Positions 1 to 64,000 of a stretch of 64,000 nucleotides of DNA are shown one piece after another; positions within the stretch are counted from its first letter, which is position 1, and the number at the start of each line of letters is the position of its first letter. Made by a program: the position numbers and the translations under genes. The stretch is from Cyanobacterium stanieri LEGE 03274. Lineage in GTDB: Bacteria > Cyanobacteriota > Cyanobacteriia > Cyanobacteriales > Cyanobacteriaceae. The stretch covers positions 1 through 64,000 of the forward strand of contig NZ_JADEWC010000015.1 in the NCBI RefSeq assembly GCF_015207825.1. The letters are read 5' to 3'. Below the pieces are notes generated by a model, which was given only the letters and a program-made list of their open reading frames with translations, ran no database searches and was not told the DNA's origin.

Positions 1-281
1 CCACCACTCCCCATAACCCAGAATTACCCCTATCCTATCAACCTCAAGAAATAGAGAAAATAGAGGAAAAAACCGAATTATCCCCCCCCCCAAATCTTGA
101 CTTAAGTGACGCCGTTGATTTTAGTCAGGTAATTGATCAAACTACTATAGAATTAAAAAGATTGGGTTGGACTCAAGAACAAGGTAAAAAATATTTACTA
201 GAAACCTACGGTAAAAAATCTCGTCATTTGTTATCCGATCAAGAATTAATTGAATTTTTAACCTACTTACAAACTCAATAA
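1..281 (+). CDS. 3' end of an unrecognised cyanobacterial protein (partial)
   Basis: Only the last 92 or so codons are in the window. The frame runs open from base 3 to the TAA at 279-281, and the start lies upstream of base 1. The visible part begins with a Pro/Glu-rich low-complexity linker (including a run of prolines). It ends in a compact hydrophilic domain of about 50 residues containing the pieces LKRLGWTQEQGKKYL, ETYGKKSR and ELIEFLTYL. From memory, similar tails occur at the C-terminus of several otherwise unrelated cyanobacterial proteins, where they probably act as a small helical module. That resemblance is not verified here. Function unknown; the coding call itself is reasonably safe because of the domain-like composition and the clean stop. 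Confidence 0.6.
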   Translation, partial: TTPHNPELPLSYQPQEIEKIEEKTELSPPPNLDLSDAVDFSQVIDQTTIELKRLGWTQEQGKKYLLETYGKKSRHLLSDQELIEFLTYLQTQ

Positions 282-388
282 GATTGAAGAAAAATTATCA
301 GAGTTTCTTCATTAGTTTTTAGCCCCCAATTTTAATAATTTGGTAAAGTAATATTAAGTTTTTTAGTCATCATCCTCATTTTTCTTTC

Positions 389-2314
389 ATGAATAATCGT
401 TTTTCCCGTCGCAATTTATTAAAGTTTTTCGCTTTTAGTAGTATTCTTGGACTTGTGGGGTATTCTCGAGTGGTAAAACCGCAACCGACAATACATAAAG
501 GAGATACCATTGATTTACCTCGCTACCTTACCAAGAAAAAGAAAGTCGTTGTTATTGGTGGTGGTTTGGCAGGGTTGGCTTCTGCTTACGAATTAAGCCA
601 GAGGGGTTTTGAAGTTACCCTCTTGGAAAAGTCTCCTCAATTGGGGGGGAAAATTGCTAGTTGGGATATTCAGGTAGGGGATGAAAAATTTAGAATGGAA
701 CATGGTTTCCATGGTTTTTTCCCACAATACTATAATTTAAAGAGCATTGTTAGCGAAATCAATATTACGGATAATTTTAAATCCCTTGATTTTTATTCCG
801 TGGTGTTCAAAGATGGTCAATATAAGCCCGAAAATTTTCGGCCCAGTCATTCGGCTTTCCCTTGGAATATTGTTGATTTAGCCTTTTCTAGTGATAATGC
901 CCTCCATTGGGGTATTAATTTGGCAAATCCTGAACATTGGCGGGTGTTTAAAACCATTGCGGGGTTTAAAATACCTAATACTTATTATGAGTTAGATAAT
1001 ATTTCGGTCAAAGATTGGGCGGCTAAGGGTATTCCCCAAGGGTTATTTGATTTGTATTTTTTGCCTTTTGCGAAATCTTCTCTCAATGCCCCTGATGTGC
1101 TTAGTACAGGAGAACTAATGCAGTTTTTCCATTTTTACTTTTTTGGTAACCCTGAAGGGTTGGCTTTTAATGGTACGGTGGATGATATGGGTACGAGTTT
1201 AGTAGAACCCATTGCCGATACTATTAAAAATAATGGTGGTAGTATTGTTACGGAAGCGAATGTTAGTAAGATTAAGTGTGATGGGGATAAAATTACCTCC
1301 CTTGAATATTATCGAGGACAAGGGGAAAGTAGTGTTCCTTTTTGGGTGAGTGCTAATCCTTTATTGGAAGATCAACAATACAGTTATTATGGTGCGGGCG
1401 ATCGCCTCTTTGCCGTTACCAAGGATACTAAACAAGCAATTTCCCTCAGTTGTACCCACCAAGGATGTACCGTTAATAAACAAGAAGATGGTAAATTTTT
1501 ATGTCCTTGCCATTCCGCCCTCTACGACAATGACGGAAAATTATTACAAGGTCCTGCTAAACGTAGCTTAAATACTTATACAGTTATAGGACAAAAGGGC
1601 GATCAAATTCAACTCATCGCCAACAACCCCAACGATAATATTAAACCAGAAACATTGGAAGCTGACTATTTTGTTATCGCCGCCGATGTGCCGGGGGTAA
1701 AACACTTATTTAACCTCATGGAAACCGATGGGGAAACCTGTAGCACCACCCAAGCCCAAATCGAACAACTGGCATTGGCTGATCCCTTTGCTGTGGCTAG
1801 GTTTTGGCTAGATAAGAGCTTTGAATGGGAGCATAGTAACTTTGCCTCTTTATCAGGTTATTCCCTCACCGACAGCATTTGTTTATATCATCGTATCCAA
1901 ACCGAATATATCGCTTGGGCTCAAAAAACAGGGGGAAGCGTCGTTGAATTACATTCTTACTGCTATAAGGAGAAGGAATTTCCCACCCAAGAGTTAATTT
2001 TAGAAACCTTTGAGCGAGAATTATCGGAAATTGTCCCCGAATTAAAAGATGCTAAAATACTCCATAAACAATTGGTAAATCAGAAAAACTTTTCAGGGTA
2101 TCCCCCCAATAGTTTTGAGCAACGCCCCGTAACTGAAACTCAACTTAAAAACCTCATGTTTGCAGGGGATTGGGTGAAGATGCCTTTTCCTTGTGGTTTA
2201 ATGGAAAGGGCGGTAAGTAGTGGCTTATTATCTGCTAATATGATTCTCCATCAAGAGGGTTTGAAACGTCGAGATTTATTATCCGTCAATCCTTCGGGTT
2301 TGTTAACCATTTAG
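389..2314 (+). CDS. Tat-signal FAD-dependent carotenoid desaturase-like protein with an inserted Rieske [2Fe-2S] domain (CruE/CrtU-like candidate)
   Basis: 641 aa. The N-terminus carries a twin-arginine motif (SRRNLLK, residues 6-12) followed by a hydrophobic stretch, which suggests Tat-dependent export or thylakoid-lumen targeting. A Rossmann FAD motif (GGGLAGLASA) starts near residue 57. The C-terminus (GDWVKMPFPCGLMERAVSSG) is typical of the phytoene-desaturase/amine-oxidase family. Inserted in the middle is a Rieske domain: C355-T-H357...C360 and C372-P-C374-H375. The extra cysteines C360 and C374 match the disulfide-bearing high-potential Rieske type of cytochrome bc/b6f complexes. Family knowledge: CrtU/CruE enzymes desaturate and methylate beta-rings to aromatic carotenoids, and I believe some have such a fusion. 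The substrate assignment is inference. A cruP paralog lies 5 kb downstream. Confidence 0.7.
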   Translation: MNNRFSRRNLLKFFAFSSILGLVGYSRVVKPQPTIHKGDTIDLPRYLTKKKKVVVIGGGLAGLASAYELSQRGFEVTLLEKSPQLGGKIASWDIQVGDEKFRMEHGFHGFFPQYYNLKSIVSEINITDNFKSLDFYSVVFKDGQYKPENFRPSHSAFPWNIVDLAFSSDNALHWGINLANPEHWRVFKTIAGFKIPNTYYELDNISVKDWAAKGIPQGLFDLYFLPFAKSSLNAPDVLSTGELMQFFHFYFFGNPEGLAFNGTVDDMGTSLVEPIADTIKNNGGSIVTEANVSKIKCDGDKITSLEYYRGQGESSVPFWVSANPLLEDQQYSYYGAGDRLFAVTKDTKQAISLSCTHQGCTVNKQEDGKFLCPCHSALYDNDGKLLQGPAKRSLNTYTVIGQKGDQIQLIANNPNDNIKPETLEADYFVIAADVPGVKHLFNLMETDGETCSTTQAQIEQLALADPFAVARFWLDKSFEWEHSNFASLSGYSLTDSICLYHRIQTEYIAWAQKTGGSVVELHSYCYKEKEFPTQELILETFERELSEIVPELKDAKILHKQLVNQKNFSGYPPNSFEQRPVTETQLKNLMFAGDWVKMPFPCGLMERAVSSGLLSANMILHQEGLKRRDLLSVNPSGLLTI

Positions 2315-2448
2315 GTTTGCAGTGGGGTAAAAGTTTTTATAAAAAATTGTATTTTCCCCCCTAAATCTCTCAATTCTGGAGGATTTTATCATCCTAAAGA
2401 TTTATTTATCCAAACCTAATTAGTATAAATATAACTTAAAAAGCTCTG

Positions 2449-2556
2449 TAGAATCGTTGCTCCACCGTACACGGCTAACGGTGATTCGTTCAATAAATTG
2501 AACTAAGATATTGATATTGGTAACTTATAAGCGATCAAGCGGACTTAATGTTAACT
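2449..2556 (-). repeat. Two-hairpin dispersed repeat, copy C
   Basis: Reverse-oriented copy of the element also found near 7.0, 9.0, 17.7, 32.2 and 51.8 kb. On the minus strand it reads AAGTCCGCTTGATCGCTTA, then the palindrome GTTCAATTTATTGAAC (2488-2503), then CACCGTTAGCCGTG. In this copy the second hairpin has collapsed to CCGT-AC-ACGG (2465-2474), having lost its AT-rich core. It sits between the FAD/Rieske gene and cofH. No coding potential is visible. Confidence 0.75.
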
Positions 2557-2622
2557 GTTATCTAACACCTATCGTAACTATTGCCATTGCCTATTCTTTG
2601 CCCTCATTACTATATTAAATTC

Positions 2623-3726
2623 ATGCTCATTAATAATAGAGTTAGAGATGAAGAAAAAGAATTTTTAAATATTCTTAAAAATTATCAAAAAATTAATCTT
2701 CAAAAAGTAAAAAAAGAAGCTGATAATCTTCGCAAAAAACAAGTGGGAGACAAGGTTACTTATGTTATCAATAGAAATATAAATTTTACCAATATTTGTG
2801 AACAGCATTGCAGTTTTTGTGCTTTTAGAAGGGATGCAAATGATAAAGGAGTTTTTTGGTTAGATATTGAAACTATTTTGCGTAAATGTCAGGAAGCTAT
2901 TAATTTAAATGCTACAGAAATTTGTATGCAGGGGGGGTTAAATCCTCAAGCCCAAATTCAAGGAAGTAGTTTAAAATATTATTTACAGTTAATTAAAAGT
3001 ATAAAAAAAGAATTTTCACAGTTACATTTACACGCTTTTTCTCCCCAAGAAATAGAATTTATTGCCCGTCAAGATAACCTTAGTTTTAGTGATGTAATTA
3101 TTGCTTTTCGGGATCATGGTTTGGGTTCAATGCCAGGCACAGCCGCCGAAATTTTGGATGATCAAGTAAGAAAAATAATCTGTCCTGAAAAGATTAATAC
3201 TGCCATATGGATGGAAATAATTTCCACTGCCCATCGTTTAGGAATACCCACCACTAGTACCATGTTATGTGGACATATTGAAACCCCAGAGCAACAATTA
3301 CAACATTTATTTAAGGTGCGATCGCTCCAGGAAACTGCTATCATTAACGATTATCCAGCCAAAATCACCGAATTTATCTTACTGCCTTTTGTGGGTGAAC
3401 AAGCCCCGAAACCCTTACGTAATAGGGTAGGAAGAGATCAACCCGACTTAACCGCCACCCTTGTTTTAACTGCCGTTTCCCGTATGGTATTGGGAGATGT
3501 CATCCTTAACCATCAACCAAGCTGGGTAAAATTAGGGCTAGACGGTGCATTAGAAGCATTACAATGGGGATGTAACGACATTGGTGGTACACTCATGGAA
3601 GAACATATTACCACCATGGCAGGGGCAAAGGGAGGCACTTGTTTAGATGTCGCCACCATTCAAAAAGCCATTACTTCTATCCATCGCCCTTACCGTCAAC
3701 GAAATACCTTATATCAGTTGTTGTGA
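2623..3726 (+). CDS. cofH: FO synthase subunit 2 (CofH), radical SAM
   Basis: 367 aa from the ATG at 2623. CofH couples a tyrosine-derived fragment to 5-amino-6-ribitylaminouracil; with CofG this yields the deazaflavin FO, precursor of F420 and an antenna chromophore in some photolyases. Sequence support: the radical-SAM triad C59-x3-C63-x2-C66 in [12 protein letters not shown], the preceding NRNINFTN block, and the CofH signature [20 protein letters not shown] and [11 protein letters not shown] longer frame could begin at a TTG at 2581, but those codons lie in the low-complexity intergenic text (ATTGCCTATTCTTTGCCC), so ATG 2623 is preferred. No cofG lies nearby. The stop abuts the stop of the convergent rlmD with no bases between. 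Confidence 0.88.
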
Positions 3727-5076
3727 TTAGCGACGAGTTAAAATTACAGCGGTTTCCACATGGGTAGTTTGAGGGAAAAAATCAGCAGGTTTAACCCTTT
3801 CGATGACATAGTCATTATTTTCACATAGTAACTTCAAATCTCTGGCAAGGGTGGCAGGATGACAACTCACATAAACTATTTTTTGAGGCTTCATCTTGCC
3901 TAAACTTTCTATTACCTCTGGTTGACAACCCTTGCGGGGAGGATCTAATATTACAATGTCTGCAATGGTAGTTAATTCGGGAAAAACAACCTCAGCCTTA
4001 CCCACCACAAATCGAACATTGTCAATGTCATTGATAACGGCATTATGATTGGCTAATTCGATGGCAACTTTATCAAACTCGATACCCATTACACTATCTA
4101 CCTTTTGGGCAATGGGTAAAGTCAGCGCACCGATACCACAATACAAATCAATTACTGTTTCATTTCCTTGTAAATTTAGGGCATCTATCACCCATTTAAA
4201 CAATGATTCTGCAACGGTGGTATTAACTTGGAAAAAAGTTTCTGTGCGTAGGGTAAAGGTTAATCCTGCAAATTCTTCTTTTAGATATAATCTTCCTGCT
4301 AGTAATTCGGTTTCCTCACCAAAAATCACATTAGTGGGTTTAGGGTTATAATTCAATGTTACTCCCACCACGTTAGGATAACGCTCCAACCATATGGGGG
4401 CTTGTTCTGCTAATTTAAAGTTACTGGGTTTACTTATAACAATGGTTATCAGAATTTCCCCTGTATTTTTACCAATGCGGAAACAAAGATGGCGCAAAAT
4501 ACCTTTTTTGGTATTTTCATCGTAAACGGGTATGCCTAATTCTTGTAAGTCTTGTTTAATTTCTGCTAGGAGGGGGTTTAGTCTTTCATCTTGGATGGGG
4601 CATTGATTGAGGTTAACTATTTGATGGCTACCTTCTCGGTAATAACCTGCTTTAAGGTTGCCGTTTTGGGATACTCCAAAGGGATAACTAGCTTTGTTAC
4701 GATAACCTAAATCTGTATCTGCCAAAATGTCTTCTACTTCAAAATTAGTAAAATCACCAATACGGGTAAGGGTTTCTTTTACTTGATTTTTTTTAATTTC
4801 TAATTGATGTTGATAATCTATATGTTGCCATTTACATCCTCCACATTTATCCGCCACAATGCAACGGGGGCGAATACGATGATTTGAAGGGTTGATAATT
4901 TTTTCTAGTCTTCCTTGGGCATATTTTTTCTTTACTTTTATTAGTTTAGCCTGGATGCGATCGCCCGTAACCGTATGAGGAATAAAAATAACCTGAGAAT
5001 CAATTTTTCCTACCCCATTACCATCACTACTAACATCTTCTATATCAATCTCTACCAACTCACCTTGTCTAATCAT
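3727..5076 (-). CDS. rlmD: 23S rRNA (uracil-5-)-methyltransferase, RlmD/TrmA family
   Basis: 449 aa. SAM-dependent C5 methylation of a uridine in 23S rRNA. Domains in order: an N-terminal TRAM/OB fold (residues ~1-60), a [4Fe-4S] cluster motif with C72, C78, C81 and a distant C159, and a Rossmann methyltransferase fold with the SAM loop DLYCGIGALTLP and the DPPRKG motif. The catalytic nucleophile is C405 in YVSCHPATLARD; most family members have SCNPATLARD, so the Asn after the Cys is His here. Length and domain order are normal for the family. Which uridine is methylated cannot be decided from sequence. Convergent with cofH. Confidence 0.9.
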   Translation of the reverse strand: MIRQGELVEIDIEDVSSDGNGVGKIDSQVIFIPHTVTGDRIQAKLIKVKKKYAQGRLEKIINPSNHRIRPRCIVADKCGGCKWQHIDYQHQLEIKKNQVKETLTRIGDFTNFEVEDILADTDLGYRNKASYPFGVSQNGNLKAGYYREGSHQIVNLNQCPIQDERLNPLLAEIKQDLQELGIPVYDENTKKGILRHLCFRIGKNTGEILITIVISKPSNFKLAEQAPIWLERYPNVVGVTLNYNPKPTNVIFGEETELLAGRLYLKEEFAGLTFTLRTETFFQVNTTVAESLFKWVIDALNLQGNETVIDLYCGIGALTLPIAQKVDSVMGIEFDKVAIELANHNAVINDIDNVRFVVGKAEVVFPELTTIADIVILDPPRKGCQPEVIESLGKMKPQKIVYVSCHPATLARDLKLLCENNDYVIERVKPADFFPQTTHVETAVILTRR

Positions 5077-5124
5077 TGAAGCTATTTTTTATCATTACAA
5101 TACTTTGATCATATCAATAAATGG

Positions 5125-5180
5125 GAATGAGGAGTAGAGGGGATGAGGAGTGAAGGGAATGAGGAGTAGAGGGGATGAAG
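5125..5180 (+). repeat. 16-bp purine-rich tandem repeat (3.5 units)
   Basis: Three full units of GAATGAGGAGTAGAGG / GGATGAGGAGTGAAGG / GAATGAGGAGTAGAGG followed by half a unit, in the gap upstream of rlmD. The strand is almost pure purine. The same 16-bp period and core (GATGAGGAGTGAAGG) recurs at 48065-48146. Confidence 0.8.
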
Positions 5181-5293
5181 TTTAATGATTTATCATCGTT
5201 TCCCTTAACTGGTGATTTCCATAGACGGTTTTTGCGATAACGATCATATTTTCTTCCACTATAATGAAAAATGTAAAGAAATATTGAGCAAAA

Positions 5294-5965
5294 ATGAGTA
5301 TAGTTAATTTACAAGAAATATCGGATAACCTAGAAAGTAGTAATTCAAAGGATCGTTTATTGGCATTAGCTTCCCTAAGACAAGTGGATGCTGAAGATGC
5401 TGTACCTTTAATTAAAAAAGTCCTTGATGATGAAGTGTTGCCAGTGCGCTCGATGGCTGTATTTGCCTTGGGTGTAAAGAAAACTGAGGAATGTTATCCT
5501 ATTTTAGTCAAATTATTAGAAAGTGATCCTGATTACGGTATTCGGGCAGATGCGGCGGGGGCGTTAGGTTATCTCAATGACATCAGGGCTTTTGATGCTT
5601 TAGTAAGGGCTTTTTATGAGGATACCCAATGGCTAGTAAGGTTTAGTGCGGCGGTATCCTTGGGCAACTTAGGAGATATTCGGGCAAAACAAGTATTATT
5701 AGCTGCCCTCAGAAGTGGAGAAACAGTATTACAACAAGCGGCGATTTCTGCATTAGGAGAAATTAAGGCAGAAGATTGCGTGGGAGATATTTTGGATTTT
5801 GCTCAATCGGAAGACTGGTTAATTCGTCAAAGATTGGCTGAATCTTTGGGTAATTTTAATACTGAAAAGAGCATTTCTGCCCTAAAATATTTAGCAAAAG
5901 ATGCTCATCAACAGGTTGCCCAAGCAGCTAATTATTCTTTGCAAAAATTAGGCATTAATAGTTAA
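5294..5965 (+). CDS. HEAT-repeat protein, NblB-like
   Basis: 223 aa built almost wholly of HEAT-like helical repeats of about 31 residues (for example VRSMAVFALGVKKTEECYPIL, IRADAAGALGYLNDIRAFDAL, VRFSAAVSLGNLGDIRAKQVL). Soluble, with no signal peptide or membrane segment. In cyanobacteria single-domain HEAT proteins of this size include NblB (phycobilisome degradation) and relatives of the bilin lyases CpcE/CpcF. The length (~220 aa) and regular repeats favour NblB over the longer CpcE type. The phycobilisome link is by family resemblance only; no phycobilisome genes are nearby. Monocistronic by spacing. Confidence 0.65.
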   Translation: MSIVNLQEISDNLESSNSKDRLLALASLRQVDAEDAVPLIKKVLDDEVLPVRSMAVFALGVKKTEECYPILVKLLESDPDYGIRADAAGALGYLNDIRAFDALVRAFYEDTQWLVRFSAAVSLGNLGDIRAKQVLLAALRSGETVLQQAAISALGEIKAEDCVGDILDFAQSEDWLIRQRLAESLGNFNTEKSISALKYLAKDAHQQVAQAANYSLQKLGINS

Positions 5966-6124
5966 CTTTTTTGTGCAAAAGTGAAGGGATTAAGGTAGAA
6001 AATAACTTACAAATTATGATGTTATTTAAAGTCGCAACCTAATACCTATTAACCCATACTGTTATAATTTTTTCATTGCTATTATTATCTTTAACTTCTA
6101 TTATCAAAAATCTTGCTTTATGGT

Positions 6125-6388
6125 TTATTTTTTATTATTATGGGCAAGATTTTTCTGTTCTAATTGATGATTATGATTACATGGTACAGGATCATAGCCC
6201 CCAGGGTGAAAAGGATGACATTTTAAGATCCTTTTAAGGGCTAAATAACCTCCTTTTATTGTACCATGAAGGGCGATCGCCTCTAGGGCATAGGCAGAGC
6301 AAGTGGGCTGAAAACGACAACTAGGGGGAAACAAAGGGGAAATAAAACCACGATACCCCTTAATCAATAAAATCAAAAAATGTTTCAT
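6125..6388 (-). CDS. yidD: Membrane protein insertion efficiency factor YidD
   Basis: 87 aa. YidD is a small membrane-associated protein that assists YidC/Oxa1-dependent insertion. The hallmark pattern is complete: [27 protein letters not shown], where the Cys pair lies in SCRFxPTCS, then [24 protein letters not shown]. The ATG at 6388 follows the stop of the upstream CRR6-like gene by a single base, so the two are almost certainly co-translated. A longer in-frame extension upstream runs into that gene and is rejected. Confidence 0.93.
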
Positions 6389-6389
6389 A

Positions 6390-6866
6390 TTAACCGAGGA
6401 GAGCAAAAAAGCTATCATCTAAATCATAACCAAAAATCTGAGCCATGGCCTTTAAACGAGAATTCCCCGTCACTCCCTGAGATTTTAACCATTGATGGAG
6501 AGTAAAAATCTTACCCATAATAAAAATATCCAGCGCCTCAGGATTATATTGTATTCCCTCCGTGCGTTTAAACTCATGGGGGACAACCATAGCCGTATAA
6601 CGGGCTAATTCACCCTCACGCCAATTAAGAAGGATAGGAAACCAAGGATAAAGGGCATTGAGGGCAATAAACCATAGACGAATTTCAGGAATTTCGGATA
6701 ACTCCCTAGGGTCATTTTCAGGTAAGGTATAATCAATTTTAAATTGAATTTGTTGTTCGGCGGATAATATACCCTCTCTTTTTTCTAAATCTTCCACAAC
6801 TTCTGTAACGGCTGATAAATCTAGGGTTTCAATTTGTTGGTTATTGATGGTAATATCAATGGTCAT
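6390..6866 (-). CDS. CRR6-family protein (putative NdhI/NDH-1 assembly factor)
   Basis: 158 aa from the ATG at 6866. The central block is typical of the cyanobacterial/plastid CRR6 family (DUF1817): [32 protein letters not shown] and [12 protein letters not shown]. In plants CRR6 helps assemble subunit NdhI of the chloroplast NDH complex, and the cyanobacterial homologue is thought to act similarly. No membrane segment is visible, consistent with a soluble assembly factor. The upstream extension to 6929 is composed of AT-rich intergenic sequence and is excluded. Its stop is one base before the yidD start. Family assignment is from recognised motifs; function is by homology. Confidence 0.72.
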
Positions 6867-7003
6867 ATTTGGTAATTTATAATTGATTCTCTTTCTAATA
6901 TCAACTGTGAATAGCTCGACTGTCAACAAAAAAGAGTTATAAAAGAAGCTAGATTGATGTACATCTCGTAAAGTAAATTTAAGTATGAGCTAAAAAAAAC
7001 CAT

Positions 7004-7133
7004 GTCATATCAAGTCCGCTTGATCACTTACAAATTAGCAGTATTAATATTAATATCTTAGTTCAATTTATTTAACGAACTACCGTTAGCCGTGTAATTT
7101 ATTATACGGTGGGTGAAGATACAATCTATTTAT
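7004..7133 (+). repeat. Two-hairpin dispersed repeat, copy B
   Basis: Runs from CATATCAAGTCCGCTTGATC through GTTCAATTTATTTAAC (7061-7076, first palindrome with one mismatch) and TACCGTTAGC to the second hairpin CCGTGTAAT-TT-ATTATACGG (7090-7109), then AGATACAATCTATT. The right flank AGATACAATCTATT is shared with copy A (32.3 kb), so the repeat extends past the second hairpin. Its right end touches the start codon of the HicB-like remnant. Confidence 0.82.
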
Positions 7134-7353
7134 GATGAATTTTGCAAATTTGATATTAACTGAGTATGAGTTAGTTATTTATTGCTGTGAAATAGATAAT
7201 TATTTTGTGGTAGAAGTGGCAGAATTATCCGAATTTTTAGCGGATGGAAAAACACACCAAGAGATGGTAATTAATGCCGAGATTAATATACAAGAATGAA
7301 TTTAAACAGCCAAAAAATAGGAGGAAAACTTTATCAATTTAAAAGGCATTTAA
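7132..7353 (+). pseudogene. HicB-like antitoxin remnant (three in-frame stops)
   Basis: A 55-codon reading frame (7132-7299) encodes the HicB fold signature: a YELVIYC first strand, then DNYFVVEVAELSEFLADGK, equivalent to the family pattern Y-x-V-x-V-P-E-L-P-G-C-x-A-D-G-x-T. The PG-C part is already eroded. After the TGA at 7297 the same frame continues I-stop-TAKK-stop-EENFINLKG, which fits the usual HicB continuation (E-W-I-x-T-A-K-x-x-G...PxPKG). The stops are TGA, TAA and TAG at 7297, 7303 and 7318. No HicA toxin is recognisable on either side. I read this as a decaying orphan antitoxin; a functional 55-aa product cannot be excluded. Confidence 0.6.
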
Positions 7354-7478
7354 TATAGATTTAATTTTTATATTTTATAATAACTAATTTAGTCCTTATG
7401 TTATCTTAAAAATAATAAATATGTAAAAAAAATATCAACAAAAGCTCGTTATAAAATAATATATTTAGCCACTTAATT

Positions 7479-9002
7479 ATGAATTTAGATATTCTCAGAA
7501 ATAATCAAAAAAATCTTCAATTTGCTGATCAATTTTGGCATAATTTTCGTAATAACAATCAGACTATCAAAAAAGTAATTTATCAACAAAAAGAATCTAT
7601 TAATGAAACCGATTTTGATGTGGTCATTTGTGGAGGTACTTTAGGAATATTTTTGGGCACAACCCTCAGAAAAAAAGGCTATAAAGTCGCAGTTATCGAA
7701 AAGGGAATATTGCAAGGCAGGGAACAAGAATGGAATATTTCTCGAAATGAATTAAGTTGTTTATTAGAATTAGATTTAATTGATGAAAAAGATTTAGAAC
7801 AAATAATATTTACCGAATATAATCCTGGGAGAGTTAGCTTTTATCAAGGTTATGAATTATGGGTAAAAGATGTTTTAAACATTGGTGTTAGTCCTAAATT
7901 ATTACTCGCAAAAGTAAAGAATAAATTTTTACAATTAGGGGGGATTTTATTAGAAAAAACGTCTTTTATTTCTGCCAATATTTATGATAATGGTGTAAAA
8001 CTAGAGTTAGATAATCAAGTCATAACTAGCCGATTGTTAATTGATGCCATGGGGCATTTTTCACCCATTGCCAAACAGGCAAGACAAGGGCAACAAGCGG
8101 AGGGGGTTTGTTTGGTGGTGGGTAGTTGTGGAGAAGGATTTGAAAAAAATGATACGGGGGATTTAATAGCGACGATTACCCCCATTCAAAATCGTTGTCA
8201 ATATTTTTGGGAGGCTTTTCCTGCAAAAGATGGACGCACTACCTATTTATTTACCTATGTGGATGCCCACCCCGATAGAATTAGTTTGACGGATTTAACC
8301 CAAGAGTATCTTAGATTATTACCAAAATATCAGAATGTGGACTTAGGGGCGATCGCCTTTAAACGTTTTTTATTCGGCTTTTTCCCTTCCTATAATAATA
8401 GCCCCCTGAAAATGCCATGGTCAAGAATATTAGCCATCGGAGACAGTAGCGGTAGTCAATCCCCCGTGAGTTTTGGCGGTTTTGGAAGCATGATGCGTCA
8501 TCTTCCCCGCCTGAATGAAGCCATTAACGAAGCCCTACAAACCGACAGTTTAAGCCCAAAAGACTTACATTTAATTCAACCCTATCAACCCAACATATCC
8601 GTTACTTGGTTATTCCAAAAAACCATGAGTGTGGGTATCGATAAAAACTACTCCCCCAATCAAATCAACGACTTAATGAGTGGAGTATTCAAAGTGATGG
8701 ATAAAATGGGTGACGATGTCTTAAAACCTTTCTTACAAGACGTAGTAAAATTTTCAGGATTAGCCAAAACCTTACCCCTGGTTAATCCCCTTTTGGTTTT
8801 ACCCCTCTTACCCCAAGTAGGCTTACCCATTTTCGCTGATTGGTTTAAACACTTTACCAACCTAGGGCTTTTTACAGGTTTATACCCCCTTGCTAAGTCT
8901 TTTAAATCCCTAGAATCAACCATGAATGAGCAACAACTTTATTATTATCATCGTTACCTTGATATGTGGAAATATGGTGCGGGAAAAGATAACAAGGGGT
9001 AG
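7479..9002 (+). CDS. cruP: Lycopene cyclase-family flavoprotein CruP
   Basis: 507 aa. FAD-dependent protein of the CruA/CruP group. The FAD motif is unusual but family-typical: DFDVVICGGTLGIFLG near residue 47. Other family blocks are EKGILQGREQEWNISR, LLIDAMGHFSPIAKQARQGQ, CQYFWEAFPAKDGRTTYLFTY and GDSSGSQSPVSFGGFGSM. The length and N-terminus fit CruP rather than the longer CruA. CruA is a lycopene cyclase in cyanobacteria; CruP is its paralog, reported to limit carotenoid epoxide accumulation in plants, and its own cyclase activity is doubtful. Monocistronic; followed by a degraded copy of the two-hairpin repeat and the convergent asparaginase gene. Confidence 0.85.
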   Translation: MNLDILRNNQKNLQFADQFWHNFRNNNQTIKKVIYQQKESINETDFDVVICGGTLGIFLGTTLRKKGYKVAVIEKGILQGREQEWNISRNELSCLLELDLIDEKDLEQIIFTEYNPGRVSFYQGYELWVKDVLNIGVSPKLLLAKVKNKFLQLGGILLEKTSFISANIYDNGVKLELDNQVITSRLLIDAMGHFSPIAKQARQGQQAEGVCLVVGSCGEGFEKNDTGDLIATITPIQNRCQYFWEAFPAKDGRTTYLFTYVDAHPDRISLTDLTQEYLRLLPKYQNVDLGAIAFKRFLFGFFPSYNNSPLKMPWSRILAIGDSSGSQSPVSFGGFGSMMRHLPRLNEAINEALQTDSLSPKDLHLIQPYQPNISVTWLFQKTMSVGIDKNYSPNQINDLMSGVFKVMDKMGDDVLKPFLQDVVKFSGLAKTLPLVNPLLVLPLLPQVGLPIFADWFKHFTNLGLFTGLYPLAKSFKSLESTMNEQQLYYYHRYLDMWKYGAGKDNKG

Positions 9003-9009
9003 TCAATTT

Positions 9010-9071
9010 TAATTCAATTTATGGAAAAAATGACCGTTAGCCGTTAAATTCATTACACAGTGGGGCAACTG
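9010..9071 (+). repeat. Two-hairpin dispersed repeat, copy D (degraded)
   Basis: Aligns to copies A and B over AATTCAATTTAT, GACCGTTAGCCG, AATTCATTACACAG and TGGGGCAA. The first palindrome has lost its right arm, and the left arm of the second is mutated (CCGTTAAAT against ATTACACAG). It lies between the convergent cruP and asparaginase stops. Confidence 0.65.
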
Positions 9072-9074
9072 CCT

Positions 9075-10028
9075 TTAAACAAAAGTACATTCCCCAGCCA
9101 CTTCCAAACGGCGATATTCGTCAATTTTAAGGAATTTATCCCCTAATCTATCAGCCACATCAGGAGAAATCCAGCCCATTTGTTTACATACATGGATAGC
9201 GGCCGCATATTTTGCCCGTCTCGCCCCATCCAATACCTTGATGGCTAATCCCATATCTTGGCTAATATTACCAATACACTGTAATCCTTCTGCCCCAGAT
9301 TTACTAACCAAAGCCCCCTCGGTAAGAGTCATAAATTCTGTATCAAAAGCCCCTTCCCCTGCTATCATCTGAGGATTATGAGTCATAGCGCGCAAAATTC
9401 GCTCTAAGTCAATATTACTACCACAGGCAAGTTTAGCGTAAAGGGTAGCAATTTGTGATAGAGGTAGGGCATAGGTAGGCACACCGCAATCATCCCTCGC
9501 AGCCATCAATTCATCAGGGGGCATGGATAATAATTCAGAAATTTTCTTCAATACTAAACCCTGTATCGGATTGGAGCGATGAAAATAGTTTTCTAAACTC
9601 CAGTTACGTTGCTGACAGGCAGCTAACATTCCAGCGTGTTTTCCCGAACAATTGTGCTGCAGGGGGCTATCTTTTCCCTCTGGTATAGGGCATTTGAGGG
9701 CATTGGGATCAATATCTGCTTTCCAAAGGATGTTAAATACTTGTCTAGCTTGTTCGATAGTACCTTTATGGGAGGCACACATGATTGCCAAATCTTGATC
9801 ATTTAGTTCAAATCTTTCTAATACTCCTGTACTAGATACCGCTAGGGCTTGGAAAGGTTTGAGGGCGGAGCGAGTAAAGGCGACGGTTTCGGGATTCCCC
9901 GCCGCACAAAGGGTGCGCCCTTTATCGTCGGCAACGGTAACTTCTACTTGATGGACGGATTCGGGGATACCTTCTCGCAGGAGGTGTACTTCTAGGGGTG
10001 GGTATGGACTACGTTTTAATCTACTCAT
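9075..10028 (-). CDS. L-asparaginase II, Rhizobium etli AnsA-type (PF06089)
   Basis: 317 aa. Hydrolyses L-asparagine to aspartate and ammonia. It belongs to the thermolabile Rhizobium type, unrelated to bacterial AnsA/AnsB and to the Ntn-type enzymes. Motifs: RSALKPFQAL (a serine/lysine pair like serine beta-lactamases), CASHKGT, HNCSGKHAGM and ARDDCGVPTYALPL. A glycine-rich segment near residue 240 (SKSGAEGLQ) completes the active-site region. Cytoplasmic, no signal peptide. The start at 10028 begins MSRLKRSPYPPLEVHLLREG, matching the usual family N-terminus. Confidence 0.88.
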   Translation of the reverse strand: MSRLKRSPYPPLEVHLLREGIPESVHQVEVTVADDKGRTLCAAGNPETVAFTRSALKPFQALAVSSTGVLERFELNDQDLAIMCASHKGTIEQARQVFNILWKADIDPNALKCPIPEGKDSPLQHNCSGKHAGMLAACQQRNWSLENYFHRSNPIQGLVLKKISELLSMPPDELMAARDDCGVPTYALPLSQIATLYAKLACGSNIDLERILRAMTHNPQMIAGEGAFDTEFMTLTEGALVSKSGAEGLQCIGNISQDMGLAIKVLDGARRAKYAAAIHVCKQMGWISPDVADRLGDKFLKIDEYRRLEVAGECTFV

Positions 10029-10066
10029 TTATTATTGTATTTGGGTTTGTGTGTCGATTTTTGTTG

Positions 10067-10552
10067 TTAACTTAACCAGAATAGGATGATACCACTTACC
10101 ATCAGGGCGATGAGTAATAAACCGCTTTTTTCTAATCTTTTTAAAACTGGTTCTACTTGGTAGCTGAATATTAATCGATCTCGATTATAAATTTCTAGGG
10201 GTTTTTCCCATACTTGTCCATCATACCAGCTTGATTCTTCGTAAACTATTTTTGTTTTCTTGAGGCGATCGCCTATATACTTCCATCCTAAATATAATCG
10301 TATCAAAACAAAGGCAACGAACAACCCAGAGCCTAAGGCACTAGCAATGAGGAAGGGAAAAGTTTGCTCGTCGGGGGGAAAACTAGCACTAGAAATGGGG
10401 GCGGTGAGCAATAAACTTAAACTCCAAACCCCTGATAATTTGGAAAAAAATTTAGTTTTGGGTAAGGTTACCCACTGAAAAAACCAAGATTGACTTAATT
10501 CTTGATATTCGTTAACGGGTTGTTGTTCAACGGGTACAGGACAAAATGACAT
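10067..10552 (-). CDS. CGLD27-family membrane protein (DUF1230)
   Basis: 161 aa from the ATG at 10552. Conserved in cyanobacteria, green algae and plants (CGLD27). Recognisable blocks: the N-terminal CPVPVEQQPVNEYQEL, SWFFQWVTL, and ESSWYDGQVWEKP followed by RDRLIFSYQVEPVLKRL. Two membrane regions are visible: a pair around residues 40-90 and a C-terminal helix (LLLIALMVSGIILFWLS). The biochemical function is not established; a role in photosynthetic acclimation or metal homeostasis has been suggested for plant homologues. Upstream codons to 10606 lie in degenerate intergenic repeat sequence and are excluded. Confidence 0.75.
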   Translation of the reverse strand: MSFCPVPVEQQPVNEYQELSQSWFFQWVTLPKTKFFSKLSGVWSLSLLLTAPISSASFPPDEQTFPFLIASALGSGLFVAFVLIRLYLGWKYIGDRLKKTKIVYEESSWYDGQVWEKPLEIYNRDRLIFSYQVEPVLKRLEKSGLLLIALMVSGIILFWLS

Positions 10553-10661
10553 AATTATAAATAATGGATAATTGATAATGAATAATGAAAAAAAATTAGT
10601 CATCAATTACCAATTGTAAATTATTCTTACGATCCCTTGTTTTGTCTTTATATATTTAACA

Positions 10662-10677
10662 AGGGGTTTTAACCCCT
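10662..10677. repeat. GC hairpin AGGGGTT/AACCCCT
   Basis: A 7-bp perfect stem with a 2-base loop between rsfS and the CGLD27 gene. The same stem recurs at 52736-52752 with loop TTC. It could end rsfS transcription, but no U-tract follows on either strand. Confidence 0.5.
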
Positions 10678-10715
10678 CCTATCTAAGTTAAACTTTGTAC
10701 ATCTCATGGAACTAA

Positions 10716-11141
10716 TTATTTATTCATCCATTCCTGATTATCAATGGTAGTGGCTCTGCCCCAGAAGGCTTCTAAACCGTAGTATTCACGGGCTTCGGGT
10801 AAAAAGATATGGGCAATGACATCCCCATAATCATGTAAAATCCAGTTACCCTCGCTTTTGCCTTCTACCCTCACAGGTTCGATGCCTAGTTTATCGCTTA
10901 CTTTTCCTTCAATGGATAGGGAAATCGCCCTTAATTGAGGAACAGAAAAACCAGTGATAACGATAAAATAATCTGCGAGGTAGGATAATTGGGAAACATC
11001 GAGAATTTTTATGTCTTCCCCCTTGCGATCGTCGGCGGCATCAGCAATAATAAAAGCTAATTCTTTACTGTCAAAAGGTTTGTTTACATGGTCGTTGGTT
11101 GAATTTAATTGATGCTCTATTTGTAGATCAGATTTAGTCAT
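10716..11141 (-). CDS. rsfS: Ribosome silencing factor RsfS (Iojap family)
   Basis: 141 aa. RsfS binds ribosomal protein uL14 and blocks 30S-50S joining under nutrient limitation. The family core spans residues ~28-135: ADAADDRKGEDIKILDVSQLSYLADYFIVITG, then GNWILHDYGDVIAHIFLPEAREYYGLEAFW. An N-terminal ~25-residue hydrophilic extension (MTKSDLQIEHQ...) precedes the domain, which is common in cyanobacterial versions. The gene is divergent from moxR, with ~100 bp between the two starts. Confidence 0.92.
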   Translation of the reverse strand: MTKSDLQIEHQLNSTNDHVNKPFDSKELAFIIADAADDRKGEDIKILDVSQLSYLADYFIVITGFSVPQLRAISLSIEGKVSDKLGIEPVRVEGKSEGNWILHDYGDVIAHIFLPEAREYYGLEAFWGRATTIDNQEWMNK

Positions 11142-11242
11142 TCAAAAACATTTTGCACTCTATTTTTTCTTATTATAACCATCCTTTGTAGAAGCTGAAC
11201 CGTTGCTATAATTAGGGGATAAAATCCATTTATAATTCTTCC

Positions 11243-12154
11243 ATGAGAGAAAAAATTACCGCCCTTCAAGACAATTTAGCCCGTGCGATCGTGGGAAAAG
11301 AAGAACCGATAAAATTAGTGATGGTAGCCCTCCTTAGTGGTGGTCATGCCCTCCTTGAAGACGTTCCGGGGGTTGGTAAAACCTTGTTGGCAAAATCCCT
11401 AGCTAAGTCCATTAACGGTAGGTTTCAGAGAATCCAATGCACCCCCGATTTATTACCTAGTGATGTGACGGGGACTAATATTTGGAATCCGAGTAGTAGG
11501 GAGTTTGAATTTTTACCCGGTCCGGCTTTTGCTAATATTCTCTTAGCCGATGAAATTAACCGTGCTACCCCTCGAACTCAATCTTCTTTGTTGGAAGTAA
11601 TGGAGGAAAAACAAATTACGGTGGATGGTGAGGCTCGTAATGTACCTAATCCTTTTTTTGTTATTGCCACCCAAAACCCCGTGGAATATCAGGGGACATT
11701 TCCTCTACCTGAAGCACAAATGGATCGTTTTACAATCTCTTTGAGTGTGGGTTATCCTTCCCCTGAGGAGGAACTTTTGATGTTACAAAAACAACTGGAT
11801 AAGGGTTTGATAGGGGATGATTTAACTCCTTGTATTTCTTTAGAGGATGTGATCGATTTACAAAAATCTTGTCAAAAAATTAAAGTGGCTCCTGAGTTAC
11901 AAAAATATATTGTTGATTTGATAACTACTTCTCGGAATGATGATGAAATCAGTTTAGGGGTAAGCCCTCGGGGTACGTCTGCCATGCAAAGGGCTGTTCA
12001 AGCTCTGGCTTTTATTGAGGGAAGGGATTATGCAACCCCTGATGATGTGAAATATTTAGCCCCCCATGTTTTGGCTCATCGTCTGATTGCTAGGGGGGGG
12101 AGAAATCCTAAGGTAATTATTGATCGCTTGTTGCGTACTGTGCCTTTGGCTTAG
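11243..12154 (+). CDS. MoxR-family AAA+ ATPase
   Basis: 303 aa. AAA+ chaperone of the MoxR type. Walker A is VPGVGKTLLA (residues 41-50), Walker B ILLADEINRATPRTQ, sensor 1 IATQNPVEYQGTFPLPEAQMDRF, and the C-terminal lid contains SPRGTSAMQRA. MoxR proteins usually work with a VWA-domain partner and a DUF58 protein to mature metalloenzymes or cell-surface proteins. Neither partner is encoded next to it, so the client is unknown. The stop is followed directly by a GC hairpin (12161-12177). Confidence 0.9.
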   Translation: MREKITALQDNLARAIVGKEEPIKLVMVALLSGGHALLEDVPGVGKTLLAKSLAKSINGRFQRIQCTPDLLPSDVTGTNIWNPSSREFEFLPGPAFANILLADEINRATPRTQSSLLEVMEEKQITVDGEARNVPNPFFVIATQNPVEYQGTFPLPEAQMDRFTISLSVGYPSPEEELLMLQKQLDKGLIGDDLTPCISLEDVIDLQKSCQKIKVAPELQKYIVDLITTSRNDDEISLGVSPRGTSAMQRAVQALAFIEGRDYATPDDVKYLAPHVLAHRLIARGGRNPKVIIDRLLRTVPLA

Positions 12155-12160
12155 TATTGC

Positions 12161-12177
12161 GGTGGGCATTGCCCACC
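12161..12177. repeat. GGTGGGC/GCCCACC hairpin
   Basis: A 7-bp perfect stem with loop ATT, 7 bases after the moxR stop. An identical stem with loop CAT occurs at 18237-18253. No T-run follows, so this is a repeated hairpin that might serve as a transcription end, not a canonical terminator. Confidence 0.6.
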
Positions 12178-12181
12178 CGAT

Positions 12182-12226
12182 ACCTGACACTTTTACAAAA
12201 CTATAAATTTTATCCCGAAATCAGGT
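12182..12226. repeat. 45-bp element with ACCTGA/TCAGGT inverted ends, copy 1
   Basis: Begins ACCTGACACTTTTACAAAAC and ends with TCAGGT. The interior TATAAATTTTAT is shared with the second copy at 48811-48854. It sits between the convergent moxR and ycf39 stops. Non-coding, and too short to carry anything but its ends. Confidence 0.75.
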
Positions 12227-12231
12227 TATTT

Positions 12232-13203
12232 CTATTTGAAGAAACTGCCTTTCTTTTTCTTTTTCTTCTTACTTTGTTCTAAGTCAATTTCTCTGACTTT
12301 TTTCATGATGCGGGTGAAATATTCTTCTAAGTAGTCTTCTAGTTTGGTAATATCATCTCGGTCAACTTGTAATTTTTCATAGACATCATCCATGGGGGCA
12401 TTCATGGGTTTACCCCCTGCAATGACTTCGGCAAAAGCAAGACGATCTGAGGCGTTTAGTGTCCAACCAAACCAACGGGTAAAGCCCCTTAAAAATCTTA
12501 ATAGCCCGATGGGAATGCGGGAAACTTTGGCTTCTTTTCCTGAGAGTCTTTCACATAACCTAATTATTTCTTCTCCGCTCCAGGCGCGATCGCCCATAAT
12601 CGGGAAAGTTTGCTTATTGGTTTCGGGAATCTCAAGGGCATTAATCACAAATTTTGCCACATCCTGAGTATTCATATAAGCAATGGGAGTATTTTCCCCA
12701 CTCACCCACACAGGTTGATTATCCAAAATAGGAATACCATATTGAGGAATCAAACCCTGCATAAATCCAGCTAATTGGAAGATAGTATAATCCAACCCCG
12801 ACTCCTGTAAAAATAACTCAGTACAATATTTAATATTCATCAGAGGAACATTTTCAAATTCCTTAGCATTCACAATACTAAAGAAGATATAACGTTTAAT
12901 ATCAGCTTCTTGGGTAGCCTGAATCAAATTAACCTTACCCTGCCAATCCACCTGCTTAATACTCAACGAACTTGTCGCCCTGGTGGTAGCCGCATCCACT
13001 ACTGCATCAACTTCTTTTAAGGCTGGGGGTAAAGTTTCTGGCTTACAAATATCCCCAACAATTAATTCCGCTCCCCACTCTTTTAAAAAACTAGCTTTTC
13101 CTGTATTTCTGACCAAACAACGTACTTCATAATCATTATCTAGGGCATGGCGCACAATTTGTCTTCCCAGTGTGCCTGTTGCTCCAACTACTAATATTTT
13201 CAT
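12232..13203 (-). CDS. ycf39: Photosystem II assembly factor Ycf39 (HCF244 homologue)
   Basis: 323 aa, atypical short-chain dehydrogenase/NmrA fold. The dinucleotide-binding motif GATGTLG occupies residues 7-13, followed by VRCLVRN. The usual SDR YxxxK is replaced, as in other Ycf39 proteins, by INIKYCTELFLQESGLDYTIF-like sequence (residues ~125-145). Ycf39 works with high-light-inducible proteins in early D1/PSII reaction-centre assembly and chlorophyll delivery. The C-terminus ends in a run of seven lysines followed by GSFFK, probably a disordered basic tail. No hli gene is adjacent. Length matches the family (~325 aa). Confidence 0.85.
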   Translation of the reverse strand: MKILVVGATGTLGRQIVRHALDNDYEVRCLVRNTGKASFLKEWGAELIVGDICKPETLPPALKEVDAVVDAATTRATSSLSIKQVDWQGKVNLIQATQEADIKRYIFFSIVNAKEFENVPLMNIKYCTELFLQESGLDYTIFQLAGFMQGLIPQYGIPILDNQPVWVSGENTPIAYMNTQDVAKFVINALEIPETNKQTFPIMGDRAWSGEEIIRLCERLSGKEAKVSRIPIGLLRFLRGFTRWFGWTLNASDRLAFAEVIAGGKPMNAPMDDVYEKLQVDRDDITKLEDYLEEYFTRIMKKVREIDLEQSKKKKKKKGSFFK

Positions 13204-13370
13204 TATAATTATTAATTTATTTTACATATTTTAAACTTTCATTAAGATTTTATCAGAAAAGCCCTTATTTAATTTTTTTAATGGAATAGGGAACAAGGTA
13301 TCTCGACTTCCCTCGATAACCATGGGGAACGGGGAATGGTATCGTTAGATATTGACATTAATCATATTGA

Positions 13371-14591
13371 TTAGGTCAAATGTTGTCCAAATAACCAGCC
13401 TGTAGTCCAAGCATTTTGAAAGTTAAATCCCCCCGTCACTCCATCAATATCTAATATTTCCCCTGCAAAATAAAGCCCTTCACACTTTTTACTTTCCATA
13501 CTTTTAAAATCAATTTCTTTTAGGGAAACACCGCCACAGGTCACAAATTCATCTTTAAAAACCCCTTTCCCTTCTATTTTATAAACTCCCCTTGTCAATT
13601 CAAATGCTAATTTTTCTAATTCTTTTTTTGTGATTTCTGCCCAAATTTTATCATTACTTAATAAACTATAATTTACCAAACTTTGCCATAATCTCTTAGG
13701 TAAATTATAACCATTGTAGTTAATAACTTTTTGCTTTGCTTTATTACTTTTTAAATTGTTTAATTCTGATTTAATAGTTTCTGGATTGTCTTCAGGTAGC
13801 CAATTAATAATTAACTCCATCTGATAATTATGATCATGCAATACCCTTGCTCCCCAAGCTGATAACTTAAGCACAGCAGGGCCACTTAAACCCCAATGGG
13901 TAATTAATAAAGGGCCTTGTTGTTCCAACTTTTTTCCTTTTTTTTGTTTTAGCTGAATATGAACATTTTCTGAGCTAATTCCTGCTAAGTCTTTGATTCT
14001 AGGATCATTTATTTTAAAAGTAAATAATGAAGGAATAGGAGGTTTAATATTATGTCCTAAAAATTCTGACCATTGATAACCTAATCTATTACTTCCTGTG
14101 GCGATTAAAACTTTATCTGCTGAAAATTCTTCCCCTGATTTGAGGGTAATAATAAATTTATTTCCTTCTTTCTTGATACTTTTAACGGGGGTTTGGGTTT
14201 TGATTTTAATACCCAATGATTTAGCTGTATTTATCAGGCAATCGATAATGGTTTGAGAATCATCAGTAATAGGAAACATACGCCCATCGGCTTCGGTTTT
14301 TAGTTTAACGCCCTTATCGGTAAACCATTTGACGGTGTCTTGGGGTTGAAAACGGGAAAATGCTCCCCTTAACTCTCTACCACCACGGGGATAGTTGGTA
14401 ATTAGTTGACCTGGGTTAAAGCAGTGGTGAGTAACGTTACATCTACCGCCCCCAGATATTTTGACTTTGCCTAATAGTTTCTTACTGGCTTCGAGGATGG
14501 TTATTTGCGCTTGGGGGTGATGGGTGGCGGCACTGATAGCGCCAAAAAATCCCGCTGCCCCTCCGCCAATGATGGTTATTTTTTGATTCAT
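13371..14591 (-). CDS. BaiN/HI0933-family flavoprotein (YhiN-like)
   Basis: 406 aa. FAD-binding protein of the HI0933/YhiN family. The N-terminal Rossmann motif is IIGGGAAGFFGAISAA, and the family signature is LLGKVKISGGGRCNVTH. The C-terminal FAD-contact segment is GLYFAGEILDIDGVTGGFNFQNAWTTGW. RGVYKIEGKGVFKDEFVTCGGVSLKEID is also characteristic. The physiological reaction is unknown in cyanobacteria; homologues act as reductases. Upstream lie a GC hairpin (14608-14627) and then aroC on the same strand, so read-through from aroC is possible. Confidence 0.85.
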   Translation of the reverse strand: MNQKITIIGGGAAGFFGAISAATHHPQAQITILEASKKLLGKVKISGGGRCNVTHHCFNPGQLITNYPRGGRELRGAFSRFQPQDTVKWFTDKGVKLKTEADGRMFPITDDSQTIIDCLINTAKSLGIKIKTQTPVKSIKKEGNKFIITLKSGEEFSADKVLIATGSNRLGYQWSEFLGHNIKPPIPSLFTFKINDPRIKDLAGISSENVHIQLKQKKGKKLEQQGPLLITHWGLSGPAVLKLSAWGARVLHDHNYQMELIINWLPEDNPETIKSELNNLKSNKAKQKVINYNGYNLPKRLWQSLVNYSLLSNDKIWAEITKKELEKLAFELTRGVYKIEGKGVFKDEFVTCGGVSLKEIDFKSMESKKCEGLYFAGEILDIDGVTGGFNFQNAWTTGWLFGQHLT

Positions 14592-14607
14592 ATTAGATTC
14601 CCCCTAG

Positions 14608-14627
14608 CCCCCCGCAAATTCGGGGGG
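14608..14627. repeat. CCCCCCG/CGGGGGG hairpin
   Basis: A 7-bp GC-only stem with a 6-base loop (CAAATT), embedded in the common cyanobacterial intergenic text CCCCCTAGCCCCCC. It separates aroC from the downstream flavoprotein gene and may attenuate read-through. No T-tract is present on either strand. Confidence 0.55.
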
Positions 14628-14688
14628 AAGATAATTTGATTTTAGTTGATTGACATGGATAAAAAAATTCATTATCCATTATTCATTA

Positions 14689-15786
14689 TCAATTCTCAAT
14701 TAAATTACATTGTGCATGGTGGCGCAAAAGATGATCACACAATACAAGGGCTACCATGGCTTCTACCATGGGTACTGCTCTGGGTAGTACACAGGGATCA
14801 TGTCTTCCTTTGGCGGCGAGGGTGGTTTCTTCTCCTTCTTTGCTGACGGTTTTTTGCTCTTTGCCGATGGTGGCGGTGGGTTTGAAGGCGGCTCTGATGA
14901 CGATGTTTTCACCGTTGCTGATGCCCCCTTGGATGCCCCCTGAGCGATTGGTTACGGTGCGGGGGTTGCCATTGTCGTCTAGGTAAAATTCGTCGTTGTG
15001 TTGGCTTCCTGTGAGGGTTGTTCCTGCAAAACCTGAGCCGATTTCAAAGCCTTTGGTAGCGGGTAAGGACATGATAGCTTTGGCGAGATCTGCTTCTAAC
15101 TTGTCAAATACTGGTTCTCCTAGCCCTCTGGGGACGTTTCTGACGACACATTCGAGAGTACCTCCGAGGGAGTCTTTTTCTTTGCGAATTTGATCGATAA
15201 GGTCGATCATTTTTTGGGCGATCGCACCGTCGGGGCAACGAACTATATTACTTTCTACTTGCTCTTGGGTGAGGGTATCTTGGTTGATGTTGGTGGCTTC
15301 TATGTCTTTGATGCTTTTAACATAGGCGATGATTTCTACCCCGGCTATTTGTTTGAGAATTTTCTTGGCGATCGCCCCTGCGGCCACCCTACCGATGGTT
15401 TCACGGGCGGAGGAGCGCCCCCCACCCTGCCAATTACGGATACCATATTTTGCGTCATAGGTGGCATCGGCATGGGAAGGACGATATTTGACGGCCATTT
15501 CATCGTAATCTTGGGATCTTGCATCCTTATTTCTAACTAAAATGGCGATGGGAGTGCCGAGGGTTTTACCTTCAAATACCCCTGATACGATTTCGCATAA
15601 GTCGGATTCTTTGCGGGGAGTGGTAATCTTACTTTGCCCTGGCTTTCTACGGTTTAAATCTTCTTGTATTTCTTCGGCGCTAATCTCGATACGAGGGGGG
15701 CAACCATCAATGACAACGCCAACTCCGCCCCCATGGGATTCTCCAAATGTAGAGATTCTAAATAATTCACCAAAGATACTGCTCAT
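14689..15786 (-). CDS. aroC: Chorismate synthase
   Basis: 365 aa. Converts 5-enolpyruvylshikimate 3-phosphate to chorismate, using reduced FMN. Family signatures are complete: [17 protein letters not shown] near the N-terminus, [46 protein letters not shown] and [13 protein letters not shown]. The ORF is uninterrupted and of normal length. Plus-strand open frames across this gene are composition artefacts. Confidence 0.96.
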
Positions 15787-15867
15787 TTATAAAAAGGTAA
15801 TGTAAAGGTAGTGGAATGTGAAAGGTTTTCTATACTATATCTATTGTTCATGGTTCATTGTCCGTTG

Positions 15868-16770
15868 TCAATGAATTTTCGTGGGGCTATATAGGGGAGT
15901 GGTGGAAACAATTTCTAAGTTTTGATTTACCCACAAAAGGGATATATCAGTAATTTGATTATTTTCATAGGTGACGATGGAATAGTTATGGGCTTTGATG
16001 CCTTGTTTTTCTTGGATGCGAGGGGTTGAGGCGGCATTGAGATAGATGGTATTATGTTGATCCCTATTAATAATAGTTCTTAATCTTGCTTTGGTGTGTC
16101 TTAGGCGATGGTGCATATGTCCAAAGGTAACTAGACTAATGGTTTTATCTAATTGACGGCTAAGGGCGATCGCCCCTTGAAAATCAGGATCGCCAAAATC
16201 ACCCCCGATGGGATTCCAATCCTTACCACAAGTATCCTCAGGGTTAGCCCCCAACCCAAAAGGGCCATTATGTCCCACAAAAATCACATTAGATTGAGTC
16301 GTTTGTTTACATTGCTCAAAAATCCTTTGACTAGAATCATCAAAGCTAGACACCCCATAGCGTTGAGCATAAAAATCCTCACACTTCCACTTTGAACCAC
16401 CCCAGCTAAAAGGACGACTTCCCACTACCGATAACCCCAAATGGGCAAAATCTAACCTACCATACCCCACATGACTACATCCCAGCAAATCTAACTGTTG
16501 TTGTACCCTATCTTCTTTGTTATGATCATAGGGAGATTTTTTCCTGCCCCACTTCGTAGCCGAATACCAAGCATCATGATTACCCAAAACCACCGCCTTA
16601 GGGATTTCTAACCTCGCCACGTGCCCCACCACCTCAAGGGATTCATTGCCAAAATCCCCCACCAATAACACCAAATCAACTTCCAAAAACTTTAGAATTT
16701 GATGATCTAAACTATTCCATTGATCATGAATATCTCCAATCACCGCAACTTTTATCTTTCTTTGCACCAT
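15868..16770 (-). CDS. Calcineurin-like metallophosphoesterase, TIGR04168-like
   Basis: 300 aa. The metal-ligand motifs of the calcineurin fold are present in order: GDIHDQW (residues ~12-18), GDFGNE, GNHDAW, GHNGPFG and GHMHHRL. The sequence pattern, including SWGGSKWKCEDFYAQRYGV, matches a cyanobacterial/plant family annotated as TIGR04168. The substrate is not known. Cytoplasmic. The gene lies 82 bp beyond the aroC start and is transcribed towards aroC. Confidence 0.82.
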   Translation of the reverse strand: MVQRKIKVAVIGDIHDQWNSLDHQILKFLEVDLVLLVGDFGNESLEVVGHVARLEIPKAVVLGNHDAWYSATKWGRKKSPYDHNKEDRVQQQLDLLGCSHVGYGRLDFAHLGLSVVGSRPFSWGGSKWKCEDFYAQRYGVSSFDDSSQRIFEQCKQTTQSNVIFVGHNGPFGLGANPEDTCGKDWNPIGGDFGDPDFQGAIALSRQLDKTISLVTFGHMHHRLRHTKARLRTIINRDQHNTIYLNAASTPRIQEKQGIKAHNYSIVTYENNQITDISLLWVNQNLEIVSTTPLYSPTKIH

Positions 16771-16917
16771 TAAATTAAATCTATTTCTTATTTACCTTTC
16801 TTAATATTGTTACCTAAAATTAACAAAAGTTGCACCCTAATTCTCAGGATAATAAAAATGTCTGAATGTGATAATATATCTAAGTAATAAAAACAAATAT
16901 ATTAATATTTTTTTACT

Positions 16918-17445
16918 ATGAATGAGAATCTTCCAGTAGTTTATATCTCTATTTTACTTGGAATTTTAAGCATTGTTGCTGTTCTTTTATTAAGACAAAT
17001 TATCAAAACTAGAAAAGTAGAAAATCGTTTTTCCACCCTACAAAAAAAACTTACAAAAGAGAGGGGAACAGCGGAAGAATATTACGAATTAGCTAGTATT
17101 TATCTTGATAAAAAACTCTATGTTCAAGCAGTACAATTATTACAAAGAGCCTTAAAAGCATCCGATGACATTGAGGCAGAAAATAAAGCCTTAATTTATA
17201 ATGCCCTTGGTTTCGCTCATTTTTCCCAAGAACAATATGATATTGCTATTCGTAACTATAAAGAAGCTATTAAATTATACCCCGAATATGCGATCGCCCT
17301 TAACAATTTAGGTAACGTATATGAGAAAAAGCAACTCACCGCCCAAGCATTGGAAGTTTATAAAGAAGTATTAACCATTGATGCTAAAAATTCCGTTGCT
17401 AAACGTAGGGTAGAATCCCTCGAAAAAAGATTTGTTACCTCATAA
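16918..17445 (+). CDS. ycf37: TPR protein Ycf37 (photosystem I assembly)
   Basis: 175 aa. One N-terminal transmembrane helix (residues ~7-26) is followed by a basic stretch and three tetratricopeptide repeats (EEYYELASIYLDKKLYVQAVQLLQRAL; IYNALGFAHFSQEQYDIAIRNYKEAIKLYPE; ALNNLGNVYEKKQLTAQALEVYKEVLTIDAK). Size, topology and repeat number match Ycf37, which stabilises or assembles photosystem I trimers in Synechocystis and corresponds to plant Pyg7. The gene is monocistronic and ends at a good intrinsic terminator. Confidence 0.78.
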   Translation: MNENLPVVYISILLGILSIVAVLLLRQIIKTRKVENRFSTLQKKLTKERGTAEEYYELASIYLDKKLYVQAVQLLQRALKASDDIEAENKALIYNALGFAHFSQEQYDIAIRNYKEAIKLYPEYAIALNNLGNVYEKKQLTAQALEVYKEVLTIDAKNSVAKRRVESLEKRFVTS

Positions 17446-17495
17446 TTTTGTTGAGCAATAAACATCTTTAAAAATTAGAACATTTTAACTAGATT

Positions 17496-17518
17496 TCGGG
17501 TTTATAGCCCGATTTTTT
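17496..17518 (+). terminator. Intrinsic terminator after ycf37
   Basis: Stem TCGGG (17496-17500) pairs with CCCGA (17508-17512) across a 7-base loop and is followed by six T residues. It lies about 50 bp downstream of the ycf37 stop. This is the clearest rho-independent terminator seen in the window. Confidence 0.75.
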
Positions 17519-17700
17519 ATAAGATTTTATATTAAGTTCGACCAATTAGTTATAAATAATATGAAATACTTAAATGTTTACGACAAATAAAACCTCTCAA
17601 ATAAAATCCCAGCCTAATTAACCTCAATTTAGGTTAAAACCCTTGACCATTCCTTGTATAGATTTATGGGTGCTGAATCCATTTATTTCCAAACATAAAA

Positions 17701-17750
17701 GTTCAATTCATTGAACGAAAAATCCGTAGCCTTGTAATTCATTACAAGGC
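17701..17750 (+). repeat. Two-hairpin dispersed repeat, copy E (core only)
   Basis: First palindrome GTTCAAT-TC-ATTGAAC (17701-17716), then ATCCGTAG, then the second hairpin CCTTGTAAT-TC-ATTACAAGG (17730-17749). Compared with copy A (CCGTGTAAT/ATTACACGG), the third stem base changes G to T and its partner C to A, so pairing is preserved. The left part (AAGTCC...GATCAC) is missing or unrecognisable. The rest of the 17446-17796 gap shows only the ycf37 terminator and AT-rich sequence. Confidence 0.78.
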
Positions 17751-17796
17751 GGGAAATACTGAAGTTAATTATATTTATAGCAATCTTTTTTATATT

Positions 17797-17913
17797 TCAT
17801 ATTAAAATAGGATTTTGCAAAAAATTTTCCTTTTATATATCCTTTGAAGTATCAATAATGAAATAAGTTTCCAGTAAAATATGACCTAAATAATCTTCAG
17901 GAAAATATAACAT
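17797..17913 (-). pseudogene. Decayed HEPN (DUF86) toxin, partner of the MNT gene
   Basis: An ATG at 17913, overlapping the 3' end of the nucleotidyltransferase gene, opens a 26-codon frame containing PEDYLGHILLETYFIIDTSKDI, then TAA (17833-17835). The same frame continues KENFLQNPILI before a TGA. Together these fit the start of DUF86 HEPN proteins (YLxHILxE...S-K-D-I-T-K-E-x-F-L-Q-x-x-I-L-x-R). Nothing of the catalytic RxxxxH region is recognisable farther on. The gene order (MNT then HEPN with overlapping start/stop) is the standard one for MNT-HEPN toxin-antitoxin pairs. Confidence 0.62.
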
Positions 17914-18202
17914 ACTCTACCTCTGCTAATATTCTATGACCAAAAATAGGACTTAATGATTTTGGGGTTAAAACATCTACTTTTCGCCCAAATAAATGTT
18001 CTAAAAAAAAGGCTAAATTTTTAAAATTTTTCAACTCAGGTTCAAATTCTACTAATAAATCAATATCACTATTTTCCGTCGCTTCTCCCCGTTGAAAAGA
18101 GCCAAATAAACCACATTTTTTAACTCCATAACTTTTGATGGTTTCTTTGTGTAGTTGTAATAGACTCAAAATATCTTTTTTACTATTAACTATAGTAGTC
18201 AT
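17897..18202 (-). CDS. MNT-domain nucleotidyltransferase (MntA-like antitoxin)
   Basis: 101 aa. Minimal nucleotidyltransferase with the signature GLFGSFQRGEATENSDIDLLVEF: G34-S35, then catalytic acidic residues D46 and D48, with a third at D76 in RKVDVLTP. In MNT-HEPN (type VII) toxin-antitoxin systems this protein adenylylates and silences the HEPN RNase. The catalytic residues look intact here although the adjacent HEPN frame is decayed. The protein is therefore an orphan antitoxin unless it serves another HEPN elsewhere. Upstream (18237-18253) is a GC hairpin. Confidence 0.85.
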   Translation of the reverse strand: MTTIVNSKKDILSLLQLHKETIKSYGVKKCGLFGSFQRGEATENSDIDLLVEFEPELKNFKNLAFFLEHLFGRKVDVLTPKSLSPIFGHRILAEVEYVIFS

Positions 18203-18236
18203 TTTTTTACTTAATAATTATGTAAACTTATCAGAT

Positions 18237-18253
18237 GGTGGGCCATGCCCACC
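18237..18253. repeat. GGTGGGC/GCCCACC hairpin, second copy
   Basis: Same 7-bp stem as at 12161-12177 with loop CAT instead of ATT. It is placed between the stop of the COG3146 gene's 3' side and the start of the MNT gene, both on the minus strand. Confidence 0.6.
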
Positions 18254-18287
18254 CTAAAATATTTTTTGTAACTGAAGCCAAATATAA

Positions 18288-19496
18288 TTAATCTATGGAA
18301 AAATTAATTTCTTTCTTATTAAAAGGTAAATCGTTATTAATAGCATCAATTTCCTGTTGTTGGGCAAAATTAATTTCATCAATATAATGTTTTAAAATAC
18401 TGCTCATGCGTTGATTATAAAATCGGTGCATACTATAATTTGCCGTAGCAGGAAAACCCCGACGACGTTTATGGCTACCCCCCGCGCCCGGGTCATACAT
18501 TTTTATCCCTTGACTAATAGCCCATTCTATGGGTTTATAATAACAACTCTCGAAGTGTAAGCAATCATATTCATCCAGACTACCCCAATAACGCCCATAA
18601 AGATTCTCTCCTTTACGGATACAAAAAGACATTCCCACGGGTTGATGTTCGTTACCTTCCTCAAAGGCTGCTACTACCATAAGACGATGGCTATAGGATG
18701 GGTATAGTTGTTCAAAAAATTTTTTGGTTAAATATTTACTACCCCAATAAAATTTGCTACAGGTGCTGTGATAAAACTGATAAATGTAGGGATAGAAATA
18801 ATGGGGAATTTCTTCACCGACTAAATTTTTAGTGATTAATCCTGCTTTTTGAACTAATTTTCTTTCTCGTTTAATATTTTTACGTTGATTGGAATTAAAT
18901 ATTTTTAGATAATCATCAAAGGTGTTAAAATCTCGACTTCCCCATATATAACCATGGTGCATCCAAGCAGAGAAGCCGAATTGTGCAATCATTGATTTCC
19001 ATTGAGGATCAACAAATAAAAAGTTACATCCTGACAATCTATTTTTAACACAAAAATGATCGATCGCACTTATCATTATTTCGGTGATTTCTTCTTCGTT
19101 TTCATCGGGGGCAACCAAAAAACGATAACCCACCGCAGGAGTAAAAGGAGTCATGCCGAGGAGTTTAGGATAATATTGTATCCCTAATCGGTAAGCTAAA
19201 TCAGCCCATTGATGATCAAAAACAAATTCTCCATAACTATGCCCTTTTATATAAAGTGGCGCCCCTGCTATTAATTTTTTGTCGCGCCACAGGGTTAAAT
19301 GACAAGGTTGCCAACCTGTTTGAGGTTTTACGCTACCAGAGGTTTCTAAGTTGTGTAACCATTCCCATTCCAAAAAGGGTGTTGCCAAGGGCATCGCCAT
19401 TTCATCCCATGCTGATTGAGGAATTTCGGCCATTTGTTGATGCCAACGGATAGTGTAGGGGGAGGCGTTTTTTTTGTTAAAAATTTTATCCATCAT
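18288..19496 (-). CDS. COG3146/DUF482 GNAT-fold acyltransferase
   Basis: 402 aa. Large GNAT-superfamily protein related to FemAB-like/peptidogalycan proteins. Family landmarks: IPQSAWDEMA at the N-terminus, TPFLEWEWLHNLE, GEFVFDHQWADLAYRLGIQYYPKLLGMTPFTPA split over residues ~90-125, RKNIKRERK, and the C-terminal YYKPIEWAISQGIKMYDPGAGGSHKRRRGF. The substrate is unknown; annotation databases call it peptidoglycan biosynthesis/recognition. Soluble. Start uncertain between the two adjacent Met codons at 19496 and 19493. Confidence 0.82.
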   Translation of the reverse strand: MMDKIFNKKNASPYTIRWHQQMAEIPQSAWDEMAMPLATPFLEWEWLHNLETSGSVKPQTGWQPCHLTLWRDKKLIAGAPLYIKGHSYGEFVFDHQWADLAYRLGIQYYPKLLGMTPFTPAVGYRFLVAPDENEEEITEIMISAIDHFCVKNRLSGCNFLFVDPQWKSMIAQFGFSAWMHHGYIWGSRDFNTFDDYLKIFNSNQRKNIKRERKLVQKAGLITKNLVGEEIPHYFYPYIYQFYHSTCSKFYWGSKYLTKKFFEQLYPSYSHRLMVVAAFEEGNEHQPVGMSFCIRKGENLYGRYWGSLDEYDCLHFESCYYKPIEWAISQGIKMYDPGAGGSHKRRRGFPATANYSMHRFYNQRMSSILKHYIDEINFAQQQEIDAINNDLPFNKKEINFSID

Positions 19497-19803
19497 AACC
19501 TTGACAATATATTTGAGTTACCTTGTTTTTTCTCGGTGTTTACAGAAAAAATTTGATTTAAGTCTTAACTGTTTATAATGACTTCTTATAGTGTAGTTGT
19601 TTCTTTGGAGTTGTTGAGAATAGAATATTGATTTATGATGGAAACAAAAAATATTATCTAATAATAGCTTTTTTAAAAATTATCTTGTTTAATTTAAATT
19701 ATGAGTAGTTATGGAGGGAATATTTACTACTCTAAAAAATAATAATAATTAAGATATAATATTAGTTTTTAACTTTATTAAATGAACTAAACCAATATAT
19801 ATT
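19497..19803. other. Intergenic region, nothing recognised
   Basis: An AT-rich gap between two divergent genes (COG3146 protein on minus, TPR-HEAT protein on plus). Promoters for both must lie here, but no box is distinct enough to call. No repeat-family member or RNA was seen. Confidence 0.5.
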
Positions 19804-20841
19804 ATGTTACCTAAAAAATGGCTATGGAGATTAATTTTTTCCTTGAGTTTTTATTTTATTTATCCTACTGTACAAGTAAATAATTATTATCAATTTAGGG
19901 CGATCGCCTCTGAGGCTGAAAATCAAGATCCTGCTATCCTTTATGATGAAAATATGCGTAAGGGTTATCAAGCCACTGATAATCGTCAATATGATGAGGC
20001 TTTGAGCTACTTTCAAACTGCCCTCACATACCGCCCTAATGATGTTTATGCCCAACGAGCTATTAATAATGTAGAGGCTATGTCAGCGAATAATAGTAAT
20101 AGGTGGGATATGGATAACCTTTTATTTCTATTAATTATATCCTTAGTTATTTTAGTAATTATTATTAGTATTACTTTAATTATTGTTGGTTTAAAAATAT
20201 TGAGTAATAGTCAGAAAAAAACAAAAACTATATCCGATCGCCCCCTAGAACAAATATCATTAAATAATAATATTTTAGAAGATAATCAAGAGGATAATAA
20301 CCAGTTAAACAAAGCAACATTAGCCAAAAGAATTAACCCTGAAGTAGAAAAACCCCTAGATAAAACCCAAGAATTAATTAAAGAATTAATAGAAGGAGAC
20401 GCAAAAAATAGAAGTAAAGTAATTTGGAATTTAGCATCTCAGGCAGACTCAAGGGCGATCGCCCCTCTCCTTGATATAATGATAAAAAGTAATTCTCAAG
20501 AAAAGACTTTAATTCTCGAAGCCATATCTCAAATCGCTTTTAATAGTATCAAACCCATCAATCAGGCGCTAATATTATCATTACAAGATGACCATGGCAC
20601 GGTGAGAAAAAACGCCCTGAGAGACGTTAGCAAAGTTTATGAACTAATCACCCAAGTTCAGCCTATCATAACTCAAACTGCTTATAACGATCCTGATCCT
20701 GAAGTAAGAGAAATCGCCCTTTCTATCCTTGAAAAAATAGCACACAATCCCAATCTATTTACCCTCGATAACCACAAAGACTACGCCCAGGAAATTGATG
20801 CTACCCTGATTCAAGATAATCCTACCCTTGATTCCCATTAA
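19804..20841 (+). CDS. TPR - transmembrane - HEAT protein, unknown function
   Basis: 345 aa in three parts. An N-terminal hydrophobic signal/anchor (residues ~8-22) is followed by one or two TPR-like helices (GYQATDNRQYDEALSYFQTALTYRPND, ~54-80). A strong membrane helix follows (LLFLLIISLVILVIIISITL onwards, 106-131). After a polar linker come HEAT-like repeats from ~185 to 330 (VIWNLASQADSRAIAPLLDIM; VRKNALRDVSKVY; VREIALSILEKIA). This topology puts the TPR outside or in the lumen and the HEAT repeats in the cytoplasm, a scaffold-like layout. I do not recognise a named family. Confidence 0.75.
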   Translation: MLPKKWLWRLIFSLSFYFIYPTVQVNNYYQFRAIASEAENQDPAILYDENMRKGYQATDNRQYDEALSYFQTALTYRPNDVYAQRAINNVEAMSANNSNRWDMDNLLFLLIISLVILVIIISITLIIVGLKILSNSQKKTKTISDRPLEQISLNNNILEDNQEDNNQLNKATLAKRINPEVEKPLDKTQELIKELIEGDAKNRSKVIWNLASQADSRAIAPLLDIMIKSNSQEKTLILEAISQIAFNSIKPINQALILSLQDDHGTVRKNALRDVSKVYELITQVQPIITQTAYNDPDPEVREIALSILEKIAHNPNLFTLDNHKDYAQEIDATLIQDNPTLDSH

Positions 20842-20879
20842 AGCCACCAATCATATTTTGAGTATCTTCCAATAGTCAA

Positions 20880-21764
20880 TTATCCATTCTTGTCAGTATA
20901 GGCTTTAATCATTGCTTGAGTGCCTTCTAAATAAGCATCATCAAATTGGGCAACCTGATTAAATAATTGTTGGGCAAGATTAATACCTGGATAATTATCA
21001 GGATTTTCCATAACCTCTTTAACTAGCCGTAAATCTTTGAGGATATGTTTAATCATGAAGCCCGGTTGATAGTCTTGGTTAATAATTTTTGGTGCGAGGT
21101 TGGTTAATGCCCAAGAACCTGCGGCGCCAGTGCTACAAACATCTACAATAAGATTAGGATCAATTTTTTGTGTTTTAGCTAGTTGTAGGGCTTCACAAAG
21201 GGCTACCATGTGGAGAGATGCTAATACTTGATTACATAATTTTACCGCCTGTCCGCTGCCTACTTCCCCACAGTAGGTTATATTTTTGCCTACCATCTCA
21301 AGGTAGGGTTTTATTTCTTCAAAGTCTTGTTTGTCTCCCCCCACCATGATGGTTAGTGTACCATTTTTTGCTCCTATGTCTCCTCCTGATACGGGGGCAT
21401 CCATAAAACGAATTTGGTGAGATTTTAGTTTAAGGGCGATCGCCCTTGCTCCCTGAGAACCGATGGTGCTAAAATCAACAATGATACTATGGGGAGGGGC
21501 GTACTTAACGATACCATCATCACCGAAGATTACTTCTTCCACATCAGGAATATCCCCAAGACAAGTAAAAATAATGGAGGCAGATTTTACCGCCTCCCGA
21601 ATTGAGTTGACTATGGTAGCCCCTGATTTGGTTACATTTTCTAGCCAGGGGCGATCGTTCGTGCGATTCCATGCTTTGATAGATAGATTATGATGGGCAA
21701 GATTGACTGTCATGGGCGCACCCATAACCCCCAAACCAAGGAAAGCAACCTGATTGTTAACCAT
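20880..21764 (-). CDS. Beta-hydroxyacid dehydrogenase (3-hydroxyisobutyrate dehydrogenase / glyoxylate-succinic semialdehyde reductase family)
   Basis: 294 aa from the ATG at 21764. NAD(P)-binding GLGVMGAPM near the N-terminus, substrate-binding signature DAPVSGGDIGAKNGTL, and the catalytic-lysine region GSGQAVKLCNQVL. Cyanobacterial members often reduce glyoxylate or succinic semialdehyde with NADPH; the substrate here is unproven. A longer open frame extends to 21989, but it overlaps the ArsR gene in another frame. A Shine-Dalgarno-like GGGAGA lies about 9 bases before ATG 21764 (and almost touches the alternative ATG at 21773), which decides the start. It lies 41 bp after arsR on the same strand, so the two probably form an operon. 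Confidence 0.85.
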   Translation of the reverse strand: MVNNQVAFLGLGVMGAPMTVNLAHHNLSIKAWNRTNDRPWLENVTKSGATIVNSIREAVKSASIIFTCLGDIPDVEEVIFGDDGIVKYAPPHSIIVDFSTIGSQGARAIALKLKSHQIRFMDAPVSGGDIGAKNGTLTIMVGGDKQDFEEIKPYLEMVGKNITYCGEVGSGQAVKLCNQVLASLHMVALCEALQLAKTQKIDPNLIVDVCSTGAAGSWALTNLAPKIINQDYQPGFMIKHILKDLRLVKEVMENPDNYPGINLAQQLFNQVAQFDDAYLEGTQAMIKAYTDKNG

Positions 21765-21805
21765 CTTAACCATTCTCCCACTGACGTTTTTCCACCTCGA
21801 TTTTA

Positions 21806-22096
21806 TCAGTTGATGGTGAAATCCGCCAAAGACTCCACTAAAGTCTGAAATTGGAAAGGGTTGAGACGATAATAAATCCAGCGCCCCTCTTGTCTTGTCT
21901 GTAATAATCCAGATTCCCTCAAAACCCGAAGATGAAAGGATAGCTTTGGCTGGGCAATTTTTAAAGCAAGGCAAATATCCCCCACACACATCTCTTTTTC
22001 TAGTAATAAATTTATCACATTGAGTCTAATGGGATCTGACAAGGCACGGAAACAACTTAACATACCACTCAAATTTGAGTTTGGCATTGATGACAT
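21806..22096 (-). CDS. ArsR/SmtB-family transcriptional regulator
   Basis: 96 aa. Winged helix-turn-helix repressor: RALSDPIRLNVINLLLEKE, the alpha3 region MCVGDICLALKIAQPKLSFHLRVLRESGLL (recognition helix QPKLSFHLR), and the wing RQEGRWIYYRL. The alpha3 cysteines that bind As(III) in ArsR (ELCVCDL) are shifted here: EMCVGDIC has the two Cys five residues apart. The inducer is therefore uncertain. It precedes the hydroxyacid dehydrogenase by a short gap and may autoregulate that pair. The 800-bp AT-rich region upstream should hold its operator; no clear inverted repeat was picked out. Confidence 0.88.
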   Translation of the reverse strand: MSSMPNSNLSGMLSCFRALSDPIRLNVINLLLEKEMCVGDICLALKIAQPKLSFHLRVLRESGLLQTRQEGRWIYYRLNPFQFQTLVESLADFTIN

Positions 22097-22913
22097 TCTA
22101 AATTATATAAAATAGGAGTAAATATGTGGAATAATTTATTTGTTATTCACTTACTAATATAATAAATATTGTTCCCTTTTTTTATAAAGATGTGATAAAG
22201 ATTTTATAAAGATAACTTTAAATTTATTTTTTTTATATACCATCAAGAATATATAAAAATCAACACATATTTATTCTAGCTAATTCAATACGATAAACGA
22301 TAATAAATAACTCAAAATTAATATAAAAACATCTTATGGGAGTAATGTATAAAAAAGTACAAATTTTTTTTACTCTAATTAATAAAATTAATCAATATAT
22401 TATGGTCAGATAAAACTAATTTTGCTTAACAAAAAATAAAACTAATAATTACAAAAAGATAATAAAAGTTAATAAAAGTTTTCTTAAAAAAATATAAAGT
22501 AATTAACTGCTCAAGCTAAATTATTTTTAATACATAATCCATTAATAAATTACACTTAATGTTCATATCAACCAAATAAGGTGCGCTTGATTCAATGTGT
22601 AACCTCATTTTCATCAAAATATTACAGATACTACATACCCTTAAAAGGATATATAAAACACAGCTTTAACTTAAATTTGGGATAAAATTTATGGTTTTTT
22701 AAAGATGTAAACAATTAACAATGGGTAATTAAACTATTATCATTCTTACTCCCCATCATCCATCTTAACACTTGCAACTAGGAGAGACGTAGTATGCTAC
22801 ATCCCTACCATACTGAAAAATCCCCCATAGAAGTTATTTTTAAGCGATAATTACCTCGTCAGCAAAACTACATGGAGTCAAAATGCCCCAAAAGTTTTTA
22901 CTTAAAATGTGAA
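22097..22913. other. Long AT-rich intergenic region with a short dispersed repeat
   Basis: About 800 bp with no convincing reading frame, lying upstream of arsR and downstream of the response-regulator gene. The only structured part recognised is near 22775-22826: GACGTAGTATGCTAC, then CCTACCATACTGAAAAATCCC, a relative of the segment at 42207-42262. The segment around 22570 (GGTGCGCTTGATTCAATGTG) faintly resembles the left part of the two-hairpin repeat. A small RNA could be hidden here, but nothing in the sequence singles one out. Confidence 0.45.
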
Positions 22914-23336
22914 TTAATCATCTTCTAACTCTAATTTCCACTCTCCACTAACAAAAGACTTTACCTCCTTAACAAACTCATCTTGATTAATGATAGGCTT
23001 GGTAATATAACCATCCGCACCACTAAGATTTAAAAAATTTTCCCTATCCCCTTCCATAGCGTGGGCAGTAATTAAGACTACAGGAATATCATGGGTTATA
23101 GGATTTGCCTTTAAAAGTTGAGTAATTCTAATGCCATCTACCGGCTCACCGTTATAATAACTGTTAGATAAAGAAACATCCATCAAAACAACCTTGGTAA
23201 CCCCAGAATTTGCTACCCTCAATACTTCATCAACATTTTCTGTGCCAATCACATTCAACCCTCCTCTTTTGGTGAGGATTTTGGAAAAAACTTTTAAATT
23301 AATGGGGTCATCTTCTACTATTAAAACTGTACTCAT
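22914..23336 (-). CDS. CheY-like single-domain response regulator
   Basis: 140 aa, a receiver domain only. Acidic pocket E8-D9-D10, phosphoacceptor D53 (VVLMDVSLS), T90 (VVLITAH) and K113 (YITKPI) are all present, so it should be phosphorylatable. A 5-residue insertion after the phosphosite (SNSYYNGEPVDGI) resembles the receivers of the DivK/PleD-like and cyanobacterial hybrid type. There is no output domain. The ATG overlaps the stop of the cryptochrome gene (ATGA), so it is translationally coupled to it. No kinase gene is nearby. Confidence 0.9.
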   Translation of the reverse strand: MSTVLIVEDDPINLKVFSKILTKRGGLNVIGTENVDEVLRVANSGVTKVVLMDVSLSNSYYNGEPVDGIRITQLLKANPITHDIPVVLITAHAMEGDRENFLNLSGADGYITKPIINQDEFVKEVKSFVSGEWKLELEDD

Positions 23337-24793
23337 CGAGTAGCACCCAAATAAACTTTTTCGTTATGCTTAACGGATTTAAAAAAATCTACCATCGGGC
23401 GAGGATAGTTTACCCCTAATTGTACCTTAAATTGTCTCTGTTCTTCCTTTGATAGTTTCCAAGGTTCGTGAATTTTTTCCCCTTTGATAGAAGCTATTTC
23501 TGGCAACCAATGGCATAGATAGCCTCCTTGATAGTCATAATCTTTAGATTGTTTGGGAATATTGAAGTAACGAAATCCACGGGCATCATTACCCACCCCT
23601 GCGGTGTAATTCCAATTACCCCAGTTACTACATACGTCATAATCAATTAATAAAGATTCAAACCATTCGGCGCCCATTTGCCAATTTATACCGAGATTTT
23701 TGGTTAGGAAACTGGCGACATTTTGCCTACCTCGATTAGACATAAAACCAGTGGCATTTAATTCTCTCATGTTGGCATCTACGAGGGGATAGCCTGTTTT
23801 GCCCTCACACCATAACTCGAATAAGTTTTGGTTTTCTTGCCAAGGTATCTGAATATTTTGTAATCCTGATGTATGAAATACTTTATTACCATATTTGAGG
23901 CAGGTAAAGCGGAAAAAGTCGCGCCATAATAGTTCAAAGATTAGCCAATAGGTGGAGTCGTTTTTTACTCTTTCTTGTTCATATTTTTCGATTTCGGTAT
24001 AGATGAGACGGGGAGAAAGGCAACCTTGGGCTAACCATGGGGAAAATTTGGAGGAGTAGTCACCCCCTAGCATACCGTTACGGGTTTTTTTATAGTTACT
24101 GATATTGTCTGTTTCCCATAAATAATACTGTAGTCTTTTGAGGGCTTCGGTTTCTCCACCGATAAAGGTTAATACGCCCCTATCATCTTTGGTAAATTCT
24201 TCTAAGCCTAAGTCGGCAAGGGTGGGAATTTTGCCAATGTCGATATTTTGGGGTAGAGGAGGGAGGGATGAGGGGGTTTTGAAGGTGTTATATACTTCGG
24301 CTTTTTTTTCTACTTGTTTTCTGAAGTTGGTAAAAAGATCTGGTAATTCTTCTATACTGAAGGGTAAGTCATCGGGGAAATAGAGGGTACTTTGCCAGAA
24401 GGTTTTTGTTTTGACTTGTTTTTTATCTAAAATTTTGGTTAGTTTTTTTTCCATCGCTCTTTCTTCGGCGGTGGTTTCTTCGGAAAAATAAACTTCAGTG
24501 ATTTGATATTTTTCAACAATTTTAGAAATTTCGTCTTCAGTTTTTCCTTTTTTTACTACTAAGTTACTACCTATTTTTTGTAAGGAATTTTGTAAATCTG
24601 CAACACTTTCAATGATAAATTTAGCTCGATATTTTCCTGTTTTTGGAAACCCGAATGATGTTTGTGCATAGGTGCGATAGTCAAAACAATAAAAGGGGAT
24701 TATATGATGAGGCTCTGTTGATAAGGCTCTGTATATACACTCTTGGTCATGTAATCTCAAGTCATTACGAAACCAAATTAAAATATTATTCAT
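23333..24793 (-). CDS. Cryptochrome DASH (photolyase family)
   Basis: 486 aa. Photolyase/cryptochrome with an N-terminal alpha/beta antenna domain (ILIWFRNDLRLHDQE) and a C-terminal FAD-binding helical domain (GMLGGDYSSKFSPWLAQGCLSPR; ELLWRDFFRF; NATGFMSNRGRQNVASFL; GVGNDARGFRYFNIPKQSKDYD). The pieces YCFDYRTYAQTSFGFPKTG and KYRAKFIIESVADLQ are specific for the DASH clade. DASH proteins bind FAD and usually methenyltetrahydrofolate and repair CPDs mainly in single-stranded DNA; some act as light sensors. The downstream receiver gene overlaps its stop codon by ATGA. The 275-bp upstream gap is AT-rich and carries a degenerate ATTATCAATTATCAATTATT array. Confidence 0.93.
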   Translation of the reverse strand: MNNILIWFRNDLRLHDQECIYRALSTEPHHIIPFYCFDYRTYAQTSFGFPKTGKYRAKFIIESVADLQNSLQKIGSNLVVKKGKTEDEISKIVEKYQITEVYFSEETTAEERAMEKKLTKILDKKQVKTKTFWQSTLYFPDDLPFSIEELPDLFTNFRKQVEKKAEVYNTFKTPSSLPPLPQNIDIGKIPTLADLGLEEFTKDDRGVLTFIGGETEALKRLQYYLWETDNISNYKKTRNGMLGGDYSSKFSPWLAQGCLSPRLIYTEIEKYEQERVKNDSTYWLIFELLWRDFFRFTCLKYGNKVFHTSGLQNIQIPWQENQNLFELWCEGKTGYPLVDANMRELNATGFMSNRGRQNVASFLTKNLGINWQMGAEWFESLLIDYDVCSNWGNWNYTAGVGNDARGFRYFNIPKQSKDYDYQGGYLCHWLPEIASIKGEKIHEPWKLSKEEQRQFKVQLGVNYPRPMVDFFKSVKHNEKVYLGATR

Positions 24794-25068
24794 AAGTAAT
24801 AGAATATGATTACAATTAAAATATATTAATTAATTATACACACTTTTACTATCTTTAAGGTATTAGCAAAACAAATATGTAAGCCAATATATAGCTTTAT
24901 ATAAATAAAATAATATTTGTTGTAAAACAGAAATAAAATATAAAATAATAAAAATAATTAAACCTATTTTCATTATCAATTATCAATTATTCATTGTCAA
25001 TTGTTAACACACCCTGTAGAATACATTAAGCAAAAATTGATTATAAAAATTCATAAATTAACAAAGTA

Positions 25069-25602
25069 ATGGAGCATAAAGGCGTAACAGTTTGGTTTAC
25101 AGGGCTTAGTGGGGCGGGAAAAACCACCATTAGTCAAGTAGTAGCACAAAAACTTAAGGATGCAGGTTATAAATTAGAAATTCTTGACGGTGATATTGTA
25201 CGTACTAATTTAACCAAAGGGTTAGGTTTTAGTAAAGAAGATAGAGACGAAAATATTCGTCGTATCGGTTTTGTTTCTAACCTGTTAACCCGTAATGGTG
25301 TGATCGTTATTGTATCAGCTATTTCTCCTTATCGTGAAGTCAGAGACGAAGTTAGAGGAAAAATTGGTAATTTTGTAGAAGTATTTGTAAATGCTCCTTT
25401 GGCTACCTGCGAGGAAAGAGATGTAAAGGGTTTATATAAAAAGGCTAGATCTGGGGAAATTAAAATGTTTACGGGTATCAGTGATCCTTATGAACCTCCT
25501 TTAAGTCCTGAAATAGAGTGTAGAACAGATTTAGAGGAATTGGATGAAAGTGTTAACAAAGTTTTACAAGGGTTAAAGGATTTAGGTTATTTAGCTAGTT
25601 AA
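25069..25602 (+). CDS. cysC: Adenylylsulfate kinase
   Basis: 177 aa. Phosphorylates APS to PAPS in sulfate assimilation. P-loop GLSGAGKTT (residues 12-20), LDGDIVRTNLTKGLGFSKEDRDENIRRI split around residue 40-67, and the lid region FVNAPLATCEERDVKGLYKKAR with ISDPYEPP. No ATP sulfurylase is fused or adjacent. Single-domain bacterial type of normal length. Ends before a GC hairpin. Confidence 0.95.
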   Translation: MEHKGVTVWFTGLSGAGKTTISQVVAQKLKDAGYKLEILDGDIVRTNLTKGLGFSKEDRDENIRRIGFVSNLLTRNGVIVIVSAISPYREVRDEVRGKIGNFVEVFVNAPLATCEERDVKGLYKKARSGEIKMFTGISDPYEPPLSPEIECRTDLEELDESVNKVLQGLKDLGYLAS

Positions 25603-25609
25603 ACCGTAA

Positions 25610-25635
25610 GGGGTTGGTTTTTATCAACCCCCATT
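25610..25635 (+). terminator. Probable terminator after cysC
   Basis: Stem GGGGTTG (25610-25616) pairs with CAACCCC (25625-25631), with an 8-base T-rich loop, followed by the weak tract ATTTTC. It lies 8 bases after the cysC stop. Confidence 0.5.
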
Positions 25636-25718
25636 TTCAACAATTTAGACGATAACTAAAAAAATGTGAGCTAAAATTGTGTGGAACTAACTAAGTAACG
25701 ACGGATATAATAATCATT

Positions 25719-27530
25719 ATGCCTGGTATTTTTGGCTTTACTCGAGGAGATGATTTGTATGGTAGTAGTGTTGAAACACTAGAAAGAATGCAGGATATTC
25801 TTTTTCACCAATCATTTTATGAGAAAGATAGTTTATTTGTTGATGAAAATATTGCTGCTAGTCGTTGTGATTTGAATGTTTTACAAAAACAGCCTCAGCC
25901 ATATCACCAAAATGGTATTTTTATTTGGTTTTCTGGGGAGTTTTATAATCAAAAGGAGTTACTTAATTGTTTATTAGATAAACAATTTAATAATGATTTA
26001 GAATTGTTGTACAATTTATATTGTACCAATAAAAGTCTTTCTTTTTTAAAAGATATAGATGGACTTTATTCGGCAGTTATTTACGATACAGTCACCAATA
26101 AATTACATTTAATTTCTGATCGATATGGTTGGAAACACTTATATTGGACAACATACAAAGAATCTTTAGTTTGGGGTTGCGAAGCGAAAGTAATATTAGA
26201 GTTGCCGAATTTCACACCAGAAATTGATTCTTTGGCGGTGGAAGAATTTTTATCACTTAGACATTTTATCGGGAATCGTACTTGGTTTAAAGATGTCCAA
26301 CTTCTGAGCGCTTCTACTATTTTAACCTATGATTTAGACACAAAATCAATTAGTCAAAGGCGATATTGGTGGTGGAATCAAATTAAACCGCTATCGGGAA
26401 AAATTAATGAGAAAGAAATCGCACAAGAGTTAGGTAGATTATTTATTAACTGTGTTGAAAGACAAAGCGAAAACGGAAAAGTAGGATTAACTTTGAGTGG
26501 GGGTTTAGATTCACGTTTTATTTTAGCTTCTATGCCCAATAATCCTGATTCTATTCATGCTGTTAGTTTTATGGGAGAAGATGAAATTAAAATCGCCGCT
26601 CAGGTAGCAAAGGTTAAGGGCGCTGATTTTCATCCTTTAGTAACAAATAGAGAAAACCATCTTGTGGATTTTTGTCAGGCTGTATGGTGGGCGGATGGAG
26701 AGTGTAGTTTGAAACAGCAGTTTATTTATCCTTTTCAAAGTATTAGAAATAATAGTTGGTTTGATATTAATTTGCATGGGATGGCTGGGGGAGGTGTGGT
26801 TGGTGGTAGTTTATTATTTGACTCAGATAAATTCATTGATAATTACGTAATCAAAAAACTTAAAATTTCTCCCAATAATCAATCTTTAATTGAAAGTTTG
26901 ACAAGTGCTTTTCAAGTCAATGATTATGATTCTCATATCTTCTGTATGGATAATAGAGTTAGATGTTTTGGAATCAGAATGGCAAAGTTAAATCGATTTT
27001 TGGGGGTTGAAAATAGATTTCCATTTGCTAATAATAAATTTCAAGAGTTACTTTATTCTGTTCCTAATGAGTTAAAAGTTAATAATCAATTGTATGCAAA
27101 AATACTTTTGATGTATTTTCCTAAATTTTATAAATCAATTCCCTGGCAGAGTACAGGTGAACCGATTGGATCACCTTCTATAATGAAATTATTTTTGAAA
27201 AAAACTAGAAATTTTGAATATAAACTTAATAGAAAATTGAATAAATTTACAAACTTAGAAATTAATTTAGTTAATAAAAACAAAAAAAAATCTACAAAAA
27301 ATCAAAAAATAAATTCTTCGGATTTAATTAGTCAAGAGCCTGTTTTTTCTTTATTTAACGAGATTATTAATGATCCTAATCCTATGTATTGTAATTATGT
27401 CAAGGATTATAATTTAAAACATTTATGGAAAGAACATTTAGAGGGGAAAAATAGATGGGAAATAATCTCTCGATTATTAACTTTGGAAATTTGGTTACAG
27501 CAAGTTTTTAATAATAAATATAAAAGTTAG
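25719..27530 (+). CDS. AsnB-like asparagine synthetase homologue lacking the N-terminal catalytic Cys
   Basis: 603 aa. Two-domain layout of glutamine-dependent asparagine synthetase: an Ntn-like N-terminal half (residues 1-~200) and an ATP-pyrophosphatase half with the PP-loop LSGGLDSR (259-266). The start is MPGIFGFTRGD: position 2 is Pro instead of the Cys that performs glutamine hydrolysis. It therefore cannot use glutamine in the usual way. Family precedents for such Cys-less proteins are beta-lactam synthetase and lasso-peptide cyclases, which activate a carboxylate by adenylation; some may use free ammonia. The C-terminal third has a low-complexity Lys/Asn stretch (~495-525). No peptide precursor, protease or glycosyltransferase gene is adjacent, so the substrate is unknown. 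Monocistronic by spacing. Confidence 0.8.
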   Translation: MPGIFGFTRGDDLYGSSVETLERMQDILFHQSFYEKDSLFVDENIAASRCDLNVLQKQPQPYHQNGIFIWFSGEFYNQKELLNCLLDKQFNNDLELLYNLYCTNKSLSFLKDIDGLYSAVIYDTVTNKLHLISDRYGWKHLYWTTYKESLVWGCEAKVILELPNFTPEIDSLAVEEFLSLRHFIGNRTWFKDVQLLSASTILTYDLDTKSISQRRYWWWNQIKPLSGKINEKEIAQELGRLFINCVERQSENGKVGLTLSGGLDSRFILASMPNNPDSIHAVSFMGEDEIKIAAQVAKVKGADFHPLVTNRENHLVDFCQAVWWADGECSLKQQFIYPFQSIRNNSWFDINLHGMAGGGVVGGSLLFDSDKFIDNYVIKKLKISPNNQSLIESLTSAFQVNDYDSHIFCMDNRVRCFGIRMAKLNRFLGVENRFPFANNKFQELLYSVPNELKVNNQLYAKILLMYFPKFYKSIPWQSTGEPIGSPSIMKLFLKKTRNFEYKLNRKLNKFTNLEINLVNKNKKKSTKNQKINSSDLISQEPVFSLFNEIINDPNPMYCNYVKDYNLKHLWKEHLEGKNRWEIISRLLTLEIWLQQVFNNKYKS

Positions 27531-27579
27531 TTTTTATATATTTTTCATTTAAATTTAGTTTGATGTAATATCTTAATGA

Positions 27580-28344
27580 ATGTTGATTATGGTTTTTATG
27601 AACATTGACAATTTAAATCCTTGGTTGTTGGGTATTATTGTTAATACAGTGTTAATCTCTTTGGCTTTTATCTTGCCTAAAAAACTTTTAACGGTTTCGG
27701 GTTATCTCAATGCTTGGTTGTTGGGGGTAATTGTTTGGGGTTGTTTGAGTTGGCAGGGTTATTTAGTAGTTTTGTTTTACTTTTTTGTGGGTTCTAGTGT
27801 AACTCGTATTGGTATGGAGGAAAAGCAAGAACAAGGCATTGCGGAAAAAAGGGATGGGGTGAGGGGGCCTGAAAATGTATGGGGTAGTGCTTTGATTGCG
27901 ACTATCTGCGCCCTTGGTTATTTTTTTGTTTCTCCTATGTGGCAACCTTTAATGGTTTTGGGATATGTGGCGAGTTTTGCTACTAAGTTATCGGATACTT
28001 GTGCGTCAGAAGTGGGAAAGGCTTACGGTAAAAGGACTTTTTTGATTACGACTTTTAAGCCTGTGCCGAGGGGTACGGAGGGCGCTGTTAGTCTTGAGGG
28101 TACTTTGGCGGGAGTTGTAGCTAGTGTTATTATTGCTTTTCTTGCCTATGTTTTGGGTTTAATGGGTATGGGGGGAATTGTGATTTGTGTGGTGTCGGCT
28201 TTTGTGGCGACTAATTTTGAAAGTTTTGTGGGGGCGACTTTTCAGGAAAATTTTGAGTGCTTAACTAATGAGGTGGTTAATATCATTAATACGTTTGTGG
28301 GGGCTATGAGTGCGATCGCCCTTAGCTATTATTTCATTCATTAA
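27580..28344 (+). CDS. DUF92/TIGR00297 membrane protein (VTE6-like phytyl-phosphate kinase)
   Basis: 254 aa from the first ATG; ATGs at 27589 and 27598 are also possible starts. Polytopic, with about six hydrophobic segments. Family blocks: FFVGSSVTRIGMEEKQEQGIAEKRDGVRGPENVWGS split at residues ~67-103, KLSDTCASEVGKAYGKRT, and PVPRGTEGAVSLEGTLAG. The plant homologue VTE6 phosphorylates phytyl phosphate to phytyl diphosphate for tocopherol and phylloquinone synthesis from recycled chlorophyll phytol. The same role is inferred here. Confidence 0.82.
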   Translation: MLIMVFMNIDNLNPWLLGIIVNTVLISLAFILPKKLLTVSGYLNAWLLGVIVWGCLSWQGYLVVLFYFFVGSSVTRIGMEEKQEQGIAEKRDGVRGPENVWGSALIATICALGYFFVSPMWQPLMVLGYVASFATKLSDTCASEVGKAYGKRTFLITTFKPVPRGTEGAVSLEGTLAGVVASVIIAFLAYVLGLMGMGGIVICVVSAFVATNFESFVGATFQENFECLTNEVVNIINTFVGAMSAIALSYYFIH

Positions 28345-28483
28345 CTTAAGTTCAGGATAACATTGGGGTTGGCAGGGAATGGGCAATAAGCAATAGCCGT
28401 GATATTTTTGATTAGTTAGTCGTAATTCATCATGAATCATTCATATAGAATTAAGGTAAATATTATCTATATTTGCTGACCAT

Positions 28484-31225
28484 ATGAGTGCTATCACTAA
28501 AACGAACACCTATTACGATGTACCCGAACAGGAAGTCGGTGCAATTTTTGCCACAGATTTACAACAGGGTTTAACCCCAGAAGAAGTGGCTAACCGCTAC
28601 GAAAAGTACGGATATAATGAACTAGAGGCCAAAGCAGGTAAACCCCCATGGCTCAAATTTTTACTACAGTTCAATCAACCTTTACTATATATTCTGATCA
28701 TTGCAGGAACTATCAAAGCATTTTTAGGCTCTTGGACAAATGCTTGGGTAATTTGGGGTGTAACCTTAATTAATGCCATCATTGGCTATGTGCAAGAAGC
28801 CAAAGCAGAAGGCGCCATTAACTCTCTATCTAAATCCGTCACCACAGAAGCCACGGTATTTAGGGAAGGACAAAAAATCCGCTTACCTTCAAAGGATTTA
28901 GTACCGGGGGATGTAGTACAGTTGATGTCGGGGGATAAAGTTCCCGCTGATTTGAGATTGTTTGAAATTCGTAATTTACAGGTAGATGAGTCAGCCCTGA
29001 CGGGGGAATCTGTACCTGTGCAAAAAGCCTTGGCAATATTGCCATCGGATACCCCTTTAGCGGATCGTAAAAATATGGCCTATGCGGGAACTTTTGTTAC
29101 CTTTGGACAGGCCATGGGTTTAGTGGTGGCAACGGCAAAGGATACAGAGGTAGGCAAAATCTCCCAATCCATGGAAAAAAGTGTTAATTTGATGACCCCT
29201 TTAACTCGCAAGTTTGCGGAATTTAGTCATACTCTTTTATATATCATTCTAGCTCTGGCTAGTTTTACTTTTTTTGTGGGCATTGGACGGGGACGCAGTT
29301 TTGCAGATATGTTTGAAGCGGCGGTGGCTTTGGCGGTAAGTGCTATCCCTGAAGGTTTACCGGCTGTGGTAACCATTACTTTAGCTATCGGGGTTAATCG
29401 TATGGCGGCCAGAAATGCGATCGTCAGAAAATTACCCGCGGTGGAAACGTTGGGAGGAGCAACGGTTATTTGTTCGGATAAAACTGGTACATTGACGGAA
29501 AATCAGATGACTGTCCAACAAATATATACAGGAGACAAAATCTACCATGTCACGGGGGGGGGTTATAGTTCTAAAGGAGACATCTTAGAAGGAGATGGGG
29601 TTGTGGAAGATTTACCCTTTAGTCTTCAAGAATGTTTGCTCGGTGGATTACTTTGTAATGATTCCCGTTTAGAGCGCAAGGGAAACTATAAAATTGTGAT
29701 TGGAGATCCCACGGAAGGGGCTTTAATTACCGTGGCTTCTAAGGCTGGTTATAGTCAATCCCATTTTAATACTACTTTTCCTCGTCTTGATTCGATTCCT
29801 TTTGAGTCGGATTATCAATATATGGCGACGCTCCATGATACTAGCGAATATCATCCTGAAACCCCGAGAGTTATCTATGTAAAGGGTTCGGTGGAGAAGA
29901 TGTTGGAGCGTTGTAAGCAAGGTTATGATGTCCAAGAAAATATTATTCCATTAGATCCCACGGCTATTCTTGCACAGGTGGAAGCTATGGCATCGGAGGG
30001 TTTGAGGGTGTTGGCTTTTGCCCGTAAGGTGGCACCGGATCATCAACATTCCATTGATCATGATGATTTGGAACAGGATTTAGTTTTCCTTGGTTTGCAG
30101 GGTATGATTGATCCTCCCCGAGCAGAGGCGATCGCCGCTGTCCACGCTTGTCAGAATGCGGGAATACAGGTAAAAATGATTACGGGGGATCATATTTCTA
30201 CTGCCAGTGCGATCGCCCGTCGTCTGGGTATCAACAAAAATGGTAATTTACTCAGTTTTGAAGGGAAACAAATCGCCAAAATGGAACCCCACGAACAAGA
30301 AGAGGCGGTGATTAATGGTTCTGTGTTTGCGAGGGTTGCCCCAGAACAAAAATTACAACTGGTGGAAATCTTGCAATCTCAGGGGGATGTAGTGGCCATG
30401 ACGGGGGATGGAGTTAACGATGCCCCCGCCCTCAAACAAGCTCAAATAGGCATTGCCATGGGTAAGGCAGGGACAGATGTGGCAAGGGAATCGGCGGATA
30501 TGCTCTTGACGGATGATAATTTTGCCTCCATCGAAGCGGCGGTGGAGGAGGGGCGCACGGTTTACCAAAACTTGAAAAAAGCCATTTCTTTTCTTCTTCC
30601 TGTCAATGGGGGGGAATCCATGACTATCCTGATTAGCGCCTTGTTAGCTCGGGATTTACCGATCCTGTCTTTACAAGTATTGTGGCTCAATATGATTAAT
30701 TCTGTGACCATGACAGTACCCCTCGCCTTTGAACCAAAATCGGCTAACACCATGAAACGTCCCCCTAGAAACCCCAATGAGGGCTTACTTTCGGGTAATC
30801 TTTTAAAACGGGTTTTGGCTATTTCTGCTTTTAACTGGATTTTGATTTTTGGAATGTTTGAGTGGGCGCTAGATTATTATCGTGATTTTGACAATACTTT
30901 GGCGATCGCCCGTACCATGGCTATTCAAGCCCTTGTGTTAGCACGGATTATTTATCTTATCAGTGTCAGTGAACTAGGAAACTCCCTTATGGCTAAATTG
31001 AAAGGAAAAAGCATTTCTCTGGGTAACGTCTCGGCTATCTCCTACGGTATCCTGGGGGCGATCGTTTTACAAATTGTCTTTAGTCAAGTTCCCTTCATGA
31101 ATACTCTATTTCGCACTGCACCCCTTGACTTGAATCAATGGTTAATCTGTCTTATACCCCTTGTGCCAATGATTCCCATGGCTTTATTAGTGAATAAATT
31201 TTTTCCGCCCATTTCTCATCAATAG
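28484..31225 (+). CDS. Cation-transporting P-type ATPase (P2 type, PacL/PMA1-like)
   Basis: 913 aa. All P-type landmarks are in order: N-terminal cation-ATPase domain (residues ~5-75), actuator TGES loop (DESALTGESVPVQK), phosphorylation site D332 in CSDKTGTLTENQMTV, nucleotide-binding region with KGSVEKMLERC, the hinge MTGDGVNDAPALKQAQIGIAMG, and six C-terminal membrane helices. TM4 contains AVSAIPEGLPAVVTI, the PEGL motif of SERCA-like Ca2+ pumps. This supports the P2 class; Ca2+ is likely, though Na+/K+ or Mn2+ cannot be excluded. Monocistronic. Confidence 0.92.
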   Translation: MSAITKTNTYYDVPEQEVGAIFATDLQQGLTPEEVANRYEKYGYNELEAKAGKPPWLKFLLQFNQPLLYILIIAGTIKAFLGSWTNAWVIWGVTLINAIIGYVQEAKAEGAINSLSKSVTTEATVFREGQKIRLPSKDLVPGDVVQLMSGDKVPADLRLFEIRNLQVDESALTGESVPVQKALAILPSDTPLADRKNMAYAGTFVTFGQAMGLVVATAKDTEVGKISQSMEKSVNLMTPLTRKFAEFSHTLLYIILALASFTFFVGIGRGRSFADMFEAAVALAVSAIPEGLPAVVTITLAIGVNRMAARNAIVRKLPAVETLGGATVICSDKTGTLTENQMTVQQIYTGDKIYHVTGGGYSSKGDILEGDGVVEDLPFSLQECLLGGLLCNDSRLERKGNYKIVIGDPTEGALITVASKAGYSQSHFNTTFPRLDSIPFESDYQYMATLHDTSEYHPETPRVIYVKGSVEKMLERCKQGYDVQENIIPLDPTAILAQVEAMASEGLRVLAFARKVAPDHQHSIDHDDLEQDLVFLGLQGMIDPPRAEAIAAVHACQNAGIQVKMITGDHISTASAIARRLGINKNGNLLSFEGKQIAKMEPHEQEEAVINGSVFARVAPEQKLQLVEILQSQGDVVAMTGDGVNDAPALKQAQIGIAMGKAGTDVARESADMLLTDDNFASIEAAVEEGRTVYQNLKKAISFLLPVNGGESMTILISALLARDLPILSLQVLWLNMINSVTMTVPLAFEPKSANTMKRPPRNPNEGLLSGNLLKRVLAISAFNWILIFGMFEWALDYYRDFDNTLAIARTMAIQALVLARIIYLISVSELGNSLMAKLKGKSISLGNVSAISYGILGAIVLQIVFSQVPFMNTLFRTAPLDLNQWLICLIPLVPMIPMALLVNKFFPPISHQ

Positions 31226-31261
31226 AAATATATAGATAAAGGGCGTTGTTTTATAATTATC

Positions 31262-32059
31262 TCAGCGCACCTTACTTAAAAAATCTAGAGGATTACTCAT
31301 GTTTTCTGCAAATCCCAAGATTCCTTGATCTCGATGTTCATAGATTATATTGCCCTGATTATCAAATAAAAATGTTGCTCCCCTTTGCGTAATATAACGA
31401 TCATCGGGTACATAGGTTCGCCAATTATTTAACACTTCCACCATGTTTTTTAGTCTGAGGGTGGCTAATTCAAAGGGGCGTTGATAGCTTTTTCCTGCTT
31501 TATTAAAAAATTCTCCTTTAATTGTTGGTAACGGTTTTATTTTGATTTCCTCTTCATTTTTAAATAATGGGGGTGAAGTGCGATCGCCCTTATAACCCCG
31601 AAAAACCTCCTTCAGAGTACCTTTACTGCCAATTCCTGCACACATTAGCAAAAGATTTAACCAAGCATTTTGAGTCTGAGAAAAGAAAGGTAAGCCCCAA
31701 TTTAAACCCTGATATAAACCCAACTGTCGATGAATTTCGGCAGTGGTATCAATAAATAAACATTCTTCAGGAAATCCAGTATATTGACAAAACTTTTTCC
31801 CTGATGCAAGGTTTCCAATGGCGATCGCCCTTACAGCAATGTTATTATTTTCCATAAAATCCCACTTCCTTTGTAACCACCAAGCATATTCCAAAGTATC
31901 AAAATCACCGAGTTGAGGTAATACTATCATTAAAGTGCGATTGGCATTTTCACAACCAGACAACACCGAAATCATCTCGCCATCACTTACCCTTTGTCGT
32001 TGAGTTTCTTGGAATAGAGTGTAGGGGGCAAACTGCCCTAAAGTTGCAGAATTAGTCAT
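31262..32059 (-). CDS. Peroxiredoxin-like (AhpC/TSA, PRXL2-type) protein without peroxidatic Cys
   Basis: 265 aa. Thioredoxin-fold architecture is suggested by the N-terminal strand MIVLPQLGDFDTLEYAWWLQRKWD, the middle part VRAIAIGNLASGKKF, and the C-terminal region RGATFLFDNQGNIIYEHRDQGILG. In true peroxiredoxins the helix after the first strand starts with a Cys motif; here that position reads LPQLGDFD, with no Cys. An enzymatic peroxidase role is therefore unlikely by the usual mechanism. Similar proteins are common in cyanobacteria and plastids and remain uncharacterised. The C-terminal ~30 residues (ENMSNPLDFLSKV) complete the family pattern. Confidence 0.7.
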   Translation of the reverse strand: MTNSATLGQFAPYTLFQETQRQRVSDGEMISVLSGCENANRTLMIVLPQLGDFDTLEYAWWLQRKWDFMENNNIAVRAIAIGNLASGKKFCQYTGFPEECLFIDTTAEIHRQLGLYQGLNWGLPFFSQTQNAWLNLLLMCAGIGSKGTLKEVFRGYKGDRTSPPLFKNEEEIKIKPLPTIKGEFFNKAGKSYQRPFELATLRLKNMVEVLNNWRTYVPDDRYITQRGATFLFDNQGNIIYEHRDQGILGFAENMSNPLDFLSKVR

Positions 32060-32191
32060 GGGGGAATTATTGATAATTGAGAATGGATAATTGATAATTA
32101 AATTTTATCTAATTTTTCCGCCGATTTTGAGATGGTGTTTCAAAACTATTATTACTATTGCGTATTCCCTATTGCCAAACTAAACTAAAAA

Positions 32192-32316
32192 TCATATTAA
32201 GTCCACTTGATCACTTACAAATTCGCAATATTAATATCTGAGTTCAATTTATTGAACGAACTACCATTAGCCGTGTAATTCATTACACGGTGGGGCAAGT
32301 GCAAAGATACAATCTA
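32192..32316 (+). repeat. Two-hairpin dispersed repeat, copy A (most complete)
   Basis: Left part TCATATTAAGTCCACTTGAT and CACTTACAAATTCGCAATAT, then the first palindrome GTTCAAT-TT-ATTGAAC (32242-32257), GAACTACCATTAG, the second hairpin CCGTGTAAT-TC-ATTACACGG (32271-32290), TGGGGCAAGTGC and AGATACAATCTATT. It occupies most of the 326-bp gap between mfd and the peroxiredoxin-like gene. The rest of that gap is a degenerate AATTGATAATTGAGAATGG array near 32065-32100. Confidence 0.85.
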
Positions 32317-32385
32317 TTGATAACTAATTATCCGAACTTTATATCATACCTTAACTCACCAACGCCCCATTGCCCATTCCAACCC

Positions 32386-35300
32386 CTAATTACAAAGACA
32401 ACCAAACCAATTAATCAAAGTCTCCAATTGTTGAGTCGGTTTCATAGCCCCCAAACCCCTGACAACAACCTTCTTCTTAGCATAAACAAAACGAGAATGT
32501 AAATGGGGAGGCAACTTTTCTAATAACAAATTCCAAGCAGGTTCTAACATCGGAGTTTCTAAGATAATATTTTGTTTACCCTCAGGCTTAATGCGAGAAA
32601 AACCAATGGATTTCGCCTTATATTTCAAATCTGCCACCTTTAACAATTGCTTGGCGGGTTCAGGAATTTCCCCATATCTATCCAACCAATCCCGCTCAAT
32701 TTGCTTAATATCTCGATCGCAACTAACCGTTGCCACCCCCCGATAAGCATCCATTTTTTGCTCCATATCAGCAATATAACGATTAGGAATAAATGCCATT
32801 AAATTCAAATCAATTTGAGTATCTTCCACCGTGGGAATTTCCTGCCCTTGAATTTCGTCGATGGCTTCTTTTAACATCTCCGTGTACATCTCAAAACCAA
32901 TGGCTTCCATTTGCCCCGATTGCTCAGCTCCCAAAAGGCTACCAACCCCCCTTATCTCCATATCACGCATGGCCAGATGATACCCTGAACCCAATTGGGA
33001 AAACTCCTGTAATGCCCGTAAACGTTTTCTAGCGGTGTCTGAGAGGGCTTTATCTTCAGGATATAACAACCAGGCGTGGGCTTGTACCCCCGATCGCCCC
33101 ACACGTCCTCGAAGCTGGTATAATTGGGCTAAACCGAATTTTTGGGCATCTTCCACAATAATAGTATTCACCCTAGGAATATCTAGCCCTGATTCGATAA
33201 TGGTGGTACAAATCAACAAATCAGCATCCCCATTATTAAAACCTAACATCGTTGATTCTAGCTCCCCCTCTGGCATCTGTCCATGGGCTATACCAATGCG
33301 TAAACTGGGAATCATGTTTTGTAACATTTCCACCACCTTATCCATGCCCTCAATGCGCGGTAATACATAAAATATTTGTCCTCCCCTGTCCAACTCATTA
33401 CGAATGGCAGTGCGAATAATGCCTTCATTAAAGGCACTAATGTGGGTTTTGATGGGGCGACGACTAGGGGGAGGGGTGGTAATCAGGCTCATTTCCCTAA
33501 CTCCTGAAATGGACATATAAAGGGTACGAGGGATGGGGGTAGCGCTGAGGGTGAGAACATCCACAGAGGTTTTCATCGCTTTGATTTTTTCCTTTTGATT
33601 TACCCCAAATCTTTGTTCTTCATCTATTACTAATAAGCCTAAATCTTTATATTTAATAGTTTTGCTTAAAAGTTGATGAGTACCCACTACAATATCTAAT
33701 TCTCCTGTGGCCAATTTTTGCATAATTTCTTTTCTTTCTGAAGCGCTGCGGAAGCGATTTAATAAGCCAATATTAATGGGATAAGGAGAAAATCTTTCTA
33801 GGAGAGTATGATAATGTTGTTGGGATAAAATGGTAGTGGGAGCTAAAAATGCCACTTGTTTATGACCTGCTGTAACCACTTTAAAAATAGTTCTAATGGC
33901 TACCTCTGTCTTCCCAAATCCCACATCTCCACATACTAAACGATCCATGGGGCGATCGCTCTCTAAATCCATTTTTACATCTTGAGTAGCCTTCAATTGA
34001 TCTGGGGTTGGCTCATAGGGAAAAGAATCTTCTAATTCCCTTTGCCATGGAGAATCCTCGGGATAAACAAACCCTGTTAATTTAGCACGAGTGGCATATA
34101 ATTTTACTAAATCCACCGCTAATTTTTTAATGGATCTACGGGCTTTATTTTTAAGATTATTCCATTCTTTTCCTGTTAGTTTATATAATTTAGGATGCTT
34201 ACTATCACTGGAGCGATAACGGCTTAATACCTCAGAATTTTCCGCAGGTACTCTCAAAATACCATCAAGATATTTAATTACTAAATATTCACGACTAGCC
34301 AAAGTTTCTAACTCAATAAATTGACCGATACCGTGATGTTTATGTACCACAAAATCATTAGGTCTTAACTTGTCTAAATCAACCTGTTTTGAGGCCGCTT
34401 TTCTCCTTTTTCTAATGTAAGTAGGACTAGCTAAATTATGTTGTCCAAAAAACTCTTTATCCGTAACAATTGCAATGCGAAAAGTAGGTAATATAAAACC
34501 TTCTAATTCCGCCTGTCCTGAATACTTTAAAGCTACCGCTGTATTTTGGCGATGGGATTTTTCAATGGTGGGAAAATCTAGGGGATTAGAGATAAATTGA
34601 GCAGGGCAATCATGCTCTTGTAATAAGGCTACCGAGCGCATGGGTTGGGCAGAAATTAACCAAGTATTATATTTACTTAAATCGATGGTATTATATACTT
34701 CTTTTTTACCCCTAATTATTTCCCCTATTTTTGCAAATTGATGAGGGCGAACAGGTAAAGGACGGGATGATAAATTAAGACTATTTTCTTGGTTTTCTTG
34801 GGCAATTTCTGAAAGATGAATTTGCGGATATTTAATAGTTTGTAAAGACTTCTCAAGGGTACGATGGAGAGAGGGTAAAAGATTCCCGTTAGTTTCATTG
34901 ATTAACTGCCATTTTTCCTCGGCTTGTTCTGTCCAAATATTACTATGGGCAAGGCACTGGCTTAGTTCGTCCACCGCCACTAGGGTATCATCATCAAAAT
35001 AGTCGAGGATACTTGCCACGGGGTCAAAGGCAAAACCCAGAAAACGAGTCACCCCTTCAGGATAAATGTTGTTTTGCAAATTATCTTGCTCTAGGGGAGT
35101 CAAGTATGGTTCAATAGTTTCTATGGTGGGTATGTTCTGCAAAATAATGCTATCCCACGAACTAGGAGTTAAATTAAGACTTTCAATTTGATCTAGGCTA
35201 CGTTGAGAAACGGGGTCAAATTCCTTGATTTGTTCTAATTCATCGCCAAAAAACTCTAATCTAATGGGTAATTCCGCCGACACGGGAAATATATCGATCA

Positions 35301-35841
35301 AATCTCCCCTTTTTGCCCACTGTCCTTCGCTTTCTACTAAATTAACTCTCTCATAACCCATGTTTGTCAAGGTGAGGTCAATTTGTTTACTATTAAGGGT
35401 TATGCGCTCGGTTAGGTTTAAACAATATTGATTAAAAACATCGGCAGGGGGTAAATGGGGCTGTAGGGCTTGTTCGGTAGTGACTACGGCAACAGGTTCT
35501 TTTTTAGTAATTAAACCGCTGAGGGTCTGCATCTGTCCCCAAATCATCTCGGATTCAGGGTTCAGGGCTTCGTAAGGACTGGCGGAGGTGGTGGGATAGA
35601 AAAAAACTTGTTTCCAGCCCATGGCTTCTATATTAGCCATCCAACGGGCGGATTCTTCGAGGGTAGCACAGATAATTAATAAATTTTTGTTCTGTTTTTG
35701 GGCAAGGGCGGAGGTGACTAAGCCTTTTACGAGTCTTGATGCACCTTGGAGGTGAAAAGGTTTATCAGGGTGAATTTTATGGGTTAATTCGTTGCTGAGG
35801 GGAGAATGTGCGATCGCCCTTATAACAGAAGAAAAGCTCAT
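32386..35841 (-). CDS. mfd: Transcription-repair coupling factor Mfd
   Basis: 1151 aa. Removes RNA polymerase stalled at DNA lesions and recruits UvrA. Domains in order: UvrB-like module (residues ~1-350), an RNA-polymerase-interacting CarD-like domain ([18 protein letters not shown], ~500), then the RecG-like SF2 translocase with Walker [13 protein letters not shown], the DEEQRFG box, [12 protein letters not shown] and the QLRGRVGRS motif. The TRCF C-terminal domain is also present. Length is normal. It is oriented away from the tRNA/minDE block. Confidence 0.96.
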
Positions 35842-36072
35842 TTAATAACAATTTAGAATTGATAATTGATAGTTGATAATTAGTTTTTTAAATTATCCGT
35901 TATCTTAATATATTAACCTCTGTTCGGGATTTGTCAGTATGGTTAGGTTTCAGACTGTAAGTGTTAAATTGATCATGGGTAGGAATGACAATAGTTTAAT
36001 TGTCCATTGTCAACTGTCAATTGTCCATTAAAAAAATTGCTTGAGTCTCAACTACAAACTTTAACTATTATA
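35842..36072. repeat. Intergenic block with dispersed and degenerate repeats
   Basis: Contains an AATTGATAATTGATAG array (35850-35880). The segment TTCGGGATTTGTCAGTATGG (from 35923) is the reverse complement of sequence at 42241-42259. TATGGTTAGGTTTCAG (35938-35953) also occurs at 48664-48679. A second degenerate array (TTGTCCATTGTCAACTGTCA) spans 36000-36030. Confidence 0.6.
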
Positions 36073-36145
36073 TGGAGCTAAGCGGATTCGAACCGCTGAC
36101 TTTCACAATGCCATTGTGACACTCTACCAACTGAGTTATAGCCCC
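36073..36145 (-). tRNA. tRNA-Ala (anticodon GGC)
   Basis: 73 nt, a full cloverleaf on the minus strand. Acceptor stem GGGGCTA pairs with TAGCTCC and includes G3-U70, the alanine identity pair. The D-stem is ACTC/GAGT, the anticodon stem TCACA/TGTGA encloses loop ATGGCAT (anticodon GGC), and the T arm is AGCGG-TTCGAAT-CCGCT. The discriminator base is A and CCA is not encoded. The next base upstream of the minD leader is on the opposite strand. Confidence 0.96.
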
Positions 36146-36293
36146 TTGCGTGGTAAGCAATAACTATTATGTCATAAACCAAAAAAAAAATCAACCCCAA
36201 TTCCCTAAGACTCATAATTATTTGTCTATTGTTTGAGAATGGCTATAAACTATTGATTATTATTCATGACTGAGTATTATTAATTTTATTTGT

Positions 36294-37106
36294 ATGAAAT
36301 GTAGAGTTATTGTAATTACGTCGGGAAAAGGAGGAGTCGGCAAAACCACCGTTACCTCAAATTTAGGTACAGCCATTGCCCAATTAGGAAAAAAAGTTTG
36401 TTTAATTGATGCTGATTTTGGTCTGAGAAATCTTGATTTATTGTTAGGATTAGAACAAAGGGTGGTATATACCATTATGGACGCCCTAGCCGGAGAATGT
36501 ACCCTTGAAAAAGCCATTGTTAGGGATAAACGCACCCAAGGTTTACACCTACTCCCTGCGGCGCAGAATCGCACCAAAGATGCCATTACCCCCCAAGAGA
36601 TGAAACAGGTAATTGCTCAACTCAAACCTAATTTTGATTATATTCTGGTGGATTGTCCTGCGGGGATTGAAATGGGCTTTAGAAATGCGATCGCAGCGGC
36701 CACAGAAGCCTTAATCGTTACTACCCCCGAAGTGGCAGCGGTGAGGGATGCGGATAGGGTAGTCGGTTTACTCGAGAGCGAAGGAATGGAAAGTATTCGC
36801 TTAATTGTGAATCGTTTACGCCCTGAGATGGTGGAAATGGATGAAATGATTAGCGTAGAGGATATTCTTGATTTGTTGGTTGTTCCCTTAATTGGCATTA
36901 TTCCCGATGATAAAAGAATTATTACATCTTCTAACCGTGGTGAACCCTTGGTTTTGAACAAAGAGCCTTCTTTACCCGGTATTGCCATCAAAAATATTGC
37001 TAAACGCTTAGAAGGGGCGGACATTCCTTATTTAGATTTAATGGCATCTCAAGATAATTTTTTCACTAGAATTAAACGCTTTTTGGGAATGTCTGAACAA
37101 AAATAA
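36294..37106 (+). CDS. minD: Septum site-determining protein MinD
   Basis: 270 aa. Membrane-cycling ATPase that positions the division ring. The deviant Walker A SGKGGVGKTT (residues 10-19) and DADFGLRNLDLLLGLE follow the family pattern, as do DYILVDCPAGIE and TTPEVAAVRDADRV. The C-terminal amphipathic membrane-targeting helix (FFTRIKRFLGM) is present. minE follows by 111 bp. minC, usually next to minD in cyanobacteria, is absent here: the upstream neighbours are tRNA-Ala and mfd on the other strand. Confidence 0.95.
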   Translation: MKCRVIVITSGKGGVGKTTVTSNLGTAIAQLGKKVCLIDADFGLRNLDLLLGLEQRVVYTIMDALAGECTLEKAIVRDKRTQGLHLLPAAQNRTKDAITPQEMKQVIAQLKPNFDYILVDCPAGIEMGFRNAIAAATEALIVTTPEVAAVRDADRVVGLLESEGMESIRLIVNRLRPEMVEMDEMISVEDILDLLVVPLIGIIPDDKRIITSSNRGEPLVLNKEPSLPGIAIKNIAKRLEGADIPYLDLMASQDNFFTRIKRFLGMSEQK

Positions 37107-37217
37107 AGACTGGTTTTGCTTGAGTTATGGTTAATACTATCCCACGAAGGATAATAAAAACCTTTACTCCTTGTTATTTCATTGCCACATAAATTATTAT
37201 TTAAGTTGATCTCAATT

Positions 37218-37496
37218 ATGATTAAAAATTTTTTTACATCCATTACCTCTTGGGGTGCTACAGAAAAAAGTGGTAAAAGTGCTAAAAACCGTCTCGAATT
37301 AGTTCTTGCCCACGATAGGGCAGGGGTTAATCCCGAACTAATTGAAAAAATGCGCTTAGAAATTTTGGAGGTAGTTAGTCGCTATCTTGACATTGACATT
37401 GAGGAGATGGATTTTTCTATTCAAAGTAGCGATCGCACCACATCCTTAAAAGCAAATTTACCAATCAAAAAAATAAAAAGAAATCAAGAAAATTAA
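37218..37496 (+). CDS. minE: Cell division topological specificity factor MinE
   Basis: 92 aa from the ATG at 37218. Stimulates the MinD ATPase. An amphipathic N-terminus (MIKNFFTSITSWG) is followed by KNRLELVLAHDRAG, the MinD-interacting helix, and the dimerisation domain (EILEVVSRYLDIDIEEMDF). The frame could extend back to 37182, but the extra residues do not match the family. Convergent with the 36-aa membrane-protein gene 8 bp downstream. Confidence 0.93.
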   Translation: MIKNFFTSITSWGATEKSGKSAKNRLELVLAHDRAGVNPELIEKMRLEILEVVSRYLDIDIEEMDFSIQSSDRTTSLKANLPIKKIKRNQEN

Positions 37497-37504
37497 TATC
37501 TTAT

Positions 37505-37615
37505 TTAGGCATGACGGCGGTGGGAAATTACCCAACTAAAAATGGGTAATAAAACCACACTAGCAAGGGAAATAATCACCATTAAATAAATCATATCCAC
37601 ACTTTCTGGAGTCAT
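37505..37615 (-). CDS. 36-aa single-pass membrane protein, unrecognised
   Basis: A short gene in the minE-proC gap. It starts at ATG 37615, with a strong Shine-Dalgarno AGAGGTGAT about 9 bases upstream, and stops at 37505. The product has an acidic N-terminus (MTPESVD), a hydrophobic helix of ~20 residues (IYLMVIISLASVVLLPIFSW) and a basic C-terminus (ISHRRHA). This is the pattern of the small single-helix subunits of photosystem, cytochrome or NDH complexes. I could not match it to PsbX, PsbJ, Psb30, PetL/M/N, PsaM, NdhP/Q or CydX. The good ribosome-binding site and charge layout make it a likely real gene of unknown role. Confidence 0.68.
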   Translation of the reverse strand: MTPESVDMIYLMVIISLASVVLLPIFSWVISHRRHA

Positions 37616-37737
37616 AATTAATCACCTCTTTTTGGGCTAGTTATATATAGCTATTTTTTTGGTATATTTAGCTACATTTATATCCTAACAATAGACTATC
37701 CATAAAAGTAATAATTGTTACAAAAAGCAATGGATAA

Positions 37738-38547
37738 TCACCCATTTAACTCCTCCGAGCGCACCTTAGCCGCCTTTACCGCCTCGATGATACTGTGACG
37801 AAAACCATGTTTTTCCAGTTGAGAAACCCCCGCAATGGTAGTACCTCCAGGGCTAGTCACTTGATCTTTTAAAATCGCTGGGTGCAACTGCTTTGTTTTG
37901 ATTAATTCTGCAGTACCTAGCACCGTCTGTAAGGCCAGTTGAGAGGCCACCGCACGGGGTAAGCCCACCGCCACACCGCCATCGCTCAGGGCCTCAATCA
38001 TCATGGCAACAAAAGCAGGGCCAGAGCCTGATAATCCTGTCACTCCATCCATCAGATATTCAGGTACTTCCATTACCTCACCGATGGCATTAAAAATAGA
38101 TAAAGCGACGGTTAAACCTTCCTTACTTACTTTACCATTAGGGGCGATCGCACTCATCCCCTGTCCCACCAAAGCAGGAGTATTCGGCATCACTCGAATA
38201 ATACCCGCATCCCCAAAAACCGACTCCAACTTAGTTAAACAAGTACCAGCCAAAATAGAAATTACCAAATTAGGATAATCCCCAGACTCCATTCCTTGCA
38301 AATCCGATGCCACCGCCGAAAATATTTGAGGTTTAATGGCTAACAACAAAACCTCACAACCCTCGCACAACTCCCTATTACTATCCGTGGTAGCTACCCC
38401 ATAACTACCCTGCCAATAGTCTCGGCGAGAAGATTGAGGTTCGCTAACTTGTATTTGATCAGATTGATATATTTTTTTTTCTAAAAGACGGGAGATGATA
38501 GCCTCAGCCATCACACCCCCACCAATAACGCCTAATTTAAAAGACAC
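37738..38547 (-). CDS. proC: Pyrroline-5-carboxylate reductase
   Basis: 269 aa. Last step of proline synthesis: NAD(P)H-dependent reduction of P5C. N-terminal Rossmann motif GVIGGGVMAEAI, central IRVMPNTPALVGQGMSA, and the C-terminal substrate domain with GVTGLSGSGPAFV and QVTSPGGTTIAGVSQLEKHGFR. Lies 46 bp downstream of sepF on the same strand, a pairing conserved in many cyanobacteria (ylmE-sepF-proC); ylmE/pipX are not here. Confidence 0.95.
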   Translation of the reverse strand: MSFKLGVIGGGVMAEAIISRLLEKKIYQSDQIQVSEPQSSRRDYWQGSYGVATTDSNRELCEGCEVLLLAIKPQIFSAVASDLQGMESGDYPNLVISILAGTCLTKLESVFGDAGIIRVMPNTPALVGQGMSAIAPNGKVSKEGLTVALSIFNAIGEVMEVPEYLMDGVTGLSGSGPAFVAMMIEALSDGGVAVGLPRAVASQLALQTVLGTAELIKTKQLHPAILKDQVTSPGGTTIAGVSQLEKHGFRHSIIEAVKAAKVRSEELNG

Positions 38548-38593
38548 AGAATCTACTATATTTTAAAAGGTTAACAAAAGCTCAAATCTTAGC

Positions 38594-39319
38594 CTATTGA
38601 GCCAAAGAAGAAGATAAATCGGGTAGAGGGGTACTACTCCAAAGATTATCAGAAAAATTATTGGGAGTAAAATCATCAGAAAGACCATGATCAGACTTTT
38701 TCCCCACGCTAGAGTTTCCCTTAGAATTAGTTACCTGAACATTTCTAGGGGTAAACAGAAAAATAGACTCTCCTACCCTTTCGCAATTACCATCAAGGGC
38801 GGCAGTGCCTCCGGTGACAAAATCCACGGCCCTTTGAGCTTCGTAAGACTCCATAGAATTTAAATTTAACACAACGGCTCGTTGTTGTTTAAGAAGTTTG
38901 ATCACCTCTGATGCTTGTTCAAAGGTATGAGGTTCAAAAATTTCAATTTCATTCATGGCTGTATTAACTCCAGGTAATCCAATTACATTGCTAGGGAAAC
39001 GACTAGACATTCTACTACTTTGCTCCATATCTAAATCATGATTACTATCCATATCCATAGAAGAAGTATGACGGCGACGACGACTCAAAGAAGGAGAGTC
39101 ATTAATGGTTGTATTTTCCATGCGGGGGTTTACCCTAGACAATAACGGTGAATTTTCTTCTTCCTCCTCATCTTCGATTATTCCTTCAGACATCATTTCT
39201 TCCATTTCTTCCTCATAAGGGTTATAATTATTTTCCTCCTCGAGGGAATCATAATCTTGATTTGGTCTATTAACGATGCTTTTTAGTTTTTCTAGGCCGC
39301 CAAAAATTTTTTCTCTCAC
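38594..39319 (-). CDS. sepF: Cell division protein SepF (Cdv2/YlmF)
   Basis: 241 aa from the GTG at 39319; a TTG at 39376 would add 19 residues. SepF tethers and bundles FtsZ at the membrane. The N-terminus (REKIFGGLEKLKSIV) can form the amphipathic membrane helix, which is why the GTG is preferred. There follows a long disordered linker rich in Glu, Ser and Arg (~25-120). The conserved SepF core comes next: EIEIFEPHTFEQASEVIKLL, AVVLNLNSMES, EAQRAVDFVTGGTAALDGN and GESIFLFTPRNVQV. A Ser/Asn-rich tail ends the protein. Upstream of proC in the same direction. Confidence 0.9.
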   Translation of the reverse strand: MREKIFGGLEKLKSIVNRPNQDYDSLEEENNYNPYEEEMEEMMSEGIIEDEEEEENSPLLSRVNPRMENTTINDSPSLSRRRRHTSSMDMDSNHDLDMEQSSRMSSRFPSNVIGLPGVNTAMNEIEIFEPHTFEQASEVIKLLKQQRAVVLNLNSMESYEAQRAVDFVTGGTAALDGNCERVGESIFLFTPRNVQVTNSKGNSSVGKKSDHGLSDDFTPNNFSDNLWSSTPLPDLSSSLAQ

Positions 39320-39492
39320 GGTTTTAATTGTGGTTACAACTTTTGTATGATAATACCTATTTTTGCTTAATAACAAAAACTTACTTAAGATTAAATCATA
39401 AAAATGGAATTAGTTACTTTTTTTGTGATTAATCTACTATAAAAGGAAGACTTTTTTTAGGTAGTAGAAAACTTTTTTCAACTAATTTACTT

Positions 39493-40266
39493 ATGAATGA
39501 AAATACATCCTTAGCCCAAGAGCTAAAAGAAGCTAAAATTGCTTTTCAGAATGCTTCATTATATGCTCGTTTTCAAGCGGGTTTTTTGGGGAGGGTTTCC
39601 CATGAAATCCGATCGCCTTTAGGTAGTTTAATGAGTATTCATCAGCTAATTTTGAATGACTTGTGTGAAAGCGAGGAGGAGGAAAGGGAATTTATCGCCC
39701 AAGCCTACGAATATAGTAAAAAATTAATGAATATGTTAGATGAATTGATTGAAATTTCTAAATTAGAGGCAGGAAGATTTGAATTAGAGTTAGTGCCTTT
39801 GAAATGTCTTGATTTTTTAAAATTTGTACAGGAAAAGATGAAAATGCAAGGGGCTAACCGCAATGTTATTTTAGATGTGGCGATGGTGGATGAGAGTCTG
39901 ATGATTATGGCCGATAGGGAAAAATTAGCCCAAGGATTTTTTTATTGGTTAGAGGTGGCCATCGATGTTTCCCAACTAGGTACGATTACCCTAGGGGCAG
40001 ATTCCCAAGCCCCTGATAATTATTCACGGCTTACCATTAATTTACCGTTTTCTAGTGAGGAGTTTAAGGAATCTAGCCAATTTGAGGAGTTATCTTTTCA
40101 TCAAACCAAAGGGTTAGAGTCTTGCCCTACCCTGTCTGATGGTGCAAAAATTTCCCTTGCCCAAAGTTTGATTCATTTGATGGGGGGGCAGTGTCGCCTT
40201 CAGGAAATAACTGATAAAACTACCTGTTTAGAGATATTTCTTCCCAATTCGGGGAATTTTGCTTGA
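39493..40266 (+). CDS. HisKA-domain histidine kinase-like protein with degenerate ATPase part
   Basis: 257 aa. A coiled-coil start (residues 5-25) leads into a HisKA dimerisation domain with the H-box FLGRVSHEIRSPLG (His37) and a second helix ending EISKLEAGRFELE. The second half retains the outline of the catalytic domain (DREKLAQGFFYWLEVAID), but no Asn N-box, no DxGxG G1 box and no G2 glycine lid are visible. ATP binding is doubtful. It could be a phosphotransfer or pseudokinase partner for another regulator. The 3' end overlaps the convergent GNAT gene by 47 bp. Confidence 0.75.
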   Translation: MNENTSLAQELKEAKIAFQNASLYARFQAGFLGRVSHEIRSPLGSLMSIHQLILNDLCESEEEEREFIAQAYEYSKKLMNMLDELIEISKLEAGRFELELVPLKCLDFLKFVQEKMKMQGANRNVILDVAMVDESLMIMADREKLAQGFFYWLEVAIDVSQLGTITLGADSQAPDNYSRLTINLPFSSEEFKESSQFEELSFHQTKGLESCPTLSDGAKISLAQSLIHLMGGQCRLQEITDKTTCLEIFLPNSGNFA

Positions 40267-40717
40267 GGTCTTCTGGATTAGGATAAGTATTATATAAAAC
40301 CATAGTAGTGGTTTCATTTTCAACAAAGCCAATTCTTTGATAAAACTTTTGTTGATGGGTGGTGGTGAGATAAATTCTTTCCACTCGGTTGAGAAGGGGA
40401 TGGCTAATGAGAGTTTCTACGAGTTTACGTCCTAATCCTAAACCTTGGTATTCTCCATCAATGACTACATCCCAGATGGTGGCTCGATAGATACCGTCGG
40501 AAGTTGCTCTAGCACTACCAATTAGTTTTTGATGATCCCATACTGATATTACTGGATTACTGTGGGCGATCGCAATGGTGAGATCCTCAAGATTACGATT
40601 TTTTGTCCAAAAGGCATTTTTTTGGTAAAGTGCCAACAATTTTTCGAGGTCAATTTTTTCTTTATCGGTGCAAAACTTGATATGACTACAATCCATCTTG
40701 ATTTCCTCCCCAACCAT
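40220..40717 (-). CDS. GNAT N-acetyltransferase (Ycf52-like group, paralog 1)
   Basis: 165 aa; an alternative start at Met8 (40696) is possible. GNAT fold with the acetyl-CoA loop GEYQGLGLGRKLVETLI (Q/RxxGxG/A). The signature [25 protein letters not shown] is shared with the protein at 45418-45942. This matches the cyanobacterial/plastid Ycf52/NSI group of protein lysine and N-terminal acetyltransferases. Substrate unknown. Overlaps the 3' end of the kinase-like gene on the opposite strand. Confidence 0.82.
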   Translation of the reverse strand: MVGEEIKMDCSHIKFCTDKEKIDLEKLLALYQKNAFWTKNRNLEDLTIAIAHSNPVISVWDHQKLIGSARATSDGIYRATIWDVVIDGEYQGLGLGRKLVETLISHPLLNRVERIYLTTTHQQKFYQRIGFVENETTTMVLYNTYPNPEDLKQNSPNWEEISLNR

Positions 40718-40957
40718 GGAGATTAAAAAAAAACAAAACTAATGAGCAATGGCATTAAATCTCAACTTAAAATGTCTTGTCTTTCACCATTTATTTTAAT
40801 TTTGTCAACGGTAGCAGAAAAAAACAGTTGAAATGAATCCGATTACCTTTAGTGAAAATAATCCTAGCAAATATTGTTGAGAGTTTAACAGGGTTTAGCT
40901 TAAGATGTCTTTGAACGATGACAAAAATAATAACCCTAGTTAACTATTAATTGAGCT

Positions 40958-42181
40958 GTGTTTTTTGGTGTTTTAACAATTCTCTCTAGTCTATTTAATT
41001 TTTCCCCAACTCCCCCTCAAGTGCCGTTAATCCCTTGGCATGAAGCCTCTGTTTTTCAATTACCAACCCAAGGGGATGAGAAAGTAGATATGATTATGAA
41101 AAAATATTTACAGGGTTTAGAAAGTCGCAACATTTCCCTTAATCAACAGGGTATCTGGATGCAAACCCATTGGGCAACTCTGGCGGATAATCGGGGTACA
41201 ATTCCCGCCCCTGCGGCTTCTCTTACTAAAGTTGCTACCACCTTGGTTGCTTTGGATAAATGGTCTATGGATCATCGTTTTCTGACCAAATTTTACATCA
41301 CAGGAAGTATTAATGATGGAGTTTTGGAGGGAGATTTAATTGTTGAGGCAGGGGGTAATCCTTTTTTTGTGTGGGAAGATGCCATCACCCTTGCCCATGA
41401 AATTGAAAAACTCGGTATTGAAACCGTGGCGGGGAATCTGGTGATAGTGGGTGATTGGCGGATGAATTTTCGGGAAAATAATCGAGCTTCGGGGGATGAC
41501 TTGCGACGGGCTTTTGATGGGGAAAGTTGGAATTACACCGTAGAAACTCAATATCAAACCATGGAAAATCCTCCCCCACGGCCTAAGTTAGTTATCCAAG
41601 GGAAAAATATTTTTCTTGATGGTTTACTCGCCCAAAGTCGTCTTTTATATACCCATTCATCACAATCCTTAACAGAAATTTTGAAGGCGATGAATATTTA
41701 TAGTAATAATTTTATTGCCGAACATCTTGCCCAACAAATGGGAGGGGGTGAAAAATTAGGGGCGATCGCCTCTAAACTAAGTAATGTACCCCCCGCAGAA
41801 ATTCAACTCATAAATGGCTCCGGATTAGGGGTAGATAACCGCATTTCTCCCCGTGCAGCCTGTAGAATGCTCATTGCCATTGAACAAAAAATTAAACCCC
41901 ATAACCTCACCATAGCTGATTTATTCCCCGTCTCAGGCATCGATGAAGGAACAATCCAAGATCGTAAAATACCCCACGGCATAGCCGTTAAAACTGGTTC
42001 TCTAGCCGTTGTTAGTGCATTGTCAGGGGCGATCGACACCGAAGAAAGAGAAACCGTTTATTTCGCCATCATCAATTATGCTAACGGTTTAGACGACCTA
42101 CGCAACCGCCAAGATGAGCTATTAATCGACTTGAGCCACCATTGGCAAATAAAACCCATATTACCCCACTCTGCCCATTAA
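40958..42181 (+). CDS. dacB: D-alanyl-D-alanine carboxypeptidase, PBP4 (DacB) family
   Basis: 407 aa with a GTG start. A short hydrophobic N-terminus (FFGVLTILSSLF) probably serves as signal or anchor. Penicillin-binding motifs: SLTK (S88-K91) preceded by PAPAAS, SNN in IYSNNFIAEHL, and KTGSL in GIAVKTGSL. The large insertion domain between the first two motifs, typical of peptidase family S13, is present. Acts in the periplasm to trim or cleave peptidoglycan cross-links. Shorter than E. coli PBP4 (~477 aa) but normal for cyanobacterial members. Confidence 0.88.
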   Translation: MFFGVLTILSSLFNFSPTPPQVPLIPWHEASVFQLPTQGDEKVDMIMKKYLQGLESRNISLNQQGIWMQTHWATLADNRGTIPAPAASLTKVATTLVALDKWSMDHRFLTKFYITGSINDGVLEGDLIVEAGGNPFFVWEDAITLAHEIEKLGIETVAGNLVIVGDWRMNFRENNRASGDDLRRAFDGESWNYTVETQYQTMENPPPRPKLVIQGKNIFLDGLLAQSRLLYTHSSQSLTEILKAMNIYSNNFIAEHLAQQMGGGEKLGAIASKLSNVPPAEIQLINGSGLGVDNRISPRAACRMLIAIEQKIKPHNLTIADLFPVSGIDEGTIQDRKIPHGIAVKTGSLAVVSALSGAIDTEERETVYFAIINYANGLDDLRNRQDELLIDLSHHWQIKPILPHSAH

Positions 42182-42206
42182 CACTCCCCATCACCTTAAT
42201 AACTGC

Positions 42207-42262
42207 AACCTGTACAGACGTACCATGGTACATGCTCTATCATACTGACAAATCCCGAATTG
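42207..42262 (+). repeat. Short dispersed repeat with GTACCATGGTAC palindrome
   Basis: GACGTACCATGGTACATG followed by TATCATACTGACAAATCCCG. Relatives lie at 22775-22826 (GACGTAGTATGCTAC and CCATACTGAAAAATCCC) and, inverted, at 35923-35945. It occupies the 317-bp gap between dacB and rubA, which otherwise holds only a degenerate TTCATTGCTCATTGTCCATT array (42418-42440). Confidence 0.65.
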
Positions 42263-42498
42263 AGGTTGATTATTAGCCATTGTTTAATTACGGTATGAAA
42301 TATAGTTGAATCACACTAAAAACTAAAACCCCTAAATATTATAACTGTCTCCTGTTCCCCGTTCCCTTCCTCAACAAGAAATCATACCTAAAATCAGCAA
42401 TGCCGATTATTGTAATGGTTCATTGCTCATTGTCCATTGTTAATTCCCTTTTTATGTAATAATTCTTAAAGAACTTTTAAGATTTCTAATATATAGCC

Positions 42499-42846
42499 AT
42501 GAGTGATGCCGCCAACGAAAAAACTCTAGCCGAACAAGCCCCCCCAAGTTATGAATGTCGCTCCTGTGGATATAGATATGTTCCCTCTAAAGGGGATAGC
42601 AAAGGCGACATACCACCCGGTACACTATTTACCGACCTACCCAAACCTTGGAAATGTCCCGTCTGTGGCGCTCGTAAAACAGCCTTTGTGAACATTGGAG
42701 CTACCGATGCTCCCTCAGGATTTGCCGAAAACTTGGAATATGGCTTTGGGGTAAACAACTTAACCCCCGGACAAAAAAACCTCCTAATTTTTGGAGCATT
42801 ATTCTTAGGATTTTTATTCTTTTTGAGTCTTTATACCTTAGGTTAG
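42499..42846 (+). CDS. rubA: Membrane-anchored rubredoxin RubA
   Basis: 115 aa. Iron-binding rubredoxin needed for photosystem assembly in cyanobacteria. Cys ligands C20-x2-C23 ([10 protein letters not shown]) and C53-x2-C56 (KCPVCGARK); a C-terminal membrane helix (~93-112, [19 protein letters not shown]) anchors it to the thylakoid. It is 19 bp upstream of ycf48 in the same direction, the conserved rubA-ycf48 order. Confidence 0.95.
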
Positions 42847-42865
42847 ACCAAATTTAAATATATTT

Positions 42866-43897
42866 ATGGTACAAAAAATGAACTTATTATTAAGTAAGCT
42901 AAAACAATTTATTATCGTTATTAGCGTCGGTCTATTATGTGTAAGTTGCGCTGTGGCAACCTCCTTGAGTAGTAACCCATGGGATGTCATTACCTTAGAT
43001 ACCGATGCCACCTTCGCCGATGTCGCCTTTACCGATGATCATAACCATGGTTGGTTGGTTGGTACAAAAGCCAGTCTTTTTGAAACCCTTGACGGTGGAG
43101 ACACTTGGCAAGAAAAAATTCTTGAACTAGGAGACGAAAAAATAACTTTCAATGGTGTTAGTTTTTATGGTGAAGAAGGTTGGATTTCTGGTGAACCTTT
43201 TATTCTCCTCCACACCGTTGATGGTGGTAAAAACTGGGAAAGAATTCCTCTTAGTGATCAACTACCCGGCGCCCCCTATGGGGTAACTGCCCTTGCGCCT
43301 AACACCGCGGAAATGATTACTAATTTGGGTGCGATTTATAAAACTACTGACGGTGGTAAAAATTGGAAAGCCTTGGTAGAAGGTGCTGTGGGTGTGGCTC
43401 GTAATGTTAGTCGCTCTCCTAGTGGAAAATATGTGGCGGTGAGTGCTAGGGGTAATTTTTATTCCACTTGGGTACCAGGGGATACGGAATGGACTCCCCA
43501 TTTACGTAATTCTTCCCGTCGTTTACAAAATATGGGCTTTTTTGATGATGAAAGACTGTGGCTCATTGCGAGGGGCGGTAGAATTCAATTAACTAGCTCG
43601 AAAGATTTTGAGGATTGGGAAGATGTGATTACCCCTGAATATTCCACTAGCTGGGGTTTTCTTGATTTAGCTACCCATGAAGATGAAATTTGGTTAGCTG
43701 GGGGTAGTGGTAATCTTTTAGTTAGTAATGATAGCGGTTTAACTTGGTTTAAAGATCGGGATGTGGAGGATGTTCCTTCTAATTTATACCGCATTGTTTT
43801 TCCTAATTCTGATCAAGGTTTTGTTTTAGGTCAACAGGGTATTGTATTAAAGTATAATCCTGATAATGCACCCCCTGAGTTTGAGGAACAAGCCTAG
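42866..43897 (+). CDS. ycf48: Photosystem II assembly factor Ycf48 (HCF136)
   Basis: 343 aa. Seven-bladed beta-propeller acting in early PSII assembly on D1 and in repair. N-terminal lipoprotein signal with lipobox ending VSC28, then BNR-like blades (SLFETLDGGDTWQEK, TVDGGKNWERI, KTTDGGKNWKALVEG, VSNDSGLTWFKD) and the family-specific NVSRSPSGKYVAVSARGNFYST and GWLVG. In many cyanobacteria psbEFLJ follow directly; here cobA follows instead. Confidence 0.95.
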   Translation: MVQKMNLLLSKLKQFIIVISVGLLCVSCAVATSLSSNPWDVITLDTDATFADVAFTDDHNHGWLVGTKASLFETLDGGDTWQEKILELGDEKITFNGVSFYGEEGWISGEPFILLHTVDGGKNWERIPLSDQLPGAPYGVTALAPNTAEMITNLGAIYKTTDGGKNWKALVEGAVGVARNVSRSPSGKYVAVSARGNFYSTWVPGDTEWTPHLRNSSRRLQNMGFFDDERLWLIARGGRIQLTSSKDFEDWEDVITPEYSTSWGFLDLATHEDEIWLAGGSGNLLVSNDSGLTWFKDRDVEDVPSNLYRIVFPNSDQGFVLGQQGIVLKYNPDNAPPEFEEQA

Positions 43898-43993
43898 ATT
43901 TGTTTTGATGGTGTGGTTTTTGAGGTGTTAGGTTAAGTTATTTGGATGACATCATTTATGTCATCTTGGGATTTTTCCTTGGAGTAAGGACAA

Positions 43994-44686
43994 ATGACTG
44001 TTTATTTCATTGGGGCAGGAGTGGGAGGCATCGATTATCTGACGGTTAAGGCTCATGGTTTAATTTGTCGGGCTGATGTGATTATTTACGATGCTTTGGC
44101 TGATGATCGTATCCTTGATCTTGCCCCTGCCCATTGTTTACAATTAAATGTGGGTAAAAGGGGCGGACGAGTTAGCACTCCTCAGGATAAAATTAATCAG
44201 TTGTTGGTTGATTATGGTCAAAGTCATAATCTGGTAATTCGTCTTAAAAGTGGAGATCCTGGCATTTTTGGTCGTCTGACTCCAGAATTAAGGGCGATCG
44301 CCCCTTACAATATCAGTTATGAGTTAATACCAGGTATCTCGTCTATTCTGGCGGCCCCTTTACTCGCTGGGTGGAATTTGACGGAAAAAACCCACGGTAA
44401 ACATTTTGTCGTAATTAGTGGGCATAATCCACATTCCCTTGATTGGCTCATTCTTGCTCAAATTGATACTATTGTTATTGTTATGGGGGCTAAAAATTTA
44501 TCCCTAATTATTGATTGTTTGATAAGGGGCGATCGTCATCCTCATTCACCTATTACCATTATTAAAAATGCGGGAAGAACCAATCAACAAATATGGCAAG
44601 GAACATTAGATAATATTATGGAAAAAACGAAAGGATTAGCCCTCTCTCCATGTGTTATCGTAATTGGTAATCTAATTATTAATTAA
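43994..44686 (+). CDS. cobA: Uroporphyrinogen-III C-methyltransferase
   Basis: 230 aa. SAM-dependent methylation of uroporphyrinogen III to precorrin-2 for sirohaem and cobamides. The N-terminal GAGVGGIDYLTVKAHGLI replaces the common GAGPGDPDLLT. Other family blocks: ADVIIYDALADDRIL, GKRGGRVSTPQDKINQLL, VIRLKSGDPGIFGR, IPGISSILAAPLLAG and TIIKNAGRTNQQIWQGTL. The first loop and KSGDPGIFG (usually KGGDPFVFG) deviate somewhat. No fused HemD or CysG domains. Four bp upstream of the next gene on the same strand. Confidence 0.9.
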   Translation: MTVYFIGAGVGGIDYLTVKAHGLICRADVIIYDALADDRILDLAPAHCLQLNVGKRGGRVSTPQDKINQLLVDYGQSHNLVIRLKSGDPGIFGRLTPELRAIAPYNISYELIPGISSILAAPLLAGWNLTEKTHGKHFVVISGHNPHSLDWLILAQIDTIVIVMGAKNLSLIIDCLIRGDRHPHSPITIIKNAGRTNQQIWQGTLDNIMEKTKGLALSPCVIVIGNLIIN

Positions 44687-44690
44687 GTCC

Positions 44691-45242
44691 ATGGGAATTT
44701 TTGAAGATTTTAGCAACTTTTTAGAATCTCGATTAGAAGAATTTTTAAATAGTAATCCTAAACTTAAACTAGAAGTTTTATCAGAAGAATTAATCGCCCA
44801 GGAAAAGGAAACTATTAAACTAATTTTAAGATTAAAAGCTGAACAAAAAAAATTAGAACAAGAAATTATTGACTTAGGTCAAGAAATCCAAAAATGGCAT
44901 CCACGTATCGAAAAAGCCAGACAATCAGGACGTTATGACTTAGCCCAAGAAGCCGAAATGAGAGAAATTAGCCTCCTTCAACAAGGAAAAATCGCTTGGG
45001 AAAAAATGGAAGATACTAAGAAAAAAATTATTGAATCCCGAGAGATTCTTAGTTCCATTGAAGATAAACAAAAAGAAGTTAAGCTAAAAATGAAGCAAAC
45101 TCAATACTCCTATGGCAGTTCTCAAAGCTATAATTATTCTTCCCCTCAATATACTACTTACACCGATAATTTAGATCCCCTCGAACAAAAATTCAGGGAA
45201 TGGGAAGTAGATCAAGAATTAAAAGATATGAGACAAAATTGA
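44691..45242 (+). CDS. TIGR04376-like coiled-coil protein, unknown function
   Basis: 183 aa, no signal peptide. A short N-terminal part (MGIFEDFSNFLESRLEEFLNSNPKLKLE) leads into a long coiled coil (~30-135) rich in Lys and Glu, followed by a Tyr/Ser-rich tail (~138-160) and a C-terminal LDPLEQKFREWEVDQELKDMR motif. The end motif and layout match a cyanobacterial family annotated TIGR04376. It lies 4 bp after cobA, so it is probably co-transcribed, but a functional link is not evident. Confidence 0.7.
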   Translation: MGIFEDFSNFLESRLEEFLNSNPKLKLEVLSEELIAQEKETIKLILRLKAEQKKLEQEIIDLGQEIQKWHPRIEKARQSGRYDLAQEAEMREISLLQQGKIAWEKMEDTKKKIIESREILSSIEDKQKEVKLKMKQTQYSYGSSQSYNYSSPQYTTYTDNLDPLEQKFREWEVDQELKDMRQN

Positions 45243-45417
45243 ATAGAAAAATTAAAGTTGACTTTTGCCCCATGATGTGAGACTATAAAAATGTATTTTA
45301 TATAATGGAAGTCTTTGCTGTTATTTTTAGTCAGTACATACCGATTATAATATAAGCATACCATAAAACTATGATAAATTGAAAAAATCTTTTCAAGAAA
45401 ATGTATCTAAAGAAAAA

Positions 45418-45942
45418 TTAATCAGGATACCAAAACATTCCTTTAATGCCCTCAGGGTCTAAAATAAAGCCCAGACGGCGATAAAACTCTACTACTTGAG
45501 GATCAGCAAATAGAGTAACATTACTAATATCGTCACTTCGTAACTTGCGAATCATATATTGCATCAAAACCTTACCTAACCCCTTATTCTGGAATCGAGG
45601 ATGAATTACTACATCCCAGATGGTGGCATTAAAAGCATGGTCAGAGGTAGCACGGGCAAAACCTATCATAGCTTTTTTGTTACCCCTGATTTCCCAAGCG
45701 GAAACAACTAAGTAACTGTGTTCTAAGGCTTTTCTAACCTTTCGTAAGGGGCGTCTTGCCCAACCTACAGAATCACAAAGTTCCTCTAATTCATACAAAT
45801 CTATTTCTTCATGGGTACTAAAGTATATTTGAGTATTGCCAAATTTGTCTGGATCCAGCGATACCCAGTCCTTGTTATCATCGTTAGCGTTGGAGCTATT
45901 GTCGTTGTTTGTTTTTGTAAATAATTTTTGCAACCAAACCAT
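45418..45942 (-). CDS. GNAT N-acetyltransferase (Ycf52-like group, paralog 2)
   Basis: 174 aa. GNAT domain in residues ~45-170: [37 protein letters not shown] gives the acetyl-CoA binding loop. The family signature ARATSD...ATIWDVVI is shared with the protein at 40220-40717. The N-terminal ~40 residues are polar and Asn-rich. Plastid NSI and Ycf52 proteins acetylate thylakoid and other proteins and influence state transitions; a similar role is inferred. Confidence 0.84.
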
Positions 45943-46104
45943 GCCCGTGTGGCTAGAGTTAGATATTTGTAGTTTTTAAAATGTTCATTGAGTCTGGGTT
46001 TTAACCTTCCTCAATAGCCCTCTAAGCATCATATCATAAAGAATTGAGAATTGATGACGAACCGTAAACAATTAAATTTTTGGGGTTACTGAATTTCTTT
46101 TTGT

Positions 46105-47268
46105 TTATGGGCAACTTTTGCCCAAGATGCCAATTAATTTTTGTAAGTCAGAAATGTTGTGGGTAGCCATAATCGAAAGACGTAATCGGCTAGTGGGTAC
46201 AGTGGGAGGGCGAATGGCAGGAATATAAAAGCCGTTATCACGCAGTTTTGAGGAAATAAATAAGGCTTCAGAAGCATCTTTGAGGGGTAAACACAAAATG
46301 GCGGAATCTGAAGGCAATAAGGTTAAATTAGCCTGATTACATAGTTTTTTGAGTAAATTAATATTAGTCCATAGATTGTGACGACGATGGGCTTCGGTGC
46401 GGATTATATGAATGCCCGTCAATGCAGCGGCGGTGTCTGGGATGGAAAGTGCTGTAGTATAAATCCAAGTGGGGCAGCGGTTACGCAAAAAATCGATCAA
46501 TATTTCGCTTCCTGCCACATAACCTCCTAAACTACCGACAGCTTTACTGAGAGTACCAATTTGAATAATACGCTCATTTTTTAGCCCAAAATGTTCTAAA
46601 CATCCGGCCCCTTGCTTACCCATTACCCCTGTGCCATGGGCTTCATCTACCATTAACCAACAGTCAAATTTTTGGGCTATATCTAATAATTCAGGAAGGG
46701 GGGCAATGTCTCCATCCATGCTAAAAACACTGTCGGTGATAATCAAACAATGGCGATGGTTGGCTCGATTTTTATTTAGTTTATCGACTAAATCTTCACA
46801 GTTAAGATGTTGATATTCCAGAATAGAGGCTTGGCTCAATTTTGCTCCATTTTTGAGACTGGAATGGTTATATTCGTCCCCTAAAATGAGATCTTTTTTA
46901 CCCATGAGGGCGGAAATAGTACCTAAATTTGCTAAATATCCCGAACTAAAAACAAGGGCTTTGGGGGTTTGTTTCAAAGAGGCGATCGCCCCTTCTAAAT
47001 CATCATGGAGGGTTCTATGACCACTTAATAAACGAGATCCGGTGCTACCATTACCATAACGCTCGGTAGCTTCTATTACCGCCTGTTTAAGACGAATATC
47101 TGTGGCTAGTCCTAAATAATCATTACTAGCAAAATTAATTAACTGTTCACCATCAATGGTGATAGTGTAACCTGATAAATCAGTTATTTTTTGTTCTTGC
47201 CGATACCAACGAGCTTTTTTGATAGTAGAAAGGGACTTTTGTAAATGTTGCCCTAGAGAATCATTCAT
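46105..47268 (-). CDS. bioF: 8-amino-7-oxononanoate synthase
   Basis: 387 aa from the ATG at 47268. PLP-dependent condensation of pimeloyl thioester with L-alanine in biotin synthesis. [63 protein letters not shown] and the PLP-lysine region [14 protein letters not shown] are all present. Frame codons upstream to 47322 lie in a degenerate intergenic repeat and are excluded. Other alpha-oxoamine synthases (e.g. KBL) are excluded by the [11 protein letters not shown] block. Divergent from ispD. Confidence 0.92.
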
Positions 47269-47386
47269 GAAAACCAATAAACAGTGAAGGTAAATTGACA
47301 ATAGACCACGGACAATCGACAATAAATGAAGCTAAAAAATAATTTTTATTCCTCAATTAACATCTAATCTTATCAAAATTCTGGTT

Positions 47387-48079
47387 ATGTTTTTATTAAT
47401 TCCCGCCGCAGGTGTAGGTAAAAGAATGGGAGCAAAGGGCAACAAACTACTATTAAAATTACAAGATAAGCCCCTGTTGGCATGGACATTAATTAACGCT
47501 GAAAAATCCCAAGAAGTGGAATGGATAGGAATCATGGGGCAACCCTACGACTTCGAGGAATTTAACCAAATTATTGAACAATTATCCCTTACCAAACCCG
47601 TCACCTTGATAAAAGGGGGAGATACGAGACAACAATCTGTTTATAACGGTTTACAAGCCTTACCCAGCCATGCTCAAAAGGTGTTAATCCATGATGGGGC
47701 AAGATGTTTGGCAACCCCAGAATTATTTGATCGTTGTGCCAAAGCGTTGGATAATTGTCAGGGTTTAATCGCTGCTATCCCTGTTAAAGATACTATCAAA
47801 ATAGTAGATGAAAACAAAACTGTTATAGATAGCCCTAACCGTGATTATTTATGGGCGGCTCAAACACCGCAGGGATTTAATGTAGAATTATTGAAACAAT
47901 GCCATAATCAAGGGCTAGAGTTGGGCTGGGAAGTGACAGACGATGCAGCGCTGTTGGAAAGATGTGGTTATTCGGTGCAGATAGTAGAAGGGGAAGAAAC
48001 TAATTTGAAGGTTACTACTCCTATGGATTTAACCATTGCGGAGTTTATTTTAAATCAGGGTAATGGTGATGGGGGGTGA
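47387..48079 (+). CDS. ispD: 2-C-methyl-D-erythritol 4-phosphate cytidylyltransferase
   Basis: 230 aa. MEP-pathway step forming CDP-methylerythritol for isoprenoid (including carotenoid and phytol) synthesis. N-terminal LIPAAGVGKRMGAKGNKLLLKL, VLIHDGARCLATPELFDRC, AAIPVKDTIKIV and GWEVTDDAALLERCG match the family. The last codons (GDGG then TGA) are part of the 16-bp repeat beginning at 48065, so the C-terminus is repeat-derived. Confidence 0.93.
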   Translation: MFLLIPAAGVGKRMGAKGNKLLLKLQDKPLLAWTLINAEKSQEVEWIGIMGQPYDFEEFNQIIEQLSLTKPVTLIKGGDTRQQSVYNGLQALPSHAQKVLIHDGARCLATPELFDRCAKALDNCQGLIAAIPVKDTIKIVDENKTVIDSPNRDYLWAAQTPQGFNVELLKQCHNQGLELGWEVTDDAALLERCGYSVQIVEGEETNLKVTTPMDLTIAEFILNQGNGDGG

Positions 48080-48146
48080 AGGTGATGAGGAGTGAAGGTG
48101 ATGAGGGGTGGAAGTGATGGAGGGTGAAGGTGATGAGGGGTAGAGG
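48065..48146 (+). repeat. 16-bp purine-rich tandem repeat (five units)
   Basis: Five successive 16-bp units close to GGTGATGAGGAGTGAA (starts at 48065, 48081, 48097, 48113, 48129), then GG. The first unit contains the ispD stop codon. The unit is a rotation of the one at 5125-5180. Confidence 0.85.
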
Positions 48147-48154
48147 TTTAATTA

Positions 48155-48766
48155 TCAATCGTTAATGGGGTTGCCACGAATATCAGTTACTACAATATCC
48201 CATTGTCCGTTGTTAGCGGTTTCAAAGACAATTTTTTCGCCGTTACTACTTATCATGGGGTTTCTAATTTCCTTGGTAGTTTGAGGAATTAAGGTTCTTT
48301 TTTGTTGGGTGGTGCGATCATATAAATATAAACCCGATTGTCCTTGTTTGACTACCATAAACACTAAATATCTACCGTCTTCGGAAATGGTGGGATTAGT
48401 GGCAATTTCATCAAAAGCGTTTAACCCTGGTAAATCGATTAGGCGACGATTTCTGGCATCAAATAAATAAATATCTTGAGAGCCGTTGCGGTCTGAAGTA
48501 AATGTGATAAAATTCCCTGCTATGTAGGGATTTAATTCTGAGTTACGACTATTTAAGCCCCTACCACCGTTGTCAAAGGGAAAATTGAGGGTGCGAGGAT
48601 AGTTGCTACAACCAGTAATTGTTAATGCCATCAGTGCGGGAAGCAAAAGGATTCGTTTGACATTATGGTTAGGTTTCAGGCTTCTGGTTATAGGTTGCCG
48701 GTTTAAAATATGACCAACCTTTGTTAGTTCCTTGATGGAACTAAATACCAGAAAATTAATTAACAT
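48155..48766 (-). CDS. TolB-like beta-propeller lipoprotein
   Basis: 203 aa as the frame stands. A signal segment (KRILLLPALMALTITGC, lipobox TGC53) precedes TolB/WD40-like blades: GNFITFTSDRNGSQDIYLFDARNRRL, TISEDGRYLVFMVVKQG and MISSNGEKIVFETANNGQWDIVVTD. Only about three blades are encoded, so it is shorter than TolB. The export signal begins ~35 residues after the only ATG and no start codon lies just before it; the intervening DNA contains dispersed-repeat sequence (48664-48679). The true start may be non-canonical or lost. Confidence 0.7.
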   Translation of the reverse strand: MLINFLVFSSIKELTKVGHILNRQPITRSLKPNHNVKRILLLPALMALTITGCSNYPRTLNFPFDNGGRGLNSRNSELNPYIAGNFITFTSDRNGSQDIYLFDARNRRLIDLPGLNAFDEIATNPTISEDGRYLVFMVVKQGQSGLYLYDRTTQQKRTLIPQTTKEIRNPMISSNGEKIVFETANNGQWDIVVTDIRGNPIND

Positions 48767-48810
48767 AAAGTTTTTCTAAATTTCTTAACCTGACACCTAA
48801 CACCCAATAC

Positions 48811-48854
48811 CCTGACACTTTTACAAGACTATAAATTTTATTCTTAATTCAGGT
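48811..48854. repeat. 45-bp element with CCTGA/TCAGG inverted ends, copy 2
   Basis: CCTGACACTTTTACAAGACT at the left, TATAAATTTTAT in the middle and TTCAGGT at the right. It differs from copy 1 (12182-12226) mainly at the G in the left third and the bases before the right end. Located in the gap between the TolB-like gene and the serine hydrolase gene. The neighbouring text TAACCTGACACCTAACACCC may be a further degraded end. Confidence 0.72.
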
Positions 48855-48968
48855 TATATTATACTCACATTTTGCCCTCTATCCCAAAATTTACTCATAA
48901 GGGAAGGCAAGGGGCAAAAGACAAGTTATAAGATAAAATAACTAGCAAATCTTAATGATCATTGATTT

Positions 48969-49904
48969 ATGGCTTTTTTTATCCCTGATGAATCTCTCCA
49001 AAAAGTGGGGGAAGAAATTTTAAATAATACTTGGCAAAGGTTTCCTTCTTTAGCAAAAAATCAAGTGGCATTAACTTGGTTGGTGTATGATGAGCCGATT
49101 ATTGTTAATACTGGGGGTGCTTTGTCGGTGGACGAGTTTTGGAGACATTCAATTCGGGGCTATAGTTATCGGGGGGATGAAAATCTTTATCCTGCTAGTG
49201 TGGTGAAACTTTTTTATCTCGTGGCTATTAAAGATTGGATTGAAACGGGGATGGTGGAAAGTAGCTCGGAGTTGGAGAGGGCTATTAGGGATATGATTGT
49301 GGAGTCGAGTAATGATGCTACTAGCTTGGTGGTGGATGTGTTGACGGGTACCACATCGGGCCCTGAATTGACGATCGCCCCTTTTCAAACATGGGCATAT
49401 CAGCGTAATATTGTCAACCGTTATTATCAGTCTTTGGGGTGGGAAGAATTACAAACTATCAATGTCAATCAAAAAACTTGGGGAGATGGCCCCTATGGTA
49501 GAGAGAGGATGTATGTGGGGGAAAACCTCGAAAATCGTAATCGTTTAACCACCAGTGCGATCACCCGATTATTTCATAGTATAGTGGGAGGTGTGGCAGT
49601 ATCCCCCGAAGCATCCCAAGCAATGATGGCTTTATTGCAAAGAGATGTAAACCAAAAAGTCCTCGCCCCTAATGAAGAAGAAAATCAAGTCAATGGCTTT
49701 TTGGGTGAGGCATTGAGTAAGGGCGATCGCCTTTGGTCAAAAGCAGGATGGACATCAAAAGTAAGACTTGACAGCACCTACATTGAAAAAAGTAACGGGA
49801 AGGCTTACCATTTAACAGTGTTCACCGAAGGTGCAGAAAATAGCCAAAATAGAGAGATTTTACCCTTTATCTCCTCCCAAATCAGTCAATTTATGGAACA
49901 TTAA
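48969..49904 (+). CDS. Class A beta-lactamase-like serine hydrolase
   Basis: 311 aa, no obvious signal peptide. Penicilloyl-serine-transferase fold: SVVK (YPASVVKLFYL) gives the SxxK pair near residue 78, followed by SND in VESSNDATSLVVDVL. A third KTG-like motif is SKAGWTSK in the C-terminal third. The usual ExxLN (Glu166) element of true beta-lactamases is not evident. More likely a cyanobacterial penicillin-recognising esterase or peptidase than an antibiotic-resistance enzyme. Confidence 0.8.
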   Translation: MAFFIPDESLQKVGEEILNNTWQRFPSLAKNQVALTWLVYDEPIIVNTGGALSVDEFWRHSIRGYSYRGDENLYPASVVKLFYLVAIKDWIETGMVESSSELERAIRDMIVESSNDATSLVVDVLTGTTSGPELTIAPFQTWAYQRNIVNRYYQSLGWEELQTINVNQKTWGDGPYGRERMYVGENLENRNRLTTSAITRLFHSIVGGVAVSPEASQAMMALLQRDVNQKVLAPNEEENQVNGFLGEALSKGDRLWSKAGWTSKVRLDSTYIEKSNGKAYHLTVFTEGAENSQNREILPFISSQISQFMEH

Positions 49905-49972
49905 TTAACTATTCAAAGTCAACCCATTGCCCATTGCCTATTGCCCATTATTTCCCCATTGCCTAAAAAAAA

Positions 49973-51763
49973 ATGCAAACAATCGATTGGATAGTAGTCT
50001 TGTTATACCTCATTGCCACCATGGCAGTGGGCATATATCTATCAAAAAAAGCCTCCAAAAGTTTAGAAGACTTCTTCGTCTCTGGGCGCTCATTACCTTG
50101 GTGGTTAGCAGGTACGAGTATGGCCGCCACCACCTTTTCTATTGATACTCCTCTCTACATTTGTGGAGTCGTTGCCAGTCGCGGCATTGCAGGTAACTGG
50201 GAATGGTGGAGTTTTGGCTTTGCCCATGTGGTAATGATTTATATTTTTGCTAGATTATGGCGGAGGGCGGAAATTGTCACCGATGCGGAATTGACAGAGA
50301 TTCGTTATGGAGGCAAAATGGCGGCAATTTTACGGGCAACTAAAGCCTTTTTATTTGCTGTACCCATTAACTGTATAGGTATTGGTTATGCCATGTTAGC
50401 CATGGTGAAGGTGGTGGATGCTTTGCAATTGTGGGAAAGTTTGGGGTTGAATGTGGGTGACAATGGCAAGTTATGGAGCGTTATTTTTGTTAGCTTTTTC
50501 GTCCTCATCTATTCAGGATTTTCGGGGTTATGGGGGGTTGTCGTCACAGACTTTTTCCAATTCTTCCTCGCCCTGTTTGGGGCTTTATTAGTGGCGGTGT
50601 TTGCGGTCAATGATGTAGGGGGTGTAAGGGCTTTAGTTACCCAAGTACAGACCATTACAGACATCGATGTATTGACTTTTATTCCTTTGGTGCGGGGAGA
50701 TGGATTTTTGGGGTGGCAATGGAGCGATTTTGCGGGAATTAGTTTGACCACTTTTTCGGCTTATTTGTTTGTGCAGTGGTGGAGTTTTCGTCGAAGTGAT
50801 GGGGGTGGAGAGTTTATCCAAAGATTGGTGGCGGCGAAGGATGAAGCGGAAGCGGAAAAGGCGGCATGGTTTTTTAATATCCTTAATTATATTGTCCGTA
50901 CTTGGCCTTGGATTTTGGTGGCGTTGGCTGGTTTGGTGATTTATCCTGATTTGGAAGATGCGGAGTTGGCTTATCCTTTGATGATGTTAGACTTTTTACC
51001 TACCATTATTCTTGGTTTGGTGGTGGCTTCTTTGATAGCAGCTTTTATGAGTACGGTATCTACTTCTATTAATTGGGGGGCTTCTTATCTTACCAATGAT
51101 TTATATCGTCGTTTCTTTGCCCCCGATGCTTCTCAAACTCAATTAGTTTTCGCTGGAAGGGTTGCTTCTGCGTTGGTGACTGTTATAGGTGCGATCGCCG
51201 CTTTTTTCGCCCAAGACATCGCCACAGTATTCCGCTTAGTGATTGCCATCGGTACAGGGCCAGGATTAGTTTTGATTTTACGCTGGTATTGGTGGCGCAT
51301 CAACAGTGCTGCAGAATTAACAGCCATGGTGGTAGGTTTTGTCATCGGTTTGCTGAGCATGATTCCTAACCTTAATCTTTTTCCCACAGACTTTGGTTTA
51401 AGGTTAATGGTTATATCTGGTGCTACGGCAGTGGTATGGATTTCGGTAATGTATCTTACTCCCCCTGAGTCGGAAGAAACCTTAACCAGTTTTTATCTAC
51501 GGGTGCGCCCTGCTGGATTAGGGTGGAAAAAACAACAGGATGCTACAGGAATTCAACCTTTACAAAATTTGGGCTTAGATGCCCAGAAAGTGGTAGCAGG
51601 GATAATGATTTTATTTGGCTCAATGTTATCCATCGGGGGCTTTTTACTCCTACAGTCAGGGGTAGGTTGGTTTTGCCTCGTGATGGCAGTAATCGGCGGT
51701 TTTTGGTTACGGCATCTCAACAAACAGCGGATTTTTAGTATGTCTCGCCCGGGTAAGGAGTAA
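49973..51763 (+). CDS. Sodium:solute symporter (SSS family)
   Basis: 596 aa. About 13 hydrophobic helices. N-terminal family motif YLSKKASKSLEDFFVSGRSLPWWLAGTSM, TTFSIDTPLYICG in helix 2, YSGFSGLWGVVVTDFFQFF (sodium-solute signature), and FMSTVSTSINWGASYLTNDLYRRFF. The substrate is unknown; sequence signatures alone do not separate sugar, amino-acid or organic-acid transporters. The preceding 60 bp are degenerate ATTGCCCATTGCC text. Confidence 0.9.
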   Translation: MQTIDWIVVLLYLIATMAVGIYLSKKASKSLEDFFVSGRSLPWWLAGTSMAATTFSIDTPLYICGVVASRGIAGNWEWWSFGFAHVVMIYIFARLWRRAEIVTDAELTEIRYGGKMAAILRATKAFLFAVPINCIGIGYAMLAMVKVVDALQLWESLGLNVGDNGKLWSVIFVSFFVLIYSGFSGLWGVVVTDFFQFFLALFGALLVAVFAVNDVGGVRALVTQVQTITDIDVLTFIPLVRGDGFLGWQWSDFAGISLTTFSAYLFVQWWSFRRSDGGGEFIQRLVAAKDEAEAEKAAWFFNILNYIVRTWPWILVALAGLVIYPDLEDAELAYPLMMLDFLPTIILGLVVASLIAAFMSTVSTSINWGASYLTNDLYRRFFAPDASQTQLVFAGRVASALVTVIGAIAAFFAQDIATVFRLVIAIGTGPGLVLILRWYWWRINSAAELTAMVVGFVIGLLSMIPNLNLFPTDFGLRLMVISGATAVVWISVMYLTPPESEETLTSFYLRVRPAGLGWKKQQDATGIQPLQNLGLDAQKVVAGIMILFGSMLSIGGFLLLQSGVGWFCLVMAVIGGFWLRHLNKQRIFSMSRPGKE

Positions 51764-51803
51764 TGTTACACCAAATCCGATTTAGAAAATAGAGCATCAC
51801 TCC

Positions 51804-51865
51804 CCTTACAATGAATTATAAAGCTAACAGTTCATAGTTCAATAAATTGAACTAAGGTATATTAT
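51804..51865 (-). repeat. Two-hairpin dispersed repeat, copy F, overlapping a gene end
   Basis: Minus-strand reading: TTAGTTCAATTTATTGAACT (palindrome GTTCAATTTATTGAAC at 51837-51852), then TGAACTGTTAGC and a degenerate second hairpin (TTTATAATTCATTG). The first bases of the repeat supply the TAG stop (51852-51854) of the PH-domain gene. Confidence 0.72.
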
Positions 51866-52442
51866 GACTATCAATTTGGGCTAATTCTCTGAGCATATTT
51901 TCGACTTTTCTTACATTACGTAATGAAACAAATCCAATTTCCTCGCTGCGTGTATCTCCATCACTATCTTTCCAGCGTCTCATCCCCAAAATCACATCAC
52001 CACTACCATCAGGTTTTTCTCGACGATATACATCTTTTACTTGCTCTGGAGTAAAACTTCTAATAACCATAGTTCTACTTCCCTGAATCATAATAGCTCG
52101 TTTATTAGTAATAACATAGACAGTGCTGCGCATAGTCTGCCATTGCCAAACAGGAGTAGATAACATCAAAAAACCGATAATCACAAAAGGTACTCCAAAA
52201 AGGGCAAATAAATATTCTGGTTGTGTGCCTTGTTGAAAATTAGGTAATTGAAACCCCAACGCACCCCACATCCAAAATACGGCAAAGCTAGTCCATGGAA
52301 TACCAAATAATACCGCAGTTATAGAAGCTCCCGAAAAAAAATAAGCTATGGGTTGTTCAACCCATTTGACAATTTCTCCCCTATCCAATTCTTTCTCTAT
52401 AGTTTGACGAAGTTGTTTAGGTATTTTCTGACTACTGGCCAT
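51852..52442 (-). CDS. PH-domain membrane protein, unknown function
   Basis: 196 aa. A short polar N-terminus, two membrane helices (~33-57 and ~77-100), then a bacterial PH-like domain beginning STVYVITNKRAIMIQGSR, with RSFTPEQVKDVYRREKPDGSGDVIL and SEEIGFVSLRNVRKVENML. Proteins of this plan are common in bacteria without a known function. The stop codon comes from the dispersed repeat copy F, so the last residues (NIP) may be a repeat-derived replacement of the original tail. Confidence 0.75.
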   Translation of the reverse strand: MASSQKIPKQLRQTIEKELDRGEIVKWVEQPIAYFFSGASITAVLFGIPWTSFAVFWMWGALGFQLPNFQQGTQPEYLFALFGVPFVIIGFLMLSTPVWQWQTMRSTVYVITNKRAIMIQGSRTMVIRSFTPEQVKDVYRREKPDGSGDVILGMRRWKDSDGDTRSEEIGFVSLRNVRKVENMLRELAQIDSHNIP

Positions 52443-52794
52443 AAAAACTCAAAATATTAAGTGAGTATTTTTATGTCATTAGCTTAACAAGAAAATAACC
52501 AAAATATTAACAATTTAGCAAAAAAAAGTATTAGATATTACATTGGATAATGTATCAAAAAAATATATTTTTATCAAATAAATTAATGATAAATGGTATT
52601 ATTTCTATTCATTAAACTTTATGTATTGGGCATATAAGTCCTACAGAAGTAAAGTTGACAAAATATTATTTAAACTTGACCTTAATTTAAGATGCCGTTA
52701 AGGAAGTTGCCATAAACTTTTAGTGTTAAGAAATAAGGGGTTTTCAACCCCTAGTAAATAAAATCCCGATTAAATCTAAATAAATTTCTCGTGA
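52443..52794. other. Intergenic region, hairpin only
   Basis: An AT-rich gap between the PH-domain gene and the gltX stop, both minus strand. The only structure seen is the AGGGGTT/AACCCCT hairpin with loop TTC (52736-52752). It lies 42 bases past the gltX stop and could end its transcription, though no U-run follows. Confidence 0.5.
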
Positions 52795-54231
52795 TTACAA
52801 AGAATTAAAAAGACTCTCTAAACGGGTTTTAGCAACACCTTTTTTGTGCAATAATAACCAACTTTGAATTAAGTCAGGGCCATGTAATTCCCCAGTTAAA
52901 CCAGCACGTAAGGAGCGCATGACTAAACCTTTTTTAACCTTTAAATCCTTGGTTACTTGCTTAATAATTCCCTTGGCATCTTCTTCTGTTAAATTCTCTG
53001 GAGTATTTGAAATCACCCCACCCAAAACATCTTTAACCCCTTCTTGGGAAACAAAATCCTTGGCTTCATCACTGAGGGTAATATGGGAAGCAAAAAATAA
53101 AGCCGTTTCTTTTACCCCATCTGTTAAACGGGTTAAGCTAGTGGAAATTAAAGCTGTTAATTCTAATAACCAGTCTTTTTGGGTTTCTACATCAAACTGA
53201 TAACCAGCCTCTTGCCAATGGGGTATTAAGGCGGTTAATAATTCCTCAGGGGGCATATGATGTAGATATTGACTATTAATCCAATCTAATTTATCCCAAT
53301 CAAATTTTGCCCCTGCTTTATTTACCCTTTCTAAACTAAATTTTGTTGCTGCTTCTTCAAGGGTGAAAATTTCTTCTCCGTCGGGGGAAGTCCAACCCAG
53401 TAATGTCATATAATTCACTAGGGCGGGGGCGACAAAACCCATTTTTCTAAAATCGTCAATGGAAGTAACCCCATCACGCTTAGAAAGTTTTTTACCTTCA
53501 GGATTGAGAATTAAAGGGGTATGGGCAAATTCAGGAACTTGACTCCCAAGGGCTTGGTAAAGTAAGATTTGTTTGGCAGTATTGGCAATGTGATCTTCTC
53601 CTCGAATAACATGACTAATATTCATGTCCATATCATCTACAACCACTGCTAGGTTATAAAGGGGTTGCCCAAAGGTGTCTCCTTCTGAAGCCCTAGCAAT
53701 TACCATGTCTCCACCTAAGTCGCTTCCTTGCCAGATAACTTTACCTCTAACTAAATCATTCCAAACAATTTGCTGATTATCTTCAATTTTAAATCTAATA
53801 ACGGGTTTTTTTCCTTGGGCTTCAAATTCGGCAATTTGTTCGGCGTTTAGGTGGCGATGACGGTTATCATAACGGGGGGCTTGATTGGCGGCTTTTTGTT
53901 TTTCCCGCATTTCGTCTAATTCTTGGGAGGTGCAGTAGCAGGGATAGGCTAATCCTTTATCTATTAAGGTTTGAATGGCTTGACGATATTTATCTAGTCT
54001 TTCGGTTTGGAAAAAAGGCCCTTCATCCCAGTTTAATCCTAACCATGTTAAACCTGATTTGATGTTTTCAGTATATTCGGCCCTAGAGCGCTCTATGTCG
54101 GTATCTTCTACCCGCAGGATAAATTTACCTTTTTGGTTACGGGCATACAGCCAGTTAAAGACGGCGGTGCGCGCTGTGCCTATGTGTAAGTTTCCTGTGG
54201 GTGAGGGTGCTATTCTAACTCTAACTGACAT
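52795..54231 (-). CDS. gltX: Glutamyl-tRNA synthetase
   Basis: 478 aa. Class I aminoacyl-tRNA synthetase. HIGH box HIG at residues 16-18 ([19 protein letters not shown]), the KLSKRDG version of the KMSKS loop, [13 protein letters not shown] and [20 protein letters not shown]. Length is normal for the bacterial non-fused enzyme. The charged glutamate also feeds tetrapyrrole synthesis through glutamyl-tRNA reductase. Monocistronic. Confidence 0.95.
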
Positions 54232-54673
54232 ATGATAATTTTTTTATGGTGTTTTTTTCTGCAATTTTTTATTTTATCTTTAAATGTGAGGGGTAAATGT
54301 TGGTTGCTGAAGTTTTTTTTATTTATAATTTCTTTTTAGGTTTTAGGTGCGATCGCCCTTAAATTAGTTGTATTTTATTAATCAATTTCAGTCCTTGTGA
54401 ATCATCACAGAGAATATATTGCTCACCCATGGACAATGAAAATATTATTTTTGATAAAGATTTTTTCTTTAGTTGTATTGTATTTTTTTATACGAATACC
54501 CTTAATATATTAATAAATATAACCATGTAATTCATAGATATTTAAGAAAACTAAAAAAAAGTAAAAAAAATATAAAAAGTCATTTTAAACACAATCAGAC
54601 ATAAAAATAACTGTTACAATAATGGGTATATTAATAATAATTTATCTCAATCAAGATTTAATCAAGTAAATTT
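54232..54673. other. Intergenic region, nothing recognised
   Basis: An AT-rich 440-bp gap between divergent gltX and the small 61-aa frame, with one HIP1-like GCGATCGCCC at 54349. Promoters for both sides should be here, but no box is distinct. Confidence 0.45.
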
Positions 54674-54859
54674 ATGGAAGCCAGTGGTAGGTCTAGCAAC
54701 AATCAAGAAACAAACCCTAGACAGATAACAGCGAATATTTTTGGAACTACGATCGCCCTTACAACTCTCATAGTACCATTACTATTAATAAACAACTTTT
54801 CGGACAAACTACCTAATACATCCCTACAAAATAGAAATATAATGACCCTAACTCGCTAA
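54674..54859 (+). CDS. Small membrane protein, hypothetical (61 aa)
   Basis: Polar, Asn/Gln-rich N-terminus (MEASGRSSNNQETNPRQ) followed by one hydrophobic helix (IFGTTIALTTLIVPLLLI) and a polar tail. It is preceded by AAATTTATGG without a good ribosome-binding site and contains a HIP1 fragment. It lies 37 bp upstream of the MoaD-like gene in the same direction. The amphipathic layout and HIP1 content support a real gene, but I do not recognise a family. Confidence 0.5.
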   Translation: MEASGRSSNNQETNPRQITANIFGTTIALTTLIVPLLLINNFSDKLPNTSLQNRNIMTLTR

Positions 54860-54896
54860 AATAGAATATAGCAAAGCCAAAAGCGCAACATATTCT

Positions 54897-55142
54897 ATGA
54901 CAGTAACAGTAAAACTATTTGCCATCTACCAAGAAATATATCAAAAATCCGAGCTAACCTTGGAAATCCCAGAAAATACTACCGTAGCTGATATATTACA
55001 AGAAATAACCAAGGAAAAAACAGCCTTGCAACCATGGGCAAAAATTACCCGCTTTGCTGTCAACCTTCAATTCGTCTCCCCCAATTATATTCTTAACTCT
55101 GGAGATGAATTGGCTTTCATTCCTCCCGTCAGTGGAGGCTAA
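54897..55142 (+). CDS. MoaD/ThiS-family sulfur carrier
   Basis: 81 aa. Ubiquitin-like fold ending in the required Gly-Gly (PPVSGG), with LTLEIPENTTVADIL and SGDELAFIPPVSGG. As MoaD it would be the small subunit of molybdopterin synthase; other members supply sulfur in thiamine or cysteine synthesis. No moaE, moeB or thr genes are adjacent, so the exact pathway is open. Convergent with the next gene, 4 bp between stops. Confidence 0.82.
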   Translation: MTVTVKLFAIYQEIYQKSELTLEIPENTTVADILQEITKEKTALQPWAKITRFAVNLQFVSPNYILNSGDELAFIPPVSGG

Positions 55143-55146
55143 TAAA

Positions 55147-56451
55147 CTATCTTCCAGGCAAATAAAGACGCTTGAGAAAAGACATATCAACGTTACTAAA
55201 ATTTACACTAAAAGCAACATTCACCTTTTCCAAACTCCTTACTAACCACATTGCCCCATCCTTAGTAAAAGACTCATAATGATTAAAAAGAATTGAAAAG
55301 CGTTTTTCCAAATAAGGCTTCAAACGATTACAAGTTAAAACCAATTTTAAAAATAAACCAACGGTTTTAGTCGTACCCATATTACTAATCATATCCATGA
55401 AAACCAAATGATTAGGATTTTGAGGACTTTCCACAATTAAATAATTAAAAATCTGACTATAGGTGCGAGTTTTCAAAAACTCATCAGGTCTTTTATTATT
55501 GTACTCTGGATACAAACCTTGAAACTGTTCATAAAGTCTCTTATTAAAACTATTCTTACCATATTTCCCATCAATGGACTGGGTAATATACTCATAAAGA
55601 TTATCCTTAAATATTTGATAATTACGCACCCCTTGGGTATGGGCAAGGAAACTGCGAGAGACTTCTTGGTAAGAGTAACCATTTTCCGCCGCCCCCACAT
55701 ATTGTTTTAAACTGCGCCCCAAATCCCTCTTACTTAACAGGGTAGGATTTTCCACAGGGGTAATGATACGAGAATCAATAGCTTCTCCATTATCTCTTTT
55801 TTGAGCTACCCTTAATTGATAGGTAACAAAGCGAGAAAGATGGGTTTCAAACTTTTTCTCTAATTCGTGCTTAACCTTGTGTACTGTTTGTTGTTGCTCA
55901 ATGCTACTACCTACCCCTAATAGACAATGATCATATAAATAGGGATAACGATTAATTAAATTTCCGAGGATTTCTTCTTTTTTCTCCTCTTTTTTCATTT
56001 TACCTTCCCCAATGACATTGGCAAGGCGTTTTAGTTGTTTATAATAGTCACTGTCAATAAACCCCCTAACACAGCTACGCAATTGCTCAGAAAATGTACG
56101 CACATAGCCACGGTGAAGACTTTTGGGTACATATTTAAAACAGTTAATTAAATCAACAATATACCCTTGGGTTTGGGGAGACAACTGCCAACGGTTAACC
56201 AGAATATGACAACAACGATTTAAGATCAAAGGAAATTGTTCTGAAGATTGGGGATTACCAATGATATTAGCTAAACATTCCCACACTTTTTGATCATCAT
56301 AACCTTGAGCCTGAATAAATAATCTGTGGAATCGTTCGATTACTTGTTCTGGGGTTTCGGTTTTGACGCAGTATAATAAGTGATCAAAAAGGTATTGTTC
56401 TGAGCCACCATTATTAAATTGTTTATTCTTTGACAATTTTGGAATATTCAC
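55147..56451 (-). CDS. Conserved cyanobacterial protein, unknown function (434 aa)
   Basis: Starts at a GTG (56451). Largely alpha-helical and soluble, with no signal or membrane helix. Notable stretches: LFDHLLYCVKTETPEQVIERFHRLFIQAQGYDD, NRCCHILVNRWQLSP, KKFETHLSRFVTYQLRVAQ, DLGRSLKQYVG and MDMISNMGTTKTVGLF. The central part (~155-165) is a Lys/Glu-rich linker. I do not recognise a domain. Its uninterrupted length and even codon use support a real gene. Confidence 0.7.
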   Translation of the reverse strand: MNIPKLSKNKQFNNGGSEQYLFDHLLYCVKTETPEQVIERFHRLFIQAQGYDDQKVWECLANIIGNPQSSEQFPLILNRCCHILVNRWQLSPQTQGYIVDLINCFKYVPKSLHRGYVRTFSEQLRSCVRGFIDSDYYKQLKRLANVIGEGKMKKEEKKEEILGNLINRYPYLYDHCLLGVGSSIEQQQTVHKVKHELEKKFETHLSRFVTYQLRVAQKRDNGEAIDSRIITPVENPTLLSKRDLGRSLKQYVGAAENGYSYQEVSRSFLAHTQGVRNYQIFKDNLYEYITQSIDGKYGKNSFNKRLYEQFQGLYPEYNNKRPDEFLKTRTYSQIFNYLIVESPQNPNHLVFMDMISNMGTTKTVGLFLKLVLTCNRLKPYLEKRFSILFNHYESFTKDGAMWLVRSLEKVNVAFSVNFSNVDMSFLKRLYLPGR

Positions 56452-56608
56452 GGCAGTTCATGGTATGTTGTGGGTAGTATCTTATTCTAATTATGTTTCT
56501 ATTTTAAACGGTAATTTTATTTTTTATCTCTGTTAAATTACCCATTTTTTACCCAAAAAGTTTATCCTATGTATCAGTTAAAATACTGAATTTTACTTTA
56601 TTTTTTTT

Positions 56609-57958
56609 ATGAATTTATCTTTAAATATTGCCAAAATCAGTGAAATTACTGAGTCAGTTTATGAAGCTCAAGACGGTGTAATCATAGAGCAACCATGGGA
56701 AGGGATAAGCACCGATACAAGGAGTTTGAGAAGGGGTGAAATTTTTGTCGCTTTGAGGGGAGAAAATTTTGATGGTCATAATTTTTTAAAAGAGGCGGTA
56801 ACACAAGGGGCGATCGCCCTTATAGTGGATGAAAATCACGTAAGTAAAGAAGCATTTTCAGTGCCAATTTTGAGGGTGAAAGATAGTTTAGAAGCCTATC
56901 AAAAAATCGCCCATTGGTGGCGAGAACAATTGAATATTCCCATTATTGGGGTGACAGGTTCAGTGGGAAAAACTACCACAAAAGAGTTAATTAGTGCCAT
57001 ATTAAGCACCCAAGGAAAAGTATTAAAAACCGAAGCTAATTATAATAATGAAATCGGCGTTCCCAAGACCCTTTTAAGCATAACAAAAGAAGATAATTTT
57101 GCAGTAATTGAAATGGCCATGCGAGGGGAAGGAGAAATCGCTTTACTTACAGATATAGTCAACCCCACCATCGGTTTAATTACCAACGTGGGAACGGCGC
57201 ATATTGGTAGGCTAGGATCTCGGGAAGCCATTGCCCGGGCTAAGTGTGAACTCCTAGGACATATGAACCCTGAAGGGGTAGCAATTTTAAATGCTGATAA
57301 CGAACTTTTGATGGCAACGGCGAGGACGGTATGGCAGGGAAAAACTGTCTCCTATGGCTTAGAAAATGGCGACTTTAGAGGGGAAATAGTAGATGATGAC
57401 AAAATTGAGGTAAATGGTGAAATTTACCCCTTACCCTTGCAGGGACGCCATAACGCCTTGAATTATCTAGGGGCGATCGCCCTTGCCCATGTGCTTGAAT
57501 TAGATTTAGAACCCCTCAAAGCAGGAATTGAAGTAAATATGCCCAAAGGAAGGGCAAAACGCTATCATCTCGATAACGACATCGTCATTCTTGATGAAAC
57601 CTATAACGCTGGGTTTGAATCCATGTTAGCTTCCTTAGAGTTATTGAAAAATACCCCTGGGGGTCGAAAAATAGCCGTTCTTGGCACCATGAAAGAATTA
57701 GGAGAATATTCCCCCGCTCTCCATCATCAAGTGGGAGAGAAAGCCGCAGAATTGGAGTTAGACTTGGTGCTGATTTTAGCCGACGAAGAAGATACCAAAA
57801 CCATTGCTTCTGGTGCTAAAGCCATCGCCACAGAAATTTATGAAAACCATGGGCAACTCTTAAATCGGGTTCAACAGGTAATGACTAAAGGCGATCGCAT
57901 CCTATTCAAAGCCTCTAATTCCGTTGGTTTAAGTGCGATCGTAGAGCAACTAATTTAA
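56609..57958 (+). CDS. murF: UDP-N-acetylmuramoyl-tripeptide--D-alanyl-D-alanine ligase
   Basis: 449 aa. Adds D-Ala-D-Ala to the peptidoglycan precursor. Mur-ligase layout: N-terminal UDP-binding domain (GISTDTRSLRRGEIFVALRGENFDGH), ATP loop GVTGSVGKTTTKELI near residue 115, then NYNNEIGVPKTLL, EMAMRGEGEIALL, the central HNALNYLGAIALA and the C-terminal domain YNAGFESMLASLELL. Length is normal. A 7-bp GGGTAGG/CCTACCC hairpin follows the stop (57968-57986) without a U-tract. Confidence 0.93.
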   Translation: MNLSLNIAKISEITESVYEAQDGVIIEQPWEGISTDTRSLRRGEIFVALRGENFDGHNFLKEAVTQGAIALIVDENHVSKEAFSVPILRVKDSLEAYQKIAHWWREQLNIPIIGVTGSVGKTTTKELISAILSTQGKVLKTEANYNNEIGVPKTLLSITKEDNFAVIEMAMRGEGEIALLTDIVNPTIGLITNVGTAHIGRLGSREAIARAKCELLGHMNPEGVAILNADNELLMATARTVWQGKTVSYGLENGDFRGEIVDDDKIEVNGEIYPLPLQGRHNALNYLGAIALAHVLELDLEPLKAGIEVNMPKGRAKRYHLDNDIVILDETYNAGFESMLASLELLKNTPGGRKIAVLGTMKELGEYSPALHHQVGEKAAELELDLVLILADEEDTKTIASGAKAIATEIYENHGQLLNRVQQVMTKGDRILFKASNSVGLSAIVEQLI

Positions 57959-58083
57959 CCATCCCAAGGGTAGGTTTTCCCTACCCCCATTCCCTAGCTC
58001 AAACCATCGAAAAAAGCCATAAAGTATTATAATATTAAGGTGTAAGTCATATAAACGAGCTTTCACAACAACCCCATCAAGCT

Positions 58084-58806
58084 ATGCTAGAATCTCAATC
58101 TCCCAACCTCAACATCCACAGCAGTTACCCCCAATCCATTAACGCCATCAGGACAGAAAACATCATCAACAATGCCACCGTCCCCATGGTAGTAGAATCC
58201 TCTGGCATGGGTGAAAAAGTATTTGACGTTTACTCCCGTCTTCTTCGGGAAAGGATTATTTTCCTCGGCACAGCCATTGATGACAAACTAGCCGATTCCG
58301 TAGTCGCACAACTACTATACCTCGAAGCAGAAGATCCTAAAAAAGACATCTACATCTATATCAACTCCCCCGGTGGTTCAGTATATTCAGGCATGGCCAT
58401 CTACGACACCATGCAACAAATAGAACCAGACGTATCCACCATTTGCTATGGTATTGCCGCTAGTATGGGAGCTTTTCTCCTCGCAGGAGGCGCGAAAGGA
58501 AAAAGACTCGGTTTACCCAACTCCCGCATCATGATTCATCAACCCTTAGGAGGTGCGCAAGGACAAGCCAGTGACATCGAAATTCAAGCAAAAGAAATTT
58601 TATATATTAAGCAAAGATTAAACGAAATTATTACCCATCATACAGGACAACCCTTTGAGCGGATTAGTGAAGACACCGAAAGAGATTTTTATATGTCCTC
58701 CACTGAAGCAAAAGAGTATGGCATTATTGACGATATTATTTTACGAGAAGGGGTAAGTCTGCCCTTGAATCGCAAAGATATTGACCTATCCGAAGCCCTC
58801 ATGTAA
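58084..58806 (+). CDS. clpP: ATP-dependent Clp protease proteolytic subunit
   Basis: 240 aa. Catalytic triad by spacing: Ser127 in [11 protein letters not shown], His152 in IMIHQPLGG and Asp201 in ERDFYMS, the same 25- and 49-residue spacing as E. coli ClpP. A 30-residue N-terminal extension before the mature start resembles cyanobacterial ClpP2, the type that pairs with ClpX. clpX follows 138 bp downstream. The tig gene often found upstream is not here; murF is. Confidence 0.93.
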
Positions 58807-58944
58807 CAAAAAAACACGGCATAATCATCGCCCACGGTTTGCCATTAAACTATATTACCCGTTTACTCACAACCTATAATTTTTCCTCCCTCGATGTCTT
58901 CTTCATAGAAGTCAATTGTTAAAATAGTAAAAAAAAACAGCCTT

Positions 58945-60288
58945 ATGTCTAAATACGACTCCCATTTGAAATGTTCTTTTTGTGGGAAATCCCAAGAGCA
59001 AGTACGCAAACTAATTGCAGGGCCTGGGGTCTATATTTGTGATGAATGCGTGGAACTATGCAACGAAATATTGGATGAGGAGTTAATGTCCGCTCCCCCA
59101 CCTAACAAACAAATGCTTAAAGGAAAGCCCTCCCCCACCCATGGCAAAGAATCTGGCTCATTAACTCCCCTTTCCCTTGAAGACTTACCCAAACCCAAAG
59201 ACATCAAAGCCGAATTAGATGAATATGTTATCGGACAAGATGAAGCCAAAAAAATTCTCTCCGTAGCCGTTTATAACCACTACAAGCGTCTGAGTGTTAG
59301 AGAAAATCAAGATTTAGTTAGCGACAATGAAGACTCCATCGAGTTACAAAAATCTAATATCTTACTCATTGGACCCACGGGATCTGGTAAAACTTTATTA
59401 GCTCAAACCCTAGCTAAAATATTGGATGTACCCTTTGCGATCGCCGATGCCACCACCCTCACCGAAGCAGGTTACGTAGGGGAAGACGTAGAAAACATAC
59501 TCCTTAGACTCCTCCAAGTCGCCGACTTAGACTTAGAACAAGCCCAACGAGGAATCATCTACATCGACGAAATCGATAAAATTGCCCGTAAAAGTGAAAA
59601 CCCCTCTATCACCAGAGACGTATCAGGGGAAGGAGTACAACAAGCCCTCCTAAAAATGCTCGAAGGTACAGTGGCAAACGTTCCCCCCCAAGGAGGAAGA
59701 AAACACCCCTATCAAGACTGTATAACCATCGATACCAGCAATATTTTATTCATCTGTGGTGGAGCTTTTAGCGGTTTAGATAAAATCATTGAACAAAACC
59801 ACCAACAAAAAATCCTTGGCTTTGAAATTCCCGACGACAATCAAACCAAAGAAGAAAAAATAGCTAACGCTGCCAGACAAATGCAAACCGATGATTTAGT
59901 CAAATTTGGCTTAATTCCAGAATTTGCAGGACGTTTACCCGTCGTTGCTGTCCTAGATTCCCTCAACGAAGAAGCCCTTATGGCTATTCTTACCCAACCC
60001 CGCAACGCTTTAGTTAAACAATATCAAAAACTACTAGGTATGGATGATGTTATTCTCGAATTTGAACCAGAAGCCATCAAAGCTATCTCCCAAGAAGCCC
60101 ATCGCCGTAAAACAGGAGCTAGAGCATTACGAGGTATCGTTGAAGAAATCATGCTCGATGTAATGTATGAAGTACCCTCCCGTAAAGATTTAAGAAAATG
60201 TTTAATTACTAAAGAAATGGTTGAAAAACGGAGTACCGCTGAGTTATTATTACACCCATCATCCCTACCTACTCCCGAATCAGCTTAA
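58945..60288 (+). CDS. clpX: ATP-dependent Clp protease ATP-binding subunit ClpX
   Basis: 447 aa. N-terminal zinc domain with C10, C13, C32 and C35 ([10 protein letters not shown]...CDECVELC), Walker [34 protein letters not shown], Walker [28 protein letters not shown]-type pore region and the sensor-2 lid [13 protein letters not shown]. Unfolds substrates for ClpP. The gap to clpP contains an unexplained open frame (see rejected). ftsQ starts 7 bp after its stop, so the two are co-transcribed. Confidence 0.96.
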
Positions 60289-60294
60289 AATATT

Positions 60295-61131
60295 ATGGTA
60301 GCCACTAGAAATCCTGTACCCCCATCCCAAGTAGTCCAACACCGAAAAAAACTATTAAAAGAAAGAGCTGCCCGCAATCGGATTATAGCCTGTCGCTTTT
60401 TTGTAACAATCGGTATCGCTACGGGGGCTTTTTGGTGTCTTACCCATCCTAGCTGGGTACTCACTAGTAGTGAACAAATCAAGATAGATGGTAACGAACT
60501 ACTCTCAGATGATGAGATTCGTAGTCTAATTCCCTTAAAATATCCCTCACCTATTCTAACTCTCTCAGGGCAACAATTAGGAGAAAAGTTAGGGCAACAA
60601 ACCCCTTTACATAATATTACTATCACCAAAAAGATATTACCCCCTAGTTTAACTATCAGGGTAGAAGAAAATCTTCCCGTAGCCATGGCTTATGGACCAA
60701 AGCAAAATGAAAATGGACAAGTTAACATCAGTCATTTAGGCTTTATTAGCGCTGATGGTATATTTGTGGAAAAGGGAATGTATCAAAATTTAGAACAATA
60801 TCCCCATAAGACTCCTAAACTCAAAGTTCTTGGTAATCCCTCATTATATCTCCCTTACTGGCAGGATTTATATAGTCTGTTAATTTTTTGTGCTGTACCC
60901 ATCCAAGAAGTTGACTGGCAAAATCCCAATAACATTATCCTCAGCACAGATTTTGGTAAAGTTCACCTAGGCCCTTATACCTCAAAATTACCTCAACAAT
61001 TGCAAACCTTGGCGGAAATTACGACTATCACTCAAAAAATTCGTCGGGAAGATATTGTTTATATCGATTTGATTAATCCTAATCAACCTCTGGTTAAGGA
61101 AAAACCTCAACCAAACAAGGAAAATAATTAA
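60295..61131 (+). CDS. ftsQ: Cell division protein FtsQ
   Basis: 278 aa. Basic cytoplasmic N-terminus (HRKKLLKERAARN), one membrane helix (~31-52, IIACRFFVTIGIATGAFWCL), then a POTRA domain (IKIDGNELLSDDEIRSLIPLKYPSPILTL) and the FtsQ C-terminal domain (LPPSLTIRVEENLPVAM; KTPKLKVLGNPSLYLPYWQDLYSLL; IDLINPNQPLV). Bitopic scaffold of the divisome in the periplasm. In cyanobacteria ftsQ is often next to murC/murB/ftsZ; here it follows clpX. Confidence 0.85.
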   Translation: MVATRNPVPPSQVVQHRKKLLKERAARNRIIACRFFVTIGIATGAFWCLTHPSWVLTSSEQIKIDGNELLSDDEIRSLIPLKYPSPILTLSGQQLGEKLGQQTPLHNITITKKILPPSLTIRVEENLPVAMAYGPKQNENGQVNISHLGFISADGIFVEKGMYQNLEQYPHKTPKLKVLGNPSLYLPYWQDLYSLLIFCAVPIQEVDWQNPNNIILSTDFGKVHLGPYTSKLPQQLQTLAEITTITQKIRREDIVYIDLINPNQPLVKEKPQPNKENN

Positions 61132-61149
61132 ATTTATGGAGATAAGTTT

Positions 61150-62136
61150 CTAATGAACTGAGTTTAAAAGATTAACTACTTTTTGATAGAAAGCTCTATT
61201 TACTTGACGATATTCCTCTAAGATATGAGGATAAGTAGGACATTTATTGACTAAATCTGACCAGCTCTCCGTAGAACAAAAAAGATAATTACCATATCCA
61301 ATTTCTAAATTAATTTTATTCAAAAAAGTATTTTTAAAAGGTCTAAATTTAAACCCAGATTTTTTCCATCGGTTAACAGGATAGAGATATGGGGAGTGTT
61401 TTAAAGTAGCAAATTTTGTACTAAAGGGAAAAGCTATCACTTTCTTTCATAATAAAACACCCCAATAAGCACCATGATAGGAACTTGTCAGAATAGTTTT
61501 ACTAGAGCCTAAAAAATCTAAAACTTCTTCTACACTTTGAGTATTATGAGTCATACGAGGCAAATGGGGGATATTCAGTTGATACTTACGATGGGAAAAC
61601 ACTACTACATCATGTTTTACTTGTCTTTTTTGATCAAAACTGGGGTGCATACAACTTGCACAAGGTAACCAGTGATAATTAAACCCTGTATCTCTAATAC
61701 CAATTAAATCAAAATGTTTTAAATAACGTGAGTAATTAAATTTATTTTTATCTATTTCTAAGTTTTCTAATAAATTTTCTTCATTTTTATCACTCGAAGA
61801 ATATATCTGTTGCCCCACCCCCCAGATAATTAATTTGCCTTTAAAAAGTGATTTTAATTCTTTCATTTGATTAAAACTACCGAGAAAAGTTTTAAAAAAA
61901 AGACCGCCCCCACCGACAATTAAATGATATTTAATTTTTCCTGCATTTTGTTTGATTTCATCAAGACTAATAGAACCACTAAAACTAGACTTTAGTGTAG
62001 CAAAATTGGGATCTATGGATCTAATATCAAGAGTTTCTACAGGATAATTAAATTTAAAATAATTTAGAGGAGAAGATGCCAAATCACCTATATTGTTAGG
62101 ATCAATGGCATGGATATTAACAATAATGTTTTCCAT
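61150..62136 (-). pseudogene. Polysaccharide pyruvyl transferase family gene with in-frame TGA
   Basis: One continuous reading frame of 328 codons interrupted by a single TGA at 61447-61449 (codon 230). Before it: ENIIVNIHAIDPNNIGDLASSPLNYF, LIVGGGGLFF, IWGVGQQIYS and ILTSSYHGAYWGVLL. After it the frame resumes KKVIAFPFSTKFATLKHSP. The family has Gly at the interrupted position (LLGKKVIAFP), and GGA to TGA is one base change. The gene would otherwise encode a pyruvyl/cell-wall polysaccharide transferase with its GGGG and SSYHG motifs. A sequencing error, a real pseudogene or read-through are all possible; a GTG at 61440 could restart a short C-terminal piece. Confidence 0.82.
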
Positions 62137-62346
62137 AGATTTTAAAAGATTTTAGTCAATCTAAGTATAAAGATAACTGTAGCTCATTTGTATGGGACAT
62201 TTGATTTCTATTGTTTCTCAGTTCCCTTGTAAATGTTAAAGTATAATAAACCGTCAAAACAAAGATTAAACTGATATAGTTTAAATCACATTAATCAGCG
62301 CCCCCAGGGCCAATAGCGAGAATCACAACTGGAGAAAAAATCAACA

Positions 62347-64000
62347 ATGGGAAGAGTCGTTGGTATAGACTTAGGAACAACAAACTCAGTAGTAGCTGTC
62401 ATGGAAGGTGGTAAGCCGTTAGTAATTCCTAATTCTGAGGGTAGTCGCACCACTCCTTCCGTCGTCGGATTCAATAAAGATGGAGAATTAGTTGTGGGGC
62501 AAATGGCCCGGCGCCAAGCGGTATTAAACCCTCAAAATACTTACTATGGCATCAAGCGATTTATGGGACGCAAATATGGGGAATTAACCGAACAATCAAA
62601 ACGAGTACCCTACACCATTCGCCGTGATGAGGTTGATAATATCAAAATCCGTTGCCCTCGCATCAGAAAAGAATTTGCCCCCGAAGAAATTTCGGCGATG
62701 ATTTTGCGTAAACTGGCCGAGGAAGCGGAAAGATATTTAGGAGAAGAAGTTACGGGCGCTGTTATTACTGTACCTGCTTATTTTAATGATGCCCAACGTC
62801 AAGCCACCAAAGATGCTGGGAGGATTGCAGGATTAGATGTATTAAGAATTGTTAATGAACCTACGGCCGCTTCCCTTGCCTACGGTTTGGAGAAAAAACG
62901 CAGTGAAAAAGTTTTGGTGTTTGATTTGGGGGGTGGTACTTTTGATGTATCCATTCTCGAAGTGGGAGAGGGAGTCTTAGAGGTGCGCTCTACTAGCGGT
63001 GATACTCAATTGGGGGGAAATGATTTTGATAATAAAATTGTTAACTATTTGGCTGAGCAATTTTTAGAACAAGAAGGGGTTGATTTAAGGCGCGATCGCA
63101 CCTCCCTGCAAAGATTAACCGAAGCCGCTGAAAAAGCCAAAATCGAACTATCAGGGGTGAGTAATACCGAGATAAATTTACCCTTTATCACCGCCACTGA
63201 AGATGGCCCCAAACACATCGAAACCACCCTCAGCCGAGCCAAATTTGAAGAAATTTGCGGAGAGTTAGTCTCTAGGCTACGACGCCCCATCCAACGCGCC
63301 TTAAAAGATGCAGGATTAAGCCCCATTCAAATCGATGAAGTGGTATTAGTGGGAGGCTCAACCCGTATTCCCATGGTGCAAGAATTAGTACGTAGTTTTA
63401 TCGACATCGAACCCAACCAAAATGTTAACCCTGATGAGGTTGTGGCCGTTGGGGCAGCCGTTCAAGCGGGAATTTTGGGAGGAGAGGTCAAAGATATTTT
63501 GCTCCTTGATGTGACCCCCTTATCTATCGGTGTGGAAACCATTGGCGGAGTAACTAAAAAATTATTACCCCGTAATACCACTATTCCCGTGAGACGCTCG
63601 GATGTTTTTTCTACCTCCGAAAACAATCAAACCTCCGTAGAAATTCACGTCGTGCAAGGGGAAAGGGAAATGGCAGAGGATAACAAATCCCTTGGACGTT
63701 TCAAATTAACGGGAATCCCTCCTGCGCCCCGGGGAGTGCCTCAAATACAAGTTGCCTTCGATATTGATGCCAATGGTATCTTGCAAGTAATGGCTAGGGA
63801 TAAAACCACAGGCAGAGAGCAAAGCGTGGTAATTCAAGGAGCTTCAACCCTTTCTCAGCTCGAAGTTACCCGCATGATGCAAGAAGCCGAAGAATATGCC
63901 CGAGAGGATAGAGAAAGAAGGGAAAGAGTGGAGAAACGTAATCGAGCTAAGGCTTTAACCGATCAAGCCCAAAGAAGATTGCGAGAAGTTACCCTCGATT
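62347..64000 (+). CDS. dnaK: Molecular chaperone DnaK (5' part; probably a DnaK3-type paralog)
   Basis: 551 codons from ATG 62347 run to the window edge; the 3' end is outside. Hsp70 ATPase domain: [19 protein letters not shown] (P-loop 1), [29 protein letters not shown] and [14 protein letters not shown], then the substrate-binding beta domain ([58 protein letters not shown]). Pieces such as [37 protein letters not shown] match the cyanobacterial paralogs DnaK3/DnaK1 better than housekeeping DnaK2, an assignment from memory. GGAGAA about 11 bases upstream serves as ribosome-binding site. No CIRCE element is visible. Confidence 0.9.

Follow-up and report, generated by a model that had tools for sequence, protein, structure and literature searches.

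Gene organization of the locus

The window, the whole 64,000-nucleotide stretch of Cyanobacterium stanieri LEGE 03274 DNA that was analyzed, carries a gene for a DASH-family cryptochrome (cry-DASH) and, directly behind it on the same strand, a gene for a stand-alone CheY-like receiver (Table 1). Both open reading frames were confirmed, and the stop codon of the first and the start codon of the second share the bases ATGA, as the original prediction had reported.

Table 1. Features of the cry-DASH and receiver locus in the window
Feature	Position	Strand	Description	Basis
Stand-alone CheY-like receiver	22914..23336	-	140 aa	ORF, PF00072, invariant phosphorylation residues, predicted fold, Foldseek
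ATGA overlap of cry-DASH stop and receiver start	23333..23336	-	ATGA in 12/13 family genomes, 1-bp overlap in 1/13	Sequence
cry-DASH gene	23333..24793	-	486 aa, DASH-family cryptochrome	ORF, TIGR02765, PF00875, PF03441, phmmer
AT-rich region between cry-DASH and divergent cysC	24794..25068	-	Presumed promoter place of the pair	

The cry-DASH product scored 619.4 bits against the NCBIfam model TIGR02765 (curated cutoff, 317.05), and Pfam found both PF00875 (DNA_photolyase) and PF03441 (FAD_binding_7). In phmmer comparisons with solved structures it gave nearly full-length alignments with two members of the same family, 6kii (713 bits) and 1np7 (642 bits), the latter presumably Synechocystis Sll1629. 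Judged from its sequence, the product is a DASH-family cryptochrome.

PF00072, at residues 4 to 125 of 140, was the sole Pfam domain of the receiver, which agrees with the claim that it has no output domain. The phosphorylation residues that it was said to keep are all present: D9 and D10 (the acidic pair), D53 (the phospho-acceptor Asp), T90, and K113 were invariant in a 29-row receiver alignment, and we take them to be equivalent to D12, D13, D57, T87, and K109 of CheY. M1 was also invariant in this alignment, which supports the start codon call. The receiver fold was predicted with a mean pLDDT of 91.5, its Foldseek matches were receivers, and the best solved relative by sequence was DivK (E value of 8.6e-13). 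Thus, the protein resembles the CheY/DivK-type single-domain receivers in having PF00072 only and a receiver fold, but it differs from them in belonging to an orthologue group of its own in cyanobacteria, in which the beta3-alpha3 stretch is lengthened. This stretch, which we assume to be longer than usual, has conserved Y61, G63, and D67-G68 in the 29-row alignment.

Downstream of the pair, the approximately 800 bp between the receiver stop and an ArsR-type gene (positions 22097 to 22913) contained no open reading frame of at least 80 aa and no Rfam match.

Conservation of the overlap within the family

The window's family was represented by 15 genomes, including the window's own and one Geminocystis genome. 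With thresholds of E ≤ 1e-20 for the receiver and E ≤ 1e-200 for cry-DASH, one copy of the receiver was found in 13 of the 15 genomes and cry-DASH in 14. (Two loci of the GTDB set discussed below, L016 and L073, match the contigs of G002 and G011 in length; they were taken to be identical with them and counted once.) The receiver was directly behind cry-DASH in all 13 receiver-bearing genomes, with an overlap of 1 bp in G009 and 4 bp in the others. The tail sequence of cry-DASH and the flanking genes varied between the genera of the family. For example, three g1 genomes had cysC upstream, six from g2 and g3 had a divergent methylase gene (MraW in Pfam) beside cry-DASH, and an OMP decarboxylase gene flanked the pair in two g5 genomes. 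The adjacency of cry-DASH and the methylase gene, the next most shared, was thus found in 6 of 13 genomes, whereas the overlap was retained in every one. A single 4-bp gene overlap is common in bacteria; it is the conservation despite turnover of tail and flanks, not the overlap as such, that appears to exceed chance.

The pair is not obligate, because G012 (67% complete) had a 471-aa cry-DASH that is followed immediately by a convergent gene, and this genome yielded no receiver at E ≤ 1e-20. Neither gene was found in G010 (99% complete), a joint absence that favors the operon explanation given below.

One explanation for such an arrangement is that a chance rearrangement joined the genes end to end and that the overlap has persisted, with no functional benefit, since breaking it would harm both genes. 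However, the flanks turned over repeatedly while the junction was broken in just 1 of the 14 cry-DASH-bearing family genomes, and in none of the 13 genomes was the overlap lost beside an intact, adjacent receiver. On the other side, the receiver has also moved elsewhere, it has not been retooled for its neighbor, and other cry-DASH genes have diverse close partners, as described below. On balance, we regard chance joining as fairly unlikely.

The receiver in other cyanobacteria

Among 80 GTDB receiver-orthologue loci (L016 to L095), the receiver was divergent from gyrA in 68, and the gyrA context was therefore taken as ancestral. Two of the remaining loci belonged to the window's family, two ended too early to tell, and eight had other neighbors. 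In seven of these eight, all in Crocosphaera-type genomes (L021, L023, L029, L035, L036, L051, and L053), the receiver was behind inositol-phosphatase-like and alpha/beta hydrolase genes. It is these eight loci that show that the receiver can settle in other contexts, as chance joining would have it.

The 13 cry-linked receivers were separated from the others by one label change on a 106-row tree (SH-aLRT of 94), a tree built from few columns in which two long branches fall within the cry-linked group. The simplest history is therefore a single move from the side of gyrA to the position behind cry-DASH. The only positions that separated the 13 cry-linked receivers from 93 others were K15 and I84, and both differences are conservative. 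With just two conservative clade-specific positions, the possibility that the receiver was retooled for cry-DASH was rejected.

In a sample of 291 genomes from the phylum, 88 were receiver positive and 51 had cry-DASH: both genes were present in 42, cry-DASH only in 9, the receiver only in 46, and neither in 194. One search behind these counts scored at most 14 candidates per genome, so its misses are soft; in the nine cry-DASH-only genomes, which were fully rescored, no close receiver copy was found (the best was 42%). Only 7 of the 42 genomes with both genes had them linked, and all 7 belonged to the window's family. In 11 of the other genomes the genes shared a contig but were separated by at least 238 kb, and in 24 they were on different contigs. 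Two Synechocystis-like genomes illustrate the difference from the window: in G083 the genes share a contig, 1.24 Mb from each other, and in G100 they lie on different contigs. Thus, the pair was conserved in the receiver-bearing genomes of the window's family but not outside it, where linkage was found in none of the 35 genomes with both genes. Phylum-wide co-occurrence was set aside as proof of a link because shared ancestry gives the same picture.

These distributions also bear on the possibility that cry-DASH is a photosensor that, when excited by light, binds the receiver or a receiver-kinase complex and alters phosphorylation, which would provide blue/UV-A input to a two-component pathway. 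The family-wide coupling of the genes favors this possibility, as do kinase genes near cry-DASH in other lineages (see below). Against it are the lack of linkage in the 35 nonfamily genomes, the 46 of 88 receiver-positive genomes in which the receiver persists although cry-DASH is absent, and the two conservative substitutions that alone mark cry-linked receivers. We consider it unlikely that cry-DASH acts on the receiver in this manner. The receiver is an old cyanobacterial protein and no dedicated partner of cry-DASH.

The conserved position of an orphan receiver beside a DNA gyrase gene across cyanobacteria, seen at the 68 loci above, is an observation in its own right. The receiver family is a widespread cyanobacterial signaling protein, often beside gyrA. 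Slr2024, considered at first as the Synechocystis orthologue, was dropped; the gyrA-linked receiver in Synechocystis-like genomes is near zur-like and znu-like genes. Data on Slr2024 concerning thylakoids and high light were therefore left out of account. From gene order, with partial backing from the zur and znu tags, we take the name of the orthologue to be slr2041, a name under which no paper was found in the literature searched. The tags are sll1937 and slr2043 to slr2045 in an excerpt of one report (PMC12058595), and the location of the receiver near such genes points to slr2041.

Upstream region and translation signals

A sigma-70-like match with 11 of 12 bases was found at positions 25000 to 24972, but such sites were as numerous in shuffled sequences. 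There was no conserved motif upstream of cry-DASH, with no 9-mer common to at least 5 of the 13 family loci. The HLR1 (high-light) motif was rejected as a candidate in this region because its consensus scored no better than in shuffles.

No Shine-Dalgarno (SD)-like motif preceded the receiver in any of the 13 family genomes. However, such a motif was found before just 6 of the 68 gyrA-linked receivers. Since receivers beside gyrA mostly do without it, the missing SD site is uninformative on coupling and was rejected as evidence for it.

Potential phosphate sources for the receiver

The claim that no kinase lies near the receiver was borne out. A genome-wide search located HATPase_c in 38 places, none of them on the window's contig, and no histidine kinase gene was beside the receiver. 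Open reading frames flagged by motif as kinase-like were found in 2 of 93 receiver loci, and neither adjoined the receiver. The receiver is an orphan at all of the loci examined. The nearest kinase-like gene seen was a 257-aa HisKA-only open reading frame (positions 39493 to 40266) about 15 kb away with no recognized HATPase_c; its product is possibly a degenerate kinase or a phosphotransfer protein. The HATPase_c places elsewhere in the genome, together with five Hpt places, could be sources of phosphate for the receiver.

A family-specific operon as the favored explanation

We lean, somewhat past the point of even chances, toward the explanation that cry-DASH and the receiver form a co-expressed operon, specific to the window's family, in which the two proteins do not directly contact each other. 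Coexpression of both proteins in the family is likely on the genomic evidence, with the family-wide conserved overlap providing good support for what had been proposed from the window alone. The overlap is not confined to the window genome, and the receiver elsewhere is linked to gyrA instead of a kinase; the outcome named beforehand as telling against the pair thus failed to appear on both counts.

According to the operon explanation, a stand-alone receiver, ancestrally divergent from gyrA, would have been relocated once, in the ancestor of the family, to directly behind cry-DASH. Ribosomes finishing cry-DASH would restart on the receiver, so that both proteins would be made together through presumed cotranscription and coupled translation. 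Cry-DASH would retain its own flavin-based role, and the receiver would probably be phosphorylated by an unlinked histidine kinase. Single-domain receivers act via partner binding or phosphate relay, and this receiver would act by binding a partner or by passing its phosphate on. The benefit might be that the dose of receiver is tied to the expression of cry-DASH. Direct input from cry-DASH into phosphotransfer is treated as an unlikely rival.

Two-component genes behind cry-DASH in other cyanobacteria

After receiver-bearing genes had been noticed near cry-DASH outside the family, 104 nonfamily cry-DASH loci were read, comprising all 44 from the phylum sample and 60 selected among the hits of a search across the order (174 positives out of 388), in most cases a single locus for each new genus but with added loci of g16 and g20. 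A same-strand downstream neighbor was present in 57 of the 104, and profiles flagged 9 of these neighbors as two-component genes. Vetting with Pfam left a set of eight: five from g16, two from g20 (G077 and G415), and G298. G469 was removed as a case of cry-DASH with a receiver because its 245-aa open reading frame, flagged by a home-made profile, had no Pfam family, and the p-values were recomputed.

In g16, a member of family f8, a gene for a REC-HisKA-HATPase kinase of 363 to 375 aa lies 19 to 53 bp behind cry-DASH in all five genomes with cry-DASH (L214:4022-6638, L203, L292, L293, and L294), and a convergent PAS kinase gene adjoins the REC-HisKA-HATPase gene in four of the five. Six of the nine f8 genomes had cry-DASH, five of them in g16. 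Identity among the g16 cry-DASH copies is 75 to 85%, and the pair has thus been kept in different species. Both g20 kinases and three of the five g16 kinases were examined with Pfam, and the two g16 kinases left share at least 74% identity with these. The g16 arrangement is like that in the window in that a receiver-bearing gene is directly behind cry-DASH on the same strand in every case. It differs in that the partner is a kinase, whose receiver is 29 to 30% identical to that of the window, and in that the genes are separated by gaps rather than overlapping. Looser cases were a REC-GAF-HK gene 291 and 391 bp behind cry-DASH in G077 and G415, respectively, and a PAS-HK gene 386 bp behind it in G298 (coordinates of the three loci, L199:1660-3768, L286:1083-3173, and L230:191-3631).

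The close g16 kinase with its convergent PAS kinase, and the looser cases, favor a photosensory role for cry-DASH. However, the enrichment of two-component partners was weak, suggestive at best, when each distinct partner was counted once to correct for relatedness. Two-component genes were 1 of 17 distinct partners within 100 bp of cry-DASH (p 0.30 to 0.40) and 3 of 38 within 400 bp (p 0.05 to 0.11). Adding the window's family, which is generous because that family prompted the question, gave 2 of 18 (p 0.05 to 0.10) and 4 of 39 (p 0.01 to 0.03). The background, 12 two-component genes among 567 in the surroundings of receiver loci that are gyrA-linked or similar, is probably below the genome average, and a rate of 3% was therefore used as well. 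Since g16 and g20 were oversampled, a comparison with other genera for the most conserved partner would be unfair. The tight downstream partners of cry-DASH were also diverse, as the 23 loci with a partner within 100 bp yielded 17 clusters, a diversity that fits chance joining.

A broader version of the photosensory explanation is that cry-DASH serves as an in-trans sensor for two-component signaling and was recruited at least twice, once through the receiver overlap in the window's family and once through the receiver-kinase operon in g16. We assign this a low probability. If true, it would connect a DASH cryptochrome to phosphotransfer by a genetic route. The two independent lineages with a receiver-bearing gene directly behind cry-DASH provide named candidates for a signal output of DASH cryptochromes, if these have one.

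The original prediction knew of no description of the window pair, and neither this pair nor the g16 pair was found described in a search of literature on cryptochromes with response regulators, receivers, kinases, or gene neighborhoods. The portion available of a 2017 review lists as unknown which partner acts downstream of Cry-DASH in cyanobacteria (PMC5812497), and an excerpt of another paper reports a phototaxis phenotype for a Synechocystis cry-DASH mutant (PMC3546692). The same portion of the review provides a precedent for photosensory input, the BLUF protein PixD, which is paired with a PATAN-CheY regulator (PMC5812497) named PixE in an excerpt of a further report (PMC7090099). PixD-PixE is like the window pair in that a kinase-less flavin photoreceptor is paired with a CheY-like protein. 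It is unlike the window pair in that the photoreceptor has another fold and PixE has a PATAN domain, whereas Pfam found no PATAN domain in the window receiver, only PF00072.

In f11 and f12 genomes (L199, L200, L208, L284, L285, L286, and L288), a gene that encodes a receiver is found on the opposite strand, two genes upstream of cry-DASH. By Pfam, its product is LuxR-type in L200 and receiver only in L199; the rest were flagged by profile alone.
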